This document shows positions 1 to 42,393 of a stretch of 42,393 nt of DNA, piece after piece (the stretch's first letter is position 1; each line of letters opens with the position of its first letter). The position numbers and the translations under genes were made by a program. The DNA is from Verrucomicrobiales bacterium (lineage in GTDB: Bacteria > Verrucomicrobiota > Verrucomicrobiia > Limisphaerales > UBA1096), in the NCBI GenBank assembly GCA_002684915.1, contig NYWG01000229.1, positions 1-42,393 of the forward strand, written 5' to 3'. The notes beneath the pieces were generated by a model. The model searched no databases and was not told the DNA's origin. It worked only from the letters and a program-made list of their open reading frames with translations.

Positions 1-1
1 A

Positions 2-112
2 CCAGAGGAGTATCGTCTCAAGTTAGAGTTACTTACCATTGAAGAATTGGTAGAGGAGACATCAACTGGTGAAGGTTACACACTGGATGAGTTTATGGAG
101 AACCACGGGTGA
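2..112 (+). CDS. 3' end of a truncated hypothetical protein (...LTIEELVEETSTGEGYTLDEFMENHG*)
   Basis: Open frame 2 from the window edge to TGA at 110-112. Confidence 0.6.
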   Translation, partial: PEEYRLKLELLTIEELVEETSTGEGYTLDEFMENHG

Positions 113-124
113 CAGTTGAGGGAG

Positions 125-165
125 TGTCCACTATTGTGGCACAGCACCCCAAAACCGTGTATATT
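125..165 (+). promoter_or_regulatory. Candidate bipartite promoter: TGTCCA(125) + TGGCAC(137) boxes, -10 TATATT(160-165)
   Basis: TGTCCACTATTGTGGCACAGCACCCCAAAACCGTGTATATT, upstream of ATG at 190. Confidence 0.5.
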
Positions 166-189
166 AAGAGAGTCAAAGGAACACACCAC

Positions 190-444
190 ATGCAACTCAC
201 CACACTCGTCACCACCGTTGATTTCTTTCCTGAGGCATTCATCGCTGAAGAGTCTGGCACTGTCGTCAAGCGTTTCCAGAAGCGTGTCACCTTCAACTCC
301 AACGGTCTCAAGTCTTACAGCACTGTCACTGCTCTCACAGCACGTCACGAGTGGTCTGAGCGCATTGCTAACGGTGCTGAGGTCACTGGTTACAACGTAG
401 ATCAGATGCCTCGCTCTGAGTACATGCCAATGGCAGTAGGTTGA
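190..444 (+). CDS. Hypothetical small protein (MQLTTLVTTVDFFPEAF...)
   Basis: ORF in frame of 109..444; the 5' extension overlaps promoter-like sequence, so the ATG at 190 is preferred. Confidence 0.65.
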   Translation: MQLTTLVTTVDFFPEAFIAEESGTVVKRFQKRVTFNSNGLKSYSTVTALTARHEWSERIANGAEVTGYNVDQMPRSEYMPMAVG

Positions 445-761
445 TGATAGAACTACCCTCAGATTTTCCACACACAGCACCCGAGCACTATTATTATGAA
501 TGTAAGGATTTCAAACGTAATGTGGTTGCTATATGGCTTTGTAACACTCAAAGTTATGCTTATACTGCTGATAGTCCTATTCGTACCATCTGGGGATTCG
601 TCAAGTTCAAGCGAACGAAGAGAAGCACTACGCACACTTACCATGCCCCCATCAACTGTAATAAAGTAGGTGCTGAAGTAGATATAAATGATACTAGAGT
701 TTATACTGCTATGCAGATACTCAAACCACTCACACCAACAATACTTAACTTCTTAAGTTAA
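441..761 (+). CDS. Hypothetical protein (PEHYYYECKDF...)
   Basis: 106-aa ORF, 4-nt overlap with the previous gene. Confidence 0.75.
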   Translation: MMIELPSDFPHTAPEHYYYECKDFKRNVVAIWLCNTQSYAYTADSPIRTIWGFVKFKRTKRSTTHTYHAPINCNKVGAEVDINDTRVYTAMQILKPLTPTILNFLS

Positions 762-774
762 AGTATGCTATAAT
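745..774 (+). promoter_or_regulatory. Hairpin (TTAACTT-CTT-AAGTTAA) followed by -10 TATAAT
   Basis: Perfect 7-bp inverted repeat 745-761, TATAAT at 769-774, gene start at 796. Confidence 0.55.
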
Positions 775-795
775 TACACCAGTTCTAGGGGCACT

Positions 796-987
796 ATGTC
801 TGAGTATTATGATTTAAAACAGCAAAAGCGTAAGGATGCATTTGGTTTGTTTTACGAGAGTGTATTGAAACCTGATCATGAGTTACGTAAATGTGCCCAT
901 AACCAAGAATGTTACAACGAACTAATAGAATGGAGACAAGACATTCTCCAATACTTACAGAAACGTCGCCAACAGGAGTTCAACTAA
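796..987 (+). CDS. Hypothetical small protein
   Basis: 63-aa ORF downstream of TATAAT; TAATG overlap with next gene. Confidence 0.7.
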   Translation: MSEYYDLKQQKRKDAFGLFYESVLKPDHELRKCAHNQECYNELIEWRQDILQYLQKRRQQEFN

Positions 988-1325
988 TGCATGAAGGATC
1001 TTATGAGCACCAACGCAAATTTCGTATGCAAGATGCGATTGATGATTATCTCCAAGATGATAAAGTATCAGCACGACAAGCGTATGAAGAGATTATATCT
1101 TGTATCCAGGATGTGATTGATGTGCATGGTAGAGTAGCAAATCGTGCAGAAGAGTTGAGATGCTTGATGTCACTTGATCAAGATTTTAATACTGATGCAT
1201 ACTATAGAAAAGATATCAAGCAAGAGGATCCTGTGTACAATGATGATGGTACTACATCATATGGTTATGCTGCTCATATTACCCTTGGTGACGTTACTAA
1301 ATTCCAGCGAGGATCTTCATTGTGA
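987..1325 (+). CDS. Hypothetical protein (MHEGSYEHQRKFRMQDAIDDYL...)
   Basis: Internal ATG of listed ORF 909..1325, overlapping the upstream stop. Confidence 0.7.
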   Translation: MHEGSYEHQRKFRMQDAIDDYLQDDKVSARQAYEEIISCIQDVIDVHGRVANRAEELRCLMSLDQDFNTDAYYRKDIKQEDPVYNDDGTTSYGYAAHITLGDVTKFQRGSSL

Positions 1326-1483
1326 AATACCGTGTTGAATGGTGGAGAAGCAAGCAAAAAGGATATCGTAGTAGGCAATCTGTTGTATTGTTCAATGATG
1401 CTGATGTATTGCATTTGGTGAAGAACATTCAAGAAGATCCTAATGTGAGTACTGTAGATGTTATCCCCGTATTAGGAGAATGA
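1322..1483 (+). CDS. Hypothetical small protein (MKYRVEWWRSKQKGYRSRQ...)
   Basis: GTG start, GTGA overlap; 53 aa translated by hand. Confidence 0.6.
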   Translation: MKYRVEWWRSKQKGYRSRQSVVLFNDADVLHLVKNIQEDPNVSTVDVIPVLGE

Positions 1484-1644
1484 ATATTGTAAGAGTTCCG
1501 CTCACTGCGGAACAAATGGAATTTATAATGGATATGATGATGAAGTATCCTAAAGACACTGTACATCATAAGCATGTTGATGATGCGTTTCTGTATGACC
1601 ACTTAGAGAAGTGGCACAGGTACGCGCTTCAAGCGGAGGAATGA
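1480..1644 (+). CDS. Hypothetical small protein (MNIVRVPLTAEQMEFIMDMMMK...)
   Basis: ATGA overlap; 54 aa translated by hand. Confidence 0.6.
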   Translation: MNIVRVPLTAEQMEFIMDMMMKYPKDTVHHKHVDDAFLYDHLEKWHRYALQAEE

Positions 1645-1653
1645 CCCTATAAT
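1612..1653 (+). promoter_or_regulatory. Candidate bipartite promoter: TGGCAC(1612) - 30 nt - TATAAT(1648)
   Basis: Box 36 nt upstream of -10; palindrome CGCTTcAAGCG (1625-1635) between them. Confidence 0.5.
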
Positions 1654-1675
1654 AAGCACATAAGCAACCAACACC

Positions 1676-1834
1676 ATGCTCAAGAAACTCCCCAACGGCA
1701 CCATGCTCTACCTGCCATACAACGTTGATGAGTACACTGCTCGCCAACGCATGGAAGCATATGCTAATCGTGAGCGTAACACAGACTACGATGGTCGCAA
1801 CTTATTCAACGAAATGTTTGGTGAAGACAACTAA
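1676..1834 (+). CDS. Hypothetical small protein (MLKKLPNGTMLYLPYNVDEYTARQRMEAY...)
   Basis: 52-aa ORF after TATAAT at 1648. Confidence 0.65.
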   Translation: MLKKLPNGTMLYLPYNVDEYTARQRMEAYANRERNTDYDGRNLFNEMFGEDN

Positions 1835-1968
1835 TGAAAGTAACTCAGTATCTCTTGAGCGGCATCTTTGCCTTTGTTGCTCTCACTTGCTATCTGCTAT
1901 TCCTAGCAGATCGTGACTCCAAAATGATGAACTACTATGACTCAACAATCCAATCAAGAGTTCGTTAA
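1834..1968 (+). CDS. Small single-TM protein (MKVTQYLLSGIFAFVALTCYLLFLADRDSK...)
   Basis: Hydrophobic segment; TAATG overlap with upstream gene. Confidence 0.6.
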   Translation: MKVTQYLLSGIFAFVALTCYLLFLADRDSKMMNYYDSTIQSRVR

Positions 1969-2080
1969 CGACCTATTTGACAAACTATTCAGTCATGTTG
2001 ATACTGACATGATTGATCTACATGATGATGACTCATGCTGTGATCATCTTGAATTTGAACAACTCACTATTAATTTTTAA
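1937..2080 (+). CDS. Hypothetical acidic small protein (MTQQSNQEFVNDLFDKLFSHVDTD...)
   Basis: 47-aa ORF, overlaps previous gene. Confidence 0.55.
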   Translation: MTQQSNQEFVNDLFDKLFSHVDTDMIDLHDDDSCCDHLEFEQLTINF

Positions 2081-2083
2081 ACT

Positions 2084-2245
2084 ATGACTATTTCTGAAGT
2101 AATGCTTGATCGTTGGCTCCTAGAGCAAATTGATGAGATCAATGATGACGCAGTAAACAACTTTGCAGACTATACCAGACAAAATCAAGACTGGCGCAAG
2201 TGTGCAACTGAAGAACTGTCACAAGAGGCATTGGATCTGCTCTGA
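2084..2245 (+). CDS. Hypothetical small protein (MTISEVMLDRWLLEQIDEINDD...)
   Basis: 53-aa ORF; stop codon lies within a hairpin. Confidence 0.6.
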   Translation: MTISEVMLDRWLLEQIDEINDDAVNNFADYTRQNQDWRKCATEELSQEALDLL

Positions 2246-2258
2246 TCCAGCCTATACT
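2217..2258 (+). promoter_or_regulatory. Candidate bipartite promoter: TGTCAC(2217) - 30 nt - TATACT(2253)
   Basis: GAACTGTCACA box; hairpin TGGATC-tgctct-GATCCA (2232-2249) between box and -10. Confidence 0.55.
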
Positions 2259-2284
2259 ATATTCATACCAAAGGGAACCACCCA

Positions 2285-2746
2285 ATGACTGCCACCACCT
2301 TCGCTGATTACGCTGCATCTGCTGAAGCACGTAACGATATCGCACAAGCGATCCTAGGTCACACATTTGCGCTCTGCCAAGCACTTGAGCAAGACTTTGT
2401 GAAGGAGAGCATCCGTCGTCAAGAGTTCTTCATGGCATCTGCCGTAAACAGAGAGTATCATGAGCAGAAGATTGCTGACCTGAAGAATAACATTGGTGCT
2501 TATCAGTTTACTGTTGATACTGGTCGTAAGTATCACAAGGTCATGATGACTACTGATGGTGGTAATCGCTCTGTTCACTGCTTCATTGATAAGAAGACAG
2601 GTGAAGTGTACAAAGCAGCATCTATCAAAGCACCTGCCAAAGGTGTTCGTTTCAACATGCTAATCATCAAAGAGCGTGAGTTTATGCTTGAAAACGCTGA
2701 CTGGGCGGGTGGTTACCTCTATCGTAACGCTTCCTACACTGGTTGA
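2285..2746 (+). CDS. Hypothetical protein, 153 aa
   Basis: Long ORF downstream of TATACT. Confidence 0.8.
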   Translation: MTATTFADYAASAEARNDIAQAILGHTFALCQALEQDFVKESIRRQEFFMASAVNREYHEQKIADLKNNIGAYQFTVDTGRKYHKVMMTTDGGNRSVHCFIDKKTGEVYKAASIKAPAKGVRFNMLIIKEREFMLENADWAGGYLYRNASYTG

Positions 2747-2771
2747 CAACCTGTCTCATACATAGTATACT
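2743..2771 (+). promoter_or_regulatory. Consensus sigma70 promoter TTGACA-N17-TATACT
   Basis: TTGACA 2743-2748, 17-nt spacer, TATACT 2766-2771; -35 lies in palindrome GGTTGACAACC. Confidence 0.8.
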
Positions 2772-2793
2772 GTAGTTCATCCGATCTTATCTC

Positions 2794-3024
2794 ATGTCTG
2801 CTCCCCTGTTCTATCTCGTTGCTGATGGTAATGCATTTGCCATTGAAGATGACGGTTATATGTTTGGTGCTGCTGTTAATGATGACGGCAGTGTGGATTG
2901 GGACGGTTCTTACGAATTTACTCCCAATGAAGAGGATGTTGAGTACATTGCACATATGTGTAATCTACTCAAGCAAGCACAACAACTATCCCAAGAACAA
3001 ATTCAGGAGGTCTTCGTCAAATGA
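2794..3024 (+). CDS. Hypothetical acidic protein (MSAPLFYLVADGNAFAIEDDGYMFG...)
   Basis: 76-aa ORF directly after the consensus promoter. Confidence 0.75.
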   Translation: MSAPLFYLVADGNAFAIEDDGYMFGAAVNDDGSVDWDGSYEFTPNEEDVEYIAHMCNLLKQAQQLSQEQIQEVFVK

Positions 3025-3314
3025 TTTACTTGTCCCGATATACTAAGACGAAACCACAGCATGCTGCTCCATTAATTGTAGCAGACATCAAGACCCTCTT
3101 GAAACCGCTTCCAACGCACTACAGCAGAGGTGAGTATAGTGTACCCGTCACAACCACGGCAGAACCCCTTACAGACGAATACAGACGCTTCTGGCGTTAT
3201 CATGGTCACTATACTCTAGAATTTACCAAGGCATTGATGCAATCTTTGCCTCAAGACGTTAAATTCGTCTCATATGATCATCTCAACAACAAACTGACTC
3301 TTATCAAACTATGA
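3021..3314 (+). CDS. Hypothetical protein
   Basis: 97-aa ORF, ATGA overlap. Confidence 0.7.
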   Translation: MIYLSRYTKTKPQHAAPLIVADIKTLLKPLPTHYSRGEYSVPVTTTAEPLTDEYRRFWRYHGHYTLEFTKALMQSLPQDVKFVSYDHLNNKLTLIKL

Positions 3315-3538
3315 ATAACGTTGATGCTCTTCGGATATCCGAACAACGCGATGACATTTGCGAATGGATGATGACTCGGTTTCGTGAACTAATTGCAGAT
3401 GATCGTGTTGATGATGCACTGCATTTTGCAGATGAGTGGTTTGAATGGATGGATCCAGAAGGCTACATAAACGAGCAAACTTTGTTTTACGACGAGGATG
3501 AGCTCGCAGAACTCTACAAATCGCTCCAACATGGATGA
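3311..3538 (+). CDS. Hypothetical acidic protein
   Basis: 75-aa ORF, ATGA overlap. Confidence 0.7.
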   Translation: MNNVDALRISEQRDDICEWMMTRFRELIADDRVDDALHFADEWFEWMDPEGYINEQTLFYDEDELAELYKSLQHG

Positions 3539-3665
3539 CCAAATCAAGCAATTGATATTGTCATACATGGAAGCGGAAAACAAAAAAGATCACGCGCTAG
3601 CAGAGAAGATTCTCTATGACATCAACAAAGTCAAAGCCCTATGTCGTGAAGATTCCTCTGATTGA
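3531..3665 (+). CDS. Hypothetical small protein (MDDQIKQLILSYMEAENKKDHALAEKIL...)
   Basis: 44-aa ORF overlapping both neighbours. Confidence 0.5.
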   Translation: MDDQIKQLILSYMEAENKKDHALAEKILYDINKVKALCREDSSD

Positions 3666-3813
3666 TGCTCTAGAACAAGAGTATCAAGATTGGTTGATGA
3701 TTAAGCAGAGTTTGGGTATCAAACGTTCACTCAAAAGTTTCCTGTACTTTATTCACAACTATGGAATACCTGACCAAGAAGGAGGCAGTATGGATCTGCC
3801 GAAAGATGATTAA
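3616..3813 (+). CDS. Hypothetical protein
   Basis: 65-aa ORF. Confidence 0.6.
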   Translation: MTSTKSKPYVVKIPLIDALEQEYQDWLMIKQSLGIKRSLKSFLYFIHNYGIPDQEGGSMDLPKDD

Positions 3814-3952
3814 GGTATGGCATCCGGAATTACGCGGTAACATACCTGCAAAGCAGGAGTATTGGAGTAAGTTCCTTGACATTTTATATAATGATGGTAG
3901 AATTGAACAAACTGATTATGAAACCTGGTTATGCCCTTTCAAACTAAACTGA
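3761..3952 (+). CDS. Hypothetical protein
   Basis: 63-aa ORF. Confidence 0.55.
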   Translation: MEYLTKKEAVWICRKMIKVWHPELRGNIPAKQEYWSKFLDILYNDGRIEQTDYETWLCPFKLN

Positions 3953-4629
3953 TTAATGCTGTTGTTGGTACTGTAGTAGCACTTGCTGCCAATGTAGGCA
4001 CTCCTGCAATTGCAGATCCTCTTACAGATGATGATTACTATTCTAATCATTCCATGGGATGTATGCTTCTTCAAGAGTGTACTGATGATGTAGACGAAGT
4101 GTTCTCTCTTCTAGATGTTTCTTCTCAGTATGACAATACGGATTCTTTCTATCCTGTTGCGAATGAGTTTAACAATATGCTTGTGGCACTGAATCAAATC
4201 GGTGTCAGAGTATATCTTGCGGATGAGAAGTATTTCCCTGTAGGACATCGTGGTGTCTATCATACTGTGAGTAATAACTTCTTCTTGAACAAGGCATTTA
4301 TGGGTCGTCCTAGTACACTTATGAGTGTAATGCGTCATGAAGGATGGCATGCAGCGCAAGATTGTATGGCAGGTACGATTGATAATAGTATGATTGCTAT
4401 CATTATGCCTGAAGATAGCGTACCAATGTTGTGGCAAGAGATGGTGAAGCGGACATATGTATTGCAACCAGGTGCAATTCCGTGGGAGAAAGAAGCAACA
4501 TGGGCAGGTAAGACAGAAGGAATGACATTGAGTGCTCTTCAGAGTTGTGCAGCAGGAACAATGTGGTCAGATTATGAACCAACTCCTATGACACGTGAAT
4601 GGTTGGAGAACAATGGATTCATCAAATAA
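3931..4629 (+). CDS. Putative exported metallopeptidase-like protein (signal-peptide-like N-terminus, HEGWH motif)
   Basis: N-terminal LINAVVGTVVALAANVGTPAIADP; SVMRHEGWHAAQDCMAG fits HExxH. Confidence 0.65.
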   Translation: MPFQTKLINAVVGTVVALAANVGTPAIADPLTDDDYYSNHSMGCMLLQECTDDVDEVFSLLDVSSQYDNTDSFYPVANEFNNMLVALNQIGVRVYLADEKYFPVGHRGVYHTVSNNFFLNKAFMGRPSTLMSVMRHEGWHAAQDCMAGTIDNSMIAIIMPEDSVPMLWQEMVKRTYVLQPGAIPWEKEATWAGKTEGMTLSALQSCAAGTMWSDYEPTPMTREWLENNGFIK

Positions 4630-4897
4630 GTACATCACTAAAGTACAACAGTATCAAGACACAGAGGACTACTACATTGAAATCCCAGAAGAAATCACCA
4701 ACGAACTCAACTGGCAAGAAGGAGATGAAATCTGTTGGACAATTGTCAACGAACAAATCATCCTCACGAACTACACAAAGAAAACTAGAAGAAAATATCA
4801 AAGCGTTAACATCAGTGACGCCACGCAAGAAGACTACCAAGACTTCTGGTACAACAGCGAAAGCGAAGGGCAAGAGTACACCAGCAACAGAGTTTAG
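4613..4897 (+). CDS. AbrB/MazE-like (SpoVT-AbrB fold) protein
   Basis: YITKVQQYQDTEDYYIEIPEEITNELNWQEGDEICWTIVNEQIILTN resembles swapped-hairpin AbrB domains. Confidence 0.6.
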   Translation: MDSSNKYITKVQQYQDTEDYYIEIPEEITNELNWQEGDEICWTIVNEQIILTNYTKKTRRKYQSVNISDATQEDYQDFWYNSESEGQEYTSNRV

Positions 4898-5087
4898 ATA
4901 TCAGAATTCACGTAAGTTAAATCTATTTCCTTACGTGGATACATTCCCATGGTTTCTAGAAAATCGTAAGGAAGACAATAAGAAGTGTTGGTTTCAGTGT
5001 GAAGATCATGTGATTAAATATGTCACGAGGTATAACCTCTATCCAATTAAAGATTATAAGTGTTTATGTTACAACCAGAACCAATAG
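4815..5087 (+). CDS. Hypothetical protein in an alternate frame (MTPRKKTTKTSGTTAKAKGK...LCYNQNQ)
   Basis: Distal part of ORF 4599..5087 looks coding; GTG at 4815 proposed, 83-nt overlap with upstream gene. Confidence 0.45.
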   Translation: MTPRKKTTKTSGTTAKAKGKSTPATEFRYQNSRKLNLFPYVDTFPWFLENRKEDNKKCWFQCEDHVIKYVTRYNLYPIKDYKCLCYNQNQ

Positions 5088-5671
5088 ACGAGAGTAAGAT
5101 CATTGTTACCGATGATTTCCTACCAGAGAAAGACTTTGCAATTGTACGAGACTATATCTTAGGAAATCAAATGTCCTGGTATTGGGTTGGTAACTATGCT
5201 GGTGGTTATCCATTGATGGAGCATGTATTCTATTCCGAAAAGAGAGGACCTGAACTACATGTTGGTACACCAATGGTGAATACAGTTGCATTTAGAGCAA
5301 TTGATCCTGTCATCGCACGTCTTCAACCAGCATCATTGATTCGTGTCCGCGCTAATTGTAATTGGCGTACTAATGATAAGATGCAACAACGTGATTGGCA
5401 CACGGATGTACCATTTGAATGTCAATCTGGCATATATTATATGCATGATAGTGATGGTTGCACAGTATTCAAAGATGGTACAAATGAGCAAATTGAAGTA
5501 GAAACTAAAGAGAATCGCTTCATTCAGTTTCCTTCTACATATGAGCATGCTGCAACACCATTCACAGAGGGAGTACGTCGTGTGGTATTGAATATTAACT
5601 TCCATATCAACAAAATCATCCCAAATGTGACCACTATTACAACTGGCACAAGCAACCCTGAGCACTGGTGA
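5066..5671 (+). CDS. 2OG-Fe(II) oxygenase-like protein
   Basis: DWHTDVPFECQSGIYYM...FPSTYEHAATPFTEGVRRVVLNINF: HxD...H...R arrangement on a double-stranded beta-helix-like pattern. Confidence 0.75.
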   Translation: MLQPEPIDESKIIVTDDFLPEKDFAIVRDYILGNQMSWYWVGNYAGGYPLMEHVFYSEKRGPELHVGTPMVNTVAFRAIDPVIARLQPASLIRVRANCNWRTNDKMQQRDWHTDVPFECQSGIYYMHDSDGCTVFKDGTNEQIEVETKENRFIQFPSTYEHAATPFTEGVRRVVLNINFHINKIIPNVTTITTGTSNPEHW

Positions 5672-5684
5672 TCTGTGTTATAAT
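5644..5684 (+). promoter_or_regulatory. Candidate bipartite promoter: TGGCAC(5644) - 29 nt - TATAAT(5679)
   Basis: AACTGGCACA box 35 nt upstream of TATAAT; opens the 5707-7750 overlapping gene block. Confidence 0.5.
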
Positions 5685-5706
5685 AACAGAGTAACCAACC
5701 TATATC

Positions 5707-5862
5707 ATGAGCAACCGTTTTTGGTTATTGACAAGTACATTATGTGGTATCGGGTTATTGTATGTCACTGCAATGCCTGCTGCCACACAAGGTGAGATGG
5801 TTCAAACCATCGTTGAGATTGTGCATTCTTTCCCTAAAGCAAAAGATGGAGAACAGTACTAA
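5707..5862 (+). CDS. Small membrane/exported peptide (MSNRFWLLTSTLCGIGLLYVTAMPAATQG...)
   Basis: 51 aa with hydrophobic N-terminus, after TATAAT. Confidence 0.6.
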   Translation: MSNRFWLLTSTLCGIGLLYVTAMPAATQGEMVQTIVEIVHSFPKAKDGEQY

Positions 5863-6005
5863 TGACTAAGAAGCAAATCATAAGCAAGAAAGGTGAGACC
5901 TGGGAGTATGAAGAAACTCCTGAAACTCGTGCTGCATTGAAGAAATTACATGATGGTATTCGTAAACTAGAAGAACAAGCACCTGATTATGGAGTTGGTA
6001 AATGA
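5862..6005 (+). CDS. Hypothetical small protein (MTKKQIISKKGETWEYEETPETR...)
   Basis: 47-aa ORF, TAATG overlap. Confidence 0.6.
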   Translation: MTKKQIISKKGETWEYEETPETRAALKKLHDGIRKLEEQAPDYGVGK

Positions 6006-6238
6006 CTCAAGATGAACTATGGGATATGATGCATACTCTTGGTTGGGATGTAAGACATGATGATATTGTACTTGAGGTTGGTGGTACTGTAGTTTCTGGT
6101 ATTGAACAACCAGAAGGATATAATAAGAAGTGGGCATCACCTAAAGGTCATCGTAAGTATAATAAGGATGCATTCATTGTAATTAAGAATAGGTCGCGTG
6201 ATGATCATACGAAATCAAAAGCACAAACAAATGAATAG
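6002..6238 (+). CDS. Hypothetical protein
   Basis: 78-aa ORF, ATGA overlap. Confidence 0.65.
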   Translation: MTQDELWDMMHTLGWDVRHDDIVLEVGGTVVSGIEQPEGYNKKWASPKGHRKYNKDAFIVIKNRSRDDHTKSKAQTNE

Positions 6239-6725
6239 ATTCTTTATCCGTGAACGACATCAAATCATCACTGATACCTATCATGATCTGTCTATTAATG
6301 ATAGATTCATGCAGGAATTAGAAGACATTAACTGGCCTATGTCTTATAAGACTAATGTTGGTGCTATGATGTCTGATTGGACAATGAAATCAGATAATGT
6401 TAACATGATCTATGAATGGATCATCTCATTACTACATCAAACTTATCCGGATTTACCTACAGATCTATATCAGTTGTATGAAGCATGGTTTGCAAAGTAT
6501 AATGATGGTGATAGTACACGATGTCATGATCATAAGTTTGCACCATTCTCTTTTGTTTACTATATTAATTCACCTGAAGGATCATCATCACTCTATTTCC
6601 CTACATCAAATAAAGAAATCACTCCCGCTCCAGGTAAAGTGGTCATCTTCCCTGGTAACGTAGAACATTATGTACCAATCAATCAATGTACAAATAGAGT
6701 TGTCCTCGCAGGTAATATCAAATGA
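6231..6725 (+). CDS. 2OG-Fe(II) oxygenase-like protein
   Basis: RCHDHKFAPFSFVYYINSPEGSSSLYFP...PGKVVIFPGNVEHYVP...NRVVLAGNI: HxH/D...H...R pattern. Confidence 0.7.
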   Translation: MNRFFIRERHQIITDTYHDLSINDRFMQELEDINWPMSYKTNVGAMMSDWTMKSDNVNMIYEWIISLLHQTYPDLPTDLYQLYEAWFAKYNDGDSTRCHDHKFAPFSFVYYINSPEGSSSLYFPTSNKEITPAPGKVVIFPGNVEHYVPINQCTNRVVLAGNIK

Positions 6726-7309
6726 AAGCACAATTTGAAATTACTCCCACAACCTATGATCCTACCATTGAATGGGGTGATGAAGTTAAAGTCTTTCGTG
6801 GTCGTTTTCCTCTACATGCAACAATTACTTGGGATAACATTGTCCCCCTCTGGCAACAAGAACGTAACCATGATTACTTAAGATGCTTAACACCAGATAA
6901 TCATCAGGTATATGAAAACCCCATTGATTATGAAGGTGAAACTGATAACCCTGATTTAGCATTGGAGATTGATAGACAAGTACTCATACCAACATTCATT
7001 ACACATACTCAAGACTTCCTTGATCCTAACACTGTTAACATATGCCAAGAAGCATATGACTTAAACCTTAAAAACTTACACATCTACAGTAATGTCCTTG
7101 CTGAATCATTTCTCTTTAAATCTCATCGTGATCCCCATTCTATCTTCATCATACAATGCATAGGTATGATTCAATATGAGTTTGAAGATGATACAATTCA
7201 TCAACTCCATCCAGGTGATGCCATCTATATCCCAAGAGGACTATATCATGCACCTAAAATCTTTGGTCCACGTGTTACTTTCTCTTACAATTGGCATTAC
7301 AGACGATGA
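6722..7309 (+). CDS. Cupin/JmjC-like protein
   Basis: FKSHRDPHSIFIIQCIGMIQYEFEDDTIHQLHPGDAIYIPRGLYHAPKIFGPRVTFSYN cupin-type motifs. Confidence 0.7.
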   Translation: MKAQFEITPTTYDPTIEWGDEVKVFRGRFPLHATITWDNIVPLWQQERNHDYLRCLTPDNHQVYENPIDYEGETDNPDLALEIDRQVLIPTFITHTQDFLDPNTVNICQEAYDLNLKNLHIYSNVLAESFLFKSHRDPHSIFIIQCIGMIQYEFEDDTIHQLHPGDAIYIPRGLYHAPKIFGPRVTFSYNWHYRR

Positions 7310-7548
7310 CATACACACCAACAATTAATGATAGAGTACGATGGAAAGATCATGAAGGTTGGGTATACTTCATTTGCTCTGATTACTTTACATTAGAACT
7401 TGGTATTAGACCAAAGAAAGATAACCAAGGTTCTCCACATAAAAAACATCATATACTTCTATTAGTATACAATAGATTCTATGATGAAGTACAATACCTA
7501 GGTAAACGTGCAACCAAATACGATGACACAATTGATCCAACCCTCTGA
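7306..7548 (+). CDS. Hypothetical protein (MTYTPTINDRVRWKDHEGWVYFICSDYFTLE...)
   Basis: 80-aa ORF with ATGA overlap; internal Met of listed ORF 7291. Confidence 0.65.
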   Translation: MTYTPTINDRVRWKDHEGWVYFICSDYFTLELGIRPKKDNQGSPHKKHHILLLVYNRFYDEVQYLGKRATKYDDTIDPTL

Positions 7549-7750
7549 TCCACAATACTTTACCCATACATCAACAGAACCATACGATAGACATCATTAC
7601 ATCCTACATTACAAGGATAATACACAACACAAATACACTGATTGGCAAGACCTTTACCTTAAATGGTTTCAAACTCCTAAACAATTCTTATCTCATGTTG
7701 AAGTGATAGATGTACCTACCCTCCGCACCTCTCCACCACAGGGTTTTTGA
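7523..7750 (+). CDS. Hypothetical small protein
   Basis: ORF of track 7508..7750, Met at 7523. Confidence 0.55.
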   Translation: MTQLIQPSDPQYFTHTSTEPYDRHHYILHYKDNTQHKYTDWQDLYLKWFQTPKQFLSHVEVIDVPTLRTSPPQGF

Positions 7751-7802
7751 AGATACTTATGGATACTACCCAACTCTTTATTAATCATTAAATTAATATA
7801 GT

Positions 7803-7877
7803 GTAGGTGCTCGGTAGTTACTGTCAAGATGCTGTGAAGGTACTCTGGAGACGCTGGCTTAGCATCCTACCTACCGA
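7803..7877 (+). ncRNA. Candidate structured RNA with nested stems and alternative pairing
   Basis: TCGGTAG(7811-7817)/CTACCGA(7871-7877); GATGCT(7828-7833)/AGCATC(7861-7866); competing GTAGGT(7803-7808)/ACCTAC(7869-7874). Confidence 0.4.
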
Positions 7878-7908
7878 AAGTCAAGCAAACATGTGCCAGA
7901 CCTCAAAG

Positions 7909-7950
7909 TGGCACAGAAACCCTCAGAATCCCTCCTAGGTGCCTTATAAT
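7909..7950 (+). promoter_or_regulatory. Candidate bipartite promoter: TGGCAC(7909) - 30 nt - TATAAT(7945)
   Basis: AAAGTGGCACAG box 36 nt upstream of -10. Confidence 0.5.
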
Positions 7951-8040
7951 AATTGGAGAAACAGAGAAAACTGAGTTTTTGAGATTTTTGAGTTTTTCAA
8001 AGTTTCTATTTTCTCAGTTTTTTGTGTTTTTCCAATTATT
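7948..8040. repeat. Long inverted repeat (28-nt arms, 37-nt loop) upstream of ORF 8056
   Basis: AATAATTGGAGAAACAGAGAAAACTGAG (7948-7975) vs CTCAGTTTTTTGTGTTTTTCCAATTATT (8013-8040); 25/28 Watson-Crick, 2 further G-U in RNA. Confidence 0.8.
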
Positions 8041-8055
8041 AAATGTTAATCTTTA

Positions 8056-8292
8056 ATGGAAATCGTGCAAATCTACACAGAACTAGCATCAACTGCGGTA
8101 AGTAGTGTTAAAATTGATGAAAAACTAGTTAAAATCGTGTATAATAGTAATACTGACAAAGAATATACATTCAACTGTGATAATACAGATGAATTCAATA
8201 CTAAACTGTCAAATACACTAACAAACAAAGAATCAGTCGGTAGATTCATCTCTTCCAGTGTAAAGGAAGGATTGATTGTACCATCTAAATAA
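8056..8292 (+). CDS. Hypothetical protein (MEIVQIYTELASTAVSSVKIDEKLVKIVYNSNTDKEYTF...)
   Basis: 78-aa ORF; compact strand pattern (KTSC-like, tentative). Confidence 0.7.
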   Translation: MEIVQIYTELASTAVSSVKIDEKLVKIVYNSNTDKEYTFNCDNTDEFNTKLSNTLTNKESVGRFISSSVKEGLIVPSK

Positions 8293-8332
8293 TCACTCAC
8301 CCACTGTTATTCAGTAAGATTTAATTAGAACG

Positions 8333-8491
8333 ATGAGTAAGAAGAACTATCGCGGTAATACTGATTATCGCGATGAATTGCGAGATGAGTTTGAAGATTT
8401 CGGATACAATGTCAAGAATGTGAAACGATCCGCTAAAAAGAAGGTAGCAAAGTTCAAACGCGAAATCAATGATTATGATGACAGTTATTGA
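8333..8491 (+). CDS. Small basic protein (MSKKNYRGNTDYRDELRDEFEDFGYNVKNVKRSAKKKVAKFKRE...)
   Basis: 52-aa ORF translated by hand. Confidence 0.6.
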   Translation: MSKKNYRGNTDYRDELRDEFEDFGYNVKNVKRSAKKKVAKFKREINDYDDSY

Positions 8492-8493
8492 AG

Positions 8494-8534
8494 TGGCACA
8501 GTAGGATGGCACAGGACTCAAAATCGTGTATTGT
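8494..8534 (+). promoter_or_regulatory. Candidate promoter with tandem TGGCACAG boxes (8494, 8507) and -10 TATTGT(8529)
   Basis: TGGCACAGTAGGATGGCACAGGACTCAAAATCGTGTATTGT. Confidence 0.55.
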
Positions 8535-8559
8535 ATAGGAGTCGTCAGGAAAACAGCAA

Positions 8560-8811
8560 GTGACAGTCCAAGTCGTCAAGCATTCATTCTATAAGATTGA
8601 GATTGACACTCATGAGGCACCACAGCACCCCATCATCTATTTCCGTAAGTGTGGCAAGTGTACCACTGCCAAGGGTATGGATCGCCAGCACAATCGGATC
8701 GTAAACGAGACCGTAGAGGCATGGCGTCAGTTTGAGGGTCAGATCCGTCGTTACACTGTGTCACGTGTACCATCGGACGTGGTGGTTAAAGGCGAACTAC
8801 GTGCCGCTTGA
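8560..8811 (+). CDS. Hypothetical protein (MTVQVVKHSFYKIEIDTHEAPQHPIIYFRKCGKCTTAKG...)
   Basis: 83-aa ORF, GTG start. Confidence 0.7.
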   Translation: MTVQVVKHSFYKIEIDTHEAPQHPIIYFRKCGKCTTAKGMDRQHNRIVNETVEAWRQFEGQIRRYTVSRVPSDVVVKGELRAA

Positions 8812-8816
8812 CGAAC

Positions 8817-8858
8817 TGTCCATAAGGGGTTGCATTTCAACCCCATCTCTGCCATACT
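8817..8858 (+). promoter_or_regulatory. Candidate bipartite promoter: TGTCCA(8817) - 30 nt - CATACT(8853), with hairpin GGGGTTG-catTT-CAACCCC
   Basis: GAACTGTCCATAAG box; perfect 7-bp stem 8826-8844. Confidence 0.5.
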
Positions 8859-9041
8859 ATGAAAGTACCAAACAAATCAAGCATGTTCACTCTCGCTCAC
8901 GCTGCATCACTCAACGGATTCATCAACGAAATGTCACCCGATCTTGAGATGTGCTGCGATTTCATTGAGTCACAGGGTATTGAGTTGACTCCGAAGGTTA
9001 TTGACCAGATCAGCGGCATCCTAGAGTTTGCCAACGCCTGA
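8859..9041 (+). CDS. Hypothetical small protein
   Basis: 60-aa ORF; the ATG directly abuts the CATACT, so the start may be later. Confidence 0.6.
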   Translation: MKVPNKSSMFTLAHAASLNGFINEMSPDLEMCCDFIESQGIELTPKVIDQISGILEFANA

Positions 9042-9082
9042 TCTTCTCTTTCTTTCATACTCACCACACTAACTAACATCAC

Positions 9083-9409
9083 ATGCGTAAGATTGAATCC
9101 TTGATGAACACTGCTATCAAGAACAACGCTAATTGGTCTCGTGCTAATACCAGTGTTGTGACTGAGGACGGTGTGTCTACGGTACGTTTGCACGGCAACA
9201 AGATTGCTGAGGTAGGCGAAGCATTTGTGCGTATCTTTGACGGTGGATGGCAGTCTAATACCACCAAATCTCGTCTTAACGCTATCATCAACGAGTTCTG
9301 CAACGCATACACTGACGGTGTGTTTCAGAAGGACTTTGCATGGTACATCAGGGACAATAAGGTAACTCACGACTTCACCAACGGTTATGAGTTTGTTGAA
9401 TTTGCATAA
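9083..9409 (+). CDS. Conserved phage hypothetical protein (MRKIESLMNTAIKNNANWSRANTSVV...DGGWQSNTTKSRLNAI...)
   Basis: 108-aa ORF. Confidence 0.75.
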   Translation: MRKIESLMNTAIKNNANWSRANTSVVTEDGVSTVRLHGNKIAEVGEAFVRIFDGGWQSNTTKSRLNAIINEFCNAYTDGVFQKDFAWYIRDNKVTHDFTNGYEFVEFA

Positions 9410-9418
9410 TTAACAAAA

Positions 9419-9455
9419 CTCGGGAATTGCAACTTTTGCGGTTTCCGAGGTTTTT
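9419..9455 (+). terminator. Rho-independent-like terminator
   Basis: CTCGGGAA...TTTCCGAG stem extended by GCAA/TTGC, followed by GTTTTT. Confidence 0.65.
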
Positions 9456-9609
9456 CATATTTTGTACTTTTAACAATTTAATTAATTGCCATTAACACCG
9501 ACTAGTTGCAATGATGAACTATTCCCATGGTTTTTATGGATTATCGGTAAAAAGGTAATAAAATACATTAAACTAATATAACTATTAACATACTATAGTA
9601 AGTGTTACT

Positions 9610-9726
9610 ATGACTGTAGAAGAAATGTATCAAGAACTGATCAATCAGTTAGAGGAAGATAGTGATACAAACTACGATGATAGTTGTATGTTTGATGCAG
9701 ACATTGACTATACAACACAATCATAA
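9610..9726 (+). CDS. Hypothetical acidic small protein (MTVEEMYQELINQLEEDSDTNYDD...)
   Basis: 38-aa ORF after TATAGT-like element at 9594. Confidence 0.5.
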   Translation: MTVEEMYQELINQLEEDSDTNYDDSCMFDADIDYTTQS

Positions 9727-9743
9727 TATATTGGAGATCAGTT

Positions 9744-9947
9744 GTGACACTAAGTAAACTGGCACAGCACCACTTGATCTTCAATCAATCATCTGTCATA
9801 CTACGTATGTTAACACGAATTGATTCAATGTTTGACGAAATTCAAGACATGCAAGGTGAAATCTTTGACGTGCCAAACATAGAAACTGTTCTCGTTGAAG
9901 ATGAGAACGGAGAACTAGGAGTTGACCTCACTGACATCAACAACTGA
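9744..9947 (+). CDS. Hypothetical small protein; N-terminal part overlaps promoter-like sequence
   Basis: 67-aa ORF (GTG); an internal ATG at 9807 or 9831-9840 region may be the true start. Confidence 0.5.
   Translation: MTLSKLAQHHLIFNQSSVILRMLTRIDSMFDEIQDMQGEIFDVPNIETVLVEDENGELGVDLTDINN
9760..9802 (+). promoter_or_regulatory. Candidate bipartite promoter: TGGCAC(9760) - 31 nt - CATACT(9797), with TTGATC-N17 to -10
   Basis: AACTGGCACAG box 37 nt upstream of CATACT. Confidence 0.35.
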
Positions 9948-9967
9948 TCATCCACTAAGTAACAACA

Positions 9968-10222
9968 ATGTCTGCACAGTTCTACTCACTCAAAGCATTC
10001 AAAGCAAGGGTTGAAAATCTCATTGAACAACAGGGGGAAGATGCACCTTGTGCCGGTTGGATTTACACTAGCGAAGATGTTTTAACGTATGATGATAATG
10101 GTGATGAGGTGTATCAATCGGATGAAGTCTGCCAGGACGTGTTAACTAACCTGCAAGACTATGATCACATTCATTCAGCAATTGTTGATGCTATTGATAC
10201 AGAACTCGGAGAGTGTTTGTGA
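9968..10222 (+). CDS. Hypothetical acidic protein
   Basis: 84-aa ORF. Confidence 0.7.
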   Translation: MSAQFYSLKAFKARVENLIEQQGEDAPCAGWIYTSEDVLTYDDNGDEVYQSDEVCQDVLTNLQDYDHIHSAIVDAIDTELGECL

Positions 10223-10362
10223 AACACGAAGTCACATTGTATGTTGCAGGCACTGTATTTAAAGAACAAGTTGTTGCCCGTGACTATCAAGAAGCGAAGC
10301 AAGTTGCCATCGCACGTAACCCTAACGCTAGGGTAGTTAGTGTTACTGCCATCATGAACTAA
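10219..10362 (+). CDS. Hypothetical small protein (MKHEVTLYVAGTVFKEQVVARDYQEAKQVAIARNPNA...)
   Basis: 47-aa ORF, GTGA overlap. Confidence 0.65.
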   Translation: MKHEVTLYVAGTVFKEQVVARDYQEAKQVAIARNPNARVVSVTAIMN

Positions 10363-10411
10363 GGTCACTATGTAACACAAACGTTTTGGCTGCCGCAACC
10401 AGTTGGCAAGG

Positions 10412-10452
10412 TGGCACACAAAATGGGCACAGCACCTCAGATCGTGTATTGT
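10412..10452 (+). promoter_or_regulatory. Candidate promoter with tandem GGCACA boxes (10413, 10426) and -10 TATTGT(10447)
   Basis: TGGCACACAAAATGGGCACAGCACCTCAGATCGTGTATTGT. Confidence 0.55.
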
Positions 10453-10458
10453 AGACAC

Positions 10459-10692
10459 ATGAACAAATTCAAAGACCCCTGCACCATTGCCCTTGAGACC
10501 GATGAGGTGCTCATGAACATCCACAACCCCTACGTGGCGAACCTCGTGGAAATGGGATACGATCGCGCAGACTGTGAGATGGTCGCTGCTGCTGGTCGTG
10601 ATGTCACGTATCCTCGCACCATCTACGGTCGGACCTTTGACACAAAGGCAGAGTACGATGAAGCACTCGCTGACTACATCAACGGACTGTGA
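10459..10692 (+). CDS. Hypothetical protein (MNKFKDPCTIALETDEVLMNIHNPYVANLVEMGYDRADCE...)
   Basis: Internal ATG of ORF 10411 chosen because the promoter lies upstream. Confidence 0.65.
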   Translation: MNKFKDPCTIALETDEVLMNIHNPYVANLVEMGYDRADCEMVAAAGRDVTYPRTIYGRTFDTKAEYDEALADYINGL

Positions 10693-10883
10693 ACATGTAC
10701 GCAATTCAACCAAAGGCATGGGATCGGGTTGATCCTCACGGGTGCGACTACGCAACCAACATGACTGACGCATATGACTATGCAAGGCAGTGGAATGAAG
10801 ATTGTACCATATGGAAGGAAGGGACCAAGGCGTGGATGAAATGGATGTATGTGACAGATGAACAAGTGTCATCAGCAGGGTAG
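10689..10883 (+). CDS. Hypothetical small protein
   Basis: 64-aa ORF, GTGA overlap. Confidence 0.65.
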   Translation: MNMYAIQPKAWDRVDPHGCDYATNMTDAYDYARQWNEDCTIWKEGTKAWMKWMYVTDEQVSSAG

Positions 10884-10908
10884 TCAGGCACTCCCTGGGC
10901 TGTATAAT
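10867..10908 (+). promoter_or_regulatory. Candidate bipartite promoter: TGTCAT(10867) - 30 nt - TATAAT(10903), hairpin CAGGG...CCCTG
   Basis: CAAGTGTCATCAG box 36 nt upstream of TATAAT. Confidence 0.45.
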
Positions 10909-10933
10909 TAAAACAACAAAGCAAACAAACCAC

Positions 10934-11206
10934 ATGACCGCTTCCACCACATACAACGGTTGGGCAAACTACGAGACCTGGAACGCTTCCCTCTGGATGC
11001 AGAACGATGAGTTCCTGTACAACACCGCTAGGGCATGCGTACAGTATGCAGAGGGAGAGAACCCATGGACTAAGTTCATCCGTTGCATGACCGAAGGACA
11101 GATCGGACGCATGCTCGGTGAGACAGCAGACGGCGTTAAGTGGAACGACCCCGCCATTGATGAGGATGAGATGGTTGAGATGATGCTGGAACTCGTCGCA
11201 GATTGA
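10934..11206 (+). CDS. Hypothetical protein with NGWANYETWN motif, a recurrent phage small-protein family
   Basis: 90-aa ORF after TATAAT. Confidence 0.7.
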   Translation: MTASTTYNGWANYETWNASLWMQNDEFLYNTARACVQYAEGENPWTKFIRCMTEGQIGRMLGETADGVKWNDPAIDEDEMVEMMLELVAD

Positions 11207-11232
11207 GGGGTCGCCCCTCTCCATGCTACAAT
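11205..11232 (+). promoter_or_regulatory. Hairpin GAGGGG-TCG-CCCCTC followed by -10-like TACAAT
   Basis: Perfect 6-bp stem 11205-11219; TACAAT 11227-11232; start codon at 11255. Confidence 0.45.
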
Positions 11233-11254
11233 ACACAAGAACAACACACCCATC

Positions 11255-11518
11255 ATGGCAATGCTCAACCCGGTCATCATTCTCCACACCGACAGCACAG
11301 CAACTCATCAGATCAACCTCTACCCGGTCACCCGGCAGTGCATGGTTTTTTGGAACTCGGGACACTACAGCAACCACAAGGTGAGACGCCGCGATATGCT
11401 GCGCTTCCTAGTTGATCTCAAGCAATCGGCAGGCGAGTGGGTCAATCGCTACGTGCTTGACTCACCTCTAGCAACCGATTCTGAAACTGTCCCATCAGAG
11501 GCGACGGGGTGGAACTGA
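11255..11518 (+). CDS. Hypothetical protein
   Basis: 87-aa ORF. Confidence 0.65.
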   Translation: MAMLNPVIILHTDSTATHQINLYPVTRQCMVFWNSGHYSNHKVRRRDMLRFLVDLKQSAGEWVNRYVLDSPLATDSETVPSEATGWN

Positions 11519-11529
11519 TCCCCTATACT
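11488..11529 (+). promoter_or_regulatory. Candidate bipartite promoter: TGTCCC(11488) - 30 nt - TATACT(11524)
   Basis: GAAACTGTCCCATCAG box 36 nt upstream of TATACT. Confidence 0.5.
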
Positions 11530-11535
11530 AAGGAC

Positions 11536-11724
11536 ATGGAAAACAAAGCAATGCAACGAACCGGTTTCTTCATCCACAACGAGAACCCCTCCCCTCTGAT
11601 GCAGACCGTCATGGAGTCAATCCAACGCCAGCACATGGCAGAGATGGAGTACAGGCAGGCAGTGAGAGCAGGTCGCATTCAACCCGACCAATTCACTAAC
11701 TGGAACATCAGCGACAGACACTAG
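11536..11724 (+). CDS. Hypothetical small protein (MENKAMQRTGFFIHNENPSPLMQ...)
   Basis: Internal Met of ORF 11509, just after TATACT. Confidence 0.6.
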   Translation: MENKAMQRTGFFIHNENPSPLMQTVMESIQRQHMAEMEYRQAVRAGRIQPDQFTNWNISDRH

Positions 11725-11771
11725 ACGCTGACCCTGTAGACTTTACTCAAGAAACAAAACCACTTCATCTC

Positions 11772-12272
11772 ATGCAAGGTTACAAGAGAGTCAACGAACC
11801 CGGTGGCATCTACATCATCGCTGCTCGCTGTGAGCACTTTGAGGCAGCAACCGACATGATCAAGATCAAGATCGGTCTGGCATACAAGGGCAAGCAGGGC
11901 ACCATGGAACGTGCCCTTGAGCATAAGACATCCTGCCCCGATAACCTGGAGCTGATGGCATACTTTGCTGTGGATGACATGACTACCATTCCCATGCCAG
12001 AGGACACGATCGGTGGCGTTCATGAGATGGAGCGTTACTTGCATGCACTCATGGTGGCATACGACTGGGCACACATCGGGCAGGGCACCGAGTGGTTCGC
12101 TGTTCCCTCCGACATCCTGACCAATCCAGACAAGTGCCCTGAACTCACCAAGGTCATCAACGATGCACCTGCATGGAATGAGGTGACATGCTTCCAACGC
12201 TTGGGACATAACACCAACACCACCAAGCGATCAGCAAAGGAGAAGAAGATAGACAGGGCAGGCAGAGTCTGA
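11772..12272 (+). CDS. T5orf172 / GIY-YIG-type nuclease-domain protein
   Basis: GGIYIIAARCEH...IKIKIGLAYKG...ALEHKTSCPDNLELMAYF...HEMERYLHALM...GTEWFAV. Confidence 0.75.
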   Translation: MQGYKRVNEPGGIYIIAARCEHFEAATDMIKIKIGLAYKGKQGTMERALEHKTSCPDNLELMAYFAVDDMTTIPMPEDTIGGVHEMERYLHALMVAYDWAHIGQGTEWFAVPSDILTNPDKCPELTKVINDAPAWNEVTCFQRLGHNTNTTKRSAKEKKIDRAGRV

Positions 12273-12367
12273 GAGTATACCACAGAATGCCCCCGGTGAG
12301 CAGCAGGGGGTTGGCGTTTCCAGCAAAAACCGGTAAGTCCCTAACCTACAAAAGTATCCCAGCGACC

Positions 12368-12376
12368 GATAAATAT
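12368..12376 (+). promoter_or_regulatory. T4-like late promoter box GATAAATAT
   Basis: Match to TATAAATA-type late box, ahead of the virion module. Confidence 0.6.
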
Positions 12377-12433
12377 ATTTTGAAAATGGTTTTTTTAAAA
12401 CCTCAAAACCCAAAAAAATTTCCCAGCAAAAAA

Positions 12434-12697
12434 ATGACTGAAAACCTCGTTATCACTGAAGAGACTGTTTTAGATGATATGAATAATCCATTGAAGAAGG
12501 ACGCCCAGTTTCAATTAGCAGTGCAGCAGCAACAGATCAATAAGATGGCAGATGTAATCCAAGAGATTGCGGAGCGTCTTGTAGGATTGGAAGCGAAAGT
12601 AATTGAACTTGAAGGGTTAATGAGATTCCCTGATGGGGAGAATCCATTGGACAAGTACCCTGAAGTATCTGGGAGGTTGAACGTTGCAGGAGCGTAA
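12434..12697 (+). CDS. Hypothetical coiled-coil protein (MTENLVITEETVLDDMNNPLKKDAQFQLAVQQQQINKMADV...)
   Basis: Internal ATG of ORF 12287, downstream of the late box. Confidence 0.7.
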   Translation: MTENLVITEETVLDDMNNPLKKDAQFQLAVQQQQINKMADVIQEIAERLVGLEAKVIELEGLMRFPDGENPLDKYPEVSGRLNVAGA

Positions 12698-12953
12698 TGT
12701 ATACGAAGAGATTCTAAACAACTTTGATGCCTTCTGCGATCAGTTTGAGGGAGCAGCGGCAAAAAGATTTTCAGGATTAGATAATGACTCAAGAGAACCA
12801 ATCAACAACGCAGAAGTTCAACGAGCAACTCCAAGAGCTGCTCAAGAGGTTGACGATGGTGGAGCAGAGGGTATCCAACTTAGAGAACCCCCAATTAATG
12901 TACAAGCCACCGTCATCCCAGAACTATCAGACGATAGCGGAGACATTGGATGA
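12684..12953 (+). CDS. Hypothetical protein (TTG start) overlapping ORF 12784
   Basis: 89-aa ORF; N-terminal third looks coding. Confidence 0.4.
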   Translation: MQERNVYEEILNNFDAFCDQFEGAAAKRFSGLDNDSREPINNAEVQRATPRAAQEVDDGGAEGIQLREPPINVQATVIPELSDDSGDIG

Positions 12954-12990
12954 ACTGTACAAAGCAGTGGAGGAGTTAAGGAATGAGTGA
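12784..12990 (+). CDS. Hypothetical coiled-coil protein (MTQENQSTTQKFNEQLQELLKRLTMVEQRVSNLE...)
   Basis: 68-aa ORF with heptad-like pattern. Confidence 0.6.
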   Translation: MTQENQSTTQKFNEQLQELLKRLTMVEQRVSNLENPQLMYKPPSSQNYQTIAETLDELYKAVEELRNE

Positions 12991-13447
12991 TCCACCGCCA
13001 ATACCGGGTGTAGATTTTATAACACCTGGTATGATTGTAGATGGTACTGCACTTGATTCAGTTTCTGTGATAGTGGAGCAAGCAAATTCAAAGTATCCAC
13101 CATATCCTATTCTAGGTGTTGCAAATTACCCTACACCACTTCCTACAATACGTACAGGTGCCACCAAGGAAATACCTGCAGGAATTCCAATTAACATAGT
13201 GAACCCTGTGCTACCTCCGTTGCCTGTACCGGGCACGTGGGACAATCTACTGCCACCTACACCACCACCATTGGTACGTACAGGTATAACTGGTGTACAG
13301 AACCCAGCAGTACGTGGCGTATACATGGATAAGGTGTTAGTCCCTGTCAGTGGCGATGCGGTGCAAGCCGTAGGCGGAGTACCTAATCCTAGGCCCTTGA
13401 CAGGTTTTACAATCTATCCTACAATAATCATTGGTACTAAGAGTTAA
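12983..13447 (+). CDS. Pro/Gly-rich probable structural protein (tentative PAAR-like spike-tip candidate)
   Basis: Beta/Pro-rich 154 aa; VYMDKVLVPVSGDAV; located in the baseplate cluster. Confidence 0.5.
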   Translation: MSDPPPIPGVDFITPGMIVDGTALDSVSVIVEQANSKYPPYPILGVANYPTPLPTIRTGATKEIPAGIPINIVNPVLPPLPVPGTWDNLLPPTPPPLVRTGITGVQNPAVRGVYMDKVLVPVSGDAVQAVGGVPNPRPLTGFTIYPTIIIGTKS

Positions 13448-13450
13448 TTC

Positions 13451-13597
13451 ATGGCAAAAGCAAAATCAGGACTATCGGGTACTTTAGAGATTGAAGCAAA
13501 ACCGAAGAAGAGTCGTCAAGGTATGGGAAAGCATACGAAGTATGCATCTACGAGTCGTAATGGTGCTAAGAAGCGTTATCGTGGTCAGGGTAAGTGA
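13451..13597 (+). CDS. Small basic protein (MAKAKSGLSGTLEIEAKPKKSRQGMGKHTKYASTSRNGAKKRYRGQGK)
   Basis: 48 aa translated by hand; GTGA overlap with next gene. Confidence 0.65.
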   Translation: MAKAKSGLSGTLEIEAKPKKSRQGMGKHTKYASTSRNGAKKRYRGQGK

Positions 13598-14142
13598 AAT
13601 TGAGGACCGAAACGCCGAAGCGCCGAGACTTATTGTTTATCTCACAAGACCATGAGATGGCATTAATTCAGGAAATGATATATAAAGTGAAGATGTCCGA
13701 TTGGGATATTCATCCTAGTAAGACATGTTTACTTTGTGTTTCTCCTGATTATTCTAGTATTGTAACCCAGCACCTTTGTCATGGATTATCCATGGACAAT
13801 GAGTGTTTTCATGTTGAATCAGTGAACGTTCCGTTTCCTGATGAAGGTGTAGATCCGTATAAAGACATCTTTATGTTGAATTATGCGGACTGGGTATTAG
13901 AATGGGATAACTTTATCCTATGTGAGGCGGGAGTTATCCGTGGGGGTAACTATACTTGGATCACAGAAGCGATGGAGAAGTTTTCAGACAAGAATTATCA
14001 TACTCTTTCATTGTGTGAAAACATTCATAGTAAATTTAAAAGCGAATTAGTATCTGAATATTATGACGACGACACAGAAGACTTACACTTCTGGTGGGAA
14101 CAACCAAACAAACACTGGAGCTACAATGGGCAATCATCTTAA
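13594..14142 (+). CDS. Conserved hypothetical cyanophage protein
   Basis: 182-aa ORF, GTG start. Confidence 0.7.
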   Translation: MKLRTETPKRRDLLFISQDHEMALIQEMIYKVKMSDWDIHPSKTCLLCVSPDYSSIVTQHLCHGLSMDNECFHVESVNVPFPDEGVDPYKDIFMLNYADWVLEWDNFILCEAGVIRGGNYTWITEAMEKFSDKNYHTLSLCENIHSKFKSELVSEYYDDDTEDLHFWWEQPNKHWSYNGQSS

Positions 14143-14314
14143 GGTTGATAAAAGTCAAAGTTTTATTGATGAAGGAATGACTCTCATCACTGAAACTGAT
14201 AGTGATAAGTATCTTGACATGGCATCAAAACGAAATAGGAATAAGCGTAAGGAAGAGTTGTATCCAAATCCAGATAGTGCGATTGGTGAATTTGTAGAAC
14301 GTTGGAGTCAATGA
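14126..14314 (+). CDS. Hypothetical small protein (MGNHLKVDKSQSFIDEGMTLITETDSDKYLDMASKRNRNKRK...)
   Basis: Internal Met of ORF 14063. Confidence 0.65.
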   Translation: MGNHLKVDKSQSFIDEGMTLITETDSDKYLDMASKRNRNKRKEELYPNPDSAIGEFVERWSQ

Positions 14315-14904
14315 ATACATCACCTATATCAGTTAATACAGAAACCTTTTTTCCATGCAATATTACTGCATTTCGTAATGATACCAACCCCAAAAAATTA
14401 AATAGAAGTATCATTAATTACGTTAATGAGGAATCTAAAAAGAATCCCAATCTTAAAACGTTTTCTGTGGGTGGAAAAGCGTGGCACTCGGTCACCAATT
14501 TAACTGATCTAGAATATGACTGGTGCTTTGATTTAAAATCACTACTTCTTCATGCATCTCAAGCACATAAACAAGGTCCAATTGAAAAAGCATTTGTGGA
14601 ATGTTGGGCAATTAAGTTAGAGGATGGTGGTTTTTCAAATTACCATTCTCATGCAAACTTTAAATATAGTGGTGTTTATTATGTGCAAACTCCAGGAGAG
14701 TGCTCTCAAACAAATGGGGCAATTTGTTTTCCGGATCCGCGAGGATCTCATGGTACGATGAATGAAATGCCAACCATTGCTTTTGTAGCAAATGCTGGAG
14801 AAGGTTTAGTATTTGAGAGTTGGATGCCACATTACGTGACTCCTTATCATGGTGATAATTCTAGAATTAGTATTTCTTGGAATATTGTTTTTCCTGACGA
14901 CTAA
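14311..14904 (+). CDS. 2OG-Fe(II) oxygenase (2OG-FeII_Oxy_5-like)
   Basis: NYHSHANFKYSGVYYVQTPGE...GAICFPDPR...GEGLVFESWMPHYVTPYHGDNSRISISWNI. Confidence 0.85.
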   Translation: MNTSPISVNTETFFPCNITAFRNDTNPKKLNRSIINYVNEESKKNPNLKTFSVGGKAWHSVTNLTDLEYDWCFDLKSLLLHASQAHKQGPIEKAFVECWAIKLEDGGFSNYHSHANFKYSGVYYVQTPGECSQTNGAICFPDPRGSHGTMNEMPTIAFVANAGEGLVFESWMPHYVTPYHGDNSRISISWNIVFPDD

Positions 14905-14907
14905 ATA
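14901..14907 (+). promoter_or_regulatory. Late-promoter-like CTAAATA box upstream of gp25
   Basis: CTAAATACT 23 nt before ATG 14930. Confidence 0.45.
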
Positions 14908-14929
14908 CTAAAGACTCCGAATACTCTTA

Positions 14930-15325
14930 ATGGCAACTTCTAATCTCACGTTTAGAGATGTCAATATTACTTTCAAAAAACACCCTGTTACTGATGATGT
15001 AGTTGTCAGTAAAGATAATGCTGCAATTAAACAAGCAATTGTTAATTTAGTACTTACGAATAAGGGTGAGCGTTTATTTAATCCTGATTATGGTTCAGAC
15101 ATTAGATCATTTTTGTTTGAACCATTAGACTATGCAGTTGCAGGTATTATTAAACGAAATATGCAATTGTCTCTAGCAAAATACGAACCTAGAATTGCTG
15201 TAACATCTATTAGTTGTATTCCCAACTTTGAAGATAATGGTTTAGATGTTGAAATGACGTATGAGATAAGAGGAACAGAAGTCCCACCTGTTCAAATAGA
15301 GTTCTTCCTGTCTAGGACGAGATAA
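14930..15325 (+). CDS. gp25: Baseplate wedge subunit gp25-like
   Basis: AIKQAIVNLVLTNKGERLFNPDYGSDIRSFLFEPLD is typical GPW/gp25. Confidence 0.95.
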   Translation: MATSNLTFRDVNITFKKHPVTDDVVVSKDNAAIKQAIVNLVLTNKGERLFNPDYGSDIRSFLFEPLDYAVAGIIKRNMQLSLAKYEPRIAVTSISCIPNFEDNGLDVEMTYEIRGTEVPPVQIEFFLSRTR

Positions 15326-17127
15326 TGCCATATACCCAATTAAACAATCTAGATTTCACTGAAATCAAGAGTACTCTCAAAGATTACATGAGATCACAAT
15401 CGGATTTTACCGATTATGATTTTGAAGGTTCTGCATTAAGTCAGTTGTTAGATGTATTGGCATACAATACGTACTACACGGCATTTAATGCCAATATGGT
15501 AGTCAATGAACTATTCTTAGATTCAGCAACGCTGAGAGACAACGTAGTATCGTTAGCGAAGCAATTAGGGTATACTCCCAAATCAATTACATCACCAAGT
15601 GCAGAACTTGGGTTTTCTGTTACATTTCCGGTTTCAGGACCATCTTCAATTAAATTGAAGGCAGGAACTGGATTTGTAACTAATTACGATAAAACTCTTT
15701 ATCGTTATGTTACATTAAAAGATATTAAAGTTCCGGTTGTCAATAATGTTGCAACGTTCTCGGATGTTGTTTTAAATGAAGGATCATATGTATTGAGTAC
15801 ATTTACATATGATGGATCATTAAAAGATCAAAAATTTAAAATTCAAAATTCAGCAGCAGATTTAAATACTCTAATTGTTAGAGTGTATGAGTCTGCTAAT
15901 TCTAGTGTTTATGAAGAATATAAAAAGTCAGATAATATTCTTCAAGTAGGTGGTGAAGATAAAGTATATTTTGTCAATGAAATTGACGATGAGCAATATG
16001 AGTTATTTTTTGGAGATGGTACTCTTGGCAAAAAATTATCTGATGGAAATGTAATTGAAATAAGTTATATTTTAACAAAAGGTTCACAATCTAATGGCGC
16101 AAAGTCATTTACGTTTAGTGGTGTATTCTTAGACGAGAATGATGTTAAAGTATCATCACCATTTAGTGTTGGTAATATTGTAACAAATTCTAATGCACGA
16201 GGTGGATCTGCAATTGAAAGTATTGAAAAGATTAAATTCAATGCACCAAAATTTTATGGTTCTCAGAATAGAGCAGTAACATCAAATGACTATTCTGCTA
16301 TTGTAAGAAATTTGTATCCTGCAGTGAGTGATATCATTGTATTTGGTGGTGAGGATCAAGTACCACCTGATTATGGTAAAGTATTCATTGCTGTGAAACC
16401 AACTATAGCAAATTCTTTATCTTCAGTAACTAAGAAAGAACTAACGGATAAGTTAAGGAGTTATGCAGTTGCTTCTGTAAAACCTGTGTTTTTAGATCCA
16501 TCTATTCTTTTTGTTGAAATTAATAGTAAGATTTACTTTGATGGTGCTAAGACCAATATTCTTCCTGCTGAAGTTGCAGCAAAAGTTTCAACTGGAGTTA
16601 ATGAATACTTAAAAACATCAGGTACTGAAAAATTTAATGGTAAGTTTAGATATAGTAAGTTTATAGGTGTAATTGATAATTCTGACCGTGCAATCAATTC
16701 TAACATTACAGAAATTACGTTAAGAAAAGATTTTTATGCTCAAATTAATGCATCTTCTTTTTACGAAATTTGCTATCAAAATGAATTCTTAAAAGATTGT
16801 GATAATCCAGTTGTAACATCTACTGGTATGACTGTTTTTGAACATCCCAATTATACATCGTATTTGGAAGATAGAGATGGCAAAATCGTCCTATATAGAC
16901 TAGATTCATTAACTGGAGATAAAATTCTCCTAAACGATTCTGTTGGTGATGTTGATTATGTCAAAGGTGAGATTAAATTGTATGACTTCACTATTCTGAA
17001 AGGAACATTCTCGGACAATCGTATTGAACTGAGAGTAAAACCATCCAGTAATGATGTTGAAGTTAAACGTGAAGTATATCTAGACGTAGATATCTCAAAG
17101 AGTACATTTGTAGCATACAAAGAGTAG
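15325..17127 (+). CDS. gp6: Baseplate wedge gp6-like (baseplate J family)
   Basis: FEGSALSQLLDVLAYNTYYTAFNANMVVNELFLDSATLRDNVVSLAKQLGYTPKS; follows gp25. Confidence 0.92.
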   Translation: MPYTQLNNLDFTEIKSTLKDYMRSQSDFTDYDFEGSALSQLLDVLAYNTYYTAFNANMVVNELFLDSATLRDNVVSLAKQLGYTPKSITSPSAELGFSVTFPVSGPSSIKLKAGTGFVTNYDKTLYRYVTLKDIKVPVVNNVATFSDVVLNEGSYVLSTFTYDGSLKDQKFKIQNSAADLNTLIVRVYESANSSVYEEYKKSDNILQVGGEDKVYFVNEIDDEQYELFFGDGTLGKKLSDGNVIEISYILTKGSQSNGAKSFTFSGVFLDENDVKVSSPFSVGNIVTNSNARGGSAIESIEKIKFNAPKFYGSQNRAVTSNDYSAIVRNLYPAVSDIIVFGGEDQVPPDYGKVFIAVKPTIANSLSSVTKKELTDKLRSYAVASVKPVFLDPSILFVEINSKIYFDGAKTNILPAEVAAKVSTGVNEYLKTSGTEKFNGKFRYSKFIGVIDNSDRAINSNITEITLRKDFYAQINASSFYEICYQNEFLKDCDNPVVTSTGMTVFEHPNYTSYLEDRDGKIVLYRLDSLTGDKILLNDSVGDVDYVKGEIKLYDFTILKGTFSDNRIELRVKPSSNDVEVKREVYLDVDISKSTFVAYKE

Positions 17128-17133
17128 TAGTAG

Positions 17134-20100
17134 ATGGTCAAAACTGCTAATAAAATCTCATATCTAGTTGAGTCACAATTACCGGACTTTATTAATGAAG
17201 AGTATGAACTTTTTGGTAAGTTCATACAAAAATATTATGAGCAATTAGAATTACAAGGTCAACCGGTTGATATTATTGCGAATCTTCAATCGTATCGTGA
17301 TATTGATTTTTACGAAACAAATATCCTCAAAGAGTCAACTACTGTTGTTGGATCTTTAGGTGAATTAAGCACAACAATTACTGTTGCTGACGCTACTTCG
17401 TTTCCCAAGTATGGTGGATACATCAAAATTGATGATGAGATTTGTTTTTATGCAGAAAGAACAGATACTCAATTTTTAGAAGTAAGTCGTGGTGTCAGTG
17501 GTAATACTACTATTGGTGATCTTTATAATAGTAGTACTTTTGTAACTACACAAGCAGATACTCATGTTAATGGGTCTACTGTACAAAATATTAGCAATTT
17601 ATTTTTATATTCTTTAGTTAAAAGTTTTGAAGCACAATACCTTGCAGATTTTCCTGAAGCATACCTAAAGGAAGGAGTTGACAAGAGAACTTTACTAAAA
17701 AATATTACTGATTTTTATAGAGCAAAAGGAACTGATAATTCTATTAAGTTTCTATTTAAATGTTTAATTCAGGATGATCCGAATCCTGATATTGCCTATC
17801 CAAGAGATTTTACGTTAAAGTCATCGGAATCTAATTGGATTCAATCATATGCATTAAGAGTAAAAATTCTTACTGGCAATCCAAACGATTTAATTGGAAA
17901 GCAAATTACTCAAAATGTAGAAGGCAACTATGCATCTGCAGTTGTAGATAATGTTAAGTATAGTGGTACTTTTGATAATGAAGAATTATATGATATTATT
18001 CTAAACGAATCTAGTGTTAATGGAACTTTTAGTTCATCTTTAAAAACTCAATTAACGAGTCCTATATCTGCATCAGCAACTGTTGGTGATAGGATAAATG
18101 TTTTTTCTACGATGGGTTGGGAGACAAAAGGATCTTTTGTAGTAGGATCTGAAATTTTTACATTTGAAGAAAAAAATGTAAATCAATTTGTAATTAAAAC
18201 AAGAGATGGTAATGGTTCTTATCAACCTGAAACAACTGTTAGTTATAATCTAGAAGTATCTTCTGGTAGTATTCAACTACAAGTATTTGGTCTTTTATAT
18301 GGATTAAACAATTCTATTGAATCTCCATATTCAAATCCTGGGGAATCAGTAGAAATTTCTGAGTCTGGATTTTTAACTGACGATGTTAGAATCAATGATA
18401 CTCAAAATAACTTAAGGTGGATTTTTAGTACAGGTTCTGCTGCGATTACAGGACTTAACCCAAATGTATCTGCGATCTTTGAAGATGGTAGTGGATATTA
18501 TATTGCATCGTCGGGATTTCCTTCACATAATATTCCAACTTTACCTTCCGATGCTCAAGATCAAAAATTACTAAAGATCATTAGAAAGAATCCAATACAA
18601 ACCACAGAAATTTACAAGACATTATATAGAGATATTGGTATTGCAATCAATGGTATTCCCTTTCTAAGTTACAAAGATGAGGAAGTAGTCAATTCAGGTG
18701 CTATTCAATCTATTGCAGTTACATCAAGAGGATCTGGATACGCTAAACCACCATTTATATTAGTTAACGGGGTTGCTAACTTAGCAAGAACTAGATTAGC
18801 AGGTCAAGTAGTTGAGTCTGTTATTGTTGATACTCCTGGAGATTATAATTCAATTCCTACTGTAGAAGTACTATCTGGCAGAAATGCTCAAGCAAGAGCA
18901 ATTATCACTAATGGTGAAATTACTAGTATTGTAGTTGAAAATGCTGGTGAGTATTATTCTTCTGCACCTGAGGTAAGAATTACAGATTCTGCAGGTAAAG
19001 GAAGATTTGCAGTATATCGTGCAGTTGTTACTACTGCAGGTGCTATTGATAGATTTGAAAAAATTAATGGTGGTAGTCTATATTCACAAGAAAATGTACA
19101 AGTAGATATTATTGCCGTAGGATCTGGATCTGAAGCAACTGCATCTATCAGACAATGGAGAAAAGATAAGTTTTACAAAAATCAATCTTCTTTAGATTCA
19201 GAAAATGGATATTTTTTCAATAACTATACAATAAATCGTGGTTCCGGTTATGCTTATTATGCAGCACCATCTACTATTAGGTCTGGAGATACTGGAGTAA
19301 CTCACTCACCTATTATTGGTTTTGCTTATGACGGAAATCCAATCTATGGTCCATTTGGACATCAAGATCCTTTAGATTTACAAAGTTCAATTACTAGAAT
19401 GACTAGTAGTTATACTAAAAATAATACTAGATCTAATGGTCCACTAGTTAGTCAATATCCTATTGGAACGTTTATTGATGATTTTACATATATTGCAGAA
19501 TATGGTAGTTTAGATCAAAATAATGGAAGATACTGTGTAACACCAGATTATCCTGAAGGAACTTATGCATACTTTGTAACTCTTGATACTCAAGGTGATC
19601 CAGTATTCCCTTATATTTTAGGCGATAATTATTATTCTTTACCAGTTGATTCAAATTATAATTCGGAACTTTCACAAGATAATGTCCCAACATTTGCTAA
19701 AAGACTCAGAACATCTAATATCACTAATAATGGAGAATTTGCATTAGCAAAGATCACTGATGTAAAACGAGGTAGTATTAGTTCTGTTTCTGTTTTAAAT
19801 AGTACTAATAATTTTTCTGTTGGATCTGAGTTAATTATTGATAATTCAGATACTGATGGATTTGGAGCAAGTGCTGAGGTATCTTCTGTACAAGGAAGAT
19901 CTGTAGATAGTATTGAATCTCAAGACACTAAGGCATTATATGTTGAATTAAAATCAATTGCATATTTGTTTGATGGTGACACTATCACTCAAAGTGCAAC
20001 TGGAGCTACCGGTGAAATTGTAGGAAATGTATTTTCTGGAACTAAGTTTGCTCTGCGTGATGTAAATGGTACTTTTAATAGTACAGATGTACTATCATCT

Positions 20101-23100
20101 AATGTAAAAGTTATTAGTTTATTTTTAGACAAAAACTCTTCTTATACTAAAGGAGCTATATTAGAATTTACTGATGGTCTTAGTGCTCCAGTAGCATCGG
20201 GAGAAGTTTTAGAAACTACTACGAAACAAAACGTCGTAAAAATTAAAGTTCTTACTGGTTCTTTTGTTGTATCTGATACTTTATTCTTAAGAAGTTCAGA
20301 TTTAATTAATACTACTGGTTCTAAAATAATAACAATTAATTTACTGAGTGATGATTTAATTATCTTTAATTTAAAAGATAATGTAGCAATCTTAACTACA
20401 ACAGATGCACATGGTATTGCTGAAAGTGATATTATTGATATTGACATCAATCCTGATGATGCCTCCACTACAACAACATATTATCTAAGATCTAGAGTTT
20501 ACCAAGAAGCAACGCTACAAACCCCTGGTATCACTAGGGTTTTAAATGATAATGGTGTTGGAAAAGTTAGTATCTTAAATGGAGGAGAAGACTACACTAC
20601 TAACACATATAATGACCTTGCATTAGTAGGGGGTAGTGGATCGGGAGCAAAAGCAAATATTGTTGTTTCTTCTGCCGGTAGTGTAACATCTATTACAATA
20701 ACCGAAAAAGGTACTGGTTATGAACTGTTTGATGTTTTAACTGTTGGAGATACAGCTCTCAGTAAAACAAATACTAATACTCCTGCTGTACAAATTAACG
20801 TTGACCATATTGGTCTTTCTTCATCAGAAACAGTTGTAAATCTTAGTAGTAACGTAGGAATTAATCCCGGTGATAAATTAAGCATTGGAAATGAAGTTAT
20901 TACAGTTTTATCGCGAGTAGTCAATTCAACAAAATCTATTAATGTTACTAGAGGAGCAACACCATTAAATCATTTTAATGGCGCTACTGTGTCAACTTAT
21001 AATGCCGGTTATGTTATTTCTCCTGGTACTGCGGTTGGCGATGCTAGTATTTTTTCGTATGATTCTAGAACACAAAAAATTGTATTTGTATACAATTATG
21101 GACAAACAGTCAATAGTATCACTCCAATTGATCTAAGTACGGTATTTTTTGATCAAGAACAAAGACTTGCAGGAATAATTTCTGTACAAGATCCAATTCG
21201 TTGTTTTGAATTTTCTTTAGATAATACTTTGTTTGTACGAAATCAATTAATTGAAATTAAAGAAGACTATCGTTATATTTTTGATACTTCTCACTCATCA
21301 ATGAATGATGTTGAATTTGATATCTCACCTAGCAAAAATTTAAATCTAAAAACTTTAGAAGCGATTAGAGGAAACAATGTCTTAGATGTTAAGTTTGGGT
21401 TTGGTCCACGTATTGCTACAAATAACTATAGTACGAAGTCAGAAGTTTCTTTTAAGACATATTTTTACTTTGATAAGTTAAATAATGTTCAATCTGAAGG
21501 ATCTTTCATTAAAGTAGTTCCAGATCCATTGCAGGGTAGTAAGTCTGCATTGTATATCACTCCGACTAAAGTTGTTTACGATACTGTTACACTCGCTACT
21601 AATGATGGAAGTGGATTAATTGAATATACTAGTAAATCAAAATTTTCAATAGGAAAAATTAATTCTATTGCTGTAATTAATATTGGTAATGATTATAGGA
21701 AGGTTCCTTCTGTTTTGGGTATTATGCCCACTAATAAAGCTACTGCAACATCTATCATAGAGAATGGTAAAATTGTTGGAGTATCAGTAAAGACTGGTGG
21801 AAGTGGATATGTTAATCCTATTGTTTCGGTTGAAGGAAACGCAAAATTAAAAGCAATTATAGACCAAGGTAGAATCACTGGTGTTGAAGTTGTAAATTCT
21901 GGGTTTGGATATTCTACACCTCCAGAAGTTAAAATTGCTGAGTCTAGTGTTGAATGTCTTATTAATAGTGATGATATTGGAGTCCCTAGAAATATTAACG
22001 TTATTAACGTAGGTGGATCTTTCCATAAAGATAATACTTTAACATCAACATTTAGATCTAATTATATTTTATCTTTATCTAATTTTGATCCTAATTGTTT
22101 TGCAATTGGAGAAACTATTGTTCAAGAAATTAATAATGTAGAGGTAGCAAGAGCAAGAATAACTTCATTTAGATCTGGTAGATTAAGTGTTGATAGAGTA
22201 TCTGGTGTTTTTAGACAGAAGAAACTAATTAAAGGTCTCGCTAGAAACAAAAGTGCAATATTAGAAACTATTAGATATACCGAGTTTTCTCCTCAAATTA
22301 AAACTTATTATGATAACCAAGGATACTTTGAATCTGATTCTGGAAAAGTAAGTGATCAGAATCAAAGAATTACAGATTCTTTTTATTATCAAGATTATTC
22401 ATACTTAGTTAAATCAAAAACTTCTATTGATAGTTGGAGATCTTTAATTAAGTCAACAACTCATCCTGCAGGATTTAAAGTTTTTGGCGAAGTATTGATT
22501 GAATCGGCATCAAATGCTTCAATGAATAGTGATAGTAAATTTGTTGGTACAAGTATTGTACAAATTTGGAATCCTGATGTAAATAAAATTTCTGTTATTA
22601 GCACCAAAAAGAATATTACTCAAAGTATTGTTCTTATGGATTCCTTCAAAGTTGAAAAAGGAATTGGTTCTGTTGCAACGGAATCTTTCAATACTTCAGA
22701 AATTACTTCTACTGAAGTTTACTTAACAGAATCTTTTGATGGTAACTTTGGTGACAAAGGAAATTTACAAGGAAAAACTGTATTTAATATTGTTGATGTA
22801 AATGGTAATTCGGTCAACCCATACAATGAACAGGCGTTAACTATTACATTAGATGCTATACTACAGGAACCTGGAATCTCGTATATAATAAATGGAGATA
22901 AAATTACTTTTGCATCTCCTCCTCTGGGACCTACCAATAAAGATGGGCAATCAGTTCCAGGAGTTCTATTCTATGGTAGAAATTTCCAATTTAAATCAGA
23001 TACATTAAATCAAAAATATCTTAAAAAGATTAAGAATATTTTCCAACGTAGCGGTACATGGATAGATGCTGCAAATCAGATTAACCAAAATAGAAGATTT

Positions 23101-26100
23101 ATTCAATCAGAAACTTTAGGTTATATTAAGTCTAAGTATACATCAATTCCATGGACAAATTTAAGTGAAAAATGTTATCGTGACATTGGTCTTATATTAG
23201 ACGCATTAGAACATGACTTGAGATTTGGTGGCAATCAAAAAACTTTGTTTGCTGTTGAAAAATATTTCAATGCTGGAGTACTTAATTATATTTCAGGAGA
23301 ACTGGAAGCAACTATTGATGCATTTGAGTATGCAGTACGTTTAAGTAAATTAGCATCAAGAAATTGGGATTACTCAGATCGTCAAGTATCTTGGACAGTA
23401 GGAACTAATCAAGTTACAATGACTAATACTGATGATATTGCTATTGGTATGAAAGTTAGTTCTGGAAGATCATTCCCAGATGGAACTATTATTACAGACA
23501 TTATTGATGGTAGAACCATACAAGTAAGTAATAACTCAGTTGCAGTAACACCAGATCCATCTGGCAATGCAGATATGACATTTATTTGGAGTGGATTGAA
23601 TGTCGGTACTTATTTTGATGCATCAACATTAATTGAAAAAAATAAGTCCAGTATGATTACTGATACAATCAATGCAATTAATACAAAGTATCTTGCTCTT
23701 GCATCCACTAATTATAGCACAAAATGTTCTAGAGATCTTGGATTGTTAGTTGATGCAGTAAATTATTGTTTAAAGTATGGTGGTAATAGAAAAATTGTAG
23801 AATTTGCCGAGAGTTATTTTGTTGACGGAAATCTTAATTATATTAAAGACGAACTCAATGAAACAGTTTATGCTCATAAAGTATTGCGTGATTTAATGAT
23901 TGCTGCAATGAGAAATCTGGGATCGGTAAAAGATAATAGTATTCGTATTGATTCGTCCTCACCTGCATGTGCTGAAGTTGCTAGTTCTATAACAACTTAT
24001 ATTGATATTGTTGAATCTATTTTGGAAGGTGGACCTAATAGAATAGATACAGTTGAGCAAAACTCAAATTCTACAGGATATTGGACTACATTTACTTCAT
24101 ATTCAAACTATAATATTCTTCCAGATCCATTACTTTTAAGTGAATTGAAAGAATGTGAGGAAGTAGCATCTGCTTTAGATTCTTTGTTTGAAAATGTACG
24201 TGAAACATTGACAACAGGTCCTCAAACTTCAACAATATCTTACCCAGACTATATCAATGGGGAGAATACAATATTTGAATTGTACTATGAAGATGGAACT
24301 GCGGTTGATACTGAAATAAATGAAAATCTATTCATTGCACTTAGCGGTGTATTACAACATGATCCTGCATACACTATTGATAAAACATCAGTACCAAATA
24401 AAGTTGTATTTGACACACCACCTATTTGGGGACAGGGTGAGAACACAAAAACTGTGCAAGAACCTTTAGCAGTTGAAAAGTTTTTTGCTCATGGTGTTGG
24501 TAACTACATTAGATGTGAAATTGAAAAATCTGGAATTCTGACTGGTTCCGGTGGACCATTCCTAATTTTAAATTCTAAAAATAAAAAGGTACAAACTGTT
24601 GACGATCCTAAGTTTGCTTATGTATTCATAGATGGTGTCCTTCAACGTAATGGTGTTTCTTACACAATTACGGGACCAGCAATTAGATTTACTAAAAAAA
24701 TCTTTAGAGAAAACAATGTTGAAATTATATTACTATATGGTAGAGACATTGATCAAACAGTAACATTATTTGATTTCCAAAGAAACAGTTATTATAACGA
24801 AATTAAAATCACTTGTGACGCAGGATCTCCAAATAACTTTATTGATTGGATTTCTTGGTTCAATACTTCGTATGATAAGTTCCAAGTTGCATATCAAAAA
24901 ATTGGTAATACCAAGAAGTTTATTGGTAATGTTAAAAATTATACAACTACTAGTCAAACTTTAATTATTACATTAGCAGGTAACAACCCAGATGTAGATA
25001 CTAGCAATATTTTCTTTGCTGGAGAATCTGATTTTTCTGATGAGTATGAACTGTCTGGAACTACTAATAGTATAAGTGTTGTTAGAGATTCTAATAACGA
25101 TTACAGAATGCAAAGAAATTCTGGCAATTGGTTGTATGGAACTCCACGTGCAGATGAATCTTTCTACGAAAGAAAACGTCTCCTTGCTAATTTAAATGCA
25201 AAAGACCTCATTAGAATTGACGGCGAAAAAGAGTTTAGAACTATAAATGAATTACCAAGATATACCAATCCCAAGGATTATAATCCAGGTCAAGATGTAT
25301 CAAATGCTTTCTTTGGCTCTGTAACTACTACTAACTATAATGGTAATGTACGAGGCGTAGGTCTTAGTGTTACATGTGAAATAGAAAATGGTAGTGTTTC
25401 TAAAGTAACATGGAATAGAAGAGATTTACAATTGTTATATGATGAAGGTATTATTCAACCAACTACTGCATATGATTATGATTCACCTCCAATTTTACAT
25501 TTTGTCTCCGTAAATCAAGAAGGTGGTGGAGCAAGAGCTGAAGTGGTTGTTTCGGATGGTCAAATTGTTGATATTGTATTAACTAAAAAAGGATCCGGAT
25601 ATACCAAATCACCAAAAGTAATTACCGCAAGATCTTATGATTTAATCAAAAGTTCTGGTAGAAAAATTGATACTTTTCATACTCTTGGTATTGGAACACA
25701 AATTGGACAAAGTTCTCCAGTTGCAGTAGCATCATTCTTTGATATCATTAAGGGTATTGATCTACCAGTCGCTGTTATAGATCCTTCTGTAGTAATTCCA
25801 GATGGATACATTGACATTACACTAATCATTCAAAGTATTGTTGATACTGCTCCTCTGTTTACAGTCTCTCGTGAATATAAATTCTTCAATCCATTTGTTG
25901 GATCTACTTCAATTGCAGGACCTACAACACAGGCAGATGCAGATATTTTAGTTATTATTGAACCTAAATTGGTATCAGATAATATTTTAGTTACAACATC
26001 TATTAATGTAACTGAATATTTTGAAGTTGGATTCTCAATGTGGGCATCTGATCTTGTTGATTTGACATTCTTTAATAATATTAATCATTGGGAAAATAGC

Positions 26101-26493
26101 ATATTCATGGATCTTGGAGATATTATTGCTCCAAGTGGTGATCCAGTATCAGAAGTTCAACTTGCTGAATTAGAACCATACGAAATTATCTCTGATGGTT
26201 CTTCTTCTTCCGCGTATCCATTTAACTTAGGGTACTCTTCAATTAACTATTATATGGCGCAATTAGATACATCAGATCTACCCGATCAGGGTGATGCTGG
26301 ATTTATTGCTACTGGAGAAGTTGTCTACGCAAATACTGCAAGATTCCCATCATCAGGAACCATTTTAATTGGTGGGGAAAAAATTTCCTACACATCTAAA
26401 TTATCAGATCGTTTTATTAACTGCACAAGAGGCGCGGACGGGTCGCCTATCGCATTGCATACAGTAGGAGACTACTTAAGAAACGCTCTATAA
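17134..26493 (+). CDS. Giant (3119 aa) baseplate/virion structural protein in the gp7 position, with YHYH-like domain
   Basis: Single ORF; N-term VESQLPDFINEEYELFGKFIQKYYEQLE; lies between gp6 and gp8. Confidence 0.85.
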   Translation: MVKTANKISYLVESQLPDFINEEYELFGKFIQKYYEQLELQGQPVDIIANLQSYRDIDFYETNILKESTTVVGSLGELSTTITVADATSFPKYGGYIKIDDEICFYAERTDTQFLEVSRGVSGNTTIGDLYNSSTFVTTQADTHVNGSTVQNISNLFLYSLVKSFEAQYLADFPEAYLKEGVDKRTLLKNITDFYRAKGTDNSIKFLFKCLIQDDPNPDIAYPRDFTLKSSESNWIQSYALRVKILTGNPNDLIGKQITQNVEGNYASAVVDNVKYSGTFDNEELYDIILNESSVNGTFSSSLKTQLTSPISASATVGDRINVFSTMGWETKGSFVVGSEIFTFEEKNVNQFVIKTRDGNGSYQPETTVSYNLEVSSGSIQLQVFGLLYGLNNSIESPYSNPGESVEISESGFLTDDVRINDTQNNLRWIFSTGSAAITGLNPNVSAIFEDGSGYYIASSGFPSHNIPTLPSDAQDQKLLKIIRKNPIQTTEIYKTLYRDIGIAINGIPFLSYKDEEVVNSGAIQSIAVTSRGSGYAKPPFILVNGVANLARTRLAGQVVESVIVDTPGDYNSIPTVEVLSGRNAQARAIITNGEITSIVVENAGEYYSSAPEVRITDSAGKGRFAVYRAVVTTAGAIDRFEKINGGSLYSQENVQVDIIAVGSGSEATASIRQWRKDKFYKNQSSLDSENGYFFNNYTINRGSGYAYYAAPSTIRSGDTGVTHSPIIGFAYDGNPIYGPFGHQDPLDLQSSITRMTSSYTKNNTRSNGPLVSQYPIGTFIDDFTYIAEYGSLDQNNGRYCVTPDYPEGTYAYFVTLDTQGDPVFPYILGDNYYSLPVDSNYNSELSQDNVPTFAKRLRTSNITNNGEFALAKITDVKRGSISSVSVLNSTNNFSVGSELIIDNSDTDGFGASAEVSSVQGRSVDSIESQDTKALYVELKSIAYLFDGDTITQSATGATGEIVGNVFSGTKFALRDVNGTFNSTDVLSSNVKVISLFLDKNSSYTKGAILEFTDGLSAPVASGEVLETTTKQNVVKIKVLTGSFVVSDTLFLRSSDLINTTGSKIITINLLSDDLIIFNLKDNVAILTTTDAHGIAESDIIDIDINPDDASTTTTYYLRSRVYQEATLQTPGITRVLNDNGVGKVSILNGGEDYTTNTYNDLALVGGSGSGAKANIVVSSAGSVTSITITEKGTGYELFDVLTVGDTALSKTNTNTPAVQINVDHIGLSSSETVVNLSSNVGINPGDKLSIGNEVITVLSRVVNSTKSINVTRGATPLNHFNGATVSTYNAGYVISPGTAVGDASIFSYDSRTQKIVFVYNYGQTVNSITPIDLSTVFFDQEQRLAGIISVQDPIRCFEFSLDNTLFVRNQLIEIKEDYRYIFDTSHSSMNDVEFDISPSKNLNLKTLEAIRGNNVLDVKFGFGPRIATNNYSTKSEVSFKTYFYFDKLNNVQSEGSFIKVVPDPLQGSKSALYITPTKVVYDTVTLATNDGSGLIEYTSKSKFSIGKINSIAVINIGNDYRKVPSVLGIMPTNKATATSIIENGKIVGVSVKTGGSGYVNPIVSVEGNAKLKAIIDQGRITGVEVVNSGFGYSTPPEVKIAESSVECLINSDDIGVPRNINVINVGGSFHKDNTLTSTFRSNYILSLSNFDPNCFAIGETIVQEINNVEVARARITSFRSGRLSVDRVSGVFRQKKLIKGLARNKSAILETIRYTEFSPQIKTYYDNQGYFESDSGKVSDQNQRITDSFYYQDYSYLVKSKTSIDSWRSLIKSTTHPAGFKVFGEVLIESASNASMNSDSKFVGTSIVQIWNPDVNKISVISTKKNITQSIVLMDSFKVEKGIGSVATESFNTSEITSTEVYLTESFDGNFGDKGNLQGKTVFNIVDVNGNSVNPYNEQALTITLDAILQEPGISYIINGDKITFASPPLGPTNKDGQSVPGVLFYGRNFQFKSDTLNQKYLKKIKNIFQRSGTWIDAANQINQNRRFIQSETLGYIKSKYTSIPWTNLSEKCYRDIGLILDALEHDLRFGGNQKTLFAVEKYFNAGVLNYISGELEATIDAFEYAVRLSKLASRNWDYSDRQVSWTVGTNQVTMTNTDDIAIGMKVSSGRSFPDGTIITDIIDGRTIQVSNNSVAVTPDPSGNADMTFIWSGLNVGTYFDASTLIEKNKSSMITDTINAINTKYLALASTNYSTKCSRDLGLLVDAVNYCLKYGGNRKIVEFAESYFVDGNLNYIKDELNETVYAHKVLRDLMIAAMRNLGSVKDNSIRIDSSSPACAEVASSITTYIDIVESILEGGPNRIDTVEQNSNSTGYWTTFTSYSNYNILPDPLLLSELKECEEVASALDSLFENVRETLTTGPQTSTISYPDYINGENTIFELYYEDGTAVDTEINENLFIALSGVLQHDPAYTIDKTSVPNKVVFDTPPIWGQGENTKTVQEPLAVEKFFAHGVGNYIRCEIEKSGILTGSGGPFLILNSKNKKVQTVDDPKFAYVFIDGVLQRNGVSYTITGPAIRFTKKIFRENNVEIILLYGRDIDQTVTLFDFQRNSYYNEIKITCDAGSPNNFIDWISWFNTSYDKFQVAYQKIGNTKKFIGNVKNYTTTSQTLIITLAGNNPDVDTSNIFFAGESDFSDEYELSGTTNSISVVRDSNNDYRMQRNSGNWLYGTPRADESFYERKRLLANLNAKDLIRIDGEKEFRTINELPRYTNPKDYNPGQDVSNAFFGSVTTTNYNGNVRGVGLSVTCEIENGSVSKVTWNRRDLQLLYDEGIIQPTTAYDYDSPPILHFVSVNQEGGGARAEVVVSDGQIVDIVLTKKGSGYTKSPKVITARSYDLIKSSGRKIDTFHTLGIGTQIGQSSPVAVASFFDIIKGIDLPVAVIDPSVVIPDGYIDITLIIQSIVDTAPLFTVSREYKFFNPFVGSTSIAGPTTQADADILVIIEPKLVSDNILVTTSINVTEYFEVGFSMWASDLVDLTFFNNINHWENSIFMDLGDIIAPSGDPVSEVQLAELEPYEIISDGSSSSAYPFNLGYSSINYYMAQLDTSDLPDQGDAGFIATGEVVYANTARFPSSGTILIGGEKISYTSKLSDRFINCTRGADGSPIALHTVGDYLRNAL

Positions 26494-26506
26494 ATAAATA
26501 TAAATA
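26489..26506 (+). promoter_or_regulatory. Two TATAAATA late-promoter boxes in tandem, 10 bp apart
   Basis: TATAAATA at 26489-26496 and 26499-26506, upstream of gp8. Confidence 0.7.
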
Positions 26507-26542
26507 ACTCGGATTCAGTCTTACTATACAGGCACTAGTGCT

Positions 26543-28309
26543 ATGGCAGCTATTATTTCAGAAAAATTTAGAATCTTCAATGCGAAGCAATTTCTAGAAT
26601 CTTTAACAGAAGGTACAAACGATGCAGATGCAGCGCGTACCAGAATGTATTTCTTCGTTGGAAGATCTTCTAGGTGGGATGCTTACTTAGAAATTTTCAA
26701 CGTAAGTGGATCATTTCAAATTGGAGAAACTGTAAGCGGTGGTGGATGGAGTGGTGTAGTTGCTGCTGCATATTCTAACAGCCTTCTACTTAATACCGTT
26801 CTACCGACTCCAACTACAACTCCATCATTTGGAACTACTATTACTGGTGGAACTAGTGGTGCTACTTCTAAGAGTGGTACATACAGATACGGTACTGAAG
26901 ATGTACCTCCAATGCCATTGGATAATTTTTCTGAGAAAAGATCTGTATACGAAGAACTAATTGCTGCCAAGAGAGTTACTGGTCCCTTTGCTCGTCTTGT
27001 AGTTCCCCGTTATAACTGGAACCTTGCGCTGAATCCAAAATTTGATATGTACCGTCCAAATTATTCTCCAACACCAGGTGGTGGCGGAGCTATTGGCGTT
27101 GAAACTGCACTAGGGTCTTCTTCACTATCTACTTCAAAGTTCTATGTAATGAACTCTTCATACGAAGTGTTTAAGTGTTTATATAACGGCGAATCCCCCA
27201 CGAATCCAACAGGACAAAACGCTACCTACGAACCAAAATCTCAACCAAGTGCTGGTCAGGGTACATTTGATGCTGGTACTGGTATCTACACAGAACCAGC
27301 AGCAACTGCTGGTTATATTTGGAAGCATATGTTCACACTCCCTACGAGTGATGTTCTTTCATTCCTTTCATCCGACTTTATGCCTATTGCTTCTACATCT
27401 GATTCATCAAGAATTGCAGTTGAAGCACTTGCAGTTGATGGATCTATTAATGTATCAGTAATTCGTGATGCAGGAACTGCATTACCTGCTTCTGCTACAT
27501 TATATACTGCTGTTCAGGGTGATGGCACTGGAGCAATTATTAAATTTGAAACTAATGGTTCGGGAACTATTACATCTACAGAAGTAGAGGCGAATGGCAC
27601 CGGTTACTCATATGGTAACGTTATTCTTGAAACCGGATCTGTATTTACCGATGCTGGTCTCACAGCTGCTGCTGGTGCATTTGCAGGAACTGCTTCAATT
27701 GAAGCAGTTGTTTCCCCAGAAGGTGGACATGGGTCACACGCAGAAGATGAATTCTTTTCTAAGCGTGTAATGACTAATATTCGCTTAACCTATGATGAAG
27801 GACAAGGAGACTTCCCTGTAGATAATGATTTCCGTCGTATTGGTATTATTCAAGATCCTTATGAGTATGGCACTAGTACATTTGCATCTGCAAGCACACT
27901 TCGTGGTACAAGAGTACTAAAATTAAATGGTGCTACTGCAGGTTATGTTGCAGATGAAATGATTACTCAAACTGTAACCGGAGGAACTGCAAAAGGAACT
28001 GTAGTATCTTGGGATGCAACAAACGGTATTTTGAAGTATTATCAATCAGCATCTCTACACACCGATGGTGGTAAAATTCTAGCATTTGAATCAAATGCAT
28101 CAAATGCAGTTGTTGGTAGTACCTCTTCAGCATCCGGAACGGTTGATACTGCACAGAATGCGGTTCTTTCTGATATCTCATTTACAGGTGGTCTTGCATC
28201 CCCTGAATTAGAACCAAACTCAGGAGAAATCGTATACATAGAGAATAGAAGAGAGATTACTAGAGCTCCCGACCAAATTGAGGACATTAAGCTAGTAATT
28301 GAATTCTGA
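26543..28309 (+). CDS. gp8: Baseplate wedge gp8-like
   Basis: MAAIISEKFRIFNAKQFLESL...RMYFFVGRSSRWD; synteny. Confidence 0.85.
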   Translation: MAAIISEKFRIFNAKQFLESLTEGTNDADAARTRMYFFVGRSSRWDAYLEIFNVSGSFQIGETVSGGGWSGVVAAAYSNSLLLNTVLPTPTTTPSFGTTITGGTSGATSKSGTYRYGTEDVPPMPLDNFSEKRSVYEELIAAKRVTGPFARLVVPRYNWNLALNPKFDMYRPNYSPTPGGGGAIGVETALGSSSLSTSKFYVMNSSYEVFKCLYNGESPTNPTGQNATYEPKSQPSAGQGTFDAGTGIYTEPAATAGYIWKHMFTLPTSDVLSFLSSDFMPIASTSDSSRIAVEALAVDGSINVSVIRDAGTALPASATLYTAVQGDGTGAIIKFETNGSGTITSTEVEANGTGYSYGNVILETGSVFTDAGLTAAAGAFAGTASIEAVVSPEGGHGSHAEDEFFSKRVMTNIRLTYDEGQGDFPVDNDFRRIGIIQDPYEYGTSTFASASTLRGTRVLKLNGATAGYVADEMITQTVTGGTAKGTVVSWDATNGILKYYQSASLHTDGGKILAFESNASNAVVGSTSSASGTVDTAQNAVLSDISFTGGLASPELEPNSGEIVYIENRREITRAPDQIEDIKLVIEF

Positions 28310-28334
28310 TTAGTTGACTTAGAGATCGTGCGAG

Positions 28335-31300
28335 ATGCCCCAAAAGACTAACCTGAACGTAGCTCCATTCTACGACGATTTTGACCAAGAGAAAAATTTC
28401 TATAAAGTTTTAATCCGTCCTGGATATTCTATTCAGGCAAGGGAGTTAACTCAGTTACAATCTATTCTACAGAATCAGATTGAACAGTTTGGCAAGTACG
28501 CTTTTAAGCAAGGCGAACTTGTCATTCCTGGTGAGGTGGGTTTAAATACCAAACTTAACTTTGTTAAGTTGTCTTCTATTTCAGAAATTCCTGTAAATCA
28601 GGATGGGCAAATTGTATATAAAAAATACGACGCTAGCGGTCTCAAAGGGGAAACTCTTAGAGGTTTGACCTCTGGTGTCGTAGCGACTGTTGTAGAGGCA
28701 TTCACGGCGTCTGAGACTGCTTCTGATGTCATCTATGTAAACTATACTAATAGTGGTGATGCAGGAAACGAAGAAACTTTCCGACAAGGTGAAACATTAG
28801 AAGTAGTAGGTGGAGTTAACACACCATTACTAGTTGTTGGAACTGATGGTAGTGTTCTTCCTACAAGTATTGAAGTAACTAATCCTGATACTTCCGAAGT
28901 TACATCTTTAGAAAGTCCTGCTATGGGATATGCTTCTGCTGTAAAAGTAGAAGAAGGAATTTATTTTGTCAATGGGTATTTTGTTAGGAACAATACTCAA
29001 CTATTAGTTATTGATCGTTACTATAATAAACCATCTGCAAAGATTGGATTTAAGATTGTTGAAAGCATCATAACTCCAGAAGAAGATGCATCTTTATATG
29101 ACAATTCTATTGGGTCTAGTAACTACACTGCTCCTGGAGCACATAGACTTCAAATTGTATTAAACATTGTAAAATATTCTTTATCTGAGATTACAGATAA
29201 GAATTTTATTCAACTCCTTACAGTTCGTTCAGGAGTTGTACAAAGTATTGTATCTCAAACTGATTATAATTTACTAGAACAGACTCTTGCGAGAAGAACT
29301 TATGATGAGTCTGGAGATTATGTAGTTGATAATTTTTCATTAGATATCCGTGAATTTTATCAGCAAAATGGTAATCTAGGTGTTTATGGTCAAGATGAAT
29401 TCGGATTAGTTAATGGTTTAGAATTACAAGAAGCAAAAGAAAAATTAGTTGCCAGTATTGGACCAGGTAAAGCATACATTAAAGGGTATGAAATTGTTAA
29501 CAAAGAAACTAAGTATCTTAATCTCAGTAAGGCAAGAGAAACTTTAAATCGGGAAGATATTAGACTCAATACTAAAGGTCTACCTACTTATAAAATAACA
29601 AATACATTTGGATCAATCCCACTAAATGCAGAAGGTTCAGAACTAACTGCATATCCTAATATTTTTCTTTGCAGTAATTTTAATGATGGCAGTATTGGAT
29701 CAAACAATACAGAAGGACCTAACGATTCAAAACAAACACTAAGTCGTAGAGGACAATTTTTTGATGTAAATTCTGGTATTAAAACCATTTACATCAATAT
29801 TGATACATTCTACGCAAATACATATTCAACTTTAACAGATGCTAATTTTGAATCAGTTTTAGGAACTCTATGGTTTGTACAAACAAGAACTGATGTTGGA
29901 GCACCATCTGTAGTCAATTCTGTAAAATCTTTAGCATTCTCAAAAGTTAATAGAATTGAAGTAAATTCAAGTACTGGAGTAACATTTTTAGAACTCACTA
30001 TTACAGGAAGAAAAGATTTACTAGATTCGTATTTCTTGGAGTATGATACTTCATCAGGATCAAATTACAGAGAAGTTTATTTAACTCAAAATGATGCAAT
30101 CAATGGTTCTACACCATTTGGAACTGTTATTGATTACAATGAAACAATTACTCCAGTAATTGGTCTTGCTAAACCAAGTAATTTTACGTTAATTGAACGA
30201 GGATCCGGATTCAATGAAGACTCCGATTCGGTAGTTTCCAAAGGTAGATTATCAAACGGAGATGGTGTATATAACACTACATTTGGATTATCATATTTTG
30301 ACCCTCAGTTCTTTACTAAAATTTTATTAGACGAAGAGATTGTTGCAGATGGTAGATTTTCATCTGGTAAGTATGTTTATGGTTTAGAAAGCGGTGCCTA
30401 TGGAGTTGTAGAAGGTCCATCTGATGGCAAGTTTACAACTAATAAAACATTAATGGTTAAGACTCTTTTCGGTAACTTCATGTCCGGAGAGACTATTAGA
30501 GATGAAGATAACAACTCAGTGAGAGTTGCAAAAGATAATACAATTTCTCACTTTATTGTTAATAACAGAGGTTCTAATTATGTTGATGGATCAAAGTTGA
30601 GAATTGATGGTGTTGAATTTGATTCATCTAAAGTAAATTTAACTATTGCAAGTGGTGCTATTGTAAGTGCCGTGGTTTCTAACAGAGAGTTATTCAACCA
30701 AGAGTATTCAAAACCTCCGGTTATTAATGTAATTCAAGGAGATGGTGGTGGTACTCCTAGTGCATCTGTAATTACACCAGTTCTTGTTAGAAATTCCGTA
30801 GTTACATATACTCCACAAAATGTAAAATCATTTTTCTGTGAATATGGATCGGGAAATGCTAATAAATTTACTTCTGATATAGAAGTTAATAAAGAAAAAT
30901 TTACCGAAATTACATCTATTACTAATTTTACTTTTAGTGGTACTAAAGGAAGAAAGTTTATTGAGTGTAATGGGTTTGGCGGAGATGCAACTAAATTTGT
31001 CAGCCAAGGAGATTTAATCCAATTCTCAGATTCTACAGATACTATTATTAAATCAGTTGTACAATATTCAACAAAACCTGAAGGTGTTTTAAAATCAAGA
31101 GTTTATCTTGATAGATCTTTACCACAAGATGTAAGTAATAGTAGTGTTGTTAGAGTTCGTCCTTCTATTTCAAACTTCAATCAAGGAACGTTACTTTATA
31201 AAACTGGATCTAATCAAGTAAGTTCTATTGTAGTAGATAGCGAAGATTCAAAAATTGCTTATTTCTTAAGAAGAGATTTTGTTACTACTGGTGTTGGTGG

Positions 31301-34300
31301 CGCAGGAGTAATTACTTTTGCTGCTCAACTCCCATTTGGAACTCAGAGATTTGTTTCATTCTCAGAAAGTAATTTCTTAATTACTGTTTTAGATCCGGGT
31401 GATGCTCCTGATATTGCAGAAGGTGATATAATTTATGTTACACAAAATCAAGTTATAATTAAAGCATCAAGTGATTCTGCTAGTGGATTAACTTCTGGTA
31501 GTGTAATGCTAAGTCTAGCATCAACATATTTTGGATCAATTCCTAGTGGTGGTGCATATCCGACGTTAAAATTAACTGCAACATTAGAAGTAACTAAAGC
31601 AAAACCAAGATTAAAAACTGCAGTAGTCAATAAGAGAATTATTATTGATTCTCCCGGAGACATGATCATACCTTTTAGAGGAAGTGATTATGACTCTGAA
31701 AGTCTTGCTATCTATAGTTATGCTGATGTATACAAGTTAAGATATGTTTATGAAGGATCTTCTTCAGAACCTCCTGTTGTTGATAGAAATGGAAATCTTG
31801 TTAGTGGAATAGATGTATCTAATAGATTTACATTTGACGATGGTCAAAGAGATACCGTTTATGACGTTTCCCGTATTGTATTAAAACCAGGGTTTAATCC
31901 TCCATCTGGACAATTAGTAATTGCATTTGATTATTTTGAACATACCAGAGGAGATTTTTGTACAGTTGATTCTTACCTCCATGAAGCAGGTGTAGGACCA
32001 GAAGAGATTCCTTCATTCAATTCACCAACGTTAGGTAAAATTTCACTAAAAGATGTTCTTGATTATAGACCTAAAGTAGATAACGATTCTATTATTTCTG
32101 GATTCCAGGATAATGCGTTACTATCTGCTGCTAATACTAGATCTTTTACAGGAACCGGTGGAGTTATTACAAGTACTCCTGCTCCAGATTCTAATTTAGA
32201 GTTTACATTCTCATTCACTCAAACTCAATATCTTGATAGGATTGATGCGTTATTCCTCAATAAAAAAGGTGAGTTTATTATTAAAGAAGGTAACTCTTCT
32301 CTAAATCCAACAAAACCAGATTTAGTCAGTGATGCAGTACCTTTGTACTACATGTATGTACCTGCATTTACACAAAGTAGTAAAGATGTAAGAATTACTG
32401 CTGTTGATAACCGTCGTTATACGATGCGTGACATCGGTAAGTTAGAGAAGCGTATTGAACGTCTTGAATATTATACCTTATTAAGTGTATTAGAACAGCA
32501 AGCATTAAATATGCAAATCATTGATGCTGCTGGTGTTAATAGATTTAAGAGTGGATTTATCGTAGATAATTTTGAAACTCATAGAATTGGTTCTTTGCAA
32601 TCTCTTGACTATAAGTGCTCTATTGATACTCAGCAATCTGTTATGAGACCTCAATCAAAAGAGGATTCTTTTGCTTTAATTGAGGTTAATCAGCGAGATG
32701 ACCAAAGATCTATTTCAGGTTATGTTAAAAACAATGATCGTGTCACATTACCATATTCAGAATTAGAACTATTAGGTAATAGTTTTGCTACAAAGACTAT
32801 TAATCCAAATCCATTTGTTGTCTTACAATACGTTGGTGATGCATTTGTCGGACCTAATGTAGACTCTTGGTATGATACAAGTGTTGCTCCATTAGTAAAT
32901 GACAATAATACAAATCTATATTCAATTTTCTTAGCAAAAAATGAATTAAAGGATGCATTCTCAAGTATCTACAATTCGTATAAAGTTAACTGGTTAGGTG
33001 CGAGTAGGTCGTTCTTTAATATTGCATCATTCTCAGATGTTAATAGTAACATATCAGATTCTTCAGTAACAAGTGCTTCAGTTGGTAGTTCTTCTAATAT
33101 CAGTCCAGAAAATAATGAAATTGGAAAAGGTATTTCCACTAAAGGCGTAGGGAATAATGTTATTTCAACTTCGTTATCTTTCTTTGCTAGAAGTATTCCC
33201 GTTAAATTTAACATTAGTAGACTGAAACCAAATACAAATATTTCAGTCTTTATGGAAAGTAGAGATATTTCACGTTGGGTTAATCCAGATTTTAGATATA
33301 CCGGTATTGCAGGAAATTCTCTATCATCTTTTAACAGTCAAGTTAAGACCGATGAAAATGGTAATGCTAGTGGTATTATTTTAATTCCTGCTGGTCTTCC
33401 ACCTAGAGAAAATGCTACATGGACTGGTGATACTAAAACAGTTGTATATGATACTGATGCTGATGAAATGAGATTTTCAACAGGAGTAAAGACTATTAGA
33501 TTTACATCTAGCTCTACTGATGAATCTAAAGATGAAGTAGATTCATATGCAGAAGTTAAGTTTTATGCAACAGGTCTTCTTCCAGAAAATCCATCTTCAA
33601 TTATATCAACTACTCCTGCATTCTTTAAATCAAATGAAGGAATTCAAACTACCGATAGTAATACTGAAAATCCAATCAAACCAAATCCACTTGCCCAAAC
33701 ATTTAAGGTAGAAGGATTTGAAGGTGGTGTGTTTGTAACTAGTTTAGATCTGTTTTTCTCTGCAAAGAGTAGCACTATTCCACTAAGAGTTTATTTAACT
33801 GATACTCAAAGTGGCAAACCAGGAAAAAATATTATTCCGGGAACTCAAAAAATTCTAAATCCAGAAACTTATTTGAGAGTTTTTGCGAGTGAAACTTTAA
33901 CTGTAACTAAAGATGAGAAGGTAGTTGGATCTTCTTCTAATGCATCTGGTCCTATTTCAAAAGTTTTTGATAAGAACAATGTTGCAGTTAATCCTTCAAC
34001 AACGGGAGTATTTACGTTAACTAATGACCAAGTTTATACTTTAGTCTTAAGTAATCATAATGGTAAATTGTTTAACCCAGATGAATTTTTAGAAGTTCCA
34101 TCTATAACAGAATCTAATAATGCAAATAACAAAACATCAACTTTAAAAATTACTAAAGATTCGGGAAGAGTTACCGACCTAAAAGTTAAGAACACTGGTT
34201 CTGATTATGATTCGGCAATTTTAACTATTGAAAGTCCTCAATTGCCAGGTGGTGGTAATTCAACTGCTACAGTTAGAGTTTCTGGTGGTAAAGTTTACCA

Positions 34301-36452
34301 CACAGAAATTGTACTTCCTGGATCGGAATATACAGAACCTCCGGCAGTTATTATTAGCGGAACCGGAACTGGTAATGCTGGTGCTGAAATTGAGTCATTT
34401 ATTACTATTGATAGTCCTGCAGTTCGTATGGGTATTGCTATTGATGAAGATGGGGTGACTAAATCAACTACTCCAACAAACTTTATGTTTGATTATCCAG
34501 TATATCTAGAGTCAGATACTGAGTACTCTATGGTTGTAGAAACAGATTCTATAGATTATCTCATCTGGGCGTCTAAGTTAGGTGAAACTGAAATTGCTAC
34601 TAGTACTACAGTAACAACTCAACCTGCGTTAGGATCATTATTTAAATCTCAAAATACCAATAATTGGGTTGAAGATTTATTTGAAGATGTTAAATTTAAA
34701 CTTAACCGTGCAGAATTTAATACCGAAAGAACGGCATCTTTATTACTCACAAACGAAGATCTAGGATATGAAAAATTAGAACTTGATAGTGTTGAATCTA
34801 ATGCAGAATCAAATACTTCTGCTACATCAACATTGTTTAAGAATAATAATTTTATCCTTAAAGTAAATCATTCAGATAATGGATTTGATTCTGATAAAAA
34901 ATCATATGTATTTTTTAAAAATTGTTTAGATGTTGGAGGAGTTGCTGCTTCACAACTTAATAGTAGACTATATCAAGTTCATAATACGGGTATAGATTAC
35001 TATAACATTTTCTCTAGTAGTAGATCTTCGTCAAATGCTTTTGGTGGAGGAGATTCCATCTTAGCATCATATAACAGAAAATTTGAAAAGTTACACGCAG
35101 TAGTTCCTTTCTTATCTTTTGGAAATACCAAAGTTACTAGTTTTGTACAAACAACTAATGTTTCTCCAGTAGATGATAATGTTAATACATTTACTTCATA
35201 TAGTCAAACTGGTTACGAGAAAACATTCTTAAACGAGGATATATTTTTCATTAATCAGAAGTTAATTGCTTCAAGAGTAAATCAAATTATTAATAATTTG
35301 GATAGATCACTTACATATAAAGTAGATCTTTCAAGTTCAGTTTCCCATCTATCACCCATCATAGATCTATCTCGTTCCACAGTTAAAACTATTACAAATA
35401 AAGTAGAAAATGCAACAGGTTCTGAAGATAGATTTGGAAGAAGAAATCAGATTCTAGAATTTTATCCAGTGTATAATTTTATTGTTTCTGGAATTGATAC
35501 TACATCAGAAATTATTCAATCAAATCAGACTATTGCGGGATCAACAACCAATGCATCTGGTGAAATTATTAAAGTTACTGGTACTACAGTATATGTCAAG
35601 TTAAAAACTACTAATGCATTTACTCCAGGTGAACAATTAAGTTTTTCAAATCAGACTTTTGCTGGAACTACTACAGTAGCTTTGTCGGGTGCATCTAAAG
35701 AAGTATTCCAAATTCCTAATATAATTGTTCCTCCAACATACGTAACAGCAAGAAATCCATCAGTTCTTGCTGAAACTTATGACAATAAAATTACAGGAAA
35801 AATTGTCTTGTGGAATGAGAAATCTGGTACATTGACTATAGTCAATGATAAGCAACCAATTTCTGATGATTATGCAGGAAGAATTATTGACTCTGCAGCA
35901 TTCACAAGAAATGCCTCAGTTGATTCTCAAAATGAAGACATCTTTAGAGTTGGAGATATTTTATCATACCAAGATCAACCAAACGATGAATATAATTTTA
36001 TTGAAATTTCTAAAATTACATATTCAAATGGTACGGATTATGTTTCTGATAGTCAATCAAAAAATAGTTCTAGTGTTGCCAAGTATGTAACTAAAGAAAT
36101 TGCCATTGAAAATCCAGGAACATCAATTGATGTTAAGACTACTGTAAATGTATCGGACATTAAAAATATTAAAATTCTTTATAGAATTAAAAAATCTTCA
36201 TCACAAGAAAATTTTGATGATATTGAATGGGTATATTTCAATGAAACTGGAAATCCGGATATAGACATAATTGCATCTTCAGAAAATTCTATTAGTAGTA
36301 TTTCAGAAAAGCAAGATTCATATCAAGAATTATCATATAGTATTGAAGATCTCCCTGAGTTTTCTTCATTCGCAATTAAAATTGTAATGACATCTAGTAA
36401 TCCAGCGTATGTCCCTAAAGTTCAGGACTTGAGAGCAGTAGCGTCTTATTAA
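28335..36452 (+). CDS. Giant (2705 aa) virion structural protein, DUF4815-type N-terminus
   Basis: NVAPFYDDFDQEKNFYKVLIRPGYSIQARELTQLQSILQNQIEQFGKYAFKQGELVIPGE. Confidence 0.85.
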   Translation: MPQKTNLNVAPFYDDFDQEKNFYKVLIRPGYSIQARELTQLQSILQNQIEQFGKYAFKQGELVIPGEVGLNTKLNFVKLSSISEIPVNQDGQIVYKKYDASGLKGETLRGLTSGVVATVVEAFTASETASDVIYVNYTNSGDAGNEETFRQGETLEVVGGVNTPLLVVGTDGSVLPTSIEVTNPDTSEVTSLESPAMGYASAVKVEEGIYFVNGYFVRNNTQLLVIDRYYNKPSAKIGFKIVESIITPEEDASLYDNSIGSSNYTAPGAHRLQIVLNIVKYSLSEITDKNFIQLLTVRSGVVQSIVSQTDYNLLEQTLARRTYDESGDYVVDNFSLDIREFYQQNGNLGVYGQDEFGLVNGLELQEAKEKLVASIGPGKAYIKGYEIVNKETKYLNLSKARETLNREDIRLNTKGLPTYKITNTFGSIPLNAEGSELTAYPNIFLCSNFNDGSIGSNNTEGPNDSKQTLSRRGQFFDVNSGIKTIYINIDTFYANTYSTLTDANFESVLGTLWFVQTRTDVGAPSVVNSVKSLAFSKVNRIEVNSSTGVTFLELTITGRKDLLDSYFLEYDTSSGSNYREVYLTQNDAINGSTPFGTVIDYNETITPVIGLAKPSNFTLIERGSGFNEDSDSVVSKGRLSNGDGVYNTTFGLSYFDPQFFTKILLDEEIVADGRFSSGKYVYGLESGAYGVVEGPSDGKFTTNKTLMVKTLFGNFMSGETIRDEDNNSVRVAKDNTISHFIVNNRGSNYVDGSKLRIDGVEFDSSKVNLTIASGAIVSAVVSNRELFNQEYSKPPVINVIQGDGGGTPSASVITPVLVRNSVVTYTPQNVKSFFCEYGSGNANKFTSDIEVNKEKFTEITSITNFTFSGTKGRKFIECNGFGGDATKFVSQGDLIQFSDSTDTIIKSVVQYSTKPEGVLKSRVYLDRSLPQDVSNSSVVRVRPSISNFNQGTLLYKTGSNQVSSIVVDSEDSKIAYFLRRDFVTTGVGGAGVITFAAQLPFGTQRFVSFSESNFLITVLDPGDAPDIAEGDIIYVTQNQVIIKASSDSASGLTSGSVMLSLASTYFGSIPSGGAYPTLKLTATLEVTKAKPRLKTAVVNKRIIIDSPGDMIIPFRGSDYDSESLAIYSYADVYKLRYVYEGSSSEPPVVDRNGNLVSGIDVSNRFTFDDGQRDTVYDVSRIVLKPGFNPPSGQLVIAFDYFEHTRGDFCTVDSYLHEAGVGPEEIPSFNSPTLGKISLKDVLDYRPKVDNDSIISGFQDNALLSAANTRSFTGTGGVITSTPAPDSNLEFTFSFTQTQYLDRIDALFLNKKGEFIIKEGNSSLNPTKPDLVSDAVPLYYMYVPAFTQSSKDVRITAVDNRRYTMRDIGKLEKRIERLEYYTLLSVLEQQALNMQIIDAAGVNRFKSGFIVDNFETHRIGSLQSLDYKCSIDTQQSVMRPQSKEDSFALIEVNQRDDQRSISGYVKNNDRVTLPYSELELLGNSFATKTINPNPFVVLQYVGDAFVGPNVDSWYDTSVAPLVNDNNTNLYSIFLAKNELKDAFSSIYNSYKVNWLGASRSFFNIASFSDVNSNISDSSVTSASVGSSSNISPENNEIGKGISTKGVGNNVISTSLSFFARSIPVKFNISRLKPNTNISVFMESRDISRWVNPDFRYTGIAGNSLSSFNSQVKTDENGNASGIILIPAGLPPRENATWTGDTKTVVYDTDADEMRFSTGVKTIRFTSSSTDESKDEVDSYAEVKFYATGLLPENPSSIISTTPAFFKSNEGIQTTDSNTENPIKPNPLAQTFKVEGFEGGVFVTSLDLFFSAKSSTIPLRVYLTDTQSGKPGKNIIPGTQKILNPETYLRVFASETLTVTKDEKVVGSSSNASGPISKVFDKNNVAVNPSTTGVFTLTNDQVYTLVLSNHNGKLFNPDEFLEVPSITESNNANNKTSTLKITKDSGRVTDLKVKNTGSDYDSAILTIESPQLPGGGNSTATVRVSGGKVYHTEIVLPGSEYTEPPAVIISGTGTGNAGAEIESFITIDSPAVRMGIAIDEDGVTKSTTPTNFMFDYPVYLESDTEYSMVVETDSIDYLIWASKLGETEIATSTTVTTQPALGSLFKSQNTNNWVEDLFEDVKFKLNRAEFNTERTASLLLTNEDLGYEKLELDSVESNAESNTSATSTLFKNNNFILKVNHSDNGFDSDKKSYVFFKNCLDVGGVAASQLNSRLYQVHNTGIDYYNIFSSSRSSSNAFGGGDSILASYNRKFEKLHAVVPFLSFGNTKVTSFVQTTNVSPVDDNVNTFTSYSQTGYEKTFLNEDIFFINQKLIASRVNQIINNLDRSLTYKVDLSSSVSHLSPIIDLSRSTVKTITNKVENATGSEDRFGRRNQILEFYPVYNFIVSGIDTTSEIIQSNQTIAGSTTNASGEIIKVTGTTVYVKLKTTNAFTPGEQLSFSNQTFAGTTTVALSGASKEVFQIPNIIVPPTYVTARNPSVLAETYDNKITGKIVLWNEKSGTLTIVNDKQPISDDYAGRIIDSAAFTRNASVDSQNEDIFRVGDILSYQDQPNDEYNFIEISKITYSNGTDYVSDSQSKNSSSVAKYVTKEIAIENPGTSIDVKTTVNVSDIKNIKILYRIKKSSSQENFDDIEWVYFNETGNPDIDIIASSENSISSISEKQDSYQELSYSIEDLPEFSSFAIKIVMTSSNPAYVPKVQDLRAVASY

Positions 36453-36453
36453 A

Positions 36454-36663
36454 ATGAAACATATAAAAGTTAAGAACGAAGATCACCTGTATCGTGATTC
36501 TGATACAGGTGCGATCATAAATACTGACAGATCTTCCTTTGAAAAATATAAAAAGTCTAGAAGTAAGTTTCGTAATATGGAACAAGAATTAGACTATGTG
36601 AAAAATGAGGTCGGTGAAATTAAATCCCTACTGCACCAGTTGCTGAAGTCCAATGGTTCTTAG
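36454..36663 (+). CDS. Hypothetical small protein (MKHIKVKNEDHLYRDSDTGAIINTDRSSFEKYKKSR...)
   Basis: 69-aa ORF overlapping the fibre gene start. Confidence 0.75.
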   Translation: MKHIKVKNEDHLYRDSDTGAIINTDRSSFEKYKKSRSKFRNMEQELDYVKNEVGEIKSLLHQLLKSNGS

Positions 36664-39600
36664 AAACGTAGCTAAATCTTTTAGTCTAGAACAACAAAGA
36701 CTAGAAATTAATGCACTTGCTTCTGATGTGCATGCTCTAGCACAAGGAGCAGTAGCACCAACTACCTATACTATAAGTTCTGTTGATGGTGCTGGTGCAG
36801 ATAATAAAATAATTAGACTTACAGGTTCTGATAGTAGTCAGGGAGATATTGTATTATTTGCAGGAACTGGATTACAGATTACCAGATCTAATAATGAATT
36901 AACACTTCAGAATATTGCAGTAGAAACTGATCCCGTATACAGTGCTTCTGCTGCAGCAAACATAACTAATACCAAGATAAGTAATTGGGATACTGCATAT
37001 GGATGGGGAGATCATTCTACTCAAGGTTATGCAACAACATCTGATCTTAATACAGCAGTAGCAAACTCTTCTAACTGGGATACTGCATATGGATGGGGAG
37101 ATCACTCAACATCTGGATATTTAACTTCAGTTGCATTAAATGATATTACTGATGTTGATACCACAGGAGTTACTACTGGTCAAGCACTTATTTGGAATGC
37201 TCCTAGTAGCACTTGGATAGCAGGAACAGTTGCTTCATCTGGTGGTGGAATTGCATTAACAGATATTACTGTAACTTCTCTATCTCCTGGTACTGCAAGT
37301 TTAGTATACGATAATACTAGTGGTGTATTCAGTTACACACCTCCAGATCTTTCGGGATACTCTACATTCTCCGGAAGTTATAATGATTTAACTAATAAAC
37401 CTACATTTTCAGTATCGGATCTAACTGATGTAAATTCTACATCTCCATCAATTGGTCAAATATTGAAATGGGATGGTACGGAATGGTCACCTGCTGCTGA
37501 TCTGACTTCAACTGGTACTGGTATTGCGCTATCAGATTTATCAGTTAATGTACTCTCAGCAGGTACTGCAGATTTATCATACAATAGTACTAGTGGTGTA
37601 TTCAGTTACACACCTCCAGATCTTTCGGGATACTCTACATTCTCCGGAAGTTATACAGATTTAACTAATCAACCTACATTATTTTCTGGAAGTTATACAG
37701 ATTTAACTAATCAACCTACATTATTCTCAGAAAGTTATAATGATCTAACTGATAAACCTACATTATTCTCCGGAAGTTATACAGATTTAACTGATAAACC
37801 CACATTATTTTCCGAAAGTTATAATGATCTAACTGATAAACCCACATTATTTTCCGGAAGTTACGTAGATTTAACTAATAAACCAACAATTCCTTCATCA
37901 TTAAATGATTTAATTGATGTATTGATTTCAGGAACTCCCAATGATGGAGCGGTTCTTAAATATAATGGTGCAAATAGTAGATGGGAATTAGGTGCTGACC
38001 AAAATAGTGGAACGTCATCTGGTTCATCAGGTGGTGGCGGTAATGTTGCCGTAGGGTCTATCATGATGTGGTCGGGAGCGATTGCTGATATTCCTACAGG
38101 GTGGCAACTTTGTGATGGCAGTGGCAATTCTCCAGATTTAAGAGATAGATTTGTTATAGGTTCTGGTAGTACTTATCCAGTAGGAGATACTGGTGGTAGT
38201 AAAGATTCTTCTTTACCATCCCATTCACATACTTGGTCTGGTAGTGGTACTTCAAATGGTACTACTAATAGTCAATTAAGTAATCACTCTCATAATGTTT
38301 CTGGTTCTGGTAGTACAAATAACACCGGAAGTCATGATCATAGATGGGGTGCTAATACATGGGCAGTACAGAGTGGTAGTAATGCTGATGCATTAGATAA
38401 TCCTCAAGGTAATGGTGGTGGAAATAAAAGTGCAGATACTTCGGATGCAGGATCACACTCACATAATGTAAGTGTAACTGGAAGTACAAATAGTTCAAAT
38501 CTAAGTCATAGTCATAATGTTAGTGTTAATGTAAGTCTTAGTGGTAATACCGGATCTGAAGGTATATCTGCTGTCGGTACGAATCTCCCTCCGTATTATT
38601 CATTATGTTTTATATACTGTACAACTGCTTCTGGTGGTAGTGGCAGTTCTGGTAATCCTATTGAACTAGATGATTTATCAGTTAATGTACTCTCAGCAGG
38701 TACAGCAGATTTATCATACAATAATACTACAGGATTATTTTCATATACACCCCCAGACCTTTCAGGATACTCTACATTCTCGGGAAGTTATAATGATCTA
38801 ACTGATAAACCCACATTATTTTCTGGAAGTTATAACGATCTAACTAATCAACCTACATTATTTTCGGGAAGTTATAATGATCTAACTAATATCCCTGCAG
38901 CATATACAAATTCTGATGTTGACTCACATTTAAATGTAACATCTTCTCCAACTAATGGTCATGTATTAAGTTGGAATGGATCTGATTATGCTTGGGTAGC
39001 ACAATCTAGTGGCGGTAGTAGTTCAGGAACAACATATCAGTGGGCAGATGGTGTAGTAGCTTCTGGATGGATTGCTAGCGACCTTTCAGATGAAATGTTT
39101 GATGGAAATTTGACTAGTTGGTCAAAAGCAGAAACTACAAATGCAGATTACCTAGGGTGGGATAATAGTGCTAACGGTGCAAATCTCCCCATACTTAATG
39201 GTCCTGTAGAAATTTTTGTTAGATATGCAGATACTGCGAATTATTCTTATGAAGTAAATGGAGTATCAGTCAGTCCAGATGTAAGTGGAGCGGTAGGATC
39301 TACTGGTGGTTGGGTTACTCTTACTTCTGGGACTGCTGGCAGTTTTAAAGTTTCAACTTCAAATACCGGTTTAAATATTTCAATTTCCGGTGTTAAATCA
39401 AACGGATTATTACTGACTCCAACTGCAGTATATGGCGGTAGTAGTGGTAGTGGAGGTACAGAATCTGATACTCTAGATACTGTTCTTTCTAGAGGTGCAA
39501 CAACAACTAGGGATATTAATACAACTGGTAAAGTATATTTTGCAAACGTATTCTCTACTACTGGAGATCTTCCGAGTGCATCCTCTTATCATGGCATGTT

Positions 39601-40807
39601 TGCTCATGTACATGCAAGTGGTAAAGGATATTTTGCACATGCAGGTGCTTGGATTCCATTAGCAAATGAATCTCAAATTGCAAATGCAACTGAATGGGAT
39701 GCAGCATATGGATGGGGTGATCATGCTCAAGCAGGGTACAGCACTGATAATTATTCACAACAGTTGATTGGAGGATCTACATCTGTTCAATTGAATTTTA
39801 TTTCCACTCCAGTTTCGGGTGGTGCGTCAGGTACTACTAGTATAGTAATGAATGCTGGAAATAATATTACATTTAGTAATGTATCTTCAGCTGGATTTAC
39901 TATTGATAGTGCAGGAGGAAGTGGTAGTGGAACAGTTACTCAGATAGATACAGGAACAGGAATTAGTGGCGGTCCTATTACATCTAGTGGGACTATAGAA
40001 TTAGCAGATACTGGTGTTACAGCAGGTACATATACTAATCCAGATCAAATTACAGTAAACGGTCAAGGACAAATTACTTCCTTGACTCAAGGTGGAGGTG
40101 CATCAATTCCAAATGGAATTATTGTGATGTGGTCTGGTTCTGCAAGTAGCATTCCATCTGGTTGGGCATTATGTAATGGTCAAACGGTTGGAAGTAGTAC
40201 TACTCCAGATTTAAGAGGAATGTTTATTGTAGGTTCTGGAGGAACTTACAGTACTGGAGATACTGGTGGTAGTGAAAGTGTAGTTCTAACAACGTCAGAT
40301 TTACCTTCACATACTCATACTATTTCTGCCCATACCCATAATATCGGAAATCATGGTCATAGTGTAGATAGTCATTCTCATAATATCGGAAATCATACTC
40401 ATAGTGTTGGAGATCATTGGCATAACTTTAGTGGTAGTGCTACCGGTAATACTGGTAACACAGCAGTTCCTCATACACATGCTATTACTGGAACTGTAGG
40501 AACTGGTTCTGGTCTGGCACTTGGAACTAATTATACAGGTGATTACTCCCCAAGGAATACGGGAGCAGCAACAGACACAACTCACTCACACTCAGTTAAT
40601 GTGTCTATTAGTGGTCAAACTAATCAGGGTGGTCCAGGAGAAACTGGAGGTTCTAGTGGTTCAACTGGTACTTCTTCACCAGGTACAAATCAAGCTTCGG
40701 GAGTTATTGATGATGGTGGAAGTGGTGATACTGGATCTACTGGAAATGGAACTGCACACGAAAATAGACCTCCGTATTATGCATTGGCATACATTATGAA
40801 GGTATGA
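36653..40807 (+). CDS. Tail fibre-like protein with two tail-collar domains
   Basis: 14-aa SGSYTDLTNQPTLF repeats; IMMWSGAIADIPTGWQLCDGSGNSPDLRDRFVIGSG and IVMWSGSASSIPSGWALCNGQTVGSSTTPDLRGMFIVGSG. Confidence 0.9.
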   Translation: MVLRNVAKSFSLEQQRLEINALASDVHALAQGAVAPTTYTISSVDGAGADNKIIRLTGSDSSQGDIVLFAGTGLQITRSNNELTLQNIAVETDPVYSASAAANITNTKISNWDTAYGWGDHSTQGYATTSDLNTAVANSSNWDTAYGWGDHSTSGYLTSVALNDITDVDTTGVTTGQALIWNAPSSTWIAGTVASSGGGIALTDITVTSLSPGTASLVYDNTSGVFSYTPPDLSGYSTFSGSYNDLTNKPTFSVSDLTDVNSTSPSIGQILKWDGTEWSPAADLTSTGTGIALSDLSVNVLSAGTADLSYNSTSGVFSYTPPDLSGYSTFSGSYTDLTNQPTLFSGSYTDLTNQPTLFSESYNDLTDKPTLFSGSYTDLTDKPTLFSESYNDLTDKPTLFSGSYVDLTNKPTIPSSLNDLIDVLISGTPNDGAVLKYNGANSRWELGADQNSGTSSGSSGGGGNVAVGSIMMWSGAIADIPTGWQLCDGSGNSPDLRDRFVIGSGSTYPVGDTGGSKDSSLPSHSHTWSGSGTSNGTTNSQLSNHSHNVSGSGSTNNTGSHDHRWGANTWAVQSGSNADALDNPQGNGGGNKSADTSDAGSHSHNVSVTGSTNSSNLSHSHNVSVNVSLSGNTGSEGISAVGTNLPPYYSLCFIYCTTASGGSGSSGNPIELDDLSVNVLSAGTADLSYNNTTGLFSYTPPDLSGYSTFSGSYNDLTDKPTLFSGSYNDLTNQPTLFSGSYNDLTNIPAAYTNSDVDSHLNVTSSPTNGHVLSWNGSDYAWVAQSSGGSSSGTTYQWADGVVASGWIASDLSDEMFDGNLTSWSKAETTNADYLGWDNSANGANLPILNGPVEIFVRYADTANYSYEVNGVSVSPDVSGAVGSTGGWVTLTSGTAGSFKVSTSNTGLNISISGVKSNGLLLTPTAVYGGSSGSGGTESDTLDTVLSRGATTTRDINTTGKVYFANVFSTTGDLPSASSYHGMFAHVHASGKGYFAHAGAWIPLANESQIANATEWDAAYGWGDHAQAGYSTDNYSQQLIGGSTSVQLNFISTPVSGGASGTTSIVMNAGNNITFSNVSSAGFTIDSAGGSGSGTVTQIDTGTGISGGPITSSGTIELADTGVTAGTYTNPDQITVNGQGQITSLTQGGGASIPNGIIVMWSGSASSIPSGWALCNGQTVGSSTTPDLRGMFIVGSGGTYSTGDTGGSESVVLTTSDLPSHTHTISAHTHNIGNHGHSVDSHSHNIGNHTHSVGDHWHNFSGSATGNTGNTAVPHTHAITGTVGTGSGLALGTNYTGDYSPRNTGAATDTTHSHSVNVSISGQTNQGGPGETGGSSGSTGTSSPGTNQASGVIDDGGSGDTGSTGNGTAHENRPPYYALAYIMKV
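37640..37890 (+). repeat. 42-bp tandem repeats encoding FSGSYxDLTxxPTL
   Basis: About six consecutive near-identical 42-nt units; further copies about 38776-38895. Confidence 0.85.
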
Positions 40808-40813
40808 TAAATA
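40806..40813 (+). promoter_or_regulatory. Late-promoter box GATAAATA
   Basis: GATAAATA overlapping the upstream stop, 32 nt before the ATG at 40845. Confidence 0.55.
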
Positions 40814-40844
40814 ATCAAAAGACTGTCCCAGTAGCGTAATATCA

Positions 40845-42393
40845 ATGGTATTAAGGAATGTAGCTAAAACTTTTAGTCTGGAACAGCAAAGACAAGAGAT
40901 TAACTTACTCGCTGCTGATCTACACGCACTTTCTATTGGTTCGGAAACTGATCCAATATTTACAGCATCTGCAGCTTCGGCTGTAACTACACAAAATATT
41001 AGTGATTGGAATTCTGCATATCAGTTTACCTCAACTTTTCAAGAAAGTGATCCTATATTTTCATCATCTCCCGCTTATTCAGTAACGCATTTAAGAATTG
41101 CCAACTGGGACAGTGCATTCTTGTGGGGTAATCATGCTTCAGTAGGGTACTTATTAAAGTCCACTATTGCAATTTCAGATAATCAACCGGGAAATCCATC
41201 TAATGGTGAACTTTGGTGGAAGAGTGATAGTGGTGTATTAAAAGTTTATTATGAAGATGGGGATACAAATCAATGGGTAGATGCTAGTCCTACCTCTGCA
41301 TCCGCTACTAGTGCAAAAGTATTAACAGCAGATGTACCTCCCACAAATCCGGTTAATGGCGATTTGTGGTGGAAGAGTGATAGTGGGACATTAAAAGTAT
41401 ATTTTTCAGATTCTGATAGTAATCAATGGGTTGATGCATCTCCTGCGGGAGGAATTACTGGTGGCGGTGGAGGAGGTGGTGCTTCAGTAACAACATCAGA
41501 TACTGCACCTACATCACCTAGTGACGGAGATCTTTGGTGGAAATCTGATACTGGATATTTGAAGATATATTTTGATGATGGTAATACATCACAATGGGTA
41601 GATGCTTCTCCGGTTGGTGGAGGAGGATCTCCATCAATTTTATATGCTGATGTATCATCGTTCCCTGCAGTATCAAATTCAGAAAGTAAATTTGCATATG
41701 CGGATGATACTGGAGTAATGTATTACTCCAATGGAGTAAGTTGGACCAGTCAAAGATTGGTAACTACAAATAGTACCACGTCTTCAGATTTTGCAACACT
41801 TCTAGGTAATACTCAACTTACTTATAATATTAACGTTCTTGATTACAGTACAGGAACTGTGGCAGAGAATGCCGCAAGAAAAATAATCAGACTTGAAGAT
41901 TCTAGTGGTACTACAGATCAAATTGTTTTAGTCGCAGGAACTGGACTAGCAATTAGCGATTCTGGTGATGAGATTCAATTTGATTTGACTGCAGACATTG
42001 CAAACTCTACATATTCTATCTCTGCAGAGTCTGCTGCTGGAAATGCAGATTCAATATTAAGATTAACTGATAATGCTGGAACTACTGATGAGATTACATT
42101 TGCTGGTGCTGATGGTTTACTTGTAGAAAGAACTGATGCTAACACACTCACCTTCAGAGCACCATCTGGTGCTAGTGGTGGATCGTATACAACAGAAGAT
42201 GCCCAAGATGCTGCAGCACTGTTATTCAGCAATGGAACTCATACAGGCATTAATTTTACATATAATGATAGCAATAATAGTATTGATGCTGTAGTAACTG
42301 GTGGTGGAGGTGGTGGAGGCACTACCTACGATTTGCTTGGTTCAAATACAACCAGCAACAATGCAATTCTTACATTGCGTGATGCTGCTAATA
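40845..42393 (+). CDS. Fibre/structural protein, 3'-truncated by window end
   Basis: MVLRNVAKTFSLEQQRQEINLLAADLHAL matches the N-terminus of ORF 36653; three LWWKSDSGxLKxYxxDxxxxQWVDASP repeats. Confidence 0.85.
   Translation, partial: MVLRNVAKTFSLEQQRQEINLLAADLHALSIGSETDPIFTASAASAVTTQNISDWNSAYQFTSTFQESDPIFSSSPAYSVTHLRIANWDSAFLWGNHASVGYLLKSTIAISDNQPGNPSNGELWWKSDSGVLKVYYEDGDTNQWVDASPTSASATSAKVLTADVPPTNPVNGDLWWKSDSGTLKVYFSDSDSNQWVDASPAGGITGGGGGGGASVTTSDTAPTSPSDGDLWWKSDTGYLKIYFDDGNTSQWVDASPVGGGGSPSILYADVSSFPAVSNSESKFAYADDTGVMYYSNGVSWTSQRLVTTNSTTSSDFATLLGNTQLTYNINVLDYSTGTVAENAARKIIRLEDSSGTTDQIVLVAGTGLAISDSGDEIQFDLTADIANSTYSISAESAAGNADSILRLTDNAGTTDEITFAGADGLLVERTDANTLTFRAPSGASGGSYTTEDAQDAAALLFSNGTHTGINFTYNDSNNSIDAVVTGGGGGGGTTYDLLGSNTTSNNAILTLRDAAN

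What the first reader, a model, noticed from the sequence alone, without database searches (positions are those of the whole stretch)
125..11529. Recurring bipartite promoter: AAsTGkCmCA box 35-37 nt upstream of the -10 at eleven sites
Aligning the small-gene gaps on their -10-like hexamers places a TGkC-type box at a nearly fixed offset (box start to -10 start): 125 TGTCCA/TATATT 35; 1612 TGGCAC/TATAAT 36; 2217 TGTCAC/TATACT 36; 5644 TGGCAC/TATAAT 35; 7909 TGGCAC/TATAAT 36; 8494 TGGCAC/TATTGT 35; 8817 TGTCCA/CATACT 36; 9760 TGGCAC/CATACT 37; 10412 TGGCAC/TATTGT 35; 10867 TGTCAT/TATAAT 36; 11488 TGTCCC/TATACT 36. Left flanks agree too: GAAcTGTC, GAAACTGTC, CAAGTGTC, GAAGTGGC, AAAGTGGC, AACTGGC. 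The box would lie near -48 to -43 from the start site, a position used by transcription activators, and most sites lack a good -35. The one clear TTGACA-N17-TATACT promoter (2743) has no box. This suggests a phage-specific, activator-dependent (middle-type?) promoter class controlling the accessory genes. Caveats: -10s were picked by eye, three boxes are degenerate, some boxes lie in upstream coding sequence, and I cannot exclude that a related motif has been published for other cyanophages.
Basis: partly seen in the sequence, partly recalled or inferred. Interest (0 to 1): 0.85.

Follow-up and report, generated by a model that had tools for sequence, protein, structure and literature searches.

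The report
Cyanophage promoters mimicking a host activator site
This ocean virus of photosynthetic bacteria places the same two-part switch in front of eleven of its small genes, and the switch copies, in a more perfect form, the landing site of the host's own stress regulator, so the virus probably uses that host protein to turn its first genes on.

Summary
All eleven box/-10 pairs are at the stated coordinates and far exceed chance. Two IMG/VR scans found the same dyad at the same spacing, mostly in cyanomyovirus contigs. Orthologous gaps in relatives keep it. It recurs in Syn9, P-TIM40, S-PM2, P-HM2 and P-SSM2, but not in T4, Ma-LMM01, S-TIM5 or T7-like cyanophages. The same dyad, at the same distance, lies upstream of the host sRNA yfr2. 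Published work says that promoter is bound by the cyanobacterial GntR regulator PMM1637 through 'CGRE1' (PMC6778093). None of eleven reference phages encodes GntR; 109 of 121 picocyanobacterial genomes do. Best reading: an early-type promoter class borrowing the host GntR activator through near-palindromic operators, not a phage-encoded middle class. A 'novel regulatory element' of Syn9 early genes was reported in 2016 (recalled; not held), so the element is probably known. Whether the host-factor link is published could not be checked.

The parts
110..165 (+). Promoter 1: dyad 110-129 (TGACAGTT-GAGG-GAGTGTCC), -10 TATATT at 160; second TGGCACA at 137
   Evidence: 7 of 7 orthologous gaps keep dyad and spacing
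1597..1653 (+). Promoter 2: dyad 1597-1616 (GACCACTT-AGAG-AAGTGGCA), -10 TATAAT at 1648
2202..2258 (+). Promoter 3: dyad 2202-2221 with a weak left arm, -10 TATACT at 2253; drives the DUF7717 gene at 2285
   Evidence: 8 of 9 orthologous gaps keep it, including P-TIM40 and S-PM2
5629..5684 (+). Promoter 4: dyad 5629-5648, -10 TATAAT at 5679
7894..7950 (+). Promoter 5: dyad 7894-7913 (TGCCAGAC-CTCA-AAGTGGCA), -10 TATAAT at 7945; long hairpin in the predicted leader
   Evidence: 1 of 6 orthologous gaps keeps it
8479..8534 (+). Promoter 6: perfect dyad 8479-8498 (TGACAGTT-ATTG-AAGTGGCA), -10 TATTGT at 8529; second TGGCACA at 8507
   Evidence: (0 mismatches); 5 of 5 orthologous gaps
8802..8858 (+). 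Promoter 7: dyad 8802-8821, -10 CATACT at 8853
9745..9802 (+). Promoter 8: dyad 9745-9764 (TGACACTA-AGTA-AACTGGCA), -10 CATACT at 9797
10397..10452 (+). Promoter 9: dyad 10397-10416, -10 TATTGT at 10447; predicted +1 is the A of the ATG at 10459; second GGGCACA at 10425
   Evidence: combined score about 17.2, just under the cut of 18
10852..10908 (+). Promoter 10: dyad 10852-10871 (TGACAGAT-GAAC-AAGTGTCA), -10 TATAAT at 10903; drives the DUF7249 gene at 10934
   Evidence: 5 of 6 orthologous gaps
11473..11529 (+). Promoter 11: dyad 11473-11492, -10 TATACT at 11524; predicted +1 is the A of the ATG at 11536
   Evidence: 5 of 5 orthologous gaps

Best explanation
The eleven sites are promoters of one class that marine T4-like cyanophages share. 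Each has a sigma-70-type -10, a weak or absent -35, and a dyad operator (TGMCASTT-N4-AASTGKCA) centred about 53 nt upstream of the start. The dyad is a more symmetric version of the operator in the host's yfr2 sRNA promoters, which the literature says is bound by the host GntR-family activator PMM1637 (CGRE1 element). The most likely mechanism is that GntR already present in the cell binds the phage DNA as a dimer and recruits host SigA-RNA polymerase (contact with alpha-CTD or sigma region 4 is a guess). That would switch on the small accessory genes immediately after entry, without any phage protein. Shown here: dyad, spacing, conservation, distribution and the match to yfr2 promoters. Inferred: binding by GntR, activation, and early timing.
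For: Dyad and spacing: scanning IMG/VR with the right arm and TATAAT alone gives a spacing peak at 35-38 (78 of 130). The unselected left arm CA appears in 59 of 73 at that spacing against 11 of 50 elsewhere (p=7e-11). Scanning with the dyad alone gives -10 hexamers at 35-38 at 31 per bin against 1.1 per bin elsewhere. A purine followed by T falls at the predicted +1 in 93 of 123. Conservation: orthologous gaps, down to 38% protein identity, keep dyad and spacing. Syn9 has 12 forward sites, 1 reverse, 0.4 in shuffles. Distribution: 5-16 dyads in each of six T4-like marine cyanophages; 0-1 in T7-like cyanophages, T4, Ma-LMM01 and S-TIM5. Host match: the scan of bacterial genomes hit promoters of Rfam Cyano-1, the yfr2 family, mostly with -10-like hexamers at box+36 to 37. 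In 51 picocyanobacterial yfr2 promoters the best dyad is centred -52 to -58 in 44. PMC6778093: PMM1637 binds yfr2 promoters containing CGRE1, is common to all cyanobacteria, and mediates Yfr2 induction. GntR found in 109 of 121 host genomes and 0 of 11 phages.
Against: No binding, footprint, start-site or expression data were available for this phage. The published CGRE1 logo could not be read, so CGRE1 = this dyad is inferred from its being the upstream element shared by yfr2 promoters. The right arm is degenerate in host yfr2 promoters, so phage and host sites are similar, not identical. Two yfr2 copies in filamentous species (L359, L360) and a few picocyanobacterial ones lack a recognisable dyad. 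Most dyad hits in filamentous cyanobacterial genomes are not next to yfr2.
Confidence: 0.7

Rival explanations
1. The dyad is bound by a phage-encoded activator (made early or carried in the virion), so this is a middle or virion-dependent class.
For: Near-perfect dyads are rare in host genomes (10 sites with at most 1 mismatch in 61 picocyanobacterial genomes) but frequent in the phages, as expected if a phage protein selected for them. The small genes it controls are all of unknown function, so an unknown DNA-binding protein is possible.
Against: The same dyad at the same distance lies in yfr2 promoters of uninfected hosts, including filamentous species. No GntR domain was found in 11 phages. 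PMC5780444 states that T4-like cyanophages lack T4-like middle promoters and motA and/or asiA.
Confidence: 0.15
2. The dyad is recognised by a different host regulator that also controls yfr2, so the host-hijack reading holds but the protein is not PMM1637.
For: Only the promoter region, not the exact operator bases, is tied to PMM1637 in the text I could read. Hosts carry other regulators (three Crp-type, Fur-type, LexA; PMC6778093).
Against: PMC6778093 says PMM1637 binds yfr2 promoters containing CGRE1 and that CGRE1 occurs nowhere else in MED4, which fits the dyad found here.
Confidence: 0.12
3. The dyad is a repressor or replication/packaging element that happens to lie near promoters.
For: Dyads can serve many roles, and the operator sometimes overlaps upstream coding sequence.
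Against: The distance to the -10 is fixed within 35-38 and orientation follows the downstream gene. A site centred at -53 does not overlap the polymerase core footprint, so repression there would be unusual. PMC6778093 describes GntR-mediated induction of Yfr2.
Confidence: 0.03

Closest known systems
Host yfr2 (Rfam RF01701 Cyano-1) promoters with CGRE1, bound by the GntR regulator PMM1637 (PMC6778093; original DNA Res 2018, 10.1093/dnares/dsy019, not held)
   Same: TGTGMCAGTT left arm with a TG-rich right arm, centred about 52-58 nt upstream of the RNA start, sigma-70-type -10 at about box+35 to 37
   Different: Phage sites are much more symmetric (TGKCACA right arm kept), occur many times per genome and drive protein genes; in MED4 the host element occurs at yfr2 only
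Early-gene regulatory element of cyanophages Syn9 and P-TIM40 (Doron et al. 2016, 10.1038/ismej.2015.210; recalled, not held)
   Same: Syn9 and P-TIM40 both carry this dyad plus -10 in the corresponding small-gene cluster
   Different: The published logo and gene list could not be compared, so identity is inferred
T4 middle promoter (MotA box; PMC2988021)
   Same: Activator site stands in for a good -35 while the -10 is kept
   Different: MotA box TGCTT is centred at -30 and bound by a phage monomer with AsiA; here a dyad at about -53, no TGCTT
S-PM2d genes under host PhoB control (PMC10976474)
   Same: Cyanophage promoters exploiting a host transcription factor
   Different: Pho box and phosphate response at a few genes; here a different dyad at many small-gene promoters
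P2 Ogr / P4 Delta late promoters (from memory)
   Same: Dyad operator centred about -55, weak -35, activator-dependent
   Different: Ogr and Delta are phage or satellite zinc-finger proteins with another sequence; late genes

Membership tests
GntR/CGRE1-regulated (yfr2-type) promoter | Dyad TGTGMCAGTT-N4-(right arm) about 53 nt upstream of the start | tested here: met
   Best dyad centred -52 to -58 in 44 of 51 picocyanobacterial yfr2 promoters; same geometry in the window sites
GntR/CGRE1-regulated (yfr2-type) promoter | GntR regulator present in hosts | tested here: met
   109 of 121 genomes over the PF00392 cut-off; the actual host of this phage is unknown
GntR/CGRE1-regulated (yfr2-type) promoter | Physical binding by PMM1637 | not testable with these tools
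   Reported for yfr2 promoters in PMC6778093; not tested for any phage promoter here
GntR/CGRE1-regulated (yfr2-type) promoter | Agreement with the published CGRE1 logo | not testable with these tools
   DNA Res 2018 paper not held
Syn9-type early-gene element | Occurs in Syn9 and P-TIM40 in front of the small-gene cluster | tested here: met
   Syn9 12 forward sites against 0.4 in shuffles; P-TIM40 10 sites, most about 70-90 nt before annotated starts. That those genes are the published early genes was not checked
Syn9-type early-gene element | Early expression | not testable with these tools
   Paper not held; gene lists of PMC5082946 are in supplements
T4 MotA/AsiA middle promoter | MotA box (w)(w)(w)TGCTTtA 12 +/- 1 bp upstream of the -10 | tested here: not met
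   No TGCTT at that position in any of the eleven sites (sequences; definition)
T4 late promoter | TATAAATA -10 without upstream element | tested here: not met
   Hexamers are TATAAT, TATACT, TATTGT, CATACT, TATATT
Sigma-54 promoter (TGGCAC-N5-TTGCW) | TTGC 5 nt after TGGCAC | tested here: not met
   None of the eleven sites has it (sequences)

The most novel reading that the evidence does not exclude
Marine T4-like cyanophages start infection by commandeering the host's GntR stress activator. They carry many near-palindromic 'super-operators' that the hosts themselves almost lack, tying early phage transcription to the host's nitrogen/light stress state and possibly drawing GntR away from yfr2.
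Probability: 0.6. Interest if true: 0.75.

Novelty: new member of a known kind. Interest (0 to 1): 0.58.

Why it matters
Cyanophages of this group infect the most abundant photosynthetic cells in the sea, and how they start transcription without MotA/AsiA-type factors has been unclear. If the link holds, one named host protein explains the promoter class, making early infection testable by gel shift and by a single host gene knockout. It would also connect infection to nitrogen starvation and high light, the conditions that induce Yfr2 (PMC6778093), and allow such promoters to be annotated directly from sequence in uncultured viruses.

Tried and rejected
MotA box, T4 late and sigma-54 readings: rejected on sequence and position. 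The 5396 match: inside a coding gene, treated as chance. First idea that hits in filamentous cyanobacteria were only transposon ends or random palindromes: partly rejected once six proved to lie upstream of Rfam Cyano-1; the rest remain unexplained. Reading the key papers failed (Doron 2016; Lambrecht 2018), and literature searches for a stated phage-GntR link found none in the held library. In the orthologue test the gene chosen for box 1612 was a wrong frame and is not counted; for box 10412 the top-scoring dyad was not the relevant one, so it is not counted. Cyanomyovirus-like contigs were not significantly more frequent among dyad hits with a -10 (64 of 78) than among those without (28 of 37).
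Full report
Observation. The box/-10 pattern occurs 12 times on the forward strand of 1-12,300 against 0.61 in dinucleotide shuffles, and the strict TGGCAC form 7 times against 0.02; beyond 12.3 kb it is not enriched. The window is part of a T4-like cyanophage: its 5' third is a cluster of small genes related to Kyanoviridae such as ACG-2014e, S-CAM4 and Syn1, followed by large ORFs in the place of gp25, gp6 and the fibre genes of those phages.

The box is half a dyad. An IMG/VR scan for AGTGGCACA-N14..44-TATAAT let the spacing vary freely; it still peaked at 35-38 (9, 44, 17 and 8 of 130). The unselected sequence upstream of the box showed a conserved left arm: CA at -12 in 59 of 73 correctly spaced sites against 11 of 50 others (p=7e-11). 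The logo reads TGMCASTT-N4-AASTGKCACA. A second scan with the dyad alone put -10 hexamers at 36 (67) and 37 (43), about 27-fold above other distances over the 35-38 bins. The window sites show the left arm too: 8479-8498 is a perfect dyad, and 11 hits with at most 3 mismatches occur in the window against 2.5 expected. Nine of these eleven are reported promoters; the 2217 and 11488 sites exceed 3 mismatches and two hits are unrelated.

Promoter quality. A score built from the other phages' dyads plus a -10 matrix finds ten of the eleven sites in the first 12.3 kb, against 0.10 in shuffles, and none after that. Five reverse-strand hits at the same cut are the same palindromes read backwards. In the IMG/VR set a purine followed by T sits 12 nt after the -10 start in 93 of 123, the expected start-site signature; nine of the eleven window sites have it. 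-35 matches are 2-4 of 6. Relatives keep the element: orthologous gaps conserve dyad and spacing in 7 of 7 (site 125), 8 of 9 (2217), 5 of 5 (8494), 5 of 6 (10867) and 5 of 5 (11488), but only 1 of 6 at 7909. Protein identity falls to 38% in P-TIM40 while the dyad remains.

Distribution. With up to 2 mismatches the dyad occurs 6 times in Syn9, 10 in P-TIM40, 12 in S-PM2, 9 in P-HM2, 16 in P-SSM2 and 5 in ACG-2014e, against 0-2 for the reversed pattern. T7-like P-SSP7 and Syn5 have 1 and 0; T4, Ma-LMM01 and S-TIM5 have none. This agrees with the Ma-LMM01 study, which found SigA-like sites and no phage-specific motif (PMC5780444). Syn9 has twelve scored promoters on the forward strand, one on the reverse, 0.4 in shuffles, mostly in its 43-54 kb small-gene cluster. 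Of the IMG/VR contigs with dyad and -10, 64 of 78 carry at least two ORFs like cyanomyovirus proteins.

Host link. A scan of a one-per-species genome collection for the dyad returned many cyanobacteria. Six of those sites sit just before an RNA that Rfam identifies as Cyano-1, the yfr2 sRNA family (family identity from general knowledge), mostly with a -10-like hexamer at box+36 to 37. I then took yfr2 loci from the family of Cyanobium sp. CH-040, where 114 of 121 genomes have the RNA. In 51 distinct promoters the best dyad is centred -52 to -58 from the RNA start in 44, and 43 exceed the 95th percentile of shuffles; the left arm TGTGMCAGTT is strong and the right arm weak. PMC6778093 states that the GntR-family regulator PMM1637, common to all cyanobacteria, binds yfr2 promoter regions containing CGRE1, that CGRE1 occurs nowhere else in the MED4 genome, and that PMM1637 mediates Yfr2 induction in nitrogen starvation and high light. 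GntR was found over cut-off in 109 of 121 host genomes and in none of eleven phages.

Mechanism. The simplest account is that phage DNA presents GntR with operators more symmetric than the host's own: dyads with at most one mismatch number 10 in 61 host genomes but 29 in six phage genomes (counted). Pre-existing GntR would then recruit host polymerase at once, giving an early class. Shown: sequence, geometry, conservation, distribution and host match. Inferred: binding, activation, timing and the polymerase contact.

Relation to known work. From memory, the abstract of Doron et al. 2016 reports a novel regulatory element for Syn9 early genes and host-like promoters for middle genes, also in P-TIM40 and conserved in T4-like cyanophages. 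The window's box class and its single TTGACA-N17-TATACT promoter without a dyad (2743) fit that scheme. The paper is not held, nor is Lambrecht et al. 2018, so I cannot say whether the host-factor link was already made. A related precedent is host PhoB control of S-PM2d genes (PMC10976474). I therefore class the window sites as new members of a known kind, with the host-factor assignment as the part that may be new.

Noticed in passing
window 10447-10459 and 11524-11536: The predicted start site falls on the A of the ATG, so these two genes may have leaderless mRNAs; 10 of 123 IMG/VR sites of the class do the same with an ORF of at least 30 codons, and relatives keep the arrangement at 11536.
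   Followed up: partly
window 137, 8507, 10425: Three promoters with TATATT or TATTGT -10s carry a second TGGCACA/GGGCACA copy at the -35 position (22-23 nt before the -10) and share CGTG just before the -10; role unknown.
   Followed up: no
window 7952-8036: The predicted leader after the 7945 -10 folds into a very long hairpin (-35.2 kcal/mol, z -6.8); relatives have similar T-rich repeats before the orthologous gene.
   Followed up: partly
Syn9 DQ149023 46307, 48575, 51017, 53013: Several Syn9 promoters share extra sequence around and after the -10, near CGTGTATTCTATAAGAGTCAAAGG; the window 125 site has a similar AAGAGAGTCAAAGG.
   Followed up: no
L240, L254, L255, L284, L326, L340: Perfect dyads in filamentous cyanobacteria (Mojavia, Moorena, Fischerella and others) that are not next to a recognised yfr2 and lack a -10 at the fixed spacing; origin unexplained.
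   Followed up: partly
whole window (G000:C229): The contig sits in a 4.5 Mb assembly without yfr2, so the phage contig was probably binned with a non-cyanobacterial genome.
   Followed up: partly
window 2285-2746 and 10934-11206: Two genes of this promoter class belong to Pfam families of unknown function, DUF7717 and DUF7249.
   Followed up: no
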